A DNA stretch of 64,000 bases from Verrucomicrobiota bacterium. GTDB lineage: Bacteria > Verrucomicrobiota > Verrucomicrobiia > Verrucomicrobiales > DEV007. Under the pieces are notes generated by a model. That model was not told the origin of the DNA. It worked only from the letters and a program-made list of their open reading frames with translations, and searched no databases. The translations under genes were made by a program, and so were the position numbers. Each line of letters opens with the position of its first letter. The stretch's first letter is position 1. Positions 1-64,000 of the stretch are shown one piece after another. The DNA is taken from positions 62,001 to 126,000 of the forward strand of contig JAHDID010000011.1 in assembly GCA_020630975.1 (NCBI GenBank). Reading direction: 5' to 3'.

Positions 1-2
1 TG

Positions 3-1034
3 ACCAACTCAAATTTCGTCAATGCCCACGGTCTGACCGAGGAAGGCCAATACTCCACCGCTCGCGATATGATGGTACTGACCATGCACGCGTGGGCGAA
101 TCCCGAGATCCAGCGCATCGTACGCATCCGTGAGACCAATTTTAAATACCACGGCGGTAAGACGGTGCCGGTGAAAAACAGCAATGAACTGCTATTCCGC
201 TACTCCGAATGCCTCGGCATGAAGACAGGCTTCACCAAAGCAGCCGGCCGCTGTCTGGTAGCCGCTGCGCAGCGCGGCGATAGACTGATCTTTTCTGTGG
301 TCTTGGGCAGTGAGTTCGACGCAATATGGGACGACTCTGAGCAACTGCTGCGCTGGTCGCTCGAGCAGAACGTCGTCGACCTAGAGAAATACCGTACTGC
401 CTCTGTGGAAAAATGGGGCAAAGACATCGCTGCTCTGCAGCAGCGCGACCAGACCGAGCGCCACCCAGACGATAGCATCCTCTTTGTCGGCAGCTCCAGT
501 ATCCGCCTATGGGACGCCATAGCCCGCGATATGCAGCCCTATCACCCTATCCAGCGTGGATTCGGTGGCTGCACCATGTCAGATGTGGCGATTTTTGCCG
601 ACGAGCTGGTCACTCCGCACAAATTCCGCGCAGCAGTCGTTTTCGTCGCCAATGATGTGAAAGGTAATAGCGATGACAAGACGCCTGCTGAGGTCGCCGA
701 TCTCTTCGGGCATCTGCACTCACGTATCCGCGCGCACAATCCTGATGCACCGGTGTTTTTCATCGGCATCACCCCCACCCCGAAGCGCTGGGCTATCTGG
801 CCTAAACAGAGAGAAGTGAATACTGCCGTGCGAGCGTTTTGCCAAAAGAACGACGAAACCTACTTCATCGGTACCGAGAGCATCTACATCACCGCCCAGG
901 GCAAGCCTAGATCGGAACTTTTCATCGAAGATCAGCTCCACCTGAATGAATCCGGCTACCTACTCTGGTCCGCAGCGATCAAGAGCCATCTAGATCAGGT
1001 ATTCGACGGCTCGGGAGTGCAGCTAGCCCCCTAG
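3..1034 (+). CDS. D-alanyl-D-alanine carboxypeptidase (peptidase S11) C-terminal part fused to an SGNH/GDSL hydrolase domain; 5' end outside window
   Basis: Open frame runs from base 3 (TNSNFVNAHGLTEEGQYSTARDM) through the KTG motif (CLGMKTGFTKAAGRC); then SGNH blocks FVGSSSIRLW, GFGGCTMSD, VANDV and DQLHLNESGY. Confidence 0.85.
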   Translation, partial: TNSNFVNAHGLTEEGQYSTARDMMVLTMHAWANPEIQRIVRIRETNFKYHGGKTVPVKNSNELLFRYSECLGMKTGFTKAAGRCLVAAAQRGDRLIFSVVLGSEFDAIWDDSEQLLRWSLEQNVVDLEKYRTASVEKWGKDIAALQQRDQTERHPDDSILFVGSSSIRLWDAIARDMQPYHPIQRGFGGCTMSDVAIFADELVTPHKFRAAVVFVANDVKGNSDDKTPAEVADLFGHLHSRIRAHNPDAPVFFIGITPTPKRWAIWPKQREVNTAVRAFCQKNDETYFIGTESIYITAQGKPRSELFIEDQLHLNESGYLLWSAAIKSHLDQVFDGSGVQLAP

Positions 1035-1089
1035 TAGTGAAAGCCTTTATAAAACTGAAAGAACTACACGATCAATCGCACTGATCCGG

Positions 1090-2097
1090 CTACTCTACCT
1101 CTACCTCTACCTCTACCTCTACCGCCTCCACCGACTGATAAATCCCACCCAGCTCACGCAGCAGGTTCTCCAGCTTTCCGTAGTACTCCGCTTCGTCGGT
1201 ATTCTCTTTATTTCGGCGTAGCAGCCGTACCTCTCGCTCTAGCTCATCGCGGCGGGTGCGCTGCTCGGGGGTGAGTCTTTTCTCAAACTCATTCTTCACC
1301 AAGACCTGCTGCATGGCGCGTAGGCCATCGGGCTCGGCACCATCTTTCGCAGTCCTCGTAGCGGTAGTGCCTTCGAACCACTCGGCACGCGTGCCTAGCG
1401 CATCGCCATTGTCATCGATCAGCGCATGCTCGGTGACGAGGCGCTCCTGCTCTTCATAAAAGATCGCTACCTCGGCTGAGGCGTAGAGGAATGCCTCGAG
1501 TAGCGATACCTGATCGTCATTATCGAGATCGGCTTCAGATATACCTGTAATCGCCTCGGAAAAGTAGGTACCAAAACGAGCGAAATAGATCTCGTTAGCA
1601 CTCTTGGTAGCAGTGATGATCGTACGCCCTGGTCCTGCCAGTGCGCGCATAAAAGGTGCACTGGAGGCCGTGGTATTGACCACGACCAGCTCACTCTCGA
1701 TCCCTTTGCACCACTCACCCAGCTCGCGAGCTGTGAAGTCGCCCCCTGCGATATTAAACTTTGCCTCGCGACCATCAAACGAACCATGCCCGAGCAGGAT
1801 CAGCCACAGCGACTCGCCATCGCCACGAGGCTCTGCCAGTCGGCCCTGGATCTCCGAGCGGATATCTGCACTAGAAGAAGCCCCTTCCTCTAGATCACCC
1901 AAGACCGTACAATCAACCCCAGCGGTATCGCATGCGGTCCGCCAGTGATCGGCGCTCTTCTGAAACACTTCTCGATACTCGTCCTCGCCCTCTAGGCCAA
2001 CGAGCACGAGCACCTCCATGCTAAAGGCTAGCTGCGCCGCCAGAGTGAGAGAGGCTGCGACTGTGAGTGCGAGTTTGGTCACCTTCGGTATCATCAT
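1090..2097 (-). CDS. Secreted caspase/legumain-like (clan CD, C13-like) protein, probably catalytically degenerate
   Basis: Signal-peptide-like N-terminus (MMIPKVTKLALTVAASLTLAAQLAFS); LWLILLGHGSFDG His motif; VVVNTTASSAPF where a Cys is expected. Start chosen at the ATG overlapping the upstream stop (CTATGATG). Confidence 0.6.
   Translation of the reverse strand: MMIPKVTKLALTVAASLTLAAQLAFSMEVLVLVGLEGEDEYREVFQKSADHWRTACDTAGVDCTVLGDLEEGASSSADIRSEIQGRLAEPRGDGESLWLILLGHGSFDGREAKFNIAGGDFTARELGEWCKGIESELVVVNTTASSAPFMRALAGPGRTIITATKSANEIYFARFGTYFSEAITGISEADLDNDDQVSLLEAFLYASAEVAIFYEEQERLVTEHALIDDNGDALGTRAEWFEGTTATRTAKDGAEPDGLRAMQQVLVKNEFEKRLTPEQRTRRDELEREVRLLRRNKENTDEAEYYGKLENLLRELGGIYQSVEAVEVEVEVEVE
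1093..1122. repeat. Hexanucleotide microsatellite (CTCTAC)5
   Basis: Five exact tandem CTCTAC units inside the 3' end of the caspase-like gene. Confidence 0.97.
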
Positions 2098-4478
2098 AGC
2101 GTGCCCCCTTTCCATCTACGGATCGCCCATTCGCCTACTAGGCACAGCAAAGCCACAAAGAACACCCATGGAGCATGCCAAAAGGGCCGCTGCTTGGTAT
2201 CCATGACTGGAGCATTTAGATCTTTCAGCCGGTCGACCAGCGAGCCGATCTCACCTAGCTCGAGCACCTTGCCTCCAGACGCCTGGGCCAACTGCTCGAG
2301 CAGCTCCCGATCTGGGTCGAGGCGCCGATACTCATCGGCGGCAGGATTGAAAGCCCAGCCTGTCTCGAGTTCACCTATGGTTTTGCCCTCGCCATCGCGC
2401 GCCAGTGTGGTCAGCCGGTAGCCGCCAGGCTCCTCGTAGAAGCTGTCTGTGGTGAAGATCCCTGCCTCCTCGAGGCTCGGCTCTCCAGAGAGCGACTTGG
2501 GCTCGCTACTACCAGGTATACTCAGCTGGAAGCTGACGGTCGCATCGTCCTGTGGCTCATAGGTCTCGGTGCGTACTCGGGCGTTGATCTTGGCCATAGG
2601 TAGCGTGCCCTCTGATACTTGCGATAGCTCCTGGGTGAGCCGCTCGGGAGCCTCCGCCACAGCCCAGCGGATGAGCTGGCGCCACATCTTGGCCAGATCA
2701 GCCTGTAGCTCGGCATCCTTCATACCCCAACGCCAAAAATCCCCTACCGTCACCGCTCCAGTACGCCCCTCGCCATAGCGCTGCACGACGATGGCGGGAT
2801 GCTGGCGCTTCTGCCGATCTGTCACAGTAGCCAGCAGGCTAGCCCCGGGCTTGATCGAAGGGACCTGATTGATCGAGAAAAACTCTGGCATATAGGCCAG
2901 GCGATTGGTCTCTTCCTCCTGGCTATCACGCAGACGCATCCAGGGCTCTATCCAGCCCTCGCGGCTCAGGTCAAATGTAGCGAACTGCGCTGGCCCTCCG
3001 CGCTGTGTACGATCGAGATACACAGGCAGCATACGCGCCATCGGCGTATCATCCCAGTCGCCTTTTTGAAAAGACTCCTGCCCACCCAGCATGATGACGG
3101 TGCCGCCTCGCTTAGTGACAAAGCTCTCGACATTTTTCTGCTGCTCGGCGGAGAGAAAGTCGCTCTCCACATCGTCGAAAATAACGGCTCGATAGTCGGT
3201 ATAGAGCGACTCGATATCGCGAGGGAAACCATCGCGCAGCTCTTCCTCGTCCCGCGTATTCAGGCGGATCAGCACAGGCTCATCATAGCTCTGGGTCTCT
3301 TCAGGGATGTCTTTGCCAAAGCCGCGGAATAATGGATTGCCCGTCTCACCTGTGCGCCCACGCCACTCAAACTTTGGCTCTCTCTTCGCTATACGTAGCA
3401 GAGCCACCAGATCGATCTCGGCATCGCCACTGATCGCACGGCGTAAGAATTTGTATTCCCAATTGGGACGCCCCCCGACATAGAGCACACGGTAGGGCCC
3501 CCGACCTCGATCGATAGCCACGACGCGAGTGTTATTCGCCTCTGTGATTTCAGTGTCTGGCTCCTCCCCCTCAGCCACGACCTGGCGCAGTCCCACGGTA
3601 TAAAATGAGATACCTGGTGCCACAGCTGCCAGCTGAGCGCGCACCGTGCCCTGCCGCAGCTCGCCTCCCTCTCCGGGAAATATGATAGGCTCGACATGTA
3701 GCTCCTCGCCTCTCTCATTGGTCACATAGATCTGGATACCACTCTCGAATGTCCCCCGAGCCGTAGCCCGCAACCGCAATGTGAGAGGTGCATCCTCGAA
3801 TGCCGACTGACTGACCTCGATCGAATCGATCGCCAAATCGCGCACTTTATGGTCCAGAGGCTCACCGACTACTACTGGATAGATCGGCCTAGGCTCGTCT
3901 TGAGCCTCGATCTTCTCCAGCAGCGAGGCTAGGGCATCACTATCGGTAGCATTGCCATCGGTGACCAAGACAGTGGCTGCTAGTGGGCGCTTCTCATAGC
4001 GAGCTGTGATGCTACGCAGCGAGGTGACTAGCGATGAGGCTTGCCCCGTGAAGTCTAGGCCAGAAAAATCATCCACTCGGGTGAGACGCCTATCGACCTG
4101 GTAACGCTGCAGACGAAAAAGACGCTCCAGCTCAGCTAGCCACTCGGGCGGCATGTCTGGAGCCGCTGTCGTGAGAGCCCCCTGGATAGCCTCGCCCCGA
4201 TCAGCCAGAGACAAGCCGCTAGAGTTATCGACCATCATTACCAGATCATTGGCACCGTAGCGCGGGTATTCGTCCACCCACACCGGTTCGAGCAGTGCCA
4301 GCGCCAGCAGAGCGATCGCCGCGGACTTTAGCAGTACTGCCACTAGCAGCCAGATCCCACGCAGAGCCGACCTAGTGTAGCCGATGATCAGCAGCGCCAA
4401 ACCGACCATCGCGAGGATGATAGCTACCCAGAGCCATTGGGTATTGGCAAAAACTAAGCTAGAGCTCTGGGATAACAT
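2094..4478 (-). CDS. Large membrane protein with VWA-like and glutamine-amidotransferase-like regions (BatA/VWA-type)
   Basis: Three N-terminal TM segments, DLVMMVDNSSGLSLADRGEA, TVLVTDGNATDSDA, VLYVGGRPNWEYKFLRRAI, C-terminal TM (WHAPWVFFVALLCLVGEWAIRRWKG). Confidence 0.7.
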   Translation of the reverse strand: MLSQSSSLVFANTQWLWVAIILAMVGLALLIIGYTRSALRGIWLLVAVLLKSAAIALLALALLEPVWVDEYPRYGANDLVMMVDNSSGLSLADRGEAIQGALTTAAPDMPPEWLAELERLFRLQRYQVDRRLTRVDDFSGLDFTGQASSLVTSLRSITARYEKRPLAATVLVTDGNATDSDALASLLEKIEAQDEPRPIYPVVVGEPLDHKVRDLAIDSIEVSQSAFEDAPLTLRLRATARGTFESGIQIYVTNERGEELHVEPIIFPGEGGELRQGTVRAQLAAVAPGISFYTVGLRQVVAEGEEPDTEITEANNTRVVAIDRGRGPYRVLYVGGRPNWEYKFLRRAISGDAEIDLVALLRIAKREPKFEWRGRTGETGNPLFRGFGKDIPEETQSYDEPVLIRLNTRDEEELRDGFPRDIESLYTDYRAVIFDDVESDFLSAEQQKNVESFVTKRGGTVIMLGGQESFQKGDWDDTPMARMLPVYLDRTQRGGPAQFATFDLSREGWIEPWMRLRDSQEEETNRLAYMPEFFSINQVPSIKPGASLLATVTDRQKRQHPAIVVQRYGEGRTGAVTVGDFWRWGMKDAELQADLAKMWRQLIRWAVAEAPERLTQELSQVSEGTLPMAKINARVRTETYEPQDDATVSFQLSIPGSSEPKSLSGEPSLEEAGIFTTDSFYEEPGGYRLTTLARDGEGKTIGELETGWAFNPAADEYRRLDPDRELLEQLAQASGGKVLELGEIGSLVDRLKDLNAPVMDTKQRPFWHAPWVFFVALLCLVGEWAIRRWKGGTL

Positions 4479-4513
4479 ATTGGATCGAAGAGATGATATA
4501 GCAGCAAATCACT

Positions 4514-5221
4514 TCAGATACTAGAGATCAAGTCACGCAACTGGTTGGCAGGCCATTGGCCTGGTGCATTTTCCGTCTGCAGATAGCCATAGTTGAGGCA
4601 GGAGCCTGCCTTGGCTAGGACCAAGCGCGAAAGCTGACCCAGCGGCCCCATCCCCATGGCACTGATAGCACGCCCAGCAGAGCGATGCTCCAGCACCAGA
4701 TCGGTCAGCTCATACAGTTGGCCAAATGTCTCTACCACCACGGCCAGCTTGGCGATATCTGCGCCAGCAGCGTAAGCGGCATCGACTCGATCACGAAGCT
4801 TAACGATGCCGGGAAACCCCGAAAAATCATGAAACGATCCCACCAGCTGACCGGAAAAATCAGCGAAATCCAACCTAGCCTGAGCCACAGCCAAATTGGC
4901 CACCTCGATATCGATCAGGTCACTACTAGCCATGATCGCCTGATAAATGCTCAACCGCTGATCGAGAGACAGATCTCCCACCCCACCTTCGGCCGGATCC
5001 CTAGCGGTGAGCAGGGCTGGCTGCTGATCACGGAGACTCTGCGCGAGAGACAAGACCTGATCGAGAGCTGCCGAGTCCTCCGCTGCAGTCGGGCACAGAT
5101 TATCTAGCCGATACTCCAAGACATCGGCTCGGCTCTGACCACCTCCACTCAAATAATCTAAATCAACAGGCGTCGTCACGGTAGCCACGGTGTGCGGCAG
5201 GTCTGTGGGTATCCCTATCAT
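4514..5221 (-). CDS. aroD: Type I 3-dehydroquinate dehydratase
   Basis: VLEYRLDNL, LLTARDPAEGG, GSFHDFSGFP (His), ADIAKLAVVV (Schiff-base Lys), ISAMGMGPLGQLSR. Confidence 0.85.
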   Translation of the reverse strand: MIGIPTDLPHTVATVTTPVDLDYLSGGGQSRADVLEYRLDNLCPTAAEDSAALDQVLSLAQSLRDQQPALLTARDPAEGGVGDLSLDQRLSIYQAIMASSDLIDIEVANLAVAQARLDFADFSGQLVGSFHDFSGFPGIVKLRDRVDAAYAAGADIAKLAVVVETFGQLYELTDLVLEHRSAGRAISAMGMGPLGQLSRLVLAKAGSCLNYGYLQTENAPGQWPANQLRDLISSI

Positions 5222-5349
5222 ACAGCCAACTGTAAGCAGGAGTCGCCACCGATGCCATTTATTTAAGAAATTTTAACAATTTAGTTTTGTTTATAGCTAA
5301 AATTGGCTTACTTTTAAAAAGTTACACCTCAAAAACACGAACTTTTAAA

Positions 5350-6483
5350 ATGAACGATCACACAGATCCCTCGCGGGCTATGGCTAAGCTCACAGGCGGT
5401 TTACTCCTAATTATCCTCGCCTTGGCTCTAGGATCCTGCTCCAGTCATCGTAGAGAGGTAAACGCATCGAGCGGGGGAGGCGGCTTCATGAGAGGCAAAG
5501 TCACAGTAGCCAACAGTGGTGCCAGCCATGCAGAGGAGCCTTACTTCGAGGCGATCCCGATCCGGAAAAGTATCGACAAAAGCCTGCTCCGCCCACCGAC
5601 ATCAGCTTACCGCGTGGGCCCCGGAGACCAGCTAGACATCGAGGTCGCAGAGGACGCCGAGACTCGCTCGACCGAGACCGTGCAGCCAGATGGTATCCTA
5701 TACTACAATTCAGCCGGAGGCATCAATGTCAAAGGCATGACGATCCGCGAGGTATCCAAGGCTCTCGCTGAAAATTTGTCGTTTGACTATGTCGACCCGA
5801 TCGTGACGGTGAATGTGGCCCAGGCCGACTCTCAGCGCTACTTCATCATGGGAGCGGTGCGCCAGCCAGGCACCTACCCTTTGGATAAGCCTACCACACT
5901 ACTGCACGCGATAGGTACCAGCGAGGGCCTAGGCGTAGCCCAGGCCAACAACGAATCTGAGGAAACAGTCGACCTATCTCGCGCGATCATGATCCGAAAC
6001 GGTAAGACACTGCCCGTCAACTTCGAGGCACTCGTGGAGGGTGGTGATCTCACACAGAATGTCTATATACGCCCTGGTGACTACATCTACCTGCCATCTC
6101 GGCAGGGCAATTCTGTCTACGTGATGGGCGAAGTCCAGCGCCCAGGACCGATCACCTACGACAGTCGCCTGACGATACTCTCCGCCATCGCATCGGCCGG
6201 TGGCCCGACTCAGGATGCTGTCGTGACTCGTGCGATGATCGTGCGAGGTGGCAACAACAATCCTCAAGTCAGCGTAGTAGATATCCAGTCTCTCATGCGT
6301 GGTCAGTCAGCCGATTTGCTAGTGAAGCCTGGCGACATCGTCTGGGTGCCTAGGACGCTATGGACCAATATCCGCAACTACACTGAGACCGTGCTGACCA
6401 CTGCAGCTCAGACGATAGCAGTCCAGGAGGGTGTCTTCGGTCAGGGCGGCGGAGCCAGACTGAACATTAATGCCGGTCAGTAA
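5350..6483 (+). CDS. Polysaccharide export lipoprotein, Wza-like with SLBB domains
   Basis: Lipobox LALGSC, YRVGPGDQLDIEV, FIMGAVRQPGTYPL, VYVMGEVQRPGPITY, VKPGDIVWVPRT. Start moved to internal Met (MNDHTD). Confidence 0.85.
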   Translation: MNDHTDPSRAMAKLTGGLLLIILALALGSCSSHRREVNASSGGGGFMRGKVTVANSGASHAEEPYFEAIPIRKSIDKSLLRPPTSAYRVGPGDQLDIEVAEDAETRSTETVQPDGILYYNSAGGINVKGMTIREVSKALAENLSFDYVDPIVTVNVAQADSQRYFIMGAVRQPGTYPLDKPTTLLHAIGTSEGLGVAQANNESEETVDLSRAIMIRNGKTLPVNFEALVEGGDLTQNVYIRPGDYIYLPSRQGNSVYVMGEVQRPGPITYDSRLTILSAIASAGGPTQDAVVTRAMIVRGGNNNPQVSVVDIQSLMRGQSADLLVKPGDIVWVPRTLWTNIRNYTETVLTTAAQTIAVQEGVFGQGGGARLNINAGQ

Positions 6484-6570
6484 ATCGACCTACCGAGCGA
6501 CAGATTGAACGCGGGCTGTTTCCGACGCAAATTTTAGCACCGTTTTTTGCACTGCTACCGTCGGACACAC

Positions 6571-7158
6571 CTAAGCCTTCACCCATTGCTCACTCTCTTC
6601 GTGGCGGGGCAATATCTCGACAATATCAGCTATCACGATCCCATCTGGATCGAGTAACTGATTGCAACGTCCGTATAGCAACTCGCCTTCGTCTTGATTC
6701 AAGGCCTTGGCGATAATCGCATCGGCTGGGACTGAGAAAAATGCAGTCGGGCTACCCGTATGAGCCACCTGATACTCACCCAAGATACCGCCTAGAGGAG
6801 CCTTCCCCTCAATGATGAGCTCTCTCACCTCCGCTGGGAGATTCTCCAGATGGATACCAATCGCACCGAACTCCACTGGCACCTCATAACGCTGGGTATA
6901 AAGCGTAACCATCCGGATCAGATAATTTTCCGTGCGCTCGTGCTGCAATACCTCAAGAGAAAGCGCAGAACGGTGAAACGCCGCCAATGTCGGCGTCATA
7001 TCATTCTCATGAACCAACAGAGAGCGATAGGGATAAGGCATATCGCCACCGTCGAGGAAGGAAAAATCCGGCAGTGGACACTCGGCCTTCTCGTAGAAAT
7101 ACTGAATCGGCATCAACTGATAGAGAGCATCGGCTAATTCTGCAGAAGCGGCGTCCAT
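6571..7158 (-). CDS. Chorismate pyruvate-lyase/DUF98-like protein (tentative)
   Basis: ~195 aa with APLGGILGEYQV, resembling the PLGxIL motif of chorismate lyase-like proteins; co-directional with the downstream end of a radical SAM gene. Confidence 0.4.
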   Translation of the reverse strand: MDAASAELADALYQLMPIQYFYEKAECPLPDFSFLDGGDMPYPYRSLLVHENDMTPTLAAFHRSALSLEVLQHERTENYLIRMVTLYTQRYEVPVEFGAIGIHLENLPAEVRELIIEGKAPLGGILGEYQVAHTGSPTAFFSVPADAIIAKALNQDEGELLYGRCNQLLDPDGIVIADIVEILPRHEESEQWVKA

Positions 7159-7169
7159 GTCGTAGATTC

Positions 7170-7203
7170 AATAGGGTACAATTTTTATTCAATAGGGTAC
7201 AAT
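7170..7203 (-). repeat. Twin 13-mer ATTGTACCCTATT, 21-bp spacing (locus 1)
   Basis: Plus strand AATAGGGTACAAT at 7170-7182 and 7191-7203. Confidence 0.95.
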
Positions 7204-7210
7204 CAACGCC

Positions 7211-8584
7211 CTAGGTGTAACGTTTCCAATCACTATGCTCAGGGAGGAAAAACTCATGCAGCTGTTTGTCGATCTGCAGTAAGCCCTCGCGATTGATCAG
7301 CACTTGATCACCGTCAACACTCAGGTAACCACGACTGCGCAGCAATTCCATAGGCTCGGAAAATACCTGAGTCACATCTGCACCATACTTGTCCTGAAAG
7401 TAGCTGATATTGGTGTGCCCCAGCTTCAGCTGCAGGATAAATTCGCGCAACAATCGCTCATCATGAGAAGTCGGATAGGCTCGGAATATCGGTAACTCAT
7501 TCGCCTCCATCGCCTGCATATATGGGCCCACGTCTGCTTGGTTCTGGTAATGCACACCTCCGAAATGGCCAAAACTAGCCACTCCGACTGATAGCAAGTC
7601 CGCCCCAGCCCATAAACTATCGCGATAGACGAACTTCGTCGTTTCTGGATTCTTCACCACCGTGTAGGCACTGGTCACGCTGTATCCAGCCGCCTCGAAC
7701 CGATCGAAGGCCCAGTCCACCCAATCACGCTTGGTCGACCAAGTCGCAACAGGAGCGGTCACCTTCCCCGCTTCCTGCATCTCCTTATAGATTGTGGTGT
7801 TATAGGGGATCTCCATCTGGTAAATGGTCACACAATCAGGCTCCTGCTCGATCGCTATATCGACACATTTTTTCCAATTATCCTCGGTCTCATCCATCAT
7901 CCCAGCGATGAGATCGATATTCACCTGATCGAAATCTAGAGACTTAGCAAAATCCATCGCTCGATAAGCTTCCTTAGAGCGATGAGCACGACCATTGACC
8001 TCCAGTAGGTGGTCATCAAACGCCTCAACCCCAATACTCAGACGAGTGACACCGATATCGCGGATAGCGGTCAATTTCTTCTCATTGAGAGTGCCCGGCT
8101 CGCCCTCAAAAGCCACTTCCTCGACCTCATCCCAAGGGAAGAGATCCTTCATACGATCCGTCAGATCCTGTAACTGGTGAGTGGAAAGATAGCTCGGAGT
8201 GCCGCCTCCAAAATAGACAAACTGAGGCTTCCGCCCCTGAAGATAAGGCTTCTCGGAATAAACCTTCAGCTCCTCGATAGCAGACTCCAGATAGGAATTG
8301 ATCTCACTGCTAGACTTATCGGTATACACCCTAAAATAGCAAAAGTGACACCTCTTACGGCAAAATGGGATGTGCAAATATAACCCAAGGTTGGTGTCTA
8401 CAGGCGCATCCGAAAGCAAGATTGGAGCGATGTTATCCACCATATCAGGCTTCCAATAGGAAAACGGTGGGTAGTTGGAAACAAAATAGTTCCCAGCCTC
8501 TGTTTCGTCGCCATGTTGCTCCAAAGGATGCTCCTTCAGCTCTTTCACGCGCTGGGCTAGTGTTTCAGTATTTTGCTTCGGCAT
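7211..8584 (-). CDS. HemN/HemW-like radical SAM protein (coproporphyrinogen III oxidase family)
   Basis: LYLHIPFCRKRCHFCYF (CxxxCxxC), FVYFGGGTPSYLS, VAFEGEPGTL, RLSIGVEAFDD, NIDLIAGMMDET. Confidence 0.85.
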   Translation of the reverse strand: MPKQNTETLAQRVKELKEHPLEQHGDETEAGNYFVSNYPPFSYWKPDMVDNIAPILLSDAPVDTNLGLYLHIPFCRKRCHFCYFRVYTDKSSSEINSYLESAIEELKVYSEKPYLQGRKPQFVYFGGGTPSYLSTHQLQDLTDRMKDLFPWDEVEEVAFEGEPGTLNEKKLTAIRDIGVTRLSIGVEAFDDHLLEVNGRAHRSKEAYRAMDFAKSLDFDQVNIDLIAGMMDETEDNWKKCVDIAIEQEPDCVTIYQMEIPYNTTIYKEMQEAGKVTAPVATWSTKRDWVDWAFDRFEAAGYSVTSAYTVVKNPETTKFVYRDSLWAGADLLSVGVASFGHFGGVHYQNQADVGPYMQAMEANELPIFRAYPTSHDERLLREFILQLKLGHTNISYFQDKYGADVTQVFSEPMELLRSRGYLSVDGDQVLINREGLLQIDKQLHEFFLPEHSDWKRYT

Positions 8585-8703
8585 GGTAGGGAAGTCAGAG
8601 TGCTATTATCTGAATGCGTAGGACTTTACACCACCCTCGCTTCATCGCAAAGGTCCGCATTTATCTCAACAAACTACCGGCAGACGAACCTGCTACGAAC
8701 CAA

Positions 8704-8733
8704 CAAAAAAAGGCCACCCTCACGGATGACCTT
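8704..8733 (-). terminator. Rho-independent terminator downstream of the TolC-like gene
   Basis: Minus strand AAGGTCATCC-GTGA-GGGTGGCCTT (10-bp stem with G-U pairs) followed by a T run, 29 bp after the stop. Confidence 0.75.
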
Positions 8734-8761
8734 CCAGTTCATAGGCTCAAACTAACAGCGA

Positions 8762-11158
8762 CTAGTTCGAGATCGGCTTCACAGTCGCACTCGGCTCCTC
8801 GACAGGAGGCAAGCTTAGCTTCCTAGCAGAAGATGCAGGAGCAGGCTGAGCAGAGCGCAAAGGCTTCACATTCACCGACGGTGCAACAGGCTCAATTGGC
8901 ATCAAACCGGAGTCCGAAGAAGAAGGCAGATCTCTGAGAGGGATATCCTGTAGAGGAATCGTCTCAATCGCATTGATAGACTCATTGATCACATCATCAG
9001 CCGAGCGACGCTCACGAGGCTCTGGCTCAGTCAGCGAGCGAAATGAATCAATACTAGTGTTGTAAGGCTTGGCCACACCGTAAGTAGGACCAGCATAACG
9101 TGGATTATAACCGGGAGTCGAACCCTTACCGCTCTTAGCACCTGCAATCTGAGGCTTCATATACAGCTTCAACTTCTCCACATCGTCGCACTGGTGGGTT
9201 GGGTCGGTGTCACGAACACGCTCGATCTCAATATTCTCCTTCCGAAGAATGGTGCCTTTAGCGCGCTCAAGACCTGCAAAGGAAGCATTGTAGGCTACCA
9301 CAGCATCGAGAAACGCCTCCTCCGCACTCTGATTACGATCCATCGAGTCGAGGATCAGCTGCAGCTGAGAAGCAGTTGTTCTACCACCCTCCTCTTCAGT
9401 GTCGACCTCTAGACGATCACGAAGCTGGCGAAGCTCCTCGCGAGAAGCATTGAGAGTCTCATACTTACCGATCATGTCGCGATAAGCTGTGATCAACTCA
9501 CGGTAAGAAACAACCGACTCAAGAAGTACTGTGTCGATAGTAGTCTTCAACTGGTTAGCCTGCTGACGAAGCTCGATCTCACGACGAAGCAGCTTAGCGC
9601 GAGCCTCGTCATTATCGATTGCATGCTCAAACTGAAGTCCAACCTGATAACCAGGATCACCCCACTGATTGCGGAAAGCCTCTGTCGAATCATCGTTTGC
9701 GCGAATGTCACCTAACATTAATTCAGCAACTAAGTTGAGTGTGGGCCACTTCTCATTTTTCTGCATATCACGACGAACAACTGCTGCACGCAATTGGTCG
9801 AAGCCCTGCTGAATTTCAGGACGGTTATGAAGAGCATCTTTAGCAACCTTCTGCACATTTTCTAAGCAAGTGGCCAACACAGGAAGCGTCATTGGAATTG
9901 TCTCAGCATTCGACCCGATATCCTGATCTGGATCATTCACCATCGCACGGAGCCGCTCCTCACTGTTTCGAATCGCCACCTCCGAACGATTAAGGAAAGA
10001 CTTGCGAGTAGCCAAAGCTGCACGAGCACGCAAAACCTCACTCTCCAAAGCATCCAAATCAGCACGGTCCTCCAGCTGCTCTAAAATATTAGAAGTCTCA
10101 GAAACCAGCTGCTTGTGGAGCAGATAAGAAGACCGAGCGTAATAGAGAGACCAATAAGCGCGATTCACCTCAAGAAGGTGAGCTTGGAGCTGCCTAACAA
10201 ACTCAGATGATGCCATACGAGCATCGAACTTTGCTATTTTTATCTTCGAATGGTTGTAATGATAACCAGCACCTTCCATTAGCGGTTGGGTAACTGATAA
10301 CACAAACTCAGATGCACCTTGATTGTTCGGACGAAGGAATGTCGAGTTATTATCGAGATGAGACCAGCGGTTTGAAACTGTCGCTTCTGCACCGCTAAGA
10401 AACTTGCGACGCATCCCAGTCTCAAAATACTCCTCATTCTCTCTGAATCGACCAATACCCTGTCCGGTCACCAAAGAGGAACCCGAGGGCTCATTACGAC
10501 GAATCACTCCTGTATCCATAAAGAACACAGGATCGAACTCACCATCCGCCTCTTGCATACCAGTCTCGCGAATCAACGGAATATCGCTAAAAACCTTGAT
10601 TTGATTCGAATACTCAAGCGTACGCATGTAGACATCCTCCATTGAGTGAGGAGCGCAGCGCTGGCTTTCCCAGATCTGAACGCGAACCAAGTCACGCCAC
10701 ACCGTTTCAAACGATGCTGGAACAGAACCCATATTGCTAAGAGACTTAGCCGACAGATCCGGAGGACTCATTCTGTCGATCCGACACTCGTATGATGCAT
10801 AAATATCATCAATGAGGTCCTCGATCTCATGCTGAGGACAATTCCTCAAAGTGTTGTAACCAGGGATGTGAGGATATCTCTCCACTGGATCATTCTCGCG
10901 ATTGGCTGATGCTCCCGTATCTTTGTAAGGGTCGATACGCGCATCAATAGTGTCACTCTCACGGTCAGTGTAGACATCGTGAACCTGCCAGTCGTATTTA
11001 CGAGGTGCAGGATGACGTGTCTGATCAAGCTCTGGATTTGCGAAAATTCTCTTAAGCAGGCCTCGACGCTTATTCTCCGTGGGCTCCTGAGCCACGGAAA
11101 TACCCGCTACAGAAGCAGCAAGTATGAGGGTGTACAGAGAAAGGCAGATTGGTCTCAT
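8762..11158 (-). CDS. TolC-family outer membrane efflux protein
   Basis: Signal peptide; long helical repeats (HLLEVNRAYWSLYYARSSYLLHKQLVSETSNILEQL..., WPTLNLVAELMLGD..., QVGLQFEHAIDNDEARAKLLRREIEL). Confidence 0.75.
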   Translation of the reverse strand: MRPICLSLYTLILAASVAGISVAQEPTENKRRGLLKRIFANPELDQTRHPAPRKYDWQVHDVYTDRESDTIDARIDPYKDTGASANRENDPVERYPHIPGYNTLRNCPQHEIEDLIDDIYASYECRIDRMSPPDLSAKSLSNMGSVPASFETVWRDLVRVQIWESQRCAPHSMEDVYMRTLEYSNQIKVFSDIPLIRETGMQEADGEFDPVFFMDTGVIRRNEPSGSSLVTGQGIGRFRENEEYFETGMRRKFLSGAEATVSNRWSHLDNNSTFLRPNNQGASEFVLSVTQPLMEGAGYHYNHSKIKIAKFDARMASSEFVRQLQAHLLEVNRAYWSLYYARSSYLLHKQLVSETSNILEQLEDRADLDALESEVLRARAALATRKSFLNRSEVAIRNSEERLRAMVNDPDQDIGSNAETIPMTLPVLATCLENVQKVAKDALHNRPEIQQGFDQLRAAVVRRDMQKNEKWPTLNLVAELMLGDIRANDDSTEAFRNQWGDPGYQVGLQFEHAIDNDEARAKLLRREIELRQQANQLKTTIDTVLLESVVSYRELITAYRDMIGKYETLNASREELRQLRDRLEVDTEEEGGRTTASQLQLILDSMDRNQSAEEAFLDAVVAYNASFAGLERAKGTILRKENIEIERVRDTDPTHQCDDVEKLKLYMKPQIAGAKSGKGSTPGYNPRYAGPTYGVAKPYNTSIDSFRSLTEPEPRERRSADDVINESINAIETIPLQDIPLRDLPSSSDSGLMPIEPVAPSVNVKPLRSAQPAPASSARKLSLPPVEEPSATVKPISN

Positions 11159-11308
11159 TGAAAGTAAAGTCGTTTCGCGTAAGGGTTGGTCACAATAAGA
11201 CTAGACATCTGCACGGAGGTTGCAAGCATATATTAGAATATTTTTTCACTTTTGCGAACGATTCGCAATTCGTTTATTTTTAATGATTTACAACTTATTT
11301 TGTGGAAT

Positions 11309-11746
11309 ATGGGACAGTCAAAAACTGAATGTTTTCAAAGAGAAATTGTGGTGCCAACGTCAGGAAAAGGGACCTACGAGATCACGTCAGACGTCGAGAG
11401 CTTCGTCCGTGAAAGCGGTGTCCGATTTGGTCAAATCACGGTCTTCCTCAGACATACTAGCGCCAGTCTAGTGATCATGGAGAATGCGGATCCGAGCGCT
11501 CGAACCGATTTGCATGAGTATTTCGAGCGCCTAGTCCCCGAAGACCTGCCGTATCTGGTGCACACCTACGAAGGTCCTGACGACAGCACGAGTCATATCC
11601 GTATGGCGCTCACCCGCAGCAGCGAGGTAGTCCCTATCACCGATGGTAGGACTGCTCTCGGCACTTGGCAGGGAATTTTTGTATTCGAGCACCGGTCAGC
11701 GCCCCATCAGAGACGGGTGGTGCTGAGTGCCATAGGTGTCGGATAG
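11309..11746 (+). CDS. YjbQ/UPF0047 family protein
   Basis: GKGTYEITSDVESFV, VFLRHTSASLVIMENADPSARTDL, HIRMALTRSSEVVPITDGRTALGTWQGIFVFEHR. Start moved to internal Met (MGQSKTE). Confidence 0.9.
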   Translation: MGQSKTECFQREIVVPTSGKGTYEITSDVESFVRESGVRFGQITVFLRHTSASLVIMENADPSARTDLHEYFERLVPEDLPYLVHTYEGPDDSTSHIRMALTRSSEVVPITDGRTALGTWQGIFVFEHRSAPHQRRVVLSAIGVG

Positions 11747-11759
11747 CCTTTATTTCTAA

Positions 11760-14216
11760 TCAAAACCTTTTTAACCCCAGTTGGTTGGCGACATCTTTCA
11801 GCCGACCATAATGGCGTAATTTTCCAATCATCCAATCCCCAACTATCAGCAGGGACAGTCCTGCTGGTAGATACCAGCTAGCCCACCCTAGGCGACCTAG
11901 CACCAACATAACCGTGAGTGCGAGCAGAGCCTCGACCCACTGCATAGTGGACACGATGCGCACTCGGGTCAGGCATTTCCCCTGGCCGTGATACTCGGTG
12001 GCAGTGATGAGATAGTGACGGAAAAACAAGCCCCTCCCCAGATTCAGATCAAATCTCCCGCTGACATCTGCCAGATAGCTGACAGAAAGCCTTTCTAAAA
12101 ATGCAGTGCGATCGCCCCCCGACTCATTCCAGTACCGGCGGACGGTAGCAGTGCTCGGCGCGGCAGGTTTCAGAGACGCGATCGCTCGCCCCAGTAATAC
12201 CAAAAATCCTAAAGGCTGCTGATAGCTGCGCGATGTGATCATCCGCACCCAACTGCGCGAGACACCCTGCAGCAGCGCTAGCCAAGCCACCTGCAAACGA
12301 GCCCCTCGGCTATCGTAGTCTCGCTCCATAGTGACTCCCCTCGCATACAGCAGAGCTGTACAGACCGAGAGCGCCACGCCTATCCCGCCTAGCACCGCTA
12401 GCCAAAGACTCCACAGCCCCAAGACGAGCAGCACCCCGCACAGCAGCAGAAATGCAGAGTGAAGAAAAACCGTGCGTATGCCCAGAGTCGCATCGGGATA
12501 GACGGTCTGAAAAGGCTCGTAGCCATACTGCCCATGATCGATCACTTCACCGCTGCCAGTAGACAGACCTTTTACGCCCCCCTCGTAGACACTGCCTCGC
12601 CAGACAGCCCCTCCGATGCCGCTAAACCTATGGCGATGCCTAGCCTTCAGCAATCCCTCGGCTCTCCCATAGCCGCGCTGCTGGCGCAGGTAGGCACGCG
12701 CGCTAGCACGGCGCAGATGCCACACATAGGCCGCACCATGAAAACCGATCGCATACCCCTCCTCCTCGAGACGCCAGCAGAAATCCACATCATCTCCCGC
12801 CGCGCGGTAGATCACATCAAACCCACCGATAGCCTCTAGCTCAGTCTTTCTCACTACCAGCGTACAGCCTGGTATATGCTCGGCCTCTCGGTCAGACAGC
12901 AGGACATGGCATGGCCCACCAGGCGCTACGATGACACAGGCTTTTTCACGATCTGGTGCGGGAGGAGGGATATTCGGCCCGCCCACACAGACCGGCTCGG
13001 TAGGATGCTCCAGCGCGAGCGCGAGCCAACTCAGCCAGTCCTCTGGCAGACGACAGTCGTCATCCGTGTAGGCGATGATCTCGCCTGCGGCCCGCTCCGC
13101 CCCGACATTCCGCGCTCGGCTCAGACCGCCATGTTGGATCCCGATGTGGCGCACGTCTGCCGCATACGCCTCGGCTATGGCCCGCACCTCAGGGTCATCG
13201 CCATCATTTACCACGAGGATCTCATAGTCTGGATAGTCTAGCTGGATGGCTGACTGCAGAGCTCCCTCCAGTACAGCTGCCCCTTTGTAGGTGCAGATGA
13301 CGATGGAAAATTTTGGCGTCGCCTCGAGAGCTACCCCATCGATAGGTCGCTCCACATCCCGCCACCTTTCTGCTAGCTTGGCGAGTGCAGGCTTGGCTGC
13401 CCTATCCCGATTATTCAAGCCAAAGTCCCACCCCGTGACCACATCGCCACCGCGAGTCCAGTGATCGCTCCAGGAAAAAACCATCGTCCCAGCCAGACCT
13501 GCACGACACACTTCCGTGAGGTGCCAGACTAGCATCTCCGCCTGGGCATCCACGCCATGCTGCTGGGTATCTACCCCGTACTCGGCTATCATCACCGGCA
13601 GGTCGCCAGCGATATTCTGCAGTCGATCCAGATATTTAGCAAAAGCCTCTCGATCCTCGAGGTAGACATTGTAAGCGAGGAAATCCTGATTTCTCGGGAT
13701 CAGATACTCCGTAGAAGGATAGTTGGCGTAGGAGAAAAGGGCATCGGGTTGCTCAGCCCTAGCGATATCGATCAACCGCTCGAGAAAGCTCTGCACCTGC
13801 CGCGGCCCGAGGTATCGCACCAGAGTGGTATCGATCTCATTGCCGATGAAATAAGCTGCCACTGCGGCGTGATCGCGATAGCGCCGCACCACATCGCGTA
13901 CACGGATCTCAGTCTCGCGACGGATGTCAGTCGCATTGAGGAAATCGACGTGCTGGCTCCACGGAATCGTGATGAAAGCCATGAGCCCCAGCTCAGCACA
14001 CCAGTCGAGCCACTCCACCTGTGGCGGCTCGTAGAATCGCACCGCATTGGCACCTAGATCGTGCCGGATCCGCTCCAGCTCAGAGCGAATATCCTGACCA
14101 AGAAAAACGCCACCCGGGAATGGCCCAAAGGTGACGCCTTTTACCAACAGAGCTGTATCGCTATCAGCCCTGCAAAAGTGCTTACCCGCTACACGCAAGC
14201 AGCTGCTCATGGTCAA
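11760..14216 (-). CDS. Fusion: GH2-like TIM-barrel glycoside hydrolase plus GT2 glycosyltransferase with TM segments
   Basis: YFIGNEIDTT and PVMIAEYGVD (acidic residues of a GH2/5-like barrel); FSIVICTYKGAAVLEGALQSAIQLDYPDYEILVVNDGDD and YTDDDCRLPEDWL (GT2); several hydrophobic segments near the C-terminus. Confidence 0.8.
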   Translation of the reverse strand: MTMSSCLRVAGKHFCRADSDTALLVKGVTFGPFPGGVFLGQDIRSELERIRHDLGANAVRFYEPPQVEWLDWCAELGLMAFITIPWSQHVDFLNATDIRRETEIRVRDVVRRYRDHAAVAAYFIGNEIDTTLVRYLGPRQVQSFLERLIDIARAEQPDALFSYANYPSTEYLIPRNQDFLAYNVYLEDREAFAKYLDRLQNIAGDLPVMIAEYGVDTQQHGVDAQAEMLVWHLTEVCRAGLAGTMVFSWSDHWTRGGDVVTGWDFGLNNRDRAAKPALAKLAERWRDVERPIDGVALEATPKFSIVICTYKGAAVLEGALQSAIQLDYPDYEILVVNDGDDPEVRAIAEAYAADVRHIGIQHGGLSRARNVGAERAAGEIIAYTDDDCRLPEDWLSWLALALEHPTEPVCVGGPNIPPPAPDREKACVIVAPGGPCHVLLSDREAEHIPGCTLVVRKTELEAIGGFDVIYRAAGDDVDFCWRLEEEGYAIGFHGAAYVWHLRRASARAYLRQQRGYGRAEGLLKARHRHRFSGIGGAVWRGSVYEGGVKGLSTGSGEVIDHGQYGYEPFQTVYPDATLGIRTVFLHSAFLLLCGVLLVLGLWSLWLAVLGGIGVALSVCTALLYARGVTMERDYDSRGARLQVAWLALLQGVSRSWVRMITSRSYQQPLGFLVLLGRAIASLKPAAPSTATVRRYWNESGGDRTAFLERLSVSYLADVSGRFDLNLGRGLFFRHYLITATEYHGQGKCLTRVRIVSTMQWVEALLALTVMLVLGRLGWASWYLPAGLSLLIVGDWMIGKLRHYGRLKDVANQLGLKRF

Positions 14217-14243
14217 TCAGTCTGACGACTCGCCGTCGCCGCT

Positions 14244-14834
14244 CTAGAACTCTACTTTCACAGCCTGACGCTCAGACTCATCGCTGACCTCAAACATCGT
14301 AGCAGGGACGAAGTTGAACATACCGGCGAGTATATTCGCAGGAAAGCTCTCGATCTTATTGTTGTAGTGCATCACTGCATCATTGTAAGCCTGGCGCGCA
14401 AAAGCCACCTTCGACTCCGTGGAGCTCAGCTCCTCCTGCAGCTGCAGCATATTCTGATTGCTGCGCAGCTCCGGATAGCTCTCAGACACCGCGAACAGCC
14501 TACCGAGCATACCACCCAGACCAGACTCAGCCTGCGATAGAGCAGTCATCTTGCCCGCATCGCCGACATCTCCTGCAGCGCTCTGCCTAGCAGAGTGAGC
14601 CGCATTACGAGCAGAGATCACAGCCTCCAGGGTCTCGCGCTCATGGGTCATAAAGCCCTTCACTGTCTCCACCAGATTCGGGATCAGGTCGTGACGACGT
14701 TTCAGCTGTACATCGATCTGCGCAAAGGCATTTTTATACCGGTTACGCAGCTTCACTAAGCCGTTGTAAAGCCCGATCACAAAGATCACTGGGACAATCA
14801 AAACGGCCAGGATAATAATTATTGTAATTGCCAT
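14244..14834 (-). CDS. LemA family protein
   Basis: N-terminal TM, YNGLVKLRNRYKNAFAQIDVQLKRRHDLIPNLVETVKGFMTHERETLEAVISARNAA, FPANILAGMFNF. Confidence 0.93.
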   Translation of the reverse strand: MAITIIIILAVLIVPVIFVIGLYNGLVKLRNRYKNAFAQIDVQLKRRHDLIPNLVETVKGFMTHERETLEAVISARNAAHSARQSAAGDVGDAGKMTALSQAESGLGGMLGRLFAVSESYPELRSNQNMLQLQEELSSTESKVAFARQAYNDAVMHYNNKIESFPANILAGMFNFVPATMFEVSDESERQAVKVEF

Positions 14835-14934
14835 AATAAATAATAAATCTTAATTGTCTTATCTTCGACTACAAAATATCGCATTTTTGGAATCCAATTT
14901 CAGACAAAGTTTTGAAAAGTTTAAAATTTAAGAT

Positions 14935-15744
14935 ATGTTAAGTAAAATCTTTTTAGAACTTTTCTCGTCGATGCCTGCTCCTTCCACTGTTCTCACTTTT
15001 CTAAAAACCATGCCTGTATCTAGCCAGGCGGCCTTGGCATTCCTCCTACTCCTCTCCATTGCTGCCTGGTCGATCATCTTTGCCAAATGCTTTCTATTAC
15101 AACGAGTTCGGCATAGCAACCAAAAGTTCAAAAGCCGCCTCCGTGGAGCCTCTAGTTGTTTAGATGTATTTCTCTCAGGCGACAGCTTTCCTAGATCGCC
15201 TTTCTACTGCGTGTATGAGACCGGAGCACGTACCATCACGAAACAAATGCTCGGGACAGATGATCGCAGCCGCATCTCCGAGCGAGACATCGAGGAAGAG
15301 AGTCTAGACGTCCACCAATATGCTCGCGTCGGTACCAGCATGCGCAAGAGTCTACGTGAGTGCACCGATCAAATGCGCCATGGTTTTGCGCCCCTGCGAT
15401 TGATCGCCGCAGTATCGGCTGTAGTCGGTCTCGCAGTAGGCAGTTGGCTAGTCATACAGTCGATCAGCGCTCATGAGGGCAAGTTTCACACCCTCCTCTC
15501 CTGTGCTCTGATCGTAGTCGTGTGGTCTTTACTGGTCTCATTCACTTCCGGGTTATCTCAGGGTTACCTCTTCCGGCTATGCCAGGCTCAGGCGCGCAAA
15601 GCCAGTGCATTCAGCGAGGAGGTCTACCGTAGCTTTGAGAGCCTCTGCCCACCTCCGATCCCCCAGCCCCAGGCATCTACCTCTGAACCAGCCGCTGCCA
15701 GCAGCGATGTCCAATACCGCTCCCTGACTCAGCAGCCCAGCTAA
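14935..15744 (+). CDS. Divergent TolQ/ExbB/MotA-like membrane protein
   Basis: AAWSIIFAKCFLLQRVRHSNQKFKSRLRG resembles the TolQ N-terminal region; later TM segments present but the conserved channel motif is not recognisable. Confidence 0.5.
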   Translation: MLSKIFLELFSSMPAPSTVLTFLKTMPVSSQAALAFLLLLSIAAWSIIFAKCFLLQRVRHSNQKFKSRLRGASSCLDVFLSGDSFPRSPFYCVYETGARTITKQMLGTDDRSRISERDIEEESLDVHQYARVGTSMRKSLRECTDQMRHGFAPLRLIAAVSAVVGLAVGSWLVIQSISAHEGKFHTLLSCALIVVVWSLLVSFTSGLSQGYLFRLCQAQARKASAFSEEVYRSFESLCPPPIPQPQASTSEPAAASSDVQYRSLTQQPS

Positions 15745-15776
15745 GCCACAGCAGCTCTCCCACCCACATACAGCTG

Positions 15777-16217
15777 ATGAACTCAAAATCGCACATCCCC
15801 CTCGCTATTCTCACCGCACTATTCCTACACATCGCCGTCATCTCAGCGATCGTCGCTGGAGGACAGATCCTGGCCAAAACAGGCTCTTCCGAGGACAAGC
15901 TTTCACCAGCTCCCATCACTCCGGCCCCACTACTGGATATCCCACACATCGACAGTAGACCACAGCAAGTCTTCTCCACCCCAGCGATGGCGCCTCCTCT
16001 GAGAGATTTTCGGGCACCTGAAAACAGCTTTGGCTACAAAGAGAAACCATCCGAGGAAAAACCGCCAGCTGCGAAAAAACGCGCCTTCAGCCCTACAGTG
16101 CCACAGTCGAAACCCAAGGCCGACCCGACGGCAGTCCCTAGGCCTATGATCAAGCCTATCCCAAAAAGCTCTCCAAAGGCTATCCCAGCAGTCTATCGAC
16201 CGATCAACAGCGTGTAG
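15777..16217 (+). CDS. Small TonB-like Pro/Lys-rich periplasmic protein lacking a recognisable TonB C-terminal domain
   Basis: Single N-terminal TM (LAILTALFLHIAVISAIVAGG), then PPAAKKRAFSPTVPQSKPKADPTAVPRPMIKPIPKSSPKAIP. Confidence 0.45.
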   Translation: MNSKSHIPLAILTALFLHIAVISAIVAGGQILAKTGSSEDKLSPAPITPAPLLDIPHIDSRPQQVFSTPAMAPPLRDFRAPENSFGYKEKPSEEKPPAAKKRAFSPTVPQSKPKADPTAVPRPMIKPIPKSSPKAIPAVYRPINSV

Positions 16218-16326
16218 TTACATTGTAAAATCAAGATCGGCTTGCCTACAGGCGAGTTTCCGTGCATCATGAGGCTGAGTGGCTCGTCTATTAGGCGAGG
16301 CATATCACTACCATCACCACTCTCTC

Positions 16327-17088
16327 ATGATGAGAAAGATTTATCATCTATCCCTTCTAGGCTTGCTCTGCAGCGTATTTCTCTCTACCGCCGACGCCCA
16401 GCTACGCCGACCGAGCTTTGTCACGATCAAACACGAGGACCGAAATGAGTCGAACCTGATCAAAGAGAAAGGCGCCGTTTATCTGGAGGGTCTCGTCACC
16501 CAGGAGGTGAAGGTAAAGGTGACACAAGCAGCACCGACCTATGCCAATGTCTCCGGTCAGCGCTGGCTGGGCAACATCTTCGCCAATCAATCGGCAACCC
16601 TACTGGCAGTGAGCGATCGCGCCTACCGCATCCGCGGACGAGCAAAACAGGGCCAGATCGCCGGCTGGGTGGGCAAAGCATTCGTGGAGGGCCTACCCGA
16701 TGGCTTTGAAGACAAATTGGTCAAATACCACCAGCGCTACGAGATGGTGAAACAACTCATCGACAATCAACAAGTCGCCCTCGGCATGACCACCGATGAA
16801 GTGATCGCCTCCATCGGCCCGCCTGATACCAAGAGCTCACGCCTCGATACCACTGGGAGAGTCGACATCTTTGAATTTATCTCCTACGAGAGACAACCTC
16901 AGCCCGTCGTCAATTTCGATGCCTTTGGCCGCCCCTACACCAGCACGCGCTATGTGGAGGTAGAGTCCGGACGCGTCACCATCGAGTTCACCGACAATCT
17001 GGTCTCCGCCATCTCGGAGACAGCCGGCCTAGGCTTTAATAAAGGCGCCCCAGCCACCCCTTTACCCATCTTCGTCCCCCTCTTTTAG
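16327..17088 (+). CDS. Secreted protein with SH3b-like and BamE/SmpA-like regions (tentative)
   Basis: Signal peptide (MMRKIYHLSLLGLLCSVFLSTADA); QVALGMTTDEVIASIGPPD resembles the BamE-type GMTxxEVxxxLGxP motif. Confidence 0.55.
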   Translation: MMRKIYHLSLLGLLCSVFLSTADAQLRRPSFVTIKHEDRNESNLIKEKGAVYLEGLVTQEVKVKVTQAAPTYANVSGQRWLGNIFANQSATLLAVSDRAYRIRGRAKQGQIAGWVGKAFVEGLPDGFEDKLVKYHQRYEMVKQLIDNQQVALGMTTDEVIASIGPPDTKSSRLDTTGRVDIFEFISYERQPQPVVNFDAFGRPYTSTRYVEVESGRVTIEFTDNLVSAISETAGLGFNKGAPATPLPIFVPLF

Positions 17089-17133
17089 AGCGCAGACCGA
17101 GCAGGATATGGCGGCAAGCCCCAAGCCTTACAA

Positions 17134-17457
17134 CTATGGCATATAGTGCCGACACCTCTCTCGGAGCAAATCGATCAAATCCTCGTCCATAAACTGGTAG
17201 TCATCCGGGATATTGAGCACGGCGACACGCTTGCCTCCGAGATGCTCACGGAAGTGTCGATTCAGCTTTTCGCGATGAACTTTCTCCATCACTAGGATCG
17301 TATCGGCCCACTCGAGTTGCTCCACAGATAGCGGCACCTCAGCATCGCTACTGAGACCAGCCGAGTCCACCTCCACACCCGGAGCGCCCGAAAAGATCTC
17401 TTCCGCTGTAGGGCTACGCCACCGATTCCTAGAGCAAAGAAAGAGCAATCTTCTCAT
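17134..17457 (-). CDS. Low-molecular-weight protein tyrosine phosphatase-like protein
   Basis: LFLCSRNRWRSPTAE P-loop; VDSAGLSSDA; ADTILVMEKVHREKL. Confidence 0.75.
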   Translation of the reverse strand: MRRLLFLCSRNRWRSPTAEEIFSGAPGVEVDSAGLSSDAEVPLSVEQLEWADTILVMEKVHREKLNRHFREHLGGKRVAVLNIPDDYQFMDEDLIDLLRERCRHYMP

Positions 17458-17466
17458 CGGGAGTAC

Positions 17467-19098
17467 TTACCAGCGCTCTGGATTGATCGCTCTCGCATCG
17501 GCCAGCGGAGTATCCGGACTGTTGCCGACATTATCATTCAAGATGCGCACCAATTCCTCGATCGCTTCTCTCTCGAGATGGATGCCATGTTTGCCCTTGA
17601 TCACCCTCTCCGAGGCGACACCAGAGATCGAGCTACTGGCATACTGTACTACCCCGTCGGAGCTTTCCTCCTTGGCGACACGAGAACCCTTCTCATTACC
17701 GATGATAGAGTGATAAGTCACCGTAGGACTCAGCGGTAGAGGAGATAACAGCTTGATCGCAGCAGACTGCTCGCTCAGCTGCTGGACCGAAGTCGGCACA
17801 CGCCCGACGATCTCCCGCCCCACTGGCGTGAGCTGATTGTCAGACTCCATCAGCAGTAGCTTGCCCAGAGATACCAGATGGTTCGGCGCTTGGATGATCC
17901 ACTCTGCTACCATAACATTCGGCCGATCCGCCTTGGGTGAGCCCTGGTGAGGCACCGCCAGAAAGACCACTCGATCAATCTCTGGGATCGGCTGAAAATC
18001 GAACATATCGCTGAGCAGCTCGCGATCCCTCACGGGCACATTCAGCTCCTCTGCAGGCACTTTAAACACCTGCTCCCACAGCCCATCACCACTCTGCGTG
18101 AGAGGCTTCGAGATCAGACCACCCATACTGTGCGCGATCACCGTCACGCGATTCGACAAAGAGCCTCGACTACGGCGGTAAGACAGCATCTGCTGCACCT
18201 CATCTCGGAGAGTAGCTGAAAGAAAGGGGATAGGCGCACCAGTCGGGTAGCCAAAGGTCCAGAACTCGTATCGATCGCGCACGATCGGGTCGGCCATCAT
18301 TTCATTGAGAGTGTTGTTCCACGTATTAGGAGTCGACTTCAGGCCATGGATGAGGATCACTGGGATCTTTTCGGGATCGAACGCCGAGATCCGGAAGAGC
18401 CCCATATGCCGAGAAAACTTCTCGTATTTGATCAATCCCGAAAGATTCACAAACTGAGTCTGCCTATCGAAAAGGTCACGCGCGATCGACGCGGTGTAGT
18501 CAGCCGACAGCGGGAAGCTATTTTCCCCTAGGGTATAAACGGTATTTTCCTCCAGCGTCGGATCGAGGAAGCGCATCACTGGGCGATAGGGATCATCGAG
18601 ATCCAGCACCGCTGTCACCGGATACCAGAGCCCGGTATCCGCGATCATCGAGTCTTTTGGGGTCCACTTCTGGCGCACCACCAGTGGAGCTCCCAGACCA
18701 TCCACCACGGTATCCGAGCGCAGCCCTTTTTTCACCCGTATCGCATAGGTCGGTATCACGCGGTCGACGTGGTTGGGCGTCTCGATACCGGCCGTATCGA
18801 TGGTCAGCGGCAGGTCGCCGTTGTTGGTTTTCAGCGTCAGCGGGGCCGCTGCCCGACGCGTCATACGAAAAGAGATCTGCGAGACGACCTGATCGACCAC
18901 CTCATTGTACGGCTCGATCACGCTCTCATCACCATGCTTGATGGCCAGCCAGTAGGCGGCAGCCAGGTCGAGATTGATTGGCTCTTTAAAAGGGGCGATC
19001 GAGCCCTGCTTCAGCTTGATGTGCTTTTTGGCACAGCCCACCTGGCTGATCACTATGATCAGTGCCAATAGCCAGGTGAACGTGAATCGTGGAAGCAT
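17467..19098 (-). CDS. Alpha/beta-hydrolase (lipase-like) lipoprotein
   Basis: Lipobox VISQVGC; PVILIHGLKSTPNTW; VTVIAHSMGGLISKPL (GHSMG-like); VVFLAVPHQGSP. Confidence 0.8.
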   Translation of the reverse strand: MLPRFTFTWLLALIIVISQVGCAKKHIKLKQGSIAPFKEPINLDLAAAYWLAIKHGDESVIEPYNEVVDQVVSQISFRMTRRAAAPLTLKTNNGDLPLTIDTAGIETPNHVDRVIPTYAIRVKKGLRSDTVVDGLGAPLVVRQKWTPKDSMIADTGLWYPVTAVLDLDDPYRPVMRFLDPTLEENTVYTLGENSFPLSADYTASIARDLFDRQTQFVNLSGLIKYEKFSRHMGLFRISAFDPEKIPVILIHGLKSTPNTWNNTLNEMMADPIVRDRYEFWTFGYPTGAPIPFLSATLRDEVQQMLSYRRSRGSLSNRVTVIAHSMGGLISKPLTQSGDGLWEQVFKVPAEELNVPVRDRELLSDMFDFQPIPEIDRVVFLAVPHQGSPKADRPNVMVAEWIIQAPNHLVSLGKLLLMESDNQLTPVGREIVGRVPTSVQQLSEQSAAIKLLSPLPLSPTVTYHSIIGNEKGSRVAKEESSDGVVQYASSSISGVASERVIKGKHGIHLEREAIEELVRILNDNVGNSPDTPLADARAINPERW

Positions 19099-19304
19099 GT
19101 GTTTGTCCTTTTTACAGGATACCGAAACTAGACGCGTTTTGCTTTCAAATCTTCAGAAAAAATTGTACTGAAATTTTCTGAGAATTTACTAGGAATCTGT
19201 GTCCGTTGTTGTTTAGGCTGGCAGGGTTTTCCTCCTCTGGGAAGGCTTAAACCTAACATAGCTACAGCGCTTTTTCCAAACTAGAAATTTAGCATACCTT
19301 AAAC

Positions 19305-20630
19305 ATGAACTTTCAATGTCCCACATGCAGCATCACGCTCCAGGCAGAGCCCGAATTCGCTGGCAAAGCGGTGAAGTGCCCCTCGTGTAGCACTCGGATC
19401 GAAATCCCTGAAGATTTTGGCCAGTTCGTAGCCGAGGAGCAGAATGCTGCCGACGGTTTTGAGGGCGATCCAGGTCTCCCAGAGCTGAACCTCAGCACCA
19501 AACATGGTGCCCACCCTGCAAGCGTCAGCCTATGGATCGGTCTACTGATCGGCATCGGCTTCACGGCGTTCGTCTATTTTGTGATGATGATCCTGCCACA
19601 AACAGCGATGGAGGACGGAACATCCGTCAGACCATGGATCGCTCAGTTTTTCCTCGAGCGTGGCTGGCCTCAGTATGCCTCTACTTTCCTGACTGGCTGG
19701 TGTATCGGTATCTTGGTGCTGAAAGCACTGAACATCCAGAAACAGCGCCGCGCGATGCTTATCCAAGCCCTGCCAGACAGCATCTCTCAAGAGGTGAACG
19801 TGCACAATCTTAAGGAGTTCCACGACAACCTTCTCAACTTCCCAACCAAGCTGCGTAACACCTACATGGTGAACCGTATCCGCAAGGCTCTGGAATATTT
19901 TTACATCCGTCAGAACAACCCAGAGACAGCTCAGATGGTCAATTCTCTGTCGGACATCGATAACAATAAGGTGATCGGTAGCTACGCAATGGTGAAGGTT
20001 TTCCTCTGGGCCGTGCCGATTATGGGCTTTATTGGTACAGTTCTAGGTATCGGTGCAGCGATCGGTAAATTCGGCGACGTCCTCGGTGGTGGCGGCGGCG
20101 ACGGCGACATCATGTCCGCGCTGACTCCAGTTCTCGGCTCGATGGGTATGGCGTTCGATACGACCCTTCTAGCTCTTGTTTTCTCAATCATCCTCGCTTT
20201 CCCAGCCAGTGCTCTGCAAGGTCAGGAGGAAGACGTGGTAACCGAGGTCGATGACTACTGCATCGACAATTTCCTCAAGCGTCTCGACGATGGCGGTGCT
20301 GGCAAGGCTCAGTTCGACGGCGATGCCGACTTCCTACGCTCGATCGGCGAGAGCATCGCCAGCAGCAACAAGGATGTGATGGAGCGCTTCGAAGGGGCTC
20401 AAAAGACCATGTCGACCAACCTCAAGGACCAGACCGAAAGCGCTGCCAAGATCGCTGAGGCTGTCGAGAAGCAGATCGTCAATATCGAGACACGCGCCAA
20501 GAACTTCGAGACCTCTCTCGACAAAGGTTACTTCGAGAACATTTCCAACGGCATCAACAACCTGAACCAAGTCCTGCGTGACCTGAATGGTAAGCAAGTC
20601 GTGGTGAAGAAGAAGTGGTTCGGCAAGTAA
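19305..20630 (+). CDS. MotA/TolQ/ExbB proton-channel family protein with N-terminal zinc ribbon
   Basis: CPTC-x(17)-CPSC N-terminus; PIMGFIGTVLGIGAAIGKFGDVLGG; LGSMGMAFDTTLLALVFSIILAFP. Confidence 0.85.
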   Translation: MNFQCPTCSITLQAEPEFAGKAVKCPSCSTRIEIPEDFGQFVAEEQNAADGFEGDPGLPELNLSTKHGAHPASVSLWIGLLIGIGFTAFVYFVMMILPQTAMEDGTSVRPWIAQFFLERGWPQYASTFLTGWCIGILVLKALNIQKQRRAMLIQALPDSISQEVNVHNLKEFHDNLLNFPTKLRNTYMVNRIRKALEYFYIRQNNPETAQMVNSLSDIDNNKVIGSYAMVKVFLWAVPIMGFIGTVLGIGAAIGKFGDVLGGGGGDGDIMSALTPVLGSMGMAFDTTLLALVFSIILAFPASALQGQEEDVVTEVDDYCIDNFLKRLDDGGAGKAQFDGDADFLRSIGESIASSNKDVMERFEGAQKTMSTNLKDQTESAAKIAEAVEKQIVNIETRAKNFETSLDKGYFENISNGINNLNQVLRDLNGKQVVVKKKWFGK

Positions 20631-20718
20631 ATCCCCAGCCAGCCAGTAGACGAAAAAGGGAGCGTGAATGCGCTCCTGCGTCACAAACTATGGGCTAACG
20701 AGCAACACAAGGTAGAAT

Positions 20719-21564
20719 ATGGCAAAACGCAGAGATCCCGGGATGGCGGTGAACTTGTTCCCCTTCCTCAGTGTGCTCGTCTCCATCATCGGCTGTCTGA
20801 CCCTGATCATCGTTGTTATTAACGTCGATCAGATGGACAAGGCCAAAGATGGCCAGACCGACGAGGAGCTGGAGCGTGCGGAAGAGTGGAAAGAGCTGAA
20901 AGAGGAACAAGAACAAAAGCGAGAGGAAATCGAAAAACTCAAAACGGAGGTAGCTGATAACCTCGAAGAAAATCGCGACACTATTGCGAAGCGCGAAAAA
21001 CTGCGAATGCTCAAATCAACTCTGAAAAACAAGGATGAGATCGAAGAGACCCTCGACAAATTGATTGAAGAGCACAACAAGCTAACACGCTCCGAAAAAG
21101 ACTTGGATAAACAGCATCCAGAAATTCTTGAGGAAATCAGAAAAGTAGAAGCCGAAATCGCTAAACTTGATCTTGATCCAGACCCACCAAAGCTACGGAT
21201 CTCTCCTACAGGATCAGGAATTGGACTTACCTCACGCTTTATCGAAGCCACAGGAAATGGCCTTTACTACCATCACAGTCTTACCGAAGACCCTTTACCA
21301 ATCGCTGGAGGCAATGCCTTAGCTACCGACGAAGTTTTCCAAAATGTTCTTAAAGATGTAGGTAGCAAGGCTACTTATCGGTTGATTTTCTTAGTGAGAG
21401 GCGACTCAACCAAAGTCGTAGCTGCCGCCCAAAAACAGATTGATAATTTCAACGACCGGTATCGAGATAGATCAGGCTTCTATCCAATTACGCCTGGAAA
21501 AATGCCCCTTCTTAGCAAGGGCAAAGTCGACCTATCACCATTCCGCGCTTCATTTGCGAAATAG
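20719..21564 (+). CDS. Single-TM, coiled-coil ExbD/MotB-like partner protein 1
   Basis: MAVNLFPFLSVLVSIIGCLTLIIVVINVDQ TM near N-terminus followed by a long charged coiled coil; adjacent to the ExbB-like gene. Confidence 0.6.
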   Translation: MAKRRDPGMAVNLFPFLSVLVSIIGCLTLIIVVINVDQMDKAKDGQTDEELERAEEWKELKEEQEQKREEIEKLKTEVADNLEENRDTIAKREKLRMLKSTLKNKDEIEETLDKLIEEHNKLTRSEKDLDKQHPEILEEIRKVEAEIAKLDLDPDPPKLRISPTGSGIGLTSRFIEATGNGLYYHHSLTEDPLPIAGGNALATDEVFQNVLKDVGSKATYRLIFLVRGDSTKVVAAAQKQIDNFNDRYRDRSGFYPITPGKMPLLSKGKVDLSPFRASFAK

Positions 21565-21606
21565 CATTATTCCACTCCTCCCAAAACTTAAACCACTTTT
21601 TGTAAA

Positions 21607-23346
21607 ATGGCCAAACGAGCAAAAGTAGAAGAAGAACGCAGCATGGACTCGCTGCTCGATGCGATGACCAATGTGGTCGGTATCCTTCTACTCATCCTAA
21701 CTGTCGTCAGTCTCGGTATCACTACCGAGGTGAAAAAGATGATCGAGAACATGCCCGACATCAGCCAGGAAGAATTGGAGGATATGCGGGAAAGCCACAA
21801 AAAGACTTTGGCAAACCTTGAAGACATCCGAACGACACGAGATGATGTCGTAAAAAATACAATCACCCCTGAGCAAGAAGTCCAACTGGCCGCCGATCTG
21901 AAAAAATTCGAAGAGGAAAATAGTGACCTTGCCACTTTAGCCGACACAATTGCATCCTGGAAACAGAAGGTCGATGCAGTCAAACCCGTTGAAGCCGAAA
22001 AGCAGGAGAGAAACAAAGCAGAACTAAAACGCCTTAGAGAACTAGAAGCTATACTCGCCAACAAGGACCCCATAATACAACCCGAGCCACATGAGCTAAA
22101 AATGCCTAACCCGCGATCAGCGAAGGGAAAAACAAAAGTTTATTACGTAGCAGTCAAACACAACAAAGTCTACTCAATAGGAGAGCCATATGCTATGGTA
22201 GAAAGGATAGGCTTAGATTTAGACCGCGACTATGAAAAAGTAGCTTACGACGCAGGGGAACTTGGAGACTACTCATTTACTCTCAAAACCCCTAAAACAT
22301 ACCTAAACGATAAGAAGGAGCGAAAGATACTAGAGTACAAAGTCGACTTTTCAGCTAAATCACCTCGAATTCAAGAGCAGCTAGATTATATGAAACCACC
22401 AATCTTTAAGTGGTGGTCTTTTAAAGACGGAAAAGATATATCCGAATCCAAGCCTGTTTTTGAATGGATTTTCGGAAAAACCGAAGAACAAATAGAAAGC
22501 AAGAGAGAGTGGAACTTAGTTAAACTAAGGCTTGATAAGAAGAAATTAGAAAATTATTTCAAAGAAAACTATCAGGGAAAAAACGATGTAAATTACCACC
22601 AGACAATTGCTAATGATCAAGTCTTCATTCATGTAACTGTAAATCCCGAAAAAGGCGTTCCTATTGATCAACTAAGACAACCAACCACCGAGTTTGCAAC
22701 ATTAGTCAAAGAAGCCGCCTCAGCACAGAACCGAGTGAATAGCTTAATTAAATACTACGTTGCGCCAGATAGCTTTGAGACCTATCTGGCAGCACGAGAG
22801 ATAACAGAAGCAGTTAAATTAGATGCGAGCTGGGAAATATGGAATTCAGCAAAACTTGAGAAGGATCAGTTGCGCCCTGTATTAGAACTAGAAAAGTGGG
22901 TATATGACCTCACTAAGCTCCCTGCTGAAGGCTATTCCAAAACTAGCAAAACAGCTGGTCCATTACTTGTGGATAACGCGACAAAGGCAGCCAACGATTT
23001 TAAATCACTTCCCGGGAACTTAAAAGTACCTGAGGATAACTTAGGTTATGAAAGTCCAGAAGCTTACAAGACCGCGTTAAGTAAAAAAAGAGAAGGATGG
23101 ATCAAAGGTTTTAGGTGGCACGTGGAAAACTTATACAAATCACCTTGGACGGCCCTCGAATCGGATGGTGCATCAGATGCAAAGGCGAGCATACGAATTG
23201 AGCAGGGTGTTCAACCACCCAAACTACTTTTCACACGAGTGTTTAACCCTTCAAATCCGCCAATGGCTCCAGACAGTAAGAAGAACGAAACCAAAAAGAA
23301 AGATGGAGAAGATAAACCACCCAAACCCGGCTTCACTCTCGACTAG
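21607..23346 (+). CDS. Single-TM, coiled-coil ExbD/MotB-like partner protein 2
   Basis: SMDSLLDAMTNVVGILLLILTVVSLGI (Asp placed as in ExbD-type TM) followed by coiled coil and a ~400-aa soluble domain. Confidence 0.6.
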   Translation: MAKRAKVEEERSMDSLLDAMTNVVGILLLILTVVSLGITTEVKKMIENMPDISQEELEDMRESHKKTLANLEDIRTTRDDVVKNTITPEQEVQLAADLKKFEEENSDLATLADTIASWKQKVDAVKPVEAEKQERNKAELKRLRELEAILANKDPIIQPEPHELKMPNPRSAKGKTKVYYVAVKHNKVYSIGEPYAMVERIGLDLDRDYEKVAYDAGELGDYSFTLKTPKTYLNDKKERKILEYKVDFSAKSPRIQEQLDYMKPPIFKWWSFKDGKDISESKPVFEWIFGKTEEQIESKREWNLVKLRLDKKKLENYFKENYQGKNDVNYHQTIANDQVFIHVTVNPEKGVPIDQLRQPTTEFATLVKEAASAQNRVNSLIKYYVAPDSFETYLAAREITEAVKLDASWEIWNSAKLEKDQLRPVLELEKWVYDLTKLPAEGYSKTSKTAGPLLVDNATKAANDFKSLPGNLKVPEDNLGYESPEAYKTALSKKREGWIKGFRWHVENLYKSPWTALESDGASDAKASIRIEQGVQPPKLLFTRVFNPSNPPMAPDSKKNETKKKDGEDKPPKPGFTLD

Positions 23347-23350
23347 ATCG

Positions 23351-23376
23351 TAGATTCGACTTCAGTCGAAATCATC
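23351..23376 (+). repeat. TAGATTCGACTT-AGTCGAA palindrome, copy 1
   Basis: TAGATTCGACTTCAGTCGAAATCATC; near-identical to 63725-63749. Confidence 0.85.
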
Positions 23377-23404
23377 AGGCTGGGCAATTCGCCCAGCCTT
23401 TTTT
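23377..23404 (+). terminator. Rho-independent terminator
   Basis: AGGCTGGGC-AATTC-GCCCAGCCT then TTTTTT; perfect stem, 30 bp after the stop of the 21607-23346 CDS. Confidence 0.92.
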
Positions 23405-23431
23405 GTTTCCACATACGTTCGCTCTAGCGCT

Positions 23432-24442
23432 CTAGCCTATCCCTCCCAGCACCGTCTTACCAATCGCTGTCCCGCTCTCTTGTAGCGTGTGCGCCTCGAT
23501 CAGACTCTCGACGGTCATCACCCCGAGATCCGTGGTCACCGTAGAGATTAGCTCCCCATCATCCAGCATCTGCGAGACTCGGTTCAGCAGCTCGCCCTGC
23601 ACAGCGATGTCCTCGGTCCCAAACATCGACCGAGCGAACATGAACTCCCAACTAAAGCTAAGCGCCTTCGGCTTGATAGAATTGATGTCGAAATCCTTCG
23701 GGTCGTCGATCAGCACGATGTGCCCACGAGGCTGGATCAGCTCGACGATACCGGAAAAATGCTGCTCGGTCTGCGTGAGTGCCGCCACGTAGCGTGGTGC
23801 AATGTCGTGCTCTCTTAGCTGCTCGACTAGCGATTCATGATGATTGATCACGATATCTGCACCCATCTTCTCCACCCACTCCACCGTCTCCGGTCGAGAA
23901 GCGGTAGCGATCACCTGTAGCCTCGTGAGCTTTTTCGCCAATTGGATCAAGATCGAGCCAACACCACCTGCACCACCGATGATCAAAATACTCTCCCCCG
24001 CACCGCCGCCCTCTTCCAGAGCCAGAGAATCAAACAACATCTCCCAAGCTGTAATCGCCGTCAGCGGAATACCAGCTGCCTCAGGGAAGCCCAGACTCTT
24101 TGGCTTTCGCCCAACGATCCGCTCATCCACAGCATGCAACTCCGCATTCGTCCCCGGTCGCGTCAGATCACCAGAGTAGAAAACCTCATCACCCACAGCA
24201 AATAACTCTACCTCACTACCGATCTCCTGCACGATCCCAGCAGCATCGTAACCCATGATGCGCGGCACACCGCCCTCTGGCTCAAAGCGGACTCTCACCT
24301 TGGTATCCACAGGATTCATCGACACACCGAGCACTTCGACCAACATATCACGCGATCCCAAAGTCGCTGCGGGAGCTTGAAACTCTGTCAAAATACCTGG
24401 CGTGGTGATAGATCCAGTCTGAGTGTAGCCAATCGCTTTCAT
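23432..24442 (-). CDS. Zinc-binding-alcohol-dehydrogenase/quinone-oxidoreductase-like (MDR) protein
   Basis: [72 protein letters not shown]. Confidence 0.9.
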
Positions 24443-24516
24443 ACCAGTTCAGTAAATCGAAAAAAAACGGATTTCAACAGTCCCATAAAAGACAAAAACG
24501 AGGTTTCACCTATACT

Positions 24517-26979
24517 TCACCTCTGCTCTAAGACGATACTATCCAAATACAAATTCACTCCAGCCTCGCAAGATATATAGTATCTCAACTTCTGTTTACC
24601 TAGGTGCTCGCTAGGTATCATTCCAGTCACATCCACCCAACTATCGGTCTTTAGATCGACACGACTGATGCGTCTAAACTCTTTCTTGCCACCATTCACC
24701 TCCCAGCCCAGCATCAGGTAGCCCTCGCATGCCTTAGATGCCTTGACCGATAACCTGACGAAGTTGGCTTTGGTCTCTTCAGCCACTTGATTGAGATCGA
24801 TCTGAAAAGAATGAAATGGCTTGGAACGCCCTGTCACACAGATATAGGCATATCCATTCCTCAACGCCAACAATGCGACAGGCCCCGCACCGCTAAGGAA
24901 TGCAGGCCGCTCTCCATCTGCAAAATCAAAAGTCTGCGACCACGACGCCTCCGTAGGCTCTGTCTGCGCTGCAGTGTCCTCCGCCCTAGCATCCCGCTGC
25001 ATGATCGGCTGCCACCGGCTCAGGACTTCTGCAGCAGGACCGATCTGGTCGAACTTTTGTCGAAAATCATAGGCGCTAGCATCAGCAAATGCAGGGTCCA
25101 TCACTCGGTTGCCAGACCAGCTATCATCCCTAGCCAAGACTGACTGCAGGCTCTGCGTGTGCCCACTAGGTAGATGGTGTGCCGTGCCTTTGTCTGCTCG
25201 ATACACGATAGTTGTGGGATCATCCGATCCGTCGTAAAACAGATTGTGTTTGATCACATTCACCACCTCCGCTGGCACTTCGATATCGACGCCATTGCCA
25301 TTCGGGCTTTTGCGCGCACTCATAATGGTCTTTTTGTCCATGCCCATGGCGATTGCCTCTTCCTCTGATTTCCACGATAGATCAGTAGGCAGGCTGCCGT
25401 CGGGGCGGACTGGCGACACGCCTGCCCACCGCAGACGGTCGTTCAAGGTACGCCGATCTTTGATTCGCTGTTTCAGTGCTAGGTAGAGATTCTTGCCATC
25501 GATAGTGGTCAATCCGCGGTCGACCTTTTCTTTATTGAGAGCTTGCTCGGAGATACTGAGTACCGACTTACCCGGATTGACGATGATGTTCTTCTCGATC
25601 GACCAATGGTAGAACCCAAACACATCCAGCGGCGTCTTACCCGCAGTATGGATCAGATTATTCTGAAACACCAAATCTGTACCACGCTCGGCTTTTACCG
25701 TTTTTTCGTAGCGAGAGTTGATAAATAAATTATTTCGAAACACGACATCAGAGATGCGATTTTCCATATCGATCTCGGCCCCTTTGATACCCCGATTGTT
25801 ATAAAACAAATTCCCCTCGATCACCGCTCCTGAGAATCGCACATCGAAGTGGATCGATGCCGCATTGAGCCCTAGATCATGGATGTAGTTCCCTGCTACT
25901 TTAGTGTTTCGCATGCTATTGCCATTGATCGATAGAGCCTCGACCTCGTAGCCCTGCTGATCGTCGGCATAGCGGCGTACGTGCGATACCTCGCAGTTGA
26001 GGATAGCATTGTTGGAGAAAAATTCGGTAGGAGTGCCGGCGTAGTTCGCATTCAGGCTGATACCCCGGCCATAGCCATTCTTTAGCCGACAGTTTCGGTA
26101 GGTCACATTGGAGCATTTCAGCGTCTCAAAGGCAGTGCCCATCCAACCATCGACATCGAGATTTTGCAGGACGATGCTATTGCAATTGACCAACTTACTG
26201 GCAGCACCGCCATAGACCATCAGCCCTCCGACGCGAGCCGGAGGCTTGGATGGGCCTAGATTACACATCACTATCCCATCGATGATCATGAACTGACAGC
26301 CGACTAACTCTAGAACCTGCTCGCGCTTGCCGATCGAAAAGCGCCCAGTGATCTCTCCACCCACAGGGCGGTAGCGGATCAACCAATTACCACCATTGGC
26401 ACGCGATACCTGATACACCCCAGTCCCCTGCAGAAACTCGGTATCACGATACTCATGCACTAGCACGGAACTGTCGTGATACAGCATGTGTGGATACTGT
26501 CCGACTCTCGCTTCGAAAAGCCCCTTGCCAGCAGGCTTCCAATTGATCTGCGCAGGGTCATCTCCTTTAAAAATGACATTCCCAGGCTCAGCGACCTTGA
26601 TCGTGACAGGGCGACGAGGCTCACCCTTCACCCCCTGAAAAACCAATGGCCGCCGATACACCCCAGCCTGCAGCACTAGGGTATCGCCAGCCTCGAGCTT
26701 AGGCAGAGCCCCGTCTCCCGGAGCATAGCGATAGGTCTTAGCCTGTACAAGTACCGCTGAAAACGCTAGTAATAAGCCAAGGCAAGTCGAGACAGACTGC
26801 ACCGCGCATCTTCGCCCCGAGAGGGCGGCAGTCACCGTAGATAGACACGTATAGGGCATGAGGCGACATTTGGCCAGTTTCGCCGTAAAATCTAGTCCGC
26901 TATCGAGACCGAATCTCTCAACAGGATCCCATCGAAAAGGCTCTCGGTAGCCGCAGCATGGCAAGAGCTGAAACCACAT
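24517..26979 (-). CDS. Right-handed parallel beta-helix (polysaccharide lyase-like) secreted protein; true start probably internal (MPYTCLSTV...)
   Basis: APGDGALPKLEAGDTLVLQAGVYRRPLVFQGVKGEPRRPVTIKV; repeated N-rich turns (VTYRNCRLKNGYG, VISNN-type strands); C-terminal jelly-roll-like region. Confidence 0.75.
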   Translation of the reverse strand: MWFQLLPCCGYREPFRWDPVERFGLDSGLDFTAKLAKCRLMPYTCLSTVTAALSGRRCAVQSVSTCLGLLLAFSAVLVQAKTYRYAPGDGALPKLEAGDTLVLQAGVYRRPLVFQGVKGEPRRPVTIKVAEPGNVIFKGDDPAQINWKPAGKGLFEARVGQYPHMLYHDSSVLVHEYRDTEFLQGTGVYQVSRANGGNWLIRYRPVGGEITGRFSIGKREQVLELVGCQFMIIDGIVMCNLGPSKPPARVGGLMVYGGAASKLVNCNSIVLQNLDVDGWMGTAFETLKCSNVTYRNCRLKNGYGRGISLNANYAGTPTEFFSNNAILNCEVSHVRRYADDQQGYEVEALSINGNSMRNTKVAGNYIHDLGLNAASIHFDVRFSGAVIEGNLFYNNRGIKGAEIDMENRISDVVFRNNLFINSRYEKTVKAERGTDLVFQNNLIHTAGKTPLDVFGFYHWSIEKNIIVNPGKSVLSISEQALNKEKVDRGLTTIDGKNLYLALKQRIKDRRTLNDRLRWAGVSPVRPDGSLPTDLSWKSEEEAIAMGMDKKTIMSARKSPNGNGVDIEVPAEVVNVIKHNLFYDGSDDPTTIVYRADKGTAHHLPSGHTQSLQSVLARDDSWSGNRVMDPAFADASAYDFRQKFDQIGPAAEVLSRWQPIMQRDARAEDTAAQTEPTEASWSQTFDFADGERPAFLSGAGPVALLALRNGYAYICVTGRSKPFHSFQIDLNQVAEETKANFVRLSVKASKACEGYLMLGWEVNGGKKEFRRISRVDLKTDSWVDVTGMIPSEHLGKQKLRYYISCEAGVNLYLDSIVLEQR

Positions 26980-27006
26980 CTAACATCTCACGCATAGTCT
27001 CGGACA

Positions 27007-28044
27007 TCAGCCACCGCTCTGGCCGATGATCTGCTTTCCGTCAAAGAAATAGACCTGGCGGCTGGCTACATCCACTTTCGCCTCAGACCATGTCTGGCCT
27101 CCATCAGCCGAATATCGAAACGACTTCGCATGCCCGACATTGCCGAGTAGTAGCCCGTTGCCTGCCGTAGTGACTCGAGGCAGATCAGATGTGGTAGTGG
27201 CGACTTGCCAAGCCAGCCCATCGGCCGAGCGAAAGATCTGCTTGGCCTTGCTCTTCCAGTGCGCCGCTGCCGCCCAAAAATGGCTACCATCGAAGACTCC
27301 ATCGTAGCCAAAGACTCCCTCTCCTTGTTTCAGATCATTCAGCTCGCTAGGCTCCCAGTCGATGCCATCGGTGCTGGTGCGGACACCGTGTTTATCCGTC
27401 ATCCAGACGAAACGGCCTGCGCCGAATAACAGTATCTGACGACGGGCACGATCCTCAGCCGGGATCAGCCTATGGTGTAGCCAGCTGCTGCCATCTTTGG
27501 TCACGCCGATCCGCTGCTCGCCGATGCAGACGAATACCCCATTCCCGAAAACCGTCTTGCGTACGTGGCCAGCGCCATCATTGCCCCAGATTTTAAAATC
27601 CGCTTCTGGTTTGACCGTTTCCCAGCTTTTGCCATCCGCCGAGCGCATGAATTCGCCTGCACTGGGCGCGAGGAACACCCCATTGCCAAATGCCACACTC
27701 ATCGCGCCTCGCGGAGCAGGTACGACTTCCCAATTTTGGCCATCCTCAGAGGTCACCACAGCCTTGGCATTCCCCGTAGCGACGAAGCGACCGTACCCGT
27801 AGGTGAGGCAGCGCAGCATATTGTTATTGGCATGGCTGAAGTCTTCCGTCACCGGTCCTCCTTTGAAGGCTTGCGTCCAGGTTTTACCATCGGTCGAGGT
27901 GAAGATGGTGCCATACTCTGCCTCGATCTTTTTGCCATCGCGCTCCGTATCGATGCCACCGACCGTTAAGAACAAGCCCTCCCCTGCGTAAACGGAAATC
28001 GTCGCGATACTGATGGCGGAGATAAGGGACAAAAAACGGCGCAT
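27007..28044 (-). CDS. Secreted BNR/sialidase-like beta-propeller protein
   Basis: Signal peptide (MRRFLSLISAISIATISVYA); repeated S-x-DG-x-x-W motifs (TSTDGKTWTQA, TSEDGQNWEVV, RSADGKSWETV, TKDGSSWLHH, SADGGQTWSEA). Confidence 0.75.
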   Translation of the reverse strand: MRRFLSLISAISIATISVYAGEGLFLTVGGIDTERDGKKIEAEYGTIFTSTDGKTWTQAFKGGPVTEDFSHANNNMLRCLTYGYGRFVATGNAKAVVTSEDGQNWEVVPAPRGAMSVAFGNGVFLAPSAGEFMRSADGKSWETVKPEADFKIWGNDGAGHVRKTVFGNGVFVCIGEQRIGVTKDGSSWLHHRLIPAEDRARRQILLFGAGRFVWMTDKHGVRTSTDGIDWEPSELNDLKQGEGVFGYDGVFDGSHFWAAAAHWKSKAKQIFRSADGLAWQVATTTSDLPRVTTAGNGLLLGNVGHAKSFRYSADGGQTWSEAKVDVASRQVYFFDGKQIIGQSGG

Positions 28045-28092
28045 GACCTCGCACTCTACCATAGGATGAGACCGATACCGCACTGTATGACC

Positions 28093-28866
28093 ATGAAAAG
28101 ACTGCTAGCCATATCCATCCTACTCTCCGCGACTGCTACTGTCGGCCTGAATGCCCAAACCAAAGGCGGACTAAAAAACGCTGAAGTGCGAGGCGGCTAC
28201 AGAGCGAACGTCATTTCTGCTCCAGATGAATTGGCTGCCTCATTTGAGAATCTAAAACCCAAGGCAATGCTCTATCAGCCAGTCGACTCAGACCGCGATA
28301 AGCTGCCACTAGTCATTTCCCTACATGGCTCCGGTGGTGGACGTAGAGACATCGAGAAACGCGGTAAGTGGATCGGCACCATCAGAGAGCTACAAAAGCC
28401 AGAAAACCAGTCACAACAGGCGATGCTGCTGACTCCCCAGAGCGATGGTACTTGGTCCCCGGCCTCGCTCGAAAAGATGCTCGGCTGGCTGCTCAGCGAG
28501 TACCCACAGATCGATGAGAATCGCATCTACTGCGTCGGCTACAGTATGGGTGGCAAAGGCACCTGGGAATGGGCGATGCACAAGCCCGATCGATTTGCAG
28601 CGATCATCCCCAAAGGATTCATCCCCGACCTGAGCAAAGCCGAAGCCATGGTCGATCTACCCATCTGGGCCATGGTAGGCGATCGAGACACCCGCGAGCG
28701 GGTAGAAGGCATCCCCGCCATGGCAAAGAAACTCAAGGATCTGGGATCTACGAAAGTAAAGATTACCGTCTTTCCCGGTGCCAATCATGCTAGTGCCACG
28801 AAAGAGATCAAACAACTAGAAGGCGTGTACGAATGGCTATTCAGCCACTCGAAAGACAAAAATTAG
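28093..28866 (+). CDS. Secreted phospholipase/carboxylesterase-like alpha/beta hydrolase
   Basis: PLVISLHGSGGGRRDIEKRGKW; YCVGYSMGGKGTWEWA; PIWAMVGDRDTRE; FPGANHASATKEI. Confidence 0.82.
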   Translation: MKRLLAISILLSATATVGLNAQTKGGLKNAEVRGGYRANVISAPDELAASFENLKPKAMLYQPVDSDRDKLPLVISLHGSGGGRRDIEKRGKWIGTIRELQKPENQSQQAMLLTPQSDGTWSPASLEKMLGWLLSEYPQIDENRIYCVGYSMGGKGTWEWAMHKPDRFAAIIPKGFIPDLSKAEAMVDLPIWAMVGDRDTRERVEGIPAMAKKLKDLGSTKVKITVFPGANHASATKEIKQLEGVYEWLFSHSKDKN

Positions 28867-29018
28867 CGAGCCGAAGGCTTCAGAAATAATCCATGACATC
28901 TATGTTCAATCCGTACAAATCCATGGAAAAATTTTCTGACTTTGCTATCAAGCATGGATTTAAAGGGATTAGCAAGATTTCCAAATTTGGCTCCAGAAAT
29001 CAAATTTCAAAATCAAAG
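28864..29018 (+). repeat. Stop-codon-anchored dispersed repeat, copy A
   Basis: TAGCGAGCCGAAGGCTTCAGAAATAATCC...TATGTTCAATCCGTACAAATCCATGG...AAATCAAATTTCAAAATC; matches copy B at 40813. Confidence 0.88.
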
Positions 29019-29195
29019 TCCCTAGCCGCTACGCCCTCTCCCTGAGTATAGCGACAGAGACTCCAGCCCAAGGAGTGGCGAGGTCTCGTCGCCAGGCTGC
29101 ATAAGACTCCAGCCATCAGGCATTATCTCTGCCTACCCAGCAACCGAGGCCATCAACGAAGGACCAACACCCTACCTATACAGCCCCCCACCCAC

Positions 29196-29792
29196 ATGGA
29201 CAACGAACCGAAGCCATTCCAACCAGCAGAAGACAACTACGATCAGCAATTTCTGAACTGCCACACCGAGCAGCCCCACCGACACTCCCAGTATGAGTCC
29301 TGTCGATTCGAAAATTGCCACTTTGCAAAGGCGCAGCTTGAGAACTCGGGATTTGCCGATTGCCAGTTTATCCACTGCGACCTCACCATGGTCAGCTTTG
29401 CCCAATCCACACTCAATGGTGTCCGATTTGAAAGCTGCCGCCTGCGAGGTGTCGACTGGACAACCGTCAGCCCCGCCATGCTGTCTACCGCATTTCACGA
29501 ATGCGTCCTCGACTACAGCGTCTTCGACGATCTCACGCTGAAGAAGACACCCTTCATCAAATGCTCAGCCATCGAATCCTCCTTCGACCGCTGCGACCTC
29601 CGCCATACCACGTTCACCGAGTCAAAACTAACCAGAGCCACCTTCTCAGGCGCCAACCTTCAACAGGCAGACTTTCGCGGGGTCGAAGGCTTAGTCTTGG
29701 ATCTTTCCAACTGCCGCACCGACGGTCTCCAACTAAATCTAACCGACACTATCGAAACCCTCCAGAGCTACGGCCTCGATATCGCCCCGTGA
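29196..29792 (+). CDS. Pentapeptide-repeat protein
   Basis: CRFENCHFAKAQLENSGFADCQFIHCDLTMVSFAQSTLNGVRFESCRLRGVDW: repeating A/C(D/N)LXX-type pentads. Confidence 0.88.
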   Translation: MDNEPKPFQPAEDNYDQQFLNCHTEQPHRHSQYESCRFENCHFAKAQLENSGFADCQFIHCDLTMVSFAQSTLNGVRFESCRLRGVDWTTVSPAMLSTAFHECVLDYSVFDDLTLKKTPFIKCSAIESSFDRCDLRHTTFTESKLTRATFSGANLQQADFRGVEGLVLDLSNCRTDGLQLNLTDTIETLQSYGLDIAP

Positions 29793-29856
29793 GCAGGTCT
29801 GACTGACAAAGGAATGGTTCCTTGACGGCTCTGATTTAGTAAGATATTCTTACCTT

Positions 29857-30105
29857 ATGACAACGGTTCTTTCTCAAAAAGGCCAAATCGTCTTACCTGC
29901 TGGGATACGCAAGCAACTCGACTTGCAGCCAGGAGATGACTTTGAGATCTTGGTGGATGATAATGACGACGGTACGATCGTGTTGAGGCGAGTGCAATCG
30001 CCGCCCAATGCCGGGCTGATTGACCATCTGCTGAGTGCTCCGGGTGAACTGGATATACCAGACCGAGCAAAGGACGCCCCTGAGGCAATATCCTTCGATG
30101 CTTGA
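29857..30105 (+). CDS. AbrB/MazE-fold antitoxin (VapB-like)
   Basis: MTTVLSQKGQIVLPAGIRKQLDLQPGDDFEIL. Confidence 0.88.
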   Translation: MTTVLSQKGQIVLPAGIRKQLDLQPGDDFEILVDDNDDGTIVLRRVQSPPNAGLIDHLLSAPGELDIPDRAKDAPEAISFDA

Positions 30106-30125
30106 TGCTTTCGATGATTGATGGA

Positions 30126-30551
30126 ATGGAGAAGTACCTAGTCGATACCAATCTATGGAGTGAAAGCACCAAAAACGAACCCGACGAGCGGGTGGTAGCA
30201 TGGATGAGAGATCATGAGTCGGTGCTTTATATATCTACTATCTCGATAGGTGAATTGAAGTATGGCATAGAAAGGCTGGAGGACGGCCGAAGAAAACGAG
30301 CCTATCAAAGCTGGCTGACGGGACTAACGCAGCGAATGAAGGGCCGAATCCTCAACTACAACACATCGACCGCTACTGTGTGGGGGCAACTACAGGCTAA
30401 ATGCGAAATCCAAGGCATAACCCTACCCAGTCTGGATAGCCAAATAGCAGCCATAGCGATTCGCCACGACTTGATCATAGCTTCTCGAAACGAGAGCGAC
30501 TTTAGGCACACGGGAGTGAAAGTGATCAATCCTTTTTCTTGTAATGGGTGA
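30126..30551 (+). CDS. PIN-domain toxin (VapC/FitB-like)
   Basis: YLVDTNLWSE, ISIGELKYGIERL, SLDSQIAAIAIRHDLIIASRNESDF acidic residues; directly follows the antitoxin. Open frame extends upstream to 30102. Confidence 0.88.
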   Translation: MEKYLVDTNLWSESTKNEPDERVVAWMRDHESVLYISTISIGELKYGIERLEDGRRKRAYQSWLTGLTQRMKGRILNYNTSTATVWGQLQAKCEIQGITLPSLDSQIAAIAIRHDLIIASRNESDFRHTGVKVINPFSCNG

Positions 30552-31056
30552 CAGGCAGAATCGGAGTAAAATATCAATGTATCCTAATATAGACTCAGGT
30601 GATTATTCCGGATTTTTCAGGCTAAATCCAGCCAAAGTGCATCCGGTGCCTAAATAGGCACCCCGAAGTATAGAACTCATAGCCGATGGTCGAGCCTATT
30701 GGAAATTGGAGAGGCGAGGTGGTGGATTCTGATGAGTTTCCCAGTGCTGTGATAACGTTTTAGCTTGCCGGCTAATGCACGTCACCCCCAGCGCCAAAGG
30801 CAAGAGATTTGAGAGGACCTCAAGCATCGCCTAACTGAGGACAGTTTTGAGTTTAGTCAAAGGAATCAAGCGGTGGTGAGAATCAAGAATTCGTATGGCT
30901 ATTTAAGCGCTCTGAAACTTATGCTGGAGAGGTGAAGGTGTTACATCCAGAATCTATTCTGCGAAGGGTTGCTGGTGACAAGACACTGATTTATAGCGCT
31001 CCAGGGCACCGGCAATACGATTGCCGATCTCACCGTGGCAGGAATCAAGAAATAAC

Positions 31057-31121
31057 GGCATCCCTGCGGTTGGCTGAACCCATGGTTTCGCAGCCGAGGT
31101 AGCCGAACAGCAGGGATGCCG
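31057..31121. repeat. Imperfect ~20-bp inverted repeat (REP/BIME-like hairpin)
   Basis: CGGCATCCCTGCGGTTGGCT ... AGCCGAACAGCAGGGATGCCG; 12-bp perfect outer stem. Confidence 0.75.
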
Positions 31122-31152
31122 TAGTTCCTTGAGTTAGGACACAAAGCGAATC

Positions 31153-31186
31153 ATTGTACCCTATTCACTGTTTTGCGAACCCTATT
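31153..31186 (+). repeat. Twin 13-mer, second copy degenerate (locus 2)
   Basis: ATTGTACCCTATT 31153-31165; TGCGAACCCTATT 31174-31186. Confidence 0.85.
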
Positions 31187-31404
31187 CATTCAGGTAGCAG
31201 ACGAAAAAAGGATCGCCGCACAGTATACTGTATTGCTATTCATTCGCCTATTAGATACCATGTTATACTACAGGAACTATATGGTCGAAAATAACCCCCG
31301 AAAACGGTAAATGAAATAGGGGAACCGTAACGCAACTAGAATGTCAATAAATTACACCCCTTATTCAAAAACTGAAAACGACGTAACGTAGAGTGTGTTC
31401 CGCT

Positions 31405-32457
31405 TTAGAAAAATCTATTTCCAGGATTCATCAGGCTCATCATCTCTATGCCGACTCCTGAGCCTGCTAAATTAAGATTGAGAGCAGGGTTCTTTTTTCG
31501 CAATGCTCTCAAAGCCGGTTCGGCGTCTTTGGTCAATCCGACACAATTGCCCATATCACAGAAGACCAACTTGCTCAATTTCTCCAAATGCGGGAGACCC
31601 AGCTCATCCACACGTGCATATTTCACACGCAGCTCTACCAGATTCGGGAATTGCTCGACGATTTTTTTCAACTGCTCATTGCCGATGTAACCGTAAACCA
31701 AGTCAAGCCGTGCCAGACTAGGATACGGGCCATCGAGGGCGCTTAGCCAGCCGTATACAGTCGCCTGGTTTTCGCGGGTATCCGACAGAGAATCGAAACA
31801 AATCGTGAGTCCCTCCAAGCGCTCCAAAGGCAGCTCCTGTGGTGATATCTCCCTGTGGGTGCCAATGACCATCGACACCTCTGTCAGCTTATCCATGCGA
31901 TGTAGCACTGGCCCGCAGTCATCGCTAGGCACATAAAAGTGGAAGGCAGCCATATCAGGAGCCAGGCGACTGATGATGGCGATACCCTCCCTAGTCACAT
32001 CGCTACAGTCCTGCATCCATACCACATCCACCGCTGGCAGCGGCCCTAATATCTCCAGGTGTTGATCTGTCGTTTCTTTAGACAGATAGATCTGCTCCGT
32101 CCTGGCGATCGGCCAGCCGCGGGCGAGTCGTATCGCACGCAGCGAGTCAGCCCCAGACTCTAAGGCAACCGATTCGACTTTCGGCTCCAAAGTCCGCAGA
32201 GCAGTCTTCAGTAGTCGGCTCGCAGGTCTCACCCACACAGGCCCAGAGTCCAGGCGCGATACCCAGAGCTTTCGCCAGCCAGTATGGGGTATGTCCACCG
32301 AAACGCCGACACGAGTCAGCTGATGCAGCTGGTAGCAACGCCCACCCACCGTAGCGACAAACCAAGCGCACAACACCAGGGCTAGTGCTACTCCGCTAAA
32401 AAATATGCGCCGCCTGCTCACCCCGCAGCAGATATCTCCATCGATCCAGTCTGTCAA
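31405..32457 (-). CDS. Membrane-anchored leucine-rich-repeat-like protein
   Basis: N-terminal TM (GVALALVLCAWFVATVGG); LARLDLVYGYIGNEQLKKIVEQFPNLVELRVKYARVDELGLPHLEKLSKLVFCDM LRR spacing. Confidence 0.6.
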   Translation of the reverse strand: MTDWIDGDICCGVSRRRIFFSGVALALVLCAWFVATVGGRCYQLHQLTRVGVSVDIPHTGWRKLWVSRLDSGPVWVRPASRLLKTALRTLEPKVESVALESGADSLRAIRLARGWPIARTEQIYLSKETTDQHLEILGPLPAVDVVWMQDCSDVTREGIAIISRLAPDMAAFHFYVPSDDCGPVLHRMDKLTEVSMVIGTHREISPQELPLERLEGLTICFDSLSDTRENQATVYGWLSALDGPYPSLARLDLVYGYIGNEQLKKIVEQFPNLVELRVKYARVDELGLPHLEKLSKLVFCDMGNCVGLTKDAEPALRALRKKNPALNLNLAGSGVGIEMMSLMNPGNRFF

Positions 32458-32514
32458 ATAGCGGGCCTGGGGTTATCGAGAGTCGCGCACCACTGTGCTG
32501 GGCAGGCAGCTCTA

Positions 32515-32732
32515 GAGGCTCTGAAAACACGGAAGATTGGGATCTTCCGCTACGCATCTGCAAGGCCCGTAGCTGAATTTCCAAAAATTCAGACCTCGGA
32601 GACTCTCGGAGCACTGCCCGCTGTCTATGCTCGGAGGCTCTGAAAACACGGAAGATTGGGATCTTCCGCTACGCATCAGCAAGACCGTAGCTGAATTTCC
32701 AAAAATTCAGACCTCGGAGACTCTCGAAGCAC
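32515..32732. repeat. Tandem duplication of a ~99-bp double-hairpin unit
   Basis: GGCTCTGAAAACACGGAAGATTGGGATCTTCCGCTACGCATC...CTGAATTTCCAAAAATTCAGACCTCGGAGACTCTC occurs at ~32516-32613 and ~32635-32732. Confidence 0.93.
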
Positions 32733-32845
32733 AATAAGGGGGCAGATCTAGTATTTTGACATTGGCAATAGTCCTGGGATGCCTAGTGATGCAGGACCAA
32801 CCATGTTTCGCGAGCCACTCTCCCTACATGGTGTAACATCCCGAC

Positions 32846-34393
32846 ATGCACCCAGTGTCGCGCCTCATCTATTCTGCCTGCATTCTCGCGTCGTTCACCT
32901 TCTCTGCCCGCGCAGAAGCTGATCAACCCCATCCCAATATCGTTTTTATTTACGCGGATGACCTTGGTTACGGCGATGTCGGTTGTTACCATCCGGAATC
33001 CAAAGTGCCGACTCCCAATCTGGACCAGTTCGCTGCCGAGGGGATGCGCTTTACGGATGCTCACAGCCCCTCCACTGTCTGCACGCCTTCGCGCTACAGC
33101 GTGATGACTGGGCGCATGGCATTCCGTATGAACTACGCTGGTGTCTTCACCGGAGTGGAAGGCCCCTGTCTGATCGATCGGAAGCGACTGACACTGCCGG
33201 AGATGCTCCAGGACAAGGGCTACCGGACTGCCTTGATGGGTAAATGGCATATCGGCATGACCTTTCTGGACCGCGACGGCGAGCCGGTCTATGAAACCAG
33301 CGACGCCCGTGGTGTAGGCCTGGTGAAGCACGCCGACCTGACCCGACCCATCGCCGATGGCCCGCTCAATCACGGCTTTGATGAGTTCTATGGCACCGTC
33401 TGCTGCCCGACGACAGACTGGCTCTATGCCTATATCGACGGAGATCGGATACCAGTGCTGCCCACCACGATACGGGACCAGTCCAAACTGCCGGCTCACG
33501 CCTATTCCAGAACTCGCGCAGGCTTGCTCGCACCGGACTTCGACCTGGAAGAAGTCGATATGGTCTTCCTGGAAAAGAGCCAGGCTTTCCTCAAAGACCA
33601 TGTGGATAAGCGCCCCGACCAGCCTTTCTTCCTGTTTCATTCGGCTCAGGCGGTTCACCTACCGTCATTCCCGGGTGATGCCTTTAAAGGGAAGACCGAT
33701 GCAGGACCGCACGGTGACTTCATCTTTCAATTCGACCATATCGTCGGGGAGCTGATGAAGACGCTCAAAGAGCTGGGTGTCGACAACAACACGCTGGTCG
33801 TGATAAGCAGCGACAACGGCCCGGAGGTGTCCACCATCGTGGCGATGCGGGGTGACCACCAGCACGATGGCGCGCATCCCTGGAGAGGCGTGAAGCGCGA
33901 CCAATGGGAGGGCGGCCACCGTGTGCCGTTTCTGGTGCGTTGGCCGGGGACCGTGCCTGCCGGAACTGTGAGCAGTGAAACACTCTGCCAGACCGATCTG
34001 ATGGCGACTTTCGCATCGATCGTCGGAGCCAGCCTCCCGGATGATGCTGCGGAAGACAGCTTCGATATGCTGCCCATCTTCCGAGGTGCTAAAACCACTG
34101 CTCCGATACGCCCCTATACTCTGTACCAGACGATCCGCCTCGATCTCGCCATCCGGCGTGGCCCCTGGAAATACCTCGATCATCAAGGCTCCGGTGGCAA
34201 CAACTACGAAAAGCGTAAGGATCTGCAGAAATATGCCCTGCCCGACAATGCGCCCGATGCTCCGGGACAGCTCTATCACCTAGGCAAAGATCCCGGCGAG
34301 ACCACAAATCTCTACTACGACCACCCCAAGATCGTGAAGGAGCTAAAGGCGCTGCTCGAAGAGAGCAAGGCCTCTGGCCGCAGCCGCCCGTGA
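32846..34393 (+). CDS. Sulfatase (arylsulfatase family, type I Cys)
   Basis: PNIVFIYADDLGYGDVGCY; VCTPSRYSVMTGR (CxPxR); MGKWHIG; DNGPEV. Confidence 0.95.
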   Translation: MHPVSRLIYSACILASFTFSARAEADQPHPNIVFIYADDLGYGDVGCYHPESKVPTPNLDQFAAEGMRFTDAHSPSTVCTPSRYSVMTGRMAFRMNYAGVFTGVEGPCLIDRKRLTLPEMLQDKGYRTALMGKWHIGMTFLDRDGEPVYETSDARGVGLVKHADLTRPIADGPLNHGFDEFYGTVCCPTTDWLYAYIDGDRIPVLPTTIRDQSKLPAHAYSRTRAGLLAPDFDLEEVDMVFLEKSQAFLKDHVDKRPDQPFFLFHSAQAVHLPSFPGDAFKGKTDAGPHGDFIFQFDHIVGELMKTLKELGVDNNTLVVISSDNGPEVSTIVAMRGDHQHDGAHPWRGVKRDQWEGGHRVPFLVRWPGTVPAGTVSSETLCQTDLMATFASIVGASLPDDAAEDSFDMLPIFRGAKTTAPIRPYTLYQTIRLDLAIRRGPWKYLDHQGSGGNNYEKRKDLQKYALPDNAPDAPGQLYHLGKDPGETTNLYYDHPKIVKELKALLEESKASGRSRP

Positions 34394-34615
34394 GGCGGGC
34401 TTAACAATAAGCACACCGTTTACCTATCCCCATTATACGAATGTGCCCTCCATCAAACGAATGGCGATGTTTGCATGGATGGCCTGGAGGCCGACGGATT
34501 TTACGGAATTCACATAGATTCTATTACCAATTCCTTTGTCCCCGATCCTGTCTGCCGAAGCTTATAGCGCAGGAGGATTCCTTTGTCCAATCAGAGAAAC
34601 CTCTGCCCGCTTTGA

Positions 34616-36232
34616 TCATTGTGATCGCACATAATCGAGAATCCTGATAAACGACTGACCTCTGTTTTTCATATCAGGATAAAGTCGCCGTTGCTCCTTC
34701 CACAGTCGGCCGACTTCTGCACCTTTTGGGCCGGCTGTTTTGAACCACGCGTCGACATAGGCTTGATGCTTTGAGCCATGGTAGTCTTTGGGTAGATCGC
34801 GTTTGGCGATGGTCTCTAGGAGTTGGCGTATTTCTTTATCTTTATCATCGCTCTGAGAGGCCGTGAGCGGCGTGCTGGCGATGGGTTTTTCAGGTAGTAG
34901 GCTAGTCCTGACTAGTTCGGCCCCATCTTCTAGGCAGTAAAGAAAGCGCATGCCTCGCATGAAGAGCTGCTTTCCTGCCAGAGCGGGTGATGCATGAAAG
35001 CGATCGTTTAGTTGATTGGTAGCCAGCACCTGCAGTTCATCGCCCGGCTCGATCACCACGGTGGTCCCCTTTCTACCTAGAAAGTATATTTTCCCATCAG
35101 CACCGACTGGCGATGCGTAGATATCTCCCAGATCGGGGATGCGAGTGCGGCTGATCGTCTCCGAGCCATCGCTAGCCAGACGCGAGGTCAGGATATTTTG
35201 ATTCGACTGGGTGTAGTAGAGCTGCCCATCTAGGAGGATCGGCGATGGCACGTAGGGAGTGCCACGATCGGCCTGCCAGCGGATCGTGTCGGTCACGTCG
35301 CCCCGCCCGGTGATAGGTATCGCCAATAACGCGTGGCCTTTGTAGCCGCTCATACAATAGACCATATCGCCATCGACGATCGGGCTGGGCGTGCAATTGC
35401 TAGACATGCCGGTGGCCCACCAGATGACTTCGCCGGTCGCCAGATCGTAGCTGCGCACCTGCATCGTGGCGGCAGTGATCACCTGAGACACCCCATCGTG
35501 CTCGGCGATTGCCGGAGTCGCCCAGGAGTTTTTGGTATCTCTATCTTTTTCCCACAGCGTCTTGCCATCGGCGGTATTGAGCACCACGATACTCGACTGG
35601 CTGCGATCCTGATCTCGCACTAGGACGATCTTGCCATCGTGTACCACGGGCGAGCTGCCCTCGCCCAGACTGGCACCGATCCTGACCTGCCCCAGATCCC
35701 TCTGCCATAGCTTTTCACCATCTAGCGAGTAGGCATACAAACCCGCCGAGCCAAACCAACAGTACAGCCGTTCACCATCGCAAAAGGGCGAAGCCGAGGC
35801 GTAGCTGGCGTCTTTGTGGTGCCCCTCGTGAGGCACCAGAGTGGTCGCTACCGAGCGCCACAGCTGCTCGCCGCTCATCCGATCGAAACACAGCACCACC
35901 ATCTGGTAGCTGGTGTTGGGATGTTTGATGCCAAAGACTCGCTCCGGCTGATCTTCCGGCTTGGGCAGGCTCGGATCGACCTCGTAGGTATTGATCGCCG
36001 TAGTCAAATAGACCCGGTCACCCACGACGATCGGTGTGCTGGTACCCTTGCCCTCGATCTCTACCTTCCAGCGGACATTCTCGGTCTCGCTCCAAGTGAG
36101 CGGCGGCCGAGCCGATGGCGAGGTGCCATTGTTCTGCGGTCCGCGCCATTGGTGCCAGTCGGCAGCGGGCGAGTGGAGGTGGCAGGACAAGGCTGATAGA
36201 ATGAAAAAATGGCAGAGTGATCGGATGCTCAT
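34616..36232 (-). CDS. Secreted PQQ-like beta-propeller protein
   Basis: DWHQWRGPQNNGTSP; repeated DGKTLWEKDRD, YDLATGEVIWWATG, YSLDGEKLWQRDLG. Confidence 0.88.
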   Translation of the reverse strand: MSIRSLCHFFILSALSCHLHSPAADWHQWRGPQNNGTSPSARPPLTWSETENVRWKVEIEGKGTSTPIVVGDRVYLTTAINTYEVDPSLPKPEDQPERVFGIKHPNTSYQMVVLCFDRMSGEQLWRSVATTLVPHEGHHKDASYASASPFCDGERLYCWFGSAGLYAYSLDGEKLWQRDLGQVRIGASLGEGSSPVVHDGKIVLVRDQDRSQSSIVVLNTADGKTLWEKDRDTKNSWATPAIAEHDGVSQVITAATMQVRSYDLATGEVIWWATGMSSNCTPSPIVDGDMVYCMSGYKGHALLAIPITGRGDVTDTIRWQADRGTPYVPSPILLDGQLYYTQSNQNILTSRLASDGSETISRTRIPDLGDIYASPVGADGKIYFLGRKGTTVVIEPGDELQVLATNQLNDRFHASPALAGKQLFMRGMRFLYCLEDGAELVRTSLLPEKPIASTPLTASQSDDKDKEIRQLLETIAKRDLPKDYHGSKHQAYVDAWFKTAGPKGAEVGRLWKEQRRLYPDMKNRGQSFIRILDYVRSQ

Positions 36233-36333
36233 GGAGTTCGGAGTTGGCTCGTTTAGGTATTCTCCGCATTAGAGTGGCTTATTCGGAAGGAAAAATGCGA
36301 ATTTATCGCGGCGGCTCGGAAACTAGCGAAGTC

Positions 36334-36427
36334 AATCAAGGAGGGGCGCACGTCTCGTCGCCCGGCTACCTCGGCCGAAGCATCTGGCTCAGCCTGCCGG
36401 GCGACGAGACGTCGCCCCTCTTTGATT
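36334..36427. repeat. Intergenic palindromic repeat, family member (long hairpin)
   Basis: AATCAAGGAGGGGCGCACGTCTCGTCGCCCGGC ... GCCGGGCGACGAGACGTCGCCCCTCTTTGATT. Confidence 0.9.
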
Positions 36428-36506
36428 ACCCACTCAGTAACCTACCCGAAAAGATCGACGAATTCGCCAGCATATCTACCCTGTGTCGAATACCAAACGG
36501 CCGGTT

Positions 36507-37247
36507 TTAGCCATCTGTCTCAGCCCCCATTTTACCGACATAGCTTGCCACCTCTTGTGGGCTAAGAGTGCCGTTTTTGTCTTTATCCGTCCGCTTAAAG
36601 TGATTATCCACGTGGCTCTTTCCGGCACAGATCGTGAGAAATTCTGCTTTGGTGAGCGTTCCGTTTTCATCATCATCAGCCATTGCGAACCACTCACCTG
36701 TCGTTTTGCGAGAGTATTTCCACCAGGAGACCTCGCTCATCACTTTGGTAAGTTCTTTTAAGTCGAGGAACCCGTCTTTATCCTTATCGGCTTTGGCGAA
36801 TCTATCTGGCCCATGCTTTGCCGAATGATACAGAGATGTCGCCATCTCGATGTAGTCGATCTTGCCGTCGGAATTGCGATCTGCCATGGCAAAGATCTGC
36901 TCCATACTCAGAGACGCTCGCTCCTCACCTAGTGGCTGATGCTCGGGGATTGGCAGGGTTAGTTGCAGCTTTTTGGTAGAGCCGCCTTTGATAGCTGCTT
37001 TGGCGGAAAATCCTATCGTAGGCTTTTGCTGATCTGCTGGTACCGATACGTACTGGATGCCAGACTTCGGCAGCGCTACCTCTCGGCTGTGTTCGCCTTG
37101 GTGCAGGATCGTGATGGATTGGCCGTCCTCAGATACCGCGGTGATCTTGCCGATCACTAGCGGGCTATCTTTCCCCTTGCTATTGGACTGGGCTAGAAGA
37201 CTCGACGTGGCAATCAGAAGGGTGAGCGAAAAGAGAATCGGTTTCAT
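36507..37247 (-). CDS. Secreted EF-hand protein (four EF-hand-like loops)
   Basis: DRNSDGKIDYIE, DKDKDGFLDLKE, DDDENGTLTKAE, DKDKNGTLSPQE. Confidence 0.88.
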   Translation of the reverse strand: MKPILFSLTLLIATSSLLAQSNSKGKDSPLVIGKITAVSEDGQSITILHQGEHSREVALPKSGIQYVSVPADQQKPTIGFSAKAAIKGGSTKKLQLTLPIPEHQPLGEERASLSMEQIFAMADRNSDGKIDYIEMATSLYHSAKHGPDRFAKADKDKDGFLDLKELTKVMSEVSWWKYSRKTTGEWFAMADDDENGTLTKAEFLTICAGKSHVDNHFKRTDKDKNGTLSPQEVASYVGKMGAETDG

Positions 37248-37325
37248 AGCAGTGTGGTTGCTAGATCTTAGACAGGAAAAGGCTGCTTCTTAACAGAAAA
37301 TTAAGGGAAATTTTGCTCCTATAAC

Positions 37326-37422
37326 TTGGCTCAGCCTGCCGGGCGACGAGACGTTGCCCCTCCTTGATTGCCGCATACTTCGGCCGAGGTTGCCGGGCAT
37401 CTGAAGGCAGCCCCTCCTTGAG
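37326..37422. repeat. Intergenic repeat, same family (direct arrangement of sub-units A and B)
   Basis: TTGGCTCAGCCTGCCGGGCGACGAGACGTTGCCCCTCCTTGATT ... CTTCGGCCGAGGTTGCCGGGCATCTGAAGGCAGCCCCTCCTTGAG. Confidence 0.9.
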
Positions 37423-37554
37423 CGTGTTCACTCCTTGGGCCTGCCTACTTACTCTATCTTCCCACCGACTTGAGCAAATTCGGAAAATTTGTGATGACTT
37501 TTACACGTGTGAAGCTCTCAACCTCAAATCGTTCGTTTGCTACTAGTATGGGGA

Positions 37555-40500
37555 ATGAGAGTTCTGCTAGCCGCCACGCTTTCCATCCTATCGATACTGG
37601 GGCTTTTTCGTAGTCACGCTACCAATTCTGTCAAACCAGCCTCCCCTGTTGCGGATTTTCCCAAGAAAGTCGGCCACCCACCTTTCTTGAGCCCTCATGC
37701 GTCTCCGATCGCCAGCTATGACGGCCTGGTCTTTGTCGCCAATACCCCCTCGGACACTGTCGATGTGATCGATGCTGAGACTCGCAAGATCATCAGGCAG
37801 ATCGATGTCGGGGTCGATCCTGTGAGCGTAGCAGTGCGCCCAGACGGCAACGAGATCTGGGTGGCTAACCATGTGTCAGACTCGGTGAGCGTCATCGATA
37901 ATGCTCCACAGAGCCCGACACGGCACCATGTCATCGCCACTGTGCAGAACTTTGATCCCGAGGCAAAAGCCACTCGATTCGACGAGCCTGTCGGAATCGC
38001 TTTCGCTGGGAATGACAAAGCCTATGTGGCACTGTCTTCGGAGAATGAGATCGCTGTGATCGATGTCGGTTCTCGCAAGATCATCAAGCGCCTAAAGATC
38101 AATGCCCAAGATCCGCGTGCGATCGTGGTGCGGGATGAGAGGCTCTATGTGATCCCATTCGAGTCGAATAACCAAACTCAACTCTCAGGCGGGCGAGAAA
38201 AGGATATCGACGGCGACCTCGTTACTTTCGATGTGTATGAACACTCCGTGCACCATAATAATATCCTCTCGCTCGGGCATGTGACCGACATCGTCAAACA
38301 CTCCGAGGTGCCAGATCGAGATTTGTATGTATTTGATACGAGGACGGATCACCTCATCAAGACCGTAGATACACTCGGCACACTACTCTATGGTATAGCG
38401 GTCGACTCACATGGGCGAGTGTATCTGGCTCAGACCGATGCTCGCAATGACATCAATGGTCGATCTGGCACTGAGAAACACAGCCTAACCGAACTGGACA
38501 ACCGAGCCTTTCTCAATCGGGTCACCACCCTAGCTACTAGGGATGAGGATGCGCTGCCCGCGTTTTTCGACCTAGAGCCCCTACCTCCCCTGCACCCCGC
38601 ACCTGGAGAGGCGCTAGCGACACCCTTTGCGATACAGGTGAGCGAGGATGACTCGACGCTGGTGGTTTCTGCTGCAGGATCTGACAAAATCGTGACCATC
38701 GATACCGAGACTGGCGATATCCTAGGCAGGGTAGAGGTGGGTGCTGTGCCGCGCGGCATCGCGCTAGAGTCCGATAGCCTGGGCAGCCCCTCTCGGGCAT
38801 GGGTGCTCAATGCGGTGGGCAACACCGTATCGCTAGTCGATCTATCGACTCCATCGGCACCAGACGTAAAAGCCACGATCGAACTACACGATCCCACACC
38901 GCCGGTATTCAAACGCGGTAGATTGGCCTTCAATACCGCTAAGGCCTCCACCACAGAGACTTTCTCCTGCGCCAGCTGCCACCCCGATGGGCATACCGAT
39001 CAGCTACTCTGGGTGCTAAAGACACCCATCGTATCGGGCGGAGATCAGATCATGCCGCGCTCCACCATGCCAGTGCGTGGGCTGAGAGACACCCAGCCAT
39101 TTCACTGGGATGGTATACCCGGCGACCCCTATGGTGGAAATAACAGTGCCAACATCAGCGGCCATGTCGCGCCCAATGCCACCATCGGCAAACCCGAGAC
39201 CGCTACCCGCCACCTAGTGGATGGCAGCCTGAGCGGCACAATGATGAAAGTCGGCTCCGACTCAACAAACGACGAAGCCAAAGCTGGTGCCCTGAGCGCA
39301 GCCGAGCGCGATGATTTGGCCCAGTTTTTACTACACATCACCTACCCACCAGCGCAGAAGAGATCCTATACCAATGAACTATCAGATCGTGCTGAGAAGG
39401 GTTTCGAGTTATTCCACATCATCGGTAATGAAGAGGGCAAGCCGCAGCGCAATGTCTGTGGCGACTGCCACCGCATGCCCCACTGGGTGAGCACCAATAC
39501 TCCCGGCAGCGGTATGGATACACCTACCTGGCGAGGAGCTTACGATCGATTTCTGATCCTGCCTCAAGGTAGGCTAAATGTGATTGGTCTCGATTTTTAC
39601 CACCGCATCGCTGAGAAAGGCATACCCGAGCGAGATATGTGGCGTCTCTCGTGGCGCAACAATCCAGAATTCGACGCGGTCTGGGATATGGTGCTCGAAG
39701 GCAGCACCGGGTACTCAGGCTCGTTTGCCCGGCAGATCACGCTAAACCAGCAGACACAGTATACCGACCTACTAGCAGCCCTAGAGCGATCTGCTGCCGA
39801 GGGCGGTATCGTTTTGCAGGGAGAGGGCATCCTGATCGATGATAGCGGACACAGCGGCAAATCCCTATCTCTACAATACGATGGATCGAACTACATCGCC
39901 TCTAGCGGCGATCACTATAGCCGGGGCCAATTGGTCAGCCTAGCGTCGCAGGGTGCCTTCGTCGGCACCTTCACCGGTCGCCATGGAGAGAATGCCGACT
40001 ATCAGCACCCCCAGCCTGCACTATGGACACGGGGAGAAATACACAGTCAGCGAGGCAGCCAGCAGTTCCCGATTCTATTCGGCGAGACAAAGACCATGAA
40101 GATCAGTGGACGCTACCTCCAAGAGGGTGCGCACATCCTAGTCGATGGACGCACAGCGGAAGGCTCGATTGACATGAGCGACACGGATCACATCGATATC
40201 GCGCTGGCAGACTTGCCTACACCAGGGCTGCACTTTCTACAGGTCCAGAATCCTGGCGGACTGTTCAGTAATGACTTTATCTTCCATGTCGCTGCTAGCG
40301 AGGCCGAAGCCATGGAACGGCAAAATGCCTACCAACGCCACCGACCGGCACTATTCCGAGCCATCGCCAAAGGCGAAACTGGCAAAGCATTGCGGTTGAT
40401 ACAAGACGGAGCTAGCCTCGATGGCTATGATCCGGACAGTGGGTTGACACCGCTAAGTGCCGCCGCCTTCCACGGCAAGGGCAAGATACTAACCGCCCTG

Positions 40501-40815
40501 CTCGATCAGGGAGCCAATGCCACTCTCGCCAGTCGCGATGGCAATACTCCACTGCACACAGCCGCCTTTTTGTGCCGCACTGATCTGGTAAATCAATTGC
40601 TAGAAAACGGCGCTACTACTGATACCAAAAACCAACGTGGCGAAACACCTATCGATGTGGTGACTAGTGAATGGAGTAGAGAACTCGTCGGATTTTACCG
40701 CCATCTAGACAATATCGGAAATCTAGGTCTCGATCTCGAAGCAATTCGACATGCCCGCCCGGAGATCATGAATCTGCTGAAGAGTCACCATCAAGTAGAA
40801 GTCAATAAACCATAG
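37555..40815 (+). CDS. YVTN beta-propeller / dihaem cytochrome c-like / IPT-like / ankyrin-repeat protein
   Basis: VIDAETRKIIRQIDVGVDPVSVAVRPDGNEIWVAN; CASCH and CGDCH haem motifs; C-terminal ankyrins (GLTPLSAAAFHGKGKILTALLDQGANATLASRDGNTPLHTAAF...). Confidence 0.8.
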   Translation: MRVLLAATLSILSILGLFRSHATNSVKPASPVADFPKKVGHPPFLSPHASPIASYDGLVFVANTPSDTVDVIDAETRKIIRQIDVGVDPVSVAVRPDGNEIWVANHVSDSVSVIDNAPQSPTRHHVIATVQNFDPEAKATRFDEPVGIAFAGNDKAYVALSSENEIAVIDVGSRKIIKRLKINAQDPRAIVVRDERLYVIPFESNNQTQLSGGREKDIDGDLVTFDVYEHSVHHNNILSLGHVTDIVKHSEVPDRDLYVFDTRTDHLIKTVDTLGTLLYGIAVDSHGRVYLAQTDARNDINGRSGTEKHSLTELDNRAFLNRVTTLATRDEDALPAFFDLEPLPPLHPAPGEALATPFAIQVSEDDSTLVVSAAGSDKIVTIDTETGDILGRVEVGAVPRGIALESDSLGSPSRAWVLNAVGNTVSLVDLSTPSAPDVKATIELHDPTPPVFKRGRLAFNTAKASTTETFSCASCHPDGHTDQLLWVLKTPIVSGGDQIMPRSTMPVRGLRDTQPFHWDGIPGDPYGGNNSANISGHVAPNATIGKPETATRHLVDGSLSGTMMKVGSDSTNDEAKAGALSAAERDDLAQFLLHITYPPAQKRSYTNELSDRAEKGFELFHIIGNEEGKPQRNVCGDCHRMPHWVSTNTPGSGMDTPTWRGAYDRFLILPQGRLNVIGLDFYHRIAEKGIPERDMWRLSWRNNPEFDAVWDMVLEGSTGYSGSFARQITLNQQTQYTDLLAALERSAAEGGIVLQGEGILIDDSGHSGKSLSLQYDGSNYIASSGDHYSRGQLVSLASQGAFVGTFTGRHGENADYQHPQPALWTRGEIHSQRGSQQFPILFGETKTMKISGRYLQEGAHILVDGRTAEGSIDMSDTDHIDIALADLPTPGLHFLQVQNPGGLFSNDFIFHVAASEAEAMERQNAYQRHRPALFRAIAKGETGKALRLIQDGASLDGYDPDSGLTPLSAAAFHGKGKILTALLDQGANATLASRDGNTPLHTAAFLCRTDLVNQLLENGATTDTKNQRGETPIDVVTSEWSRELVGFYRHLDNIGNLGLDLEAIRHARPEIMNLLKSHHQVEVNKP

Positions 40816-40948
40816 CGAGCCGAAGGCTCCAGAAATAATCGGTGTCATCCATGTTCAATCCGTCAAAATCCATGTAGAATTCTCAGGCTTTGCTATCAAA
40901 CACGGACTTTCAAGTTTGACTCCTAAAATCAAATTTCAAAATCTAAAC
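40813..40948 (+). repeat. Stop-codon-anchored dispersed repeat, copy B
   Basis: TAGCGAGCCGAAGGCTCCAGAAATAATCG...CATGTTCAATCCGTCAAAATCCATG...AAATCAAATTTCAAAATC. Confidence 0.88.
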
Positions 40949-40974
40949 TCATACCCCAAACCACACCTACCACT

Positions 40975-41241
40975 ATGACTCTAGATACTGTGGCCAAGAT
41001 CCTGATTCGATGTTTTTGGATGGGCATCGCCTTTCAGCTATTTCTGCTACTATGGGCGCTACCGGGCGCTGAGTTTGCGCATTCTATGCACAGCAAGCTA
41101 TTCCAAATATCCCGCCACGAGTTCGACCTGATTATGTATTGTTGCATGGGGTTGGTGAAGCTAGTGTCTATCGTAGGGTTTCTCATTCCCTATTTGGCGA
41201 TTCGATTGGTGATGCGACAGCAGGCAAAGAAGCTATCGTAG
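40975..41241 (+). CDS. Small membrane protein (DUF6868-like)
   Basis: 88 aa, two TM segments, KLFQISRHEFDLIMYCCMGLVKLVSIVGFLIPYLAIRLV. Confidence 0.6.
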   Translation: MTLDTVAKILIRCFWMGIAFQLFLLLWALPGAEFAHSMHSKLFQISRHEFDLIMYCCMGLVKLVSIVGFLIPYLAIRLVMRQQAKKLS

Positions 41242-41403
41242 TTGGCTCAGCCTGCCGGGCGACGAGACGTCGCCCCTCCTTGATTTTCGCTGGCTGGACT
41301 GCAGAGACTCACGGTCAAAGAGGGGCTGCTTTTAGCTGCCCGGCAGGCTGAGCCAGTGCTTCGGCCGAGGTTGCTGGGCAGCTGAAGGCAGCCCCTCCTT
41401 GAG
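41242..41403. repeat. Intergenic palindromic repeat, same family (three sub-units)
   Basis: TTGGCTCAGCCTGCCGGGCGACGAGACGTCGCCCCTCCTTGATT ... AGAGGGGCTGCTTTTAGCTGCCCGGCAGGCTGAGCC ... CTTCGGCCGAGGTTGCTGGGCAGCTGAAGGCAGCCCCTCCTTGAG. Confidence 0.9.
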
Positions 41404-41422
41404 TCCTCCGCTACGCCCCTTA

Positions 41423-42694
41423 TTACTCGACCGTCACCCGATCGATCACTAGGCCTGAGTCTACATCACGAGTCTGAATCCAGAGATGGCTGATTTCGTA
41501 GCCAATTGGAGTCTCGGGGAACTGCCGACGGCTTTTTTTGAAATCTGATACTGGAATCTTTATCTCAAATTCACCAGCAGGCTGTTTTTGCCTGGTGTAA
41601 TATTTGCCGGCAAAGCCACCTTTCGGGTGATGGGTGGTAAAACCTATATTGATAGCCGCTGGCTCGGCCACTCTACCGTAGAAAGTCAGATAGGAGCCAC
41701 TATCGATACGTAGTGGCGGCATGCCTCGGGATGAGGGGGCTAGGACTACTGAGTGTAGCAGCATCGGACGCTCTAATGTCTCCCTGAGCTTCTTATCCCC
41801 TCGCCATAGATGCGTATGAGTACGTACACTGCCGCCCTCGGTGAGATGACCTTGCAGAATATCGCCGGGCAATCGGCTCGACCATTGGCTGGTAGCTTGT
41901 TTACGCGGGTGGGCGGTGAACTCGGTATCCGACTCGAGGGCGGCGACGACTTGGTGATCCCGCTTGACCTCTTCTACCTGACCATCGGCAAGTCGCCTGA
42001 TCTTCACCAGCCCCTCATTCACCTGTAGGTGAGTGGAGAAATCACTAGCGACTACATTGAACTGAGTGCCCAGCACGGTGGCCTCTGCCGACGGCGTGTT
42101 CAGTACGAGCGGCTTCCCCTGGGGCTGAGTGGCGGCATCGACGGTGATATTGCCACGAGTCAGGCGCAGTTTTTTCTGCCCTCGGATCGAGTCGATATGG
42201 AGTCTAGCGATACCCGATACATGAATCTCTGTCGTGTCGGGAAAGGCTAGCTTTACCCACGAGTCGGCGGCCATGGTCTCGATCCAGCCTTTTTGTATCG
42301 CAAATTCGGGCTTCACTTCCTGCTCGATATCGCCCTCCTGCTGTATCCAGCGGACAGGGCCTGCATAGTCGACGACTTCGGCTATAGCTGGAGCGGGTCG
42401 GAGCCACCACACACATAGCCCCACCAAAATAATGCAACTTACTAAACCAACCAGCATGACTAGCCGTGCCGAGCTTCTACTCGGCGTCGCCTCTGCCGAC
42501 TGTTCGTGGGATCTATCGGATAGTGCCACCTTTTCACTCAGATCCTCGTGTAGACCGATGTAGTGAAGGTAGTAGCGCTGAGCTACAGGATCTTTATCCA
42601 GTATAGACTCTAGCATCTCCACCTCCTCCGGAGTGATGACCTCGTCCACCAGTCGTGCCAATAGAGTGTTCAGTTGTGCTTGATCAGACTTCAT
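41423..42694 (-). CDS. FecR-domain anti-sigma/regulatory membrane protein
   Basis: LVDEVITPEEVEMLESILDKDPVAQRYYLHYI; TM LVMLVGLVSCIILVGLCVW; VLNTPSAEATVLGTQFNVVASDFSTHLQVNEGLVKI. Confidence 0.88.
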   Translation of the reverse strand: MKSDQAQLNTLLARLVDEVITPEEVEMLESILDKDPVAQRYYLHYIGLHEDLSEKVALSDRSHEQSAEATPSRSSARLVMLVGLVSCIILVGLCVWWLRPAPAIAEVVDYAGPVRWIQQEGDIEQEVKPEFAIQKGWIETMAADSWVKLAFPDTTEIHVSGIARLHIDSIRGQKKLRLTRGNITVDAATQPQGKPLVLNTPSAEATVLGTQFNVVASDFSTHLQVNEGLVKIRRLADGQVEEVKRDHQVVAALESDTEFTAHPRKQATSQWSSRLPGDILQGHLTEGGSVRTHTHLWRGDKKLRETLERPMLLHSVVLAPSSRGMPPLRIDSGSYLTFYGRVAEPAAINIGFTTHHPKGGFAGKYYTRQKQPAGEFEIKIPVSDFKKSRRQFPETPIGYEISHLWIQTRDVDSGLVIDRVTVE

Positions 42695-43208
42695 TCCAGC
42701 CCTCCTTTCGTAAGGAACTCGTGATACAGGTGAGTAGCTGCCCGCGGATCTTCTCCAATGCGTAGTAAAGCTTGTGCATACTGACACCGCTTTTCTCAGC
42801 CTCTTCCTTCACCGCACCGTGGCGGCCATAGCGCAGGTCTACCCACTTTCGCTCCTGGTCGGTCAAGCGACCGAGGCAGCTATCTAGCGCCTGTCGCCGA
42901 GCTTCATTCAGAGGGCAATCCTCTTCGAATCGGCCGTTCAGCTGCTCCAATAAACCGTCTGAGAAAACCAGCTTTTCCCGCGCCTGCTTCTGCCGCCACT
43001 TCAGCACCTCCAGATAGGCGAAGCGAATCGCCCAGGGGACAAAGGGGCGCTCCGCATCATACTGCACCCACTTTTCCCACAGTAGAACGGAAACATCCTG
43101 TACCACCTCCTCGGCATCGGCCTGCCGTGGCACCATGGAATAGACATAGCGCCGTACCTCCGCCTGATGGCGGGTCCATAGCCGGACATAATCTGAAGTG
43201 GGATCCAT
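42684..43208 (-). CDS. ECF-type RNA polymerase sigma factor
   Basis: LWTRHQAEVRRYVYSMVPRQADAEEVVQDVSVLLWEKW; PFVPWAIRFAYLEVLKWRQ; overlaps the FecR start. Confidence 0.9.
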   Translation of the reverse strand: MDPTSDYVRLWTRHQAEVRRYVYSMVPRQADAEEVVQDVSVLLWEKWVQYDAERPFVPWAIRFAYLEVLKWRQKQAREKLVFSDGLLEQLNGRFEEDCPLNEARRQALDSCLGRLTDQERKWVDLRYGRHGAVKEEAEKSGVSMHKLYYALEKIRGQLLTCITSSLRKEGWNEV

Positions 43209-43301
43209 ACAGCTGATAGGGAAGAAAGCGTCACTGTACCTCCTCTATTGACGAGGATATTCGGAAAACTTTTTCAGTTTTTTCGACCTGCAAAGCGTTC
43301 T

Positions 43302-44573
43302 TCAAGAGAAAAACATACCCGCAATGCTCGCTGTCAACAGACTGGCAAGCGTTCCGCCGATCATGGCGAGGAAACCCAACTTGGCTAGATCGCTACGGCG
43401 TCCAGGAGCCAAGGCCCCTATACCGCCGATCTGAATACCGATAGACGCAAAATTAGCGAACCCGCACAGCGCGAAGGTTGCCAAAAAGATGCTCTTGGGA
43501 TCTAGACTCTCGGCGGACTTCATCTCGCCCAGACTGCTATATGCAATGAACTCATTGAATACCATTTTAGACCCTAGTAGCTGACCCATCTGTAGCAAAT
43601 CCCCGGGATTCGCGCCTATCACCCACGCGACTGGTGCAAAAATACAGCCGACTATCGCCTCCAGTGATAGTTTTTCGAAGGCACCATCGCTAGCTGACTT
43701 CACCCAGTCATTCAATCCACGAAAGTCTCCGGCCCAACCGAGAAATGCATTGAGCAGCGCAATCACAGCGACGAAAACGATTAGCATGGCTGCTACATTT
43801 AGAGCCAGTTTCAAGCCCTCTGTCGTGCCATTAGCTAGGGCTTCCAATAGATTACTACCCTGCTTATCTCTCGGCACGACCAACTTTTCATCGACATCTT
43901 CCTGCTCTGGGATCAGCATCTTGGCGACCAAGAGAGCCGCTGGCGCATTCATGAATGAGGCGGTCAGCAGCTGCCTTGCTATTTCCACCTGAGCTTTGGG
44001 ATCATCGCTAGCAAGTATCGAGATATAGAGCCCAAAAACGCTACCGGCAATCGTCGCCATCCCCCCGGTCATGAGCGCCATTAACTCGGACTTTGTCATA
44101 CCTTCCACATAAGGTCTCACCACCAGAGGTGCCTCTGTCTGCCCGACAAACACATTCGCCGCTGTCGCGAGACTCTCGGCACCTGATAAGCGCATGACTC
44201 GCTTCATCAGCCACGCAAAGACAAACACCACTCGCTGAAGCACACCCAAATAGTACAAAACCGAGGTGATCGCGGAAACGAAGATAATGGTAGGTAAGAT
44301 TTTGAAAGCCAAACCGTATTTCTCAACATCGATCAAACTACCAAACATCAACTCTGCTCCCACATCGCTGAAGCTGAGGAGAGTCACAAAGCCATTCGAC
44401 AACCACTCCACCGCCACGCCAGCATCCGTCCGCAAAATAAGAACGGCTAACAGTAGCTGCAACGCGATGCCTCCGAACACCAAACGCCAGTTGATCGAGC
44501 GCTTACCACTGCTGAGCAGGAAACAAACGCCCAGCAAGATCACGACTCCAATGACGCCTCTGACAATGTCCAT
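43302..44573 (-). CDS. Concentrative nucleoside transporter (NupC/CNT family)
   Basis: NVFVGQTEAPLVVRPYVEGMTKSELMALMTGGMATIAGSVFGLY; FALCGFANFASIGIQIGGIGALAPGRR. Confidence 0.93.
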   Translation of the reverse strand: MDIVRGVIGVVILLGVCFLLSSGKRSINWRLVFGGIALQLLLAVLILRTDAGVAVEWLSNGFVTLLSFSDVGAELMFGSLIDVEKYGLAFKILPTIIFVSAITSVLYYLGVLQRVVFVFAWLMKRVMRLSGAESLATAANVFVGQTEAPLVVRPYVEGMTKSELMALMTGGMATIAGSVFGLYISILASDDPKAQVEIARQLLTASFMNAPAALLVAKMLIPEQEDVDEKLVVPRDKQGSNLLEALANGTTEGLKLALNVAAMLIVFVAVIALLNAFLGWAGDFRGLNDWVKSASDGAFEKLSLEAIVGCIFAPVAWVIGANPGDLLQMGQLLGSKMVFNEFIAYSSLGEMKSAESLDPKSIFLATFALCGFANFASIGIQIGGIGALAPGRRSDLAKLGFLAMIGGTLASLLTASIAGMFFS

Positions 44574-44661
44574 AGACCTCAGCCTAGCAAGCTAGCTAGA
44601 GACGGAAAATGATTTTTCGCCTTGATTGGGTCCGGGTGAAACGAGCGTCCGGCTCAACGCT

Positions 44662-44834
44662 TTGGCTCAGCCTGCCGGGCGACGAGACGTGCGCCCCTCC
44701 TTGGAATTGCCACTGACCAAACATATTAGCCAGAGACTCGCGCTCAAGGAGGGGCTGCATTCAGCTGCCCGGTAGGCTGCGCACGATGCTTCGGCCGAGG
44801 TTGCCGGGCAGCTGAATGCAGCCCCTCCTTGATT
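44662..44834. repeat. Intergenic palindromic repeat, same family (three sub-units)
   Basis: TTGGCTCAGCCTGCCGGGCGACGAGACGTGCGCCCCTCCTTGG ... CTCAAGGAGGGGCTGCATTCAGCTGCCCGGTAGGCTG ... CTTCGGCCGAGGTTGCCGGGCAGCTGAATGCAGCCCCTCCTTGATT. Confidence 0.9.
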
Positions 44835-44931
44835 GAGCATTGCTAAACGCTAGCCCGCGATATAGCCAAAAATCCTTCAAACTGCCTAAGCAAATGCAAC
44901 GCAAAGACGTGTCGACAAACCTTCGATTCCG

Positions 44932-44965
44932 ATTGTACCCTATTGAGTCAAAATTGTACCCTATT
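44932..44965 (+). repeat. Twin 13-mer ATTGTACCCTATT, 21-bp spacing (locus 3)
   Basis: ATTGTACCCTATT at 44932-44944 and 44953-44965. Confidence 0.95.
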
Positions 44966-45008
44966 AAATTTCCACGTAACCTCTCACCAAGAAGGCTTAC
45001 CCGCCACC

Positions 45009-46391
45009 ATGCACTCAGGCGCTCCTAAATTTCGACCCATCTTGAGGTTCTGGCCTCGAACCCTGATCCCTTTACTCGCCTTACTCCTAGCCACATCGAT
45101 TTGCTTGGGCGTTTCAAGGCAGGCACCGCTACACATAGCGATGGAGTACGGCGCAGACACCTTGCTGGGCTGGGGGCGATTTGACTTCCAAGGAGACAGC
45201 TGGCCTCCTGCAACAAACCAACCAGTTCCGATCACCATCGTCAAATGCACCAAATATGAAAAGGATAATGGTGAGGCCTATCACTACGAAATATTACACA
45301 TTCTCCGTGGTGAAAGTTTTCAGCCTGGGGAAACCATTAAGGTCTTCGATAGATTCGGACTGGGTTTCGGGCGATTGGGACTACTCATAGGAGACCCAAC
45401 ACAAGGACTCACTACGACTTCTAGAAACTTTCGCTCTATACCACTGGGAAGCACACCAATATCGGATGTCATTTCTGTAGTTCAGTCGACCTTAGCCATC
45501 CAACAGAAACACCCATCCACTCAGATTCCAGAGCGAAACCAAGAACTAAACAACCGACTCGAACACGCTACTGAAGAGATACTACTCGCCTGGTTAGTCA
45601 TCTTCCCCGAATGGCTAGAGCAGGAACTCAACTGGAACCAGATTGGCATCCATAAAGCGGCCACAAACTTCGAGCACATCATCAGAGCAGAGTTGAAGAC
45701 TGAGGATAACCGAGACTACACACCAGCTCTCACTGCCCTTCACCTATTCGCCAAAACGGGTGCACCAGAACTCCCTCTGGACCTTTTACTCAACGGCCTA
45801 GACCGCAAACGCAGCCTCAGAAATATATCTGCCGAGCTATTATCCCGAAGAACAGGCGACGACAGGAAAGAGGTGATCACTAAAATGAGAAGTATTTTAG
45901 GTTCAAGTCGACCCGATGAGCGATGCTGGCGGATCTGTCAGGCTTTGGCAAAGATGAATGCAACCGATGCTGCGCCAGAAATAAAAACCTACTATAAGCG
46001 CACTCAATACAGCAACCAAAAGCACTACGCATTAGCTGCCTTGAGCCTCTTAGATCTCCCCTCTTCAGAAGAGCTACTGCTACAGAAAATGCAACGCGTC
46101 CGCACTTTCGGAGCAGGCTACTTCAATGAACTAGCCAGAATCTGCAACAATGGCCAGCTCAAACCTGCCGATATCGTCCCCTATTTAGTTGAAGCCTGCA
46201 ATGGCTGCGCCCTCGTCAATCAGAGTTCCTCTGACACCAGAAATTGGCTAATGGAGATAACCGGAATCGACTCCGACCAGACAGCTGATTACAAAAACTG
46301 GTGGGTAACACGTAAGCCCAACACACCTTGGCCAATCAAGGCAGTCCGCCAGCATGGCAAACTCAGCAACCTCGAATTTATAATCGAATAA
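45009..46391 (+). CDS. Secreted/anchored HEAT-repeat-like hypothetical protein
   Basis: N-terminal TM (LIPLLALLLATSICLGV); repeated helical pairs (LFAKTGAPELPLDLLLNGLDRKRSLRNISAELLSRRTGDDRKEVITKM). Confidence 0.55.
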   Translation: MHSGAPKFRPILRFWPRTLIPLLALLLATSICLGVSRQAPLHIAMEYGADTLLGWGRFDFQGDSWPPATNQPVPITIVKCTKYEKDNGEAYHYEILHILRGESFQPGETIKVFDRFGLGFGRLGLLIGDPTQGLTTTSRNFRSIPLGSTPISDVISVVQSTLAIQQKHPSTQIPERNQELNNRLEHATEEILLAWLVIFPEWLEQELNWNQIGIHKAATNFEHIIRAELKTEDNRDYTPALTALHLFAKTGAPELPLDLLLNGLDRKRSLRNISAELLSRRTGDDRKEVITKMRSILGSSRPDERCWRICQALAKMNATDAAPEIKTYYKRTQYSNQKHYALAALSLLDLPSSEELLLQKMQRVRTFGAGYFNELARICNNGQLKPADIVPYLVEACNGCALVNQSSSDTRNWLMEITGIDSDQTADYKNWWVTRKPNTPWPIKAVRQHGKLSNLEFIIE

Positions 46392-46414
46392 AATAGCCAC
46401 AAGCTTATCCACTC

Positions 46415-47851
46415 ATGCACCTATCTAAGTTTTTCTATACCATTTCGGCAATCATAGGCCTATCCCCGCTTGTCGCTCACTCCACAGAGCAGCCCAATAT
46501 CGTGCTCCTGTTTGCCGATGATTTGGGCTATGCTGAGCTGGGCTGCCAAGGCAACACCGACATACCGACACCGCATATCGACTCGATCGCTGCGAATGGG
46601 GTACGCTTTACCTCTGGCTATGTCGCGGGGCCCAACTGTAGCCCATCTCGAGCAGGCCTACTGACTGGACGCATCCCGACCCGATTTGGCTATGAGTTCA
46701 ACCCGATCGGAGACAAGAACGAAGAACCGGGGTATGGGCTACCAGCGCAGGAGGTGACGATCGCTGAGGCACTGCATGATGGCGGCTACACCACCGGACT
46801 CATCGGCAAATGGCACCAGGGAGGCACGGCTAAATTCCACCCTTTCCGCCATGGCTTTGATGAGTTTTTCGGGTTCACCCACGAGGGGCACTACTTCGTC
46901 CCCCCACCCTATAGGGGAGTCACCACTCTTTTGAGACGAAAAACCCTGCCCGGCGGAGCCACCGGTCTATGGTTGGGAAAAGAAAATCTCCACTTTCACG
47001 ACATCATGGGCGGCAATGAGCCTGACTACGATGCCAATAACCCCATCGTCCGAGGTGGCCAGCCAGTCGTCGAAACCGAATACCTGACGGATGCTCTCAC
47101 CCGAGAGGCAGTGGACTTCATCGATCGCCACGATGATAAGCCCTTCTTTCTCTACCTAGCCTACAATGCCGTACATAGCCCTCTGCAGGGAGCAGATGCC
47201 TATATGGAAAAATTTGCCCATATCGAAGATCTGCAGCGGCGCATCTTTGCAGCGATGCTGGCCAATATGGACGATAGTGTCGGAGAGGTATTGGCCAAAC
47301 TGAAAGAATCTGGTATCGAGAAAGATACCCTCGTGTTTTTCCTCAGCGACAATGGCGGCCCGACCAAAGAGCTCACCTCATCGAATCTACCTCTGCGTGG
47401 GGGCAAAGGCCAGATGTACGAAGGAGCACTGCGGGTGCCATTCGTGATGCAGTGGCCAGGGGTAGTACCTGCAGGGCTCGTGTATGATCGCCCCGTGACC
47501 AGCTACGACATCTACGCCACCGCTGCGGCCAATAGCCAGGGAGTGACCGCGCCGCCACAGGTCGAAGGAGTCGATCTGATACCCCACCTGACCGGCGAGA
47601 TCGATAGCCCACCACACGAGACTCTATACTGGCGCCAAGGCGGCCGCACCGCCCTGCGCCACGGTCAGTGGAAACTCGTGCGAATGGGTAGGAAATTGAC
47701 TGCCGGGAAATCCAAATGGGAATTGTATGACCTCGAAGCAGATCTAGTAGAGGAAAACAATCTCGCAGCGACGCACCCTGAGAAGCTCGCTGAATTGATA
47801 GGGATTTGGGAGAAAATGGATGGCGAAATGAGCGAGCCGCTGTTTCAGTAA
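46415..47851 (+). CDS. Sulfatase (arylsulfatase family, type I Cys)
   Basis: PNIVLLFADDLGYAELGCQG; NCSPSRAGLLTGR (CxPxR); LIGKWHQGG; LSDNGGPT. Confidence 0.95.
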   Translation: MHLSKFFYTISAIIGLSPLVAHSTEQPNIVLLFADDLGYAELGCQGNTDIPTPHIDSIAANGVRFTSGYVAGPNCSPSRAGLLTGRIPTRFGYEFNPIGDKNEEPGYGLPAQEVTIAEALHDGGYTTGLIGKWHQGGTAKFHPFRHGFDEFFGFTHEGHYFVPPPYRGVTTLLRRKTLPGGATGLWLGKENLHFHDIMGGNEPDYDANNPIVRGGQPVVETEYLTDALTREAVDFIDRHDDKPFFLYLAYNAVHSPLQGADAYMEKFAHIEDLQRRIFAAMLANMDDSVGEVLAKLKESGIEKDTLVFFLSDNGGPTKELTSSNLPLRGGKGQMYEGALRVPFVMQWPGVVPAGLVYDRPVTSYDIYATAAANSQGVTAPPQVEGVDLIPHLTGEIDSPPHETLYWRQGGRTALRHGQWKLVRMGRKLTAGKSKWELYDLEADLVEENNLAATHPEKLAELIGIWEKMDGEMSEPLFQ

Positions 47852-47889
47852 GATCGCTGGACGCGGCCCCTAACCAACTTATTAGATCA

Positions 47890-47978
47890 ATGGGGGGAGT
47901 AGCTTTTAGTTGCCCAGCTACCTCGACCGATAGCTATGGCTCAGGCTGCCGGGCGACGAGAAGTGCGCCCCTCCTTGA
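47890..47978. repeat. Intergenic repeat, diverged member of same family
   Basis: GGGGGGAGTAGCTTTTAGTTGCCCAGCTACCTCGACCGA...GGCTCAGGCTGCCGGGCGACGAGAAGTGCGCCCCTCCTTGA. Confidence 0.8.
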
Positions 47979-47994
47979 AAACTTTCACAGACAC

Positions 47995-49206
47995 TTACCC
48001 TTTGCGGGCTTTGTTATAGGCATCGATCAGTACTTTTCTGATATCGATATTTCCCTCTGGGGAATTGGAGACAAATATCGCGTGCGCTCCGCTCTGAAAT
48101 CTAACGACCTGGGCTCGCGACCCATGCCCACTCTCAGTGCGAGCGCCATTGTGCACAAAGCAGCGACCGCCCTCGGCACCGCCGCTAGCCCAAAAACCCA
48201 GCAGATGATTGGAGTTACCATTATTGCACATAAGCTCAAGCCTCGAAGGTGGCATGAACGATGGATCATTCAGGGCTGACATGAACTTCGCCAGATCTTT
48301 GGCAGACATGTAGAGGCCTCCAGCAGCTGCTCCCAGAGTGCGATCCTCTAGGTATCGACCTTCTAGATCATGAGGCGACGAGTAGCTCTTAGCCACGGGT
48401 CCCATCGGGAAATACTGACTGCGACCATTGGGGAATTTCTTTGCATAGGGATTCGCCGTCACCGAGATCTGTAGCGGCACACAGATCCTCTCGTGTAATC
48501 CAACATTGTAGGCATGAGCGGTATGCTGCTGCACTTTTTCATTATACACATGGATGGGGTGATCCTTGTAGGCATACTCCACAGTGCTGTTGCCGGTATA
48601 CCGAGCGTAAATGAAGTGAAAGATACCCATACTGGTATTAGAGTAGAAGCGATCCGACTCTGTCTGCTCGCGCCCGCCGGCGAGACGCTGCGAGATATGT
48701 TGATTACCAGTTTTCCTGAATCCACCGCGATGCTGGAGCAGCTCTCTAACTGATACCGTTTTGAAAAAGGGGTGGGTATTTACCTGCCAGCGATAGGGGA
48801 CATACTCGGTGAAGGGTTTGTCCAGACTCGCACCGCTAGGATGAGTACTCTTTAGCACCAGCGCAGTGGTGAATAGCTTCGTCACACTGCCTATGGCAGT
48901 CTCGGTGTCGAGGGTGAATGGCACTCCATTGGTGCTCGAGTCTCCCGGCACCAATGCCCAGCCCTGTCGACGAAAACCCAAACGCTTGCCACTGGCTCCG
49001 GTGAAGACCACAGCGTAGCCACGGAACCGGCCGTTTAGGTGGTATTCGACATGATCGAGAAACTTTCGGGTGTCCAGATTAGCCGTCCGAAGCTCGACTT
49101 CGGTTTTGTGAGGTGCCGCCAGAGCGCTAGATGCAAAAACGGAAGCGGCAGCTACTGTGGTGATGAAGATACTGTTTTTTAGTGATGTAAACCCTTTCAT
49201 ACCCAC
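47995..49206 (-). CDS. Serine hydrolase, beta-lactamase/class C-like
   Basis: AIGSVTKLFTTALVLK (SxxK); VRELLQHRGGF; LGAAAGGLYMSAKDLAKFMSAL. Confidence 0.78.
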   Translation of the reverse strand: MGMKGFTSLKNSIFITTVAAASVFASSALAAPHKTEVELRTANLDTRKFLDHVEYHLNGRFRGYAVVFTGASGKRLGFRRQGWALVPGDSSTNGVPFTLDTETAIGSVTKLFTTALVLKSTHPSGASLDKPFTEYVPYRWQVNTHPFFKTVSVRELLQHRGGFRKTGNQHISQRLAGGREQTESDRFYSNTSMGIFHFIYARYTGNSTVEYAYKDHPIHVYNEKVQQHTAHAYNVGLHERICVPLQISVTANPYAKKFPNGRSQYFPMGPVAKSYSSPHDLEGRYLEDRTLGAAAGGLYMSAKDLAKFMSALNDPSFMPPSRLELMCNNGNSNHLLGFWASGGAEGGRCFVHNGARTESGHGSRAQVVRFQSGAHAIFVSNSPEGNIDIRKVLIDAYNKARKG

Positions 49207-49289
49207 TTCCTTCGGGAAAGAGGGCAGAGGGTTACAGCGAAGTGGCAGTTTTTTTCGAAAATCTGCCTGAGTATACCGAAAACACTCGG

Positions 49290-51248
49290 CTACCAGTCCT
49301 CGCGCTGCCGCTCTTCGGGATTCTTTTTCGGTGGATCACCTGCGAAAAAGCTCTGTATCAGAGAGGTTTTGACATCCTCCCAGGCATCGTAGTCCAGCGG
49401 ACGGTCATAGGCTAACACATCCATAAACTGAGCACGCACAGACGGCCCTATACTGATGTGGCGAAGCCGATGAGCGAATGTTGGGCCTTTCTTCACCGGG
49501 GCAGTGAACTCTTTGCCATCGAGAGATGCACTGCGGATCGTGACTTCGCCTTTCTGGGAATCCCAAGCGGCAAACACAATCCGCCAATCGCGATTCGAGT
49601 GATCCACCATGGCACTGTGTCGCAGTCCATCCTCTTCTATCTCGACTTTCAGCCGATTTCCCAATGTCCGGATCCCCATCGAGGCATCTACGCCATCAGT
49701 GAGATCCAGAGTGACCAGAGGCCCATTACTGATCGAGCGACACATCACCACTAGGGTCGCACCTTTCTCACTGCCACTTTTGGTATCAAATGGACTGGCC
49801 TCAGAGGTCAAAAACGAGTCATGGCCAAACTCTATCACAGTCGATTCAAAAGGCTTCCCACCAGGGGTGGTACCCGTCACAGTGCCGAGTAGCGCCTCCT
49901 CATCCTCAGCGTCGAGCTCCTCTGGTATTAGCGCATTTTGATTTTCGTAGTCCCCGGCGGAGTTGCCCCACGTGGCGATGCGCCCCTCATCATTCTTTTT
50001 TCGAGAAAAGATACTATCACCAGTCTGTCTGCGGGCATGATAGTGCGCTATCAGCCCTCTCTGCGGGATACCTCCGACTCGCTCTACAGCCATTGCCTCT
50101 TCGCTCCTCGCAGGGGCAGGTCTCATCTGCTGCTTGATCGTCGATACTAACTCTGTTTTCGCAGAACTGGTCTGTGCCACCACAGAAGCTACCGAAATCG
50201 GCTGCACCGTAGAGGTCGGTGCATCGGTAGCGATCGAGCTGGTGGCCACCTCTACGCGCGCATGAGAGACGGCGACATCCACACCGCCTGCACCAGCATG
50301 ATCAGCACTAGGCACTGAGTCTATAGCAGGCTGAGAAATTGGGGAATTTTGAGCAACCGATCTAGCAGGCTGACTCCGAGCATCTTTATAATAGAGATAC
50401 CCACCTACAGCACCTAGCCCTACGATGAACATCCAGAAAATCGGCCAGAGAGAGGCCGCCTCTTTAGTGACGGCAGGCCGGCGTAGCGGAGCCGTCTGCG
50501 ACCGTACTGGCCCAGATGAAGTCCTGACCGAGCCAGACGAGCGGCTCACCAGCGCAGGACTCGTGGCTCTACCAGCACTGCCAGTCGAGCCAGTCACAGC
50601 AGGCTTCGCCCCCGATGTCTTTTTCACCAGTGTCGGAGCCGAGCCGGTATTCTGCTTTGCCACTTTGGGACTAGCCTTGGGGCCTGCAGGCCGAGGCGGC
50701 ATAGTTTTCACCGAAGTCGTGCGCATCGCGGGCCTCTTGATCTTGGGACGAGACTCGGGAGCTACGACCTTTTTGGGAGTCGTCACTTTACGACTAATCA
50801 CCAGCGGAGCCTTGTCCATGCTAGCTTCGATAGCCTCTAGGTCTCCACTACCCGGAGTTTCATCCTCCAGACTGTCGACTATATGCCCCTCTGCATCGAC
50901 ATAGGCACACTCGATACTGTCGGGATCAAATTGGGACTCATCCACCTCCACAGGATTCCCATACTCATCGACGTAGATCCACGTCATCCCATCGTCATCG
51001 CTCGACTGCTCATCAGCAGCCTCTACCTCTGTAGGTACATCTCCGACCCTTTCGACAGGATCAGACTCGAGATCGCCAGAGATCTGATCACCATACTCGT
51101 CATAGACGTTACCTAAATCGTCCACATAGACCCACTCCACCGCACCCATGTCGGGAATTTCAGAGTCATCATCTGGCGGCGGCACGATCTCCCCCTCCTC
51201 ATTCAGGTATACCCACTCCACTTCATCTGCACCCTCGTAAGTCGACAT
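49290..51248 (-). CDS. Repeat-containing membrane protein: four N-terminal W-[VI]-Y-[VL]-[DN]-E-x-G units, Pro/Ser/Thr linker, TM, LamG-like C-terminus
   Basis: VEWVYLNEEGEI, VEWVYVDDLGNV, MTWIYVDEYGNP, IECAYVDAEGHI; TM LWPIFWMFIVGLGAVGGYLYY; FGHDSFLTSEASPFDTKSGSEKGATLVVM. Confidence 0.6.
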   Translation of the reverse strand: MSTYEGADEVEWVYLNEEGEIVPPPDDDSEIPDMGAVEWVYVDDLGNVYDEYGDQISGDLESDPVERVGDVPTEVEAADEQSSDDDGMTWIYVDEYGNPVEVDESQFDPDSIECAYVDAEGHIVDSLEDETPGSGDLEAIEASMDKAPLVISRKVTTPKKVVAPESRPKIKRPAMRTTSVKTMPPRPAGPKASPKVAKQNTGSAPTLVKKTSGAKPAVTGSTGSAGRATSPALVSRSSGSVRTSSGPVRSQTAPLRRPAVTKEAASLWPIFWMFIVGLGAVGGYLYYKDARSQPARSVAQNSPISQPAIDSVPSADHAGAGGVDVAVSHARVEVATSSIATDAPTSTVQPISVASVVAQTSSAKTELVSTIKQQMRPAPARSEEAMAVERVGGIPQRGLIAHYHARRQTGDSIFSRKKNDEGRIATWGNSAGDYENQNALIPEELDAEDEEALLGTVTGTTPGGKPFESTVIEFGHDSFLTSEASPFDTKSGSEKGATLVVMCRSISNGPLVTLDLTDGVDASMGIRTLGNRLKVEIEEDGLRHSAMVDHSNRDWRIVFAAWDSQKGEVTIRSASLDGKEFTAPVKKGPTFAHRLRHISIGPSVRAQFMDVLAYDRPLDYDAWEDVKTSLIQSFFAGDPPKKNPEERQREDW

Positions 51249-51521
51249 GATTTAGCCTCCGTAATTTCGCAATTACCGAAGACCCTAACAAAATAAGAAC
51301 CGACATGGCGAGAATAATATCCAAATATTATAAATACCATTACCGTCGTTCAGCAAATTATGGGAATTAAGTGCTAATTCCTATATTTAAGCAATCCGAA
51401 TATTTAGATAATACAATTAATATTGTATTTATATATACAAAGAACCCTCAAATTACTGACCCTTTGACATTCTAGGTAAATTCCATTTTATTATAATTAC
51501 AAAACCAATTAATAACTCCAA

Positions 51522-52424
51522 ATGACTGATATCATGGCAAGAAACATTCCCTATCTGTTAGGAGTTATTTTCTCCCTCCTACTAACTAGCTGCGATGACA
51601 GCAAACAGCACATCACGCTCAATTCGGACATGTCGGGAAAAGCCGATATCGAATTCCGGTACCATGTGAACCTCAAAGACTGCGGAGTGAAGCGCAAAGC
51701 CTACCCAGAAATCGAAACCGATTTCATGGAATCCTGTATCGAACGGGCTACAGGTGTGGAAGCTTGGTCAGCCCTGAGTTGCGAGTACGTCAAAGCCGAT
51801 TCCCAAATGGTTTTTAAAGGACAAGCCTACTTTCCAGACTTAGCGAAGTTCTCCTTTGGAGCCTTCAAAGCAAAATTTGGCAATATGACGGTAACATCAG
51901 GAGCCAACGGCCAATGGACAGTCGAAAAGCAAGGGGATGGGCAGGTAAAACTGACCTACACTCCGGCACTAGCTGTCCCCGACGATACCGACGACAGCCC
52001 CGACACCCCACCCACGGACGACGCCGAAGCCAAACAACTGCTAGCAAATGCCCAAGAGCGCTTCGAAGCACAGAGCTTCCTGATAGAAAACTTTCTCAGC
52101 AAGCTGAACATGGACATCAAAGTGAAAGCCAGCGGACCGATCAGCGAGACATCTGTCTTTACCAAGGAAGACTCTCAGACAGTGGCATTGGTAGCCGATT
52201 CCGCATCAGCCATGAAAAGCATCCGCTCGGTCCAGAGCGATGAAGCCAAACTAACCGCATGGATCAAACAAGGCTACTATGGCGAAAACGACGTCTCACC
52301 ACCCAACTGTCTGTATCATGTCTTCAGCGAATCGGGTGCTCCACTCCATTTCACATTCCGTCCCGATGGGAAAAACTTCAGTTACTACAAAGAAGTATTA
52401 AATGCAGATAGGCGGGCACAATAA
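51522..52424 (+). CDS. Hypothetical lipoprotein
   Basis: MARNIPYLLGVIFSLLLTSCDDSKQ (lipobox LLTSC). Confidence 0.7.
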   Translation: MTDIMARNIPYLLGVIFSLLLTSCDDSKQHITLNSDMSGKADIEFRYHVNLKDCGVKRKAYPEIETDFMESCIERATGVEAWSALSCEYVKADSQMVFKGQAYFPDLAKFSFGAFKAKFGNMTVTSGANGQWTVEKQGDGQVKLTYTPALAVPDDTDDSPDTPPTDDAEAKQLLANAQERFEAQSFLIENFLSKLNMDIKVKASGPISETSVFTKEDSQTVALVADSASAMKSIRSVQSDEAKLTAWIKQGYYGENDVSPPNCLYHVFSESGAPLHFTFRPDGKNFSYYKEVLNADRRAQ

Positions 52425-52477
52425 CGTTGAGTAAAAGTGCAGTCAGTCCACAGCCTGAGGGACTGAAAAATCAAAAT

Positions 52478-52566
52478 GGCGGTCGGGGTGGGATTCGAAC
52501 CCACGGAACCCTTTCGAGTTCACTTCTTTAGCAAAGAAGCGCATTCGACCACTCTGCCACCCAACC
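52478..52566 (-). tRNA. tRNA-Ser(GCU), CCA encoded
   Basis: Reverse complement GGTTGGG...anticodon arm CTTCT-TTGCTAA-AGAAG...long variable arm...GGTTCGAATCC...CCCGACCGCCA; GGTTGGG/CCCGACC acceptor stem pairs. Confidence 0.96.
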
Positions 52567-52639
52567 ATTTTGAAGGGCTGCGAAGTGCAGCGAGCGTCAA
52601 AGATGGATCTAAGTGACCCAATTGACAAGGGATTTTTGA

Positions 52640-53260
52640 TTATTTTGATTCCCGAATCTTCGCCTGAGCTTTCTCGAACTCAGCACGAAACTGCTGGTAG
52701 TCCTTACAGACCGGATACTGGGGGAATTCCGCGATGACATTGTCCGGCGGGCAAAAGAGGATACCGGCATCGGCCTCGGACAGCATGGTGGTGTCATTGT
52801 AGGAGTCGCCAGCCGCGATGCAGTCAAAGTTCAGCTCGTGAAAGCGCTTCACCGCCTCGCGTTTCTGGTCAGGCATGCGCAGGTTGTACTCGGTGATGTT
52901 ACCTGCGTCGTCGACAGTGAGATTGTGGCAAAACAAAGTCGGATAGCCCAGCTGAGCCATGAGCGGTGCAGCAAACTGATAAAACGTATCGGACAGGATG
53001 ACGATCTGCATCTGCGTGCGCAGCCAGTCGAGAAATTCCACCGCCCCATCGAGTGGTTTCATATCAGCGATTACCTCCTGGATTTGGTCAATAGTCAGGC
53101 CATTTTTCTTCAAAACCTCCAGACGCATCGTCATCAGCTCATCGTAGTCAGGGATCTCACGAGTCGTCGTGAAAAGCTCTTCGATACCGGTCTTCTCGGC
53201 GAAATTGATCCAGATCTCAGGTACGAGGGTACCTTCTAGGTCGAGGCATGCTATTTCCAT
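52640..53260 (-). CDS. thrH: ThrH-like phosphoserine phosphatase/homoserine phosphotransferase (HAD)
   Basis: MEIACLDLEGTLVPEIWINFAEKTGI; VILSDTFYQFAAPLM; CIAAGDSYNDTTML. Confidence 0.85.
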   Translation of the reverse strand: MEIACLDLEGTLVPEIWINFAEKTGIEELFTTTREIPDYDELMTMRLEVLKKNGLTIDQIQEVIADMKPLDGAVEFLDWLRTQMQIVILSDTFYQFAAPLMAQLGYPTLFCHNLTVDDAGNITEYNLRMPDQKREAVKRFHELNFDCIAAGDSYNDTTMLSEADAGILFCPPDNVIAEFPQYPVCKDYQQFRAEFEKAQAKIRESK

Positions 53261-53384
53261 GCGGATTTGATAAAGGGGAATAAGCAGATGTAAAAGGAAA
53301 ACTTGGTCTCCACGCACAGAGATCAGCCCGGAATTTTCACAAATTCCGCTACGGTCAGCAGGCGTTTTGTGTAGGGTGTGCCCT

Positions 53385-54125
53385 ATGCAAAACCACATCA
53401 TCGGAGTCCTCCCAGCGCGCTGGGGATCGACCCGCTTTCCGGGGAAACCCCTGCACGAGATCGCTGGCAAACCACTGATCCAGCACGTCTGGGAGCAGTG
53501 CCAAAAGTGCTCCCGACTGGACGAGGTCGTGGTGGCCACTGATGATGAGCGGATTATGGCCGGAGTCGCCGCCTTTGGAGGAAAAGCTGTGATGACCCGA
53601 GACGATCACCCCAGTGGCACCGATCGGATCGCCGAGGTCGCTGCACACTACCCCGATGCCACCCACCTGATCAATATCCAGGGAGACGAGCCGCTGATCT
53701 CGCCCGAGCTGATCGATGAGCTCGCCGACGCTCTCGCGACCGATGCCGATCTGCCCATGATCACTGCGGCAAACCCCATGGCCGCAGACGATCCCGCCGT
53801 GCAGGACCCCAATGTGGTGAAGGTAACCATCGCCACTGGTGGAGAGGCTCTGTATTTCTCCCGCAGCCCGATCCCCCACCCTCGCGAGATGCCCGCCGGA
53901 CTCACCTACCACCGGCACAAAGGCATCTACGGCTTTCGCCGCGACTTTTTACTGCAGTTCGTCGAGTGGCCGCCATCTCTGCTAGAGCAGACCGAGTGTC
54001 TGGAGCAGCTACGTGCGCTCGAGAATGGAGCAAAAATAAAGGTCGTACCGACCGACGATGACTCACCTGGCATTGACACCCTAGAACAGGCATCCATACT
54101 GGACGCCAAACTACGCGATGCGTGA
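53385..54125 (+). CDS. kdsB: 3-deoxy-manno-octulosonate cytidylyltransferase (CMP-Kdo synthetase)
   Basis: [81 protein letters not shown]. Confidence 0.95.
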
Positions 54126-55734
54126 GACTAAATACATTTTCGTGACTGGCGGAGTGGTGAGTTCCTTGGGAAAGGGACTGGCTGCTGCTGCACTGGGAAC
54201 CCTGCTCGAAAGGCGTGGATTCAAAGTGCTGATCCAAAAATTTGACCCCTATCTGAATGTCGATCCCGGCACGATGAGCCCCTTCCAGCATGGCGAGGTG
54301 TATGTGCTCGACGACGGCTCCGAGACCGACCTCGATCTGGGGCACTACGAGCGCTTCACCAGCGGCCGTCTGTCCAAACTCAATAACCTGACCAGCGGCC
54401 AGACTTACGAGACTGTCATTCAGAATGAGCGCGATGGAAAATACCTGGGCGCTACCGTGCAGGTGATCCCACACGTCACCGACGTGATCAAAGATCGCAT
54501 CCTAGAGGTCTCCAATGAGATGAAGCCCGATATCCTGATCACCGAGATCGGTGGTACCACCGGAGACATCGAGGGTCTGCCATTCCTAGAGGCACTGCGT
54601 CAGTTCAAAGATGAGCAAGGCCACGAGAATGTCGCCTTCATCCACGCGACTCTGATCCCATTTATCAAGGCTGCCGAGGAGCTCAAGACCAAGCCGACTC
54701 AGCAGAGCGTCGCCAAGCTGCGCGAGATCGGTATCGCGCCCGACGTACTAGTCTGCCGCTCCGAGCACCCGATCGACGATGATATTCGCCACAAGCTATC
54801 GATGTTTTGTAATGTAGCCAAAGAGGCCGTCGTGCCATTCATCGATCTGCCTGCGACCATCTACGAGGCACCTCTGAAGCTCTATGATGCCGGCCTCGAT
54901 CGCATCGTCTGCCAGCGCCTCGGTCTAGAGAGCGAAAAGCCAGATCTCGTCTCCTGGCGCAATATGGTGGACCGCATGGTCAATCCCACCCACGAGGTGA
55001 ATGTGGCCGTGGTCGGCAAATACATCGAACTAGCCGATGCCTACAAATCGATCTACGAAGCTCTGCGCCACGCCGGAGCGGCCAATGACACCAAGGTCAA
55101 AATCATCCGAGTCGACTCCTCCGATGTCGAGACCAAAGGCGCTGAAACCGTGCTCGATCAGATGGATGCAATCCTCATCCCCGGTGGCTTTGGCGAGCGC
55201 GGAGTCGAGGGCAAAGTCCTCGCCGCTACCTATGCCCGCGAAAATGGCATCCCATTCTTCGGCATTTGCCTAGGCATGCAGGTCGCTACCATAGAGTTTG
55301 CGCGCAATGTCTGCGATCTCGAGGGAGCCCATAGTGAGGAATTCAAACCCGAGACCCCTCACCCAGTGATTCACCTGCTCGAAGAGCAAAAGACCGTCAC
55401 TCAGAAAGGCGGCAGCATGCGCCTAGGTCTCTACGAAACCAAACTCGAACCCGGCAGTCTAGCCCGCAAGCTGTATGACAAGGACAACGTCAGCGAGCGC
55501 CACCGCCATCGCTACGAGTTCAATCAAGACTACCGAGAGCAATTCGAGGCAGCAGGGCTCAAACTATCCGGCGTCTCACCCGACGGCACCCTAGGCGAGA
55601 TCGTCGAGATCCCAGACCACCCATTCTTTGTCGCCGTACAGTTTCACCCCGAGTTTCTCAGTCGCCCTACCAATGCCCACCCGCTATTCCGTGGCTTTGT
55701 GAAGGCAGGACTCGAGCGCCGACTAGGAGAGTAA
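54118..55734 (+). CDS. pyrG: CTP synthase
   Basis: [92 protein letters not shown]. Confidence 0.98.
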
Positions 55735-55758
55735 ATCTGCTCTTTTCTAAAACAACTA

Positions 55759-55781
55759 GCGTCGCCCCACTAGGGCGACGC
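55759..55781 (+). terminator. Hairpin downstream of pyrG
   Basis: GCGTCGCCC-CACTA-GGGCGACGC; perfect stem, weak T tract. Confidence 0.55.
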
Positions 55782-56185
55782 AGCTTTAGGCATTAACTCT
55801 TAAAGAACCCCAGCACAACCACGTGGCGGCGAGCGCCACGCGAGTGGAGTTTCATCAGGCCTAGCAGCACCAGCCTTCTCCCAGCCTCCCGCTATCATAT
55901 CGCGAAAGGCTCCATTTAAGTGTGGTCTTTTCAGCTTTGGATTTGTTAGAATCCGGGCATGGCTCCCGAGCGACCTCCCTAATCCAATCTTACCCACGCT
56001 AGCAATCCCTCCATTTTCAGAGCCTAGCGTTACTTTTCGCCCCCATTTTCTGTCTTAAGACATCGCACAATTGGTCTTAGAATTACCTAAATGCTAAAGA
56101 TTATAGAAATAGTTTATTTTTCTAGATCTTACGTTACTTTCGAAAGACCGACCCAACTCTCGACTTTTACTCACTCAACTCAGAT

Positions 56186-59100
56186 ATGTCTCTGCCCAAC
56201 TGCACTGATCGTGAACCCATTGCTATTACCGGATTGGGGTGCCGGTTACCTGGAGGTGTGACCACACCGGAAGAATTTTGGCAACTGATGCTCAATGGTG
56301 TCGATGCCGTGTCCGAGATTCCCGAAGATCGCTGGGCGATACACCGCTTTTACGAGCCCGATGGCGCTCCCGGCAAAAGTTACTCCAAGTGGGGTGGATT
56401 CCTCGATGATATCGAGCATTTCGATGCTGATTTCTTCGGTATCCCCGATGAGGAGGCAAAGGCGATGGACCCTCAGCAGCGTCTGCTACTGGAGACCGCT
56501 AGAGAGGCCATGGACGAGGCTGGTCATACCGAGTCGAGCCGCCAGTCTACGGGCGTCTTCGTCGGTCTGAGCACCCACGACTACGAGCTGATCCAGTGCC
56601 CCGCCACGCCCAATGAGGCCGTCGGCCAATACTCCGCTACCGGCACCGCCGCAGCCAGTATCGCCTCGAATCGTCTTTCCTACGTTTTCAATCTGACGGG
56701 GCCGAGTGTCACGGTCGATACCGCGTGCTCTTCCTCGCTGATCGCTGTGCACTTTGCCTGCCAGAGCATCTGGAGTGGCCAGTGCTCTTCCGCTATCGCA
56801 GCAGGTGCTAATCTACTGGTCATCCCGATGACCTTTGCCGCATTTTCCACCATGAAAATGCTGTCGCCCGACGGCCGCTGCAAAGCCTTCGATGAGTCAG
56901 CCAATGGCTTCGTACGTGGCGAGGGAGCCGGTGCGATCTACCTGCGCCCACTCAGCGAGGCACTGGCCGATGGCGATACCGTCTACGCGACTATCCTCGG
57001 CACTGGGTCGAATCAGGATGGCAGCACTTCCGGTATCACCCTGCCGAGTAGCCAATCCCAGGCCGAGCTGATCCGCTCTGTCTGTGCCAGCAGCGGCATC
57101 GATCCCAATCAGGTCGACTACATGGAGGCCCACGGTACCGGCACCCACGCTGGCGACATCGCCGAGACAGGAGCCCTGGGCAAAACCATGGGTGCCAATC
57201 GCGCCGACGGCAGCCGCCTGCCTGTGGGATCGGTAAAGACTAACATCGGCCACCTCGAGTCTGGCTCTGGTATGGCTGGTATCATCAAGACCGCCCTAGT
57301 GCTGAAGCACGGCCAGATCCCGCCAAACCTACATTTCAACAATCCGAATCCAGATATCGACTTCGACGGACTCGGACTGCGCGTGCCGACCGAGGTCGAG
57401 ACACTGCCCAAGCAGGGCGAAAAACACATCGCTGCGATCAACTCCTTTGGCTTTGGTGGTAGTAATGCCTTCGCCCTACTGCAGAGCAATGGCTACACCC
57501 AGCTACCCGACCCAGCTCAGGTCAAAGAAGAGGCTCCGACTCTGCTGCCGATCTCGGCCAAAAATGAGGCCGCACTCAAAGAACTAGCGAGGAAAACAGC
57601 CTCCGTGGTGCGCGACAGCGGATCACTGGAAAACATCGCCTACACCGCAGCCAATCGCCGCGCGCATCACGAGTGCCGTCTGGCCGTGATCGGCTCCGAT
57701 CCAGATGTCGTCGCTAGTGCTCTGGCAGCCTATGCCGACGATGATATCGCCGAAGGCCTCGTGCACAGCCAGATCGAGGATGCCGATGTCGATCGTGGCC
57801 CCGTCTTTGTCTTCAGTGGTCAGGGACCGCAGTGGTGGGCTATGGGCCAGGAGCTACTGCGCACCCAGCCCGTCTTCCGCGAGACGATCGAGGCCTGCCA
57901 CCAGGCCATGGAAAAGCTCAACCCTATGTGGTCGCTCTGGGAGCAGCTGACTGTCGAGGATTCCTGCAAATCGCGGATGGAAGATACCGCCATCTCGCAG
58001 CCTGCTATTTTTGCCATTCAGGTGGCCATGGCTCGCCTGCTGGAGAGCATGGGCATCACCCCATCCGCTATCGTCGGCCATAGTGTCGGCGAAGTCGCCG
58101 CAGCCCATATCGCCGGTGTCTACGATCTCGAGAGCGCTATGCGCGTCATTTACCACCGCGGGCGCACCATGTCCGAGGCAGTCGAGGGCCGCATGCTAGC
58201 GGCTGCACTCACTCAGAGCGATGCCGAGCGTCTCGTCGCAGAGGTCGGCGGTACCCTCGCACTAGCTGCGGTGAATAGCCCCAAATCGGTAACCCTCGCC
58301 GGTACCGAGGCTGAAATCGACGGCGTGCACGTCTACCTCGACCAGCAGGGTGTGTGGAATCGCCCCGTGCCTGTGCAGTATGCTTTCCACAGCGCTCTGA
58401 TGGACCCCGTGCAGGAGCCCCTGCTCGAGTCCCTCCTAGGTCTGGAGGCCAAGCCTGCCCAGATCCCGCTTTACTCCACTGTCACCGGCCAGCGTATCGA
58501 TGCCGACGACCTCGGTGCCCGCTACTGGTGGGACAATGTACGCCAGTCCGTGCTATTCGCCCCGGCGATCCAGCAGATCCACGAGGATACCGGCTACGAT
58601 CTATTCATCGAGGTGGCAGCTCACCCTGCCCTATCCCGCTCGATCTCCGAGTGTGTCACCGATGCCGCCGTGGTGCCGACCATGCGTCGTCATCCCGACC
58701 TTTTCCCTCGCCGCAGCGACGATGAGGTACAGCCCGACTTCGAGCGCGAGACTCTGCTCCAGGCGATCGGCCAGATCTACGTCGAGGGCATAGCGCCGCA
58801 GTGGTCGCAGCTCGACTGCCTAGCCCACGGCGTGACCACCCCTCTGCCCACCTACGCGTGGCAGCGCAAGCGCTACTGGCAGGAGGACGCACGCTCCTTC
58901 GCCGATCGTACTCAGGACAAGTCACACCCATTCCTGATGCACCGGCAGGATGTCCGGGCCAACACCTGGCACTGCCGGGCCGACCTGCGCCTATTCACCT
59001 ACTTGGGCGATCATATCGTGCAAAAGCACACCCTTTTCCCCGCAGCAGGTTTCGTCGAGCTGGCGATGGCTGCCGCTGCAGAGCACCTGGGCGAGAGCAG

Positions 59101-62100
59101 CCTGTGCCTAGAGGATTTCGAGATCGAGAAAGCGCTCATTCTATCCACTGTCGACGATCGCGTCGCCGACATCGAGATCGAGTGCCAGCCCGGTGGCTAC
59201 TTCTTCTGCCACAGTCGCCCCGATCCACATAGCTCCACCTGGACCGAGCACACCCGTGGCTCGATCCGCCGCATCAGCCAGACTGAGACAGCTGCCGATG
59301 CTGTCGACTTCGCCGCAGTGCGCAAAAACATGCTGGCCATCGATGTGCCACAGTTTTACAGCTCTCTCCGCGAGCAGGACTACCACTTTGGCCCCACCTT
59401 TCAGTCGCTGAAAAAGGTCTGGACCAATCGCCAAGAATCTCTCGGCCAGGCCGTGCTCCACGAGAGTCTCGACCCCGATGGCTACCACATGCACCCAGTG
59501 CTACTCGATGCCTGTCTGCAGCTGGTCGGAGCTATCTTTGCCGCCAGTGAGCAGGGCAATGAGGCTTTCCTACCAGTCGGCTTCGAGTCGATCCGACTGT
59601 ACAAGCCTATCGGCCGCGAGGTCTGGGGCCACGCCAAGCTCCTACACCGCTCGCCAGTCGGTGCCTCTGCCAATGTGACCCTCATCTCACCAGACGGAGA
59701 GGTCATGGCCGAGTGCCAGGGCTTCCGCCTACAGCTGGCACCAGGTGCTAATCAGGAGAAAAATCTATTCTACCAAACTTTCTGGGAGCAGAAAGATCTC
59801 GTCGGTGCGGAGCAACCCGTCTCACCAGAGGATGGCAAGACTTGGCTCGTCGTCGGTTCTGACGATAGCGACCGCGACACCATCGCCACAGCACTGCAAG
59901 ATGCCAGCCAGGGTGTCTTCAAAGGCGACAGCTACCAGGAAGGCTGCGATCACATCATCTACGTGGTCGGTCGCGACAGCAGCCAACTCCACGCCGAGTC
60001 TCTCAAGCTAGTCGAGCTGGTAAAAGAGCTAGCCGAGAAACAGCCCAATGCCTCGCTGCATCTCATCACTCGCGATGGCTTCGACATCGGCGATGACGAT
60101 ACCGGTATCGATCTGACTCACGCTCCGGTCGCCGGTCTGCGCCGTGTCATTTACAATGAGCACCAGAGCCTAAACTGCCGCCTCACCGACTGGGGTGACT
60201 CGACTGGTGTCGACGATGTCATCGACGAACTACTCAATGCCGAGGCCAATGGCGACGACGAGGTCGTCCTACACCATGGCCAGCGTCTGGTATCTCGCCT
60301 CGACACCGCCACGCCACGGGATTGGGACTGGGTCGGCGAGGGTCTCCCTAGCGAGGTACCCTGCACCTGGGTGCCCGGCGATGTGAAAGCCATCGATCAG
60401 CTGCAGCTGATCACCCACGAGCGCAAAGAGCCCGAGGCGGGCGAAGTGGAGGTAGAAATCATCACCGCAGGACTCAACTTCCGCGATGTGATGAAAGCTC
60501 TGGGCATGTACCCAGGCGATGTCGAAGATTCGCAGGATCTCGGCGACGAGTTTGCCGGCATCATTCTCTCCGTAGGCCCCGGCGTCACAGCATTTAAGCC
60601 CGGCGACCGCGTCATGGGCATGGCCACAGGCTCTCTGGCCACCCACCTGACTCCGCCAGTGGATATCGTGATGCCACTGCCGGACAATGTCAGCTTTGAG
60701 GAGGGCGTGACCATGCCGGTCAGCTACCTCACCGCCAAACACGCCCTCTACGATCTGGCCAAAATCCAGCGCGGCGAGCGAGTGCTCATCCACTCCGCGA
60801 CCGGTGGTGTGGGTATGGCAGCTGTGCACCTAGCTCTGCATGCTGGTTGTGAAATTTTCGGTACCGCAGGTAGCCCGGAGAAGCGCGCCTATCTGAAGGA
60901 ACTCGGCGTGCATCACGTCATGGACTCGCGCAGTCTCGACTTTGCCGATGAGATCCGCGAGATCACCCATGGCGAAGGCGTCGATGTGGTGCTCAACTCA
61001 CTAGCCGGCGATGCGATGATCCGCAGCATGGAGCTACTGCGCCTGCACGGCCGCTTCCTCGAGCTGGGCAAACGCGACATCTACGGCGGCACCACCATCA
61101 GCCTCATGCCATTCCGCAATGGCCTGACCTACTACGCCATCGACCTATCTCTCGGTCACATGAAGATCGAGGAGCTCGGCGCCATGCTCAGCCAGGTGAC
61201 CAAGCTGATCGACAGCGGCGTGGCCAAGCCCCTGCCCTACAAGGAATTCTCTTTTGCCAACACAGCGGAAGGCTTCCGCTACATGGCCCAGGGCAAACAC
61301 ATCGGTAAAAACGTCTTCAAGATCGACGATACCGTGCTGACCCCACGCCAACCGACCACCACCAGCCGCCTGATACTCGACCCAGAGGGCACCTATCTGG
61401 TGACTGGCGGCCTGCGCGGTCTAGGTCTGGCCATGGCCAAAGAACTAGTCGACCGCGGCTGTCGCCATCTCGTGCTGACTAGCAAGAGCGGTAGCGTGAG
61501 CGAAGAAGCCAAAGACACCCTGCGCTACCTGCAGGACAAAGAAGTCAATACCATGGCACTGGCATCCGACTGCTCCACCGAGGGCGGTGTGGCCGGACTT
61601 TTCGCCAAGATCGAATCGGACATGCCACCGCTGAAAGGCATCGTCCACGCAGCAGCAGTTTACAAAGATGGCCTCTTGATCAATCAGGATGAGGAGAGCT
61701 TCCAGCTATCCATGGGTGCCAAAGCTCAGGGAGCCTGGCACATGCACCAGCAGACCGAGGAAATGATCGGGCTGGATTTCTTCGTCATGCTATCGTCGGT
61801 ATCCGCCGTGATCGGCAATCCCGGCCAGGCCAACTACGTGGCATCGAATACCTACTGCGATGCCCTAGCTCACTATCGCCAAAATCTCGGCCTCCCCGCC
61901 CTATCCGTAGCGCTGGAGCAGGTCGTCGATGCGGGCTACGCCGCAGAGAGCGACAAGGTCTCCGACCACCTCGCCCGCCTCGATATGAAGGGCATCACCT
62001 CGGGCGAGATCATGGAAGGGCTCGATGCCATCCTCAGTCGCCCCGAGCACCCGGCCAATATCTTACTCATGACCTCCAGCCGCTGGCTGAGCAAAGGCAT

Positions 62101-63727
62101 GAAACTCGGCCTGCTGAAACGCACCCCTCGCTACGAGCGACTCGCCACCGACGATGGCGACGACGATGCCGATCAGGCCGACCTGCGCGAGGCGCTGCAC
62201 ATGGCGCACCGCAGCGATCGCGAGCAGATCCTAGTAAAATTCATCCAAGGCCAGATCGCCGAGATCCTGCGCACCGCACCATCGAAGCTACCCCTGGACA
62301 AACCGATCAGCGATATCGGTCTCGATTCTCTGATGATGGTCGAGTTTGGCACCCGCGTCGAGCGCAAGCTGGGCGGTGCCTTCTCCGTGGCCTCGCTAGC
62401 CGATCCACCATCGATCGTCGAGCTGGCCGACATCATCCAGATGCAGATGTTTGGCGAGTCCTCCGGCGCTAGCCAGAAGAAGAAAGCCGATCCCGAGGCC
62501 GACAAACTACTCGGCCAGGAGATCGAAGTCACCGGCACGCCATACGACGACTACCAAGTCACCGCGCCGAAGCAAGTGCTCCTCACAGGAGCCAGTGGCT
62601 TCCTCGGCGCTCATCTGCTGCGCGATCTTTTCTCTCAGGTCGAAGGCACCATCTACTGCCTAGTCCGTGCCGAAGACGAGACCGCAGGCCTGAAGCGAGT
62701 CATGGCCAATCTCGCCAAATACTCCATCCACCCGAGCGAATCCGAGCTCGAGCGTATGCAGATCCTCGCCGGCGACGTCTCCGACGAGCACCTAGGACTC
62801 GGCACCGAGCGCTACGAGCAGCTCAGCCACGAGATCGATGCCATCTACCACTGCGCGGCGAATGTGAACTTCATCCGCTCCTACGAGAAGCTGCGCGAGA
62901 GCAATGTCATCGGCACCATGCAGATCCTGCGCTTTGCCGCCAGCGGTCGCATCAAGCCACTGCACCACATGTCGACCATCGCCATCTTTGGCGCTGAGGA
63001 GTTCGCCTCCGAAAACCGCATCGGCGAAGATCACCTACCGACCACTCTAGCCAGCTCCGGCTACGGCGAGAGCAAGCGCATCGGCGAATACATCGTGCAG
63101 GATGTCGCCGCACGCGGACTACCGGTTTCTATCTACCGCACCGGCTTCGTCATCGGCTCTGGCCAGTTTGGCGAGTCCGAGGGCGACGAGGTCTACTGGC
63201 GTATCCTACGCTCGGCCATCGCGCTGGGCAAAGGCCCCGACTCCGACATCCCACTGCAGCTATCGCGCGTGGAGACCGTCGCCCAATCAATCGCCTGGCT
63301 ATCGCTACAGACCGAGAGCATCGGCAATACCCATCACCTGCTGGGTCGCGATCAGATCACACTCATGGAGCTATTCCGCATCGCCACCGATCGCGGCTAC
63401 CAGATCGACCTGGTCGAAACCGACGAGTGGATCTCGACTCTCGAGAATGCCGCCAGCGACGCCATGGATGACTCGATCTCAGTCTTCACCACCGTCTACT
63501 CTCTGGAGGACATCGGTATCCCCGAGCTACTCAGCCGCAACAATCAGGTCGTCTGCAGCCAAGCCACCGATGCCCGCATCGAAGGCAGCGTGACTCAAGA
63601 GCCGATCAACGCCGAAGTCGTAAATCTCTATCTAGCCGACTTCGAAAAGCGCGGCCTAATCACTGAGCCCAATGACGATGGCGAAACAGCTACGGAGGAG
63701 GAACACCAAGAAGTAGCGACCGTGTAG
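56186..63727 (+). CDS. Type I polyketide synthase, single fully reducing module: KS-AT-DH-ER-KR-ACP-thioester reductase
   Basis: KS VDTACSSSL / EAHGTGT / NIGHLESGSG; AT GHSVGEVAA; DH LGDHIVQKHTLFPAAGF and LLDACLQ; ER GLNFRDVMKALG / ATGGVGMAAVHLA; KR LVTGGLRGLGLA and SSVSAVIGNPGQANYVASN; ACP DIGLDSLMMVEF; TR VLLTGASGFLGAHLLRDL and SGYGESKRIGE. Confidence 0.95.
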   Translation: MSLPNCTDREPIAITGLGCRLPGGVTTPEEFWQLMLNGVDAVSEIPEDRWAIHRFYEPDGAPGKSYSKWGGFLDDIEHFDADFFGIPDEEAKAMDPQQRLLLETAREAMDEAGHTESSRQSTGVFVGLSTHDYELIQCPATPNEAVGQYSATGTAAASIASNRLSYVFNLTGPSVTVDTACSSSLIAVHFACQSIWSGQCSSAIAAGANLLVIPMTFAAFSTMKMLSPDGRCKAFDESANGFVRGEGAGAIYLRPLSEALADGDTVYATILGTGSNQDGSTSGITLPSSQSQAELIRSVCASSGIDPNQVDYMEAHGTGTHAGDIAETGALGKTMGANRADGSRLPVGSVKTNIGHLESGSGMAGIIKTALVLKHGQIPPNLHFNNPNPDIDFDGLGLRVPTEVETLPKQGEKHIAAINSFGFGGSNAFALLQSNGYTQLPDPAQVKEEAPTLLPISAKNEAALKELARKTASVVRDSGSLENIAYTAANRRAHHECRLAVIGSDPDVVASALAAYADDDIAEGLVHSQIEDADVDRGPVFVFSGQGPQWWAMGQELLRTQPVFRETIEACHQAMEKLNPMWSLWEQLTVEDSCKSRMEDTAISQPAIFAIQVAMARLLESMGITPSAIVGHSVGEVAAAHIAGVYDLESAMRVIYHRGRTMSEAVEGRMLAAALTQSDAERLVAEVGGTLALAAVNSPKSVTLAGTEAEIDGVHVYLDQQGVWNRPVPVQYAFHSALMDPVQEPLLESLLGLEAKPAQIPLYSTVTGQRIDADDLGARYWWDNVRQSVLFAPAIQQIHEDTGYDLFIEVAAHPALSRSISECVTDAAVVPTMRRHPDLFPRRSDDEVQPDFERETLLQAIGQIYVEGIAPQWSQLDCLAHGVTTPLPTYAWQRKRYWQEDARSFADRTQDKSHPFLMHRQDVRANTWHCRADLRLFTYLGDHIVQKHTLFPAAGFVELAMAAAAEHLGESSLCLEDFEIEKALILSTVDDRVADIEIECQPGGYFFCHSRPDPHSSTWTEHTRGSIRRISQTETAADAVDFAAVRKNMLAIDVPQFYSSLREQDYHFGPTFQSLKKVWTNRQESLGQAVLHESLDPDGYHMHPVLLDACLQLVGAIFAASEQGNEAFLPVGFESIRLYKPIGREVWGHAKLLHRSPVGASANVTLISPDGEVMAECQGFRLQLAPGANQEKNLFYQTFWEQKDLVGAEQPVSPEDGKTWLVVGSDDSDRDTIATALQDASQGVFKGDSYQEGCDHIIYVVGRDSSQLHAESLKLVELVKELAEKQPNASLHLITRDGFDIGDDDTGIDLTHAPVAGLRRVIYNEHQSLNCRLTDWGDSTGVDDVIDELLNAEANGDDEVVLHHGQRLVSRLDTATPRDWDWVGEGLPSEVPCTWVPGDVKAIDQLQLITHERKEPEAGEVEVEIITAGLNFRDVMKALGMYPGDVEDSQDLGDEFAGIILSVGPGVTAFKPGDRVMGMATGSLATHLTPPVDIVMPLPDNVSFEEGVTMPVSYLTAKHALYDLAKIQRGERVLIHSATGGVGMAAVHLALHAGCEIFGTAGSPEKRAYLKELGVHHVMDSRSLDFADEIREITHGEGVDVVLNSLAGDAMIRSMELLRLHGRFLELGKRDIYGGTTISLMPFRNGLTYYAIDLSLGHMKIEELGAMLSQVTKLIDSGVAKPLPYKEFSFANTAEGFRYMAQGKHIGKNVFKIDDTVLTPRQPTTTSRLILDPEGTYLVTGGLRGLGLAMAKELVDRGCRHLVLTSKSGSVSEEAKDTLRYLQDKEVNTMALASDCSTEGGVAGLFAKIESDMPPLKGIVHAAAVYKDGLLINQDEESFQLSMGAKAQGAWHMHQQTEEMIGLDFFVMLSSVSAVIGNPGQANYVASNTYCDALAHYRQNLGLPALSVALEQVVDAGYAAESDKVSDHLARLDMKGITSGEIMEGLDAILSRPEHPANILLMTSSRWLSKGMKLGLLKRTPRYERLATDDGDDDADQADLREALHMAHRSDREQILVKFIQGQIAEILRTAPSKLPLDKPISDIGLDSLMMVEFGTRVERKLGGAFSVASLADPPSIVELADIIQMQMFGESSGASQKKKADPEADKLLGQEIEVTGTPYDDYQVTAPKQVLLTGASGFLGAHLLRDLFSQVEGTIYCLVRAEDETAGLKRVMANLAKYSIHPSESELERMQILAGDVSDEHLGLGTERYEQLSHEIDAIYHCAANVNFIRSYEKLRESNVIGTMQILRFAASGRIKPLHHMSTIAIFGAEEFASENRIGEDHLPTTLASSGYGESKRIGEYIVQDVAARGLPVSIYRTGFVIGSGQFGESEGDEVYWRILRSAIALGKGPDSDIPLQLSRVETVAQSIAWLSLQTESIGNTHHLLGRDQITLMELFRIATDRGYQIDLVETDEWISTLENAASDAMDDSISVFTTVYSLEDIGIPELLSRNNQVVCSQATDARIEGSVTQEPINAEVVNLYLADFEKRGLITEPNDDGETATEEEHQEVATV

Positions 63728-63749
63728 ATTCGACTTTAGTCGAATCATC
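63725..63749 (+). repeat. TAGATTCGACTT-AGTCGAA palindrome, copy 2 (contains the PKS stop codon)
   Basis: TAGATTCGACTTTAGTCGAATCATC; 9-bp stem GATTCGACT/AGTCGAATC. Confidence 0.88.
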
Positions 63750-63789
63750 TATCACTAGAACATGCCCAATTTTCAGTCTAGGGTCAATC

Positions 63790-64000
63790 ATGCAAATAGA
63801 GAGCATATCTCTCCGGGGCGTAGGCCCATTTGATGATCAAACTGTCGAGTTTCCAAATTCTGAGTCCGATGGTGCTAACGTGCAGTTGCTTGTCGGGCCG
63901 AACGGGGCAGGTAAAAGCACAGTACTCTACAGCATAGCCAGTGCTATTGGCGGAAACCGATTAGGCAAAGACCTCGGCAGCAGAAGACTGATTGATAAAG
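63790..64000 (+). CDS. AAA/ABC-type ATP-binding protein (SMC/RecF-like N-terminus), truncated by window end
   Basis: MQIESISLRGVGPFDDQTVEFPN...VQLLVGPNGAGKSTVLYSIASAIGG (Walker A). Confidence 0.8.
   Translation, partial: MQIESISLRGVGPFDDQTVEFPNSESDGANVQLLVGPNGAGKSTVLYSIASAIGGNRLGKDLGSRRLIDK

Follow-up and report, generated by a model that had tools for sequence, protein, structure and literature searches.

The 64,000-nucleotide window analysed here (positions 62001-126000 of contig 81 in G000, a 7.14-Mb draft genome of 158 contigs from the order Verrucomicrobiales) contains three arrays of a 13-mer repeated at 21-bp spacing. The first array, ATTGTACCCTATT-GAATAAAA-ATTGTACCCTATT at 7170..7203 on the minus strand, is a perfect pair with an outer arm, GAATCT, that extends the element to about 7164. 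It lies between the TAG of an upstream gene for a HemW-like radical SAM protein (7211..8584, minus strand; Pfam PF04055 and PF06969, HemN_C) and the ATG of a downstream 195-aa coding sequence (6571..7158, minus strand), which has no Pfam match, so that Pfam lends no support to the "chorismate-lyase-like" label it had been given. The second array, at 31153..31186 on the plus strand, combines a perfect unit (31153-31165) with a degenerate one (31174-31186; TGCGAACCCTATT, four mismatches). The third, ATTGTACCCTATT-GAGTCAAA-ATTGTACCCTATT at 44932..44965 on the plus strand, is again perfect, has an outer arm AAATTT reaching to 44971, and precedes a coding sequence without a Pfam match (45009..46391, plus strand). 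The coordinates of the two perfect pairs and of the half-degenerate pair in the original prediction, as well as the 21-bp spacing, were exact, and dinucleotide shuffles of the window gave an expectation of 0.00 for the ATTGTACCCTATT pair. Long imperfect inverted repeats adjoin two of the arrays (44680-44830 and 31040-31130; AAGGAGGGGCTGCATTCAGCTGCCCGG... and GGCATCCCTGC...). The sole Rfam match in the window is a tRNA gene at 52480-52566 on the minus strand.

Scanning the whole genome, we found 422 adjacent-unit ATTGTACCCTATT pairs at 21 bp with up to three mismatches, against none for the reversed-pattern control, and 696 single 13-mers with at most one mismatch (reversed control, 1). The three loci of the original prediction are all present, but they were a gross undercount. 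A sample of 1.25 Mb, about 17.5-18% of G000, was analysed base by base, with genes called by a simple hexamer-based method. This sample held 64 clusters under a two-mismatch rule (44 pairs, 11 triples, one quadruple and eight singles), and 67 of 69 neighbouring units in it were spaced exactly 21 bp apart. When pairs were counted by total mismatch, 59 multi-unit arrays were obtained in the sample, which extrapolates to about 340 genome-wide. The 21-bp-spaced pairs numbered 36, 15, 11, 7 and 3 for zero to four total mismatches, with almost none beyond and a background of about zero; decayed copies thus do not trail off in a long tail. A 12-mer related to the imperfect inverted repeats beside two of the window arrays, GCCCCTCCTTGA, and the string ACGTCTCGTCGCCCGGCAGGCTGAGCC occur between genes at about 20 places in the same sample and constitute a separate repeat family.

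Alignment of 66 two-unit elements delimited a conserved stretch of about 44 bp, from ATTGTACC to GAATTT, between flanks that are random except that the outermost adjoining bases lean slightly towards G/C. The stretch is constrained in sequence: ACCCTATT is near-invariant, as are the A at position 14 and the T at position 16 after unit 1 (the near-invariant positions can also be given as A0, ACCCT, T11 and T16), and positions 13, 15 and 17 are free to vary, with T avoided at 15 and 17. The right arms of the two units are position-specific. When arms were compared across loci, the identity was 0.71 among the first units and 0.77 among the second units, whereas units 1 and 2 showed 0.53 both within one array and across different loci. 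Because the two units are no more alike within an array than across loci, the pair is not a product of local duplication, and its position-specific difference suggests the copying of a ready-made two-unit cassette. Judging from these alignments, whole pairs may have been copied, or they may have been selected independently toward the same composite. The four-unit array at C15:196111 of G000 reads unit1-unit2-unit1-unit2. Two arrays at C31:168429-169384 of G000 lie 900 bp apart in an apparent gene-cassette region, and the first of them and the array at C33:120085 have 186 bp of downstream sequence in common.

The exact G000 pair was found in none of the 59 sampled family members, but the same design recurs among the relatives in other dialects. 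A genome sample was scanned for any 8-mer recurring at a fixed distance. TGTACCCTGTT at 22 bp was the clear top signal in the sample of G074, the closest congener, whose HemW-like protein is 82% identical; ACCCTGTT at 22 bp was detected in G012, a genome from outside the genus, and ACCCTCTT emerged at 22 bp in G050 as a weaker signal. The dialects with a 22-bp period include TGTACCCTGTT in G074, GACCTAACCCTGTTAGGTC in G067 and CGATCnnACCCTGTT in G012. Of the 34 genomes of the genus, 31 contained the pattern ACCCTNTT-N13-15-ACCCTNTT, with no more than 1-5 copies in some of them, and the six genomes from the genera g10 and g12 all contained it as well; the reversed controls gave 0-1 matches in both cases. 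The counts were 610 in G074, 411 in G000, 242 in G012, 208 in G069, 207 in G067 and 163 in G010. Many other genomes had tens of copies, and G048, G055, G066, G060 and G062 had 0-1. The system is therefore dispensable, unless the dialect of the congeners with 0-1 copies falls outside the ACCCTNTT pattern. One dialect prevails in each genome, and the form common across dialects is GAYYnnACCCTNTTnRRTC. A literature search that covered few subscription journals found no published report of these sequences. G012 also carries a different 22-bp tandem array, GTACCCTATCCAGGGTGGTGCA, at C13:7553-7691 and C40:9379, with near-identical, VNTR-like repeats.

Each unit is a dyad-symmetric site of 8-3-8 architecture with the general form GAYYnnAC-CCT-GTnnRRTC, and two to five such units of 21 or 22 bp are stacked in an array. 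Inverted units are present in 9 of 29 G074 arrays. When the centre is placed at the middle base of CCT, the centre-to-centre distance in G074 is exactly 22 bp for 32 of 33 close direct neighbours and for 10 of the 11 inverted ones; with the centre anywhere else, the latter fall into two classes. The common distance of direct and inverted neighbours implies a symmetric, dimer-like reader. Several dialects have mirror-symmetric arms, such as GACCTA...TAGGTC in G067 and GACTGTAC-CCT-GTACAGTC in a subset of G074. The arms do not covary within a genome, where the observed covariation equals the expected one, and the absence of covariation rules out a hairpin in RNA or single-stranded DNA and points to a double-strand protein site. 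From the geometry of the sites, we infer that a dimeric protein reads each unit, with neighbouring dimers on the same face of DNA two turns apart. The dyad units support the earlier suggestion of tandem dimer sites on one DNA face, as does the centre spacing, which the inversion of a unit leaves unchanged.

The clusters of the 1.25-Mb sample were intergenic in 60 of 64 cases, although intergenic DNA accounts for 19% of the sequence. The 58 classified arrays were distributed among tandem (37), convergent (12) and divergent (9) gaps roughly in proportion. Their orientation relative to flanking co-oriented genes (24 vs 13) was not significantly biased, and we found no link between array orientation and replication polarity judged by GC skew (rho 0.11, p 0.38). 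Compared with 110 control proteins, no Pfam family was enriched among the array neighbours, which are ordinary genes. The array positions also turn over. In the congener sequences listed, the junction just downstream of the HemW-like gene, occupied by an array in the window, was free of arrays, and no array was shared between G000 and G074 in five orthologous gene blocks. An array with a non-consensus spacer, ACCCTGTTGAATGCCTCG[G/C]TCAACCCTGTT, occurs once each in six genomes (G046:C91:130119, G061:C13:107662, G059:C3:348682, G040:C36:50880, G056:C176:1774 and G064:C21:2654), where two copies are identical and four have 2-3 changes; another array is identical in G052 and G064. Some arrays apparently are old and have persisted at the same place across species, with the spacer serving as the sole indicator of orthology. 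The array with the non-consensus spacer, one of whose six species has only three arrays, is possibly an ancestral or master site.

Of all the observations, the even spacing says most about function. Among the 59 multi-unit arrays of the sample, only one of 51 gaps was shorter than 5 kb, as compared with 11.5±2.7 expected from random placement into the intergenic gaps of the same contigs (0 of 5000 simulations were as low); three null models agreed. The sole gap below 5 kb is a duplicated cassette stretch. The coefficient of variation (CV) of the gaps was 0.60, against 0.91 for random placement, and the minimum array-to-array distance was about 6 kb, with a median gap of about 19 kb and a mean of about 20 kb. 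Short gaps in G000 were depleted equally for direct and inverted neighbours, ruling out deletion between direct repeats as the cause of the spacing. In G012, which uses a different dialect, none of 51 gaps between exact pairs was shorter than 3 kb, whereas 6.4 were expected (p=0.001). The 60 kb just upstream of the window (C81:1-60000 of G000) contain zero arrays, against the mean gap of about 20 kb.

We give nearly an even chance to the explanation that a dimeric DNA-binding protein stacks on the phase-locked dyads and that the evenly spaced arrays act as chromosomal anchors or marks. A dedicated putative dimeric protein would co-evolve with its site, and its dimers would occupy adjacent dyads next to one another on a single face of the DNA. 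The evenly spaced arrays would serve this protein as anchor or marker points in nucleoid organisation, in a manner comparable to matS for MatP, SBS for SlmA or parS for ParB, and redundant arrays lying close to each other would be lost. The arrays resemble matS, SBS, parS and the NBS sites of Noc as intergenic, scattered dyad sites of dimeric chromosome-organising proteins, and differ from them in having hundreds of genome-wide copies that are nearly always stacked and come in lineage dialects. The likeness to dispersed dyad sites with functional spacing, such as matS, extends to site anatomy and spacing only. More tentatively, the arrays may belong to a bacterial chromosome-marking system, as yet undescribed, in which one dedicated dimeric protein, co-evolving with the dialects, would use hundreds of phase-locked tandem dyads actively held at intervals of about 20 kb. 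Three observations count against the anchor or mark explanation: some congeners have 0-1 copies, the five blocks compared between G000 and G074 have no array in common, and no binder was found. The HTH_3 (XRE) protein considered as a binder was near arrays in G061 and G064, but only seven such genes exist in G000, and it does not track the arrays in general. In the two congeners, at G064:C81:1264-1905 and G061:C30:24185-24957, the XRE-type HTH gene and the array are separated by about 0.4-0.6 kb.

If confirmed, the arrays would represent a binding-site system that spans the genome, differs in dialect between species and keeps a regular spacing, in a phylum that has received little study. The congeners with zero, tens or hundreds of copies, the periods of 21 and 22 bp and the co-varying arms provide a built-in natural experiment. 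It could be tested directly how bacterial chromosomes gain and retain protein sites at regular intervals, and whether architecture, uptake drive or insertion exclusion lies behind the regularity.

The main rival, which we consider rather unlikely, is that the arrays are a miniature mobile cassette of about 44 bp with two dyad units, moved by an unspecified enzyme, and that each copy hinders the insertion or survival of further ones nearby, in the manner of transposon target immunity. The position-specific arms common to many loci would then reflect the copying of whole pairs, and the order of units at C15:196111, the orthologous junction without an array in congeners and the exclusion zone around each array are in line with mobility. 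Such a cassette also accounts for the copying and for copy numbers ranging from 0 to more than 600 within the genus better than the anchor model does. However, we found no target-site duplication at any boundary of the 66 two-unit elements at all offsets, and no empty paralogous site, all matches being self-matches. No transposase is enriched beside the arrays, and viral contigs gave no match to three dialect queries. Dyads that can be read either way are unlike known transposon ends, and decayed copies are almost missing. REP/REPIN-RAYT systems likewise comprise short palindromic intergenic repeats that are species-specific and often paired. REP elements carry a GTAG or CGTC tag at one palindrome end (PMC3733652), whereas the arrays have no such tag, are stacked directly at 21/22 bp and lack within-genome arm covariation. 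RAYT as a mobiliser was rejected: four RAYT-like matches (two full-length genes and two fragments) in the 18% sample of G000 had no array within 700 bp. Mobility and the anchor explanation could also be combined, with the sites spreading as cassettes and then being retained for their spacing.

It is improbable that the arrays are self-recognition signals for transformation like DUS or USS, kept exact, even and dialected by uptake-biased import. Uptake sequences are the closest published parallels to a dialect combined with spacing: DUS of the Neisseriaceae occur in dialects (PMC3630211), USS are evenly spaced according to Karlin et al. as cited in PMC1939737 and also according to PMC7811141, and both share with the arrays the hundreds of near-perfect copies. 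Their density is about one per kb (PMC7811141), whereas here one array occurs per about 20 kb, making the arrays about 20 times sparser. The arrays are also nearly absent from coding DNA (60 of 64 clusters intergenic) and consist of phase-locked tandem dyads instead of asymmetric single 9-12-mers that also lie within genes.

Tandem dyads at about 22-24 bp suit cooperative repressor dimers, and the arrays could be places at which a repressor acts as a silencer or roadblock, dispersed in the manner of mycobacteriophage stoperators or resembling the tandem operators of CI, but we regard this explanation as very doubtful. Like stoperators, the arrays are short, intergenic and group-specific in sequence (PMC9283540, PMC6550527), and the lambda-type operators share with them tandem dyads about two turns apart. 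The repressor that binds stoperators is, however, monomeric and its sites are asymmetric (PMC9283540), and the arrays are spread over a bacterial chromosome independently of the direction of transcription, with 12 of 58 in convergent gaps and no significant orientation bias. The neighbouring genes are functionally random and not common to different species, nor was there any promoter set conserved between related species as expected for the regulon of a single transcription factor. The regulatory sense of the "operators" in the original prediction is not supported, as the arrays occupy convergent, divergent and tandem gaps in both orientations, next to unrelated genes that differ between sister species.

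The ends of IS21-, Tn7- and Mu-type transposons carry repeated transposase sites of about 22 bp, but the IS21-type end offered as an alternative is largely refuted and such ends have only a slight chance of being correct: no target-site duplication, no paired inverted ends around transposase genes and no recurrent transposase among the neighbours were found, the flanks were unshared except for one duplicated cassette stretch, and the symmetric dyads are orientation-indifferent and belong to no element. The Akkermansiaceae matches ACCCTNTTnAnTnnAACnnTTAACCCTGTT, an apparent ancestral form, turned out to be loops of integron attC sites sharing only the 22-bp ACCCTNTT match, and the attC arms (GTTRRRY...RYYYAAC) are missing from the window arrays. 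Such attC-like integron cassette sites are present in 32 contigs from Persicirhabdus, Haloferula, Akkermansiaceae and other Verrucomicrobiales MAGs, in which the conserved loop ATGACCCTCTTTACTACAACACTTAACCCTGTT is a recurring stretch containing a start codon.
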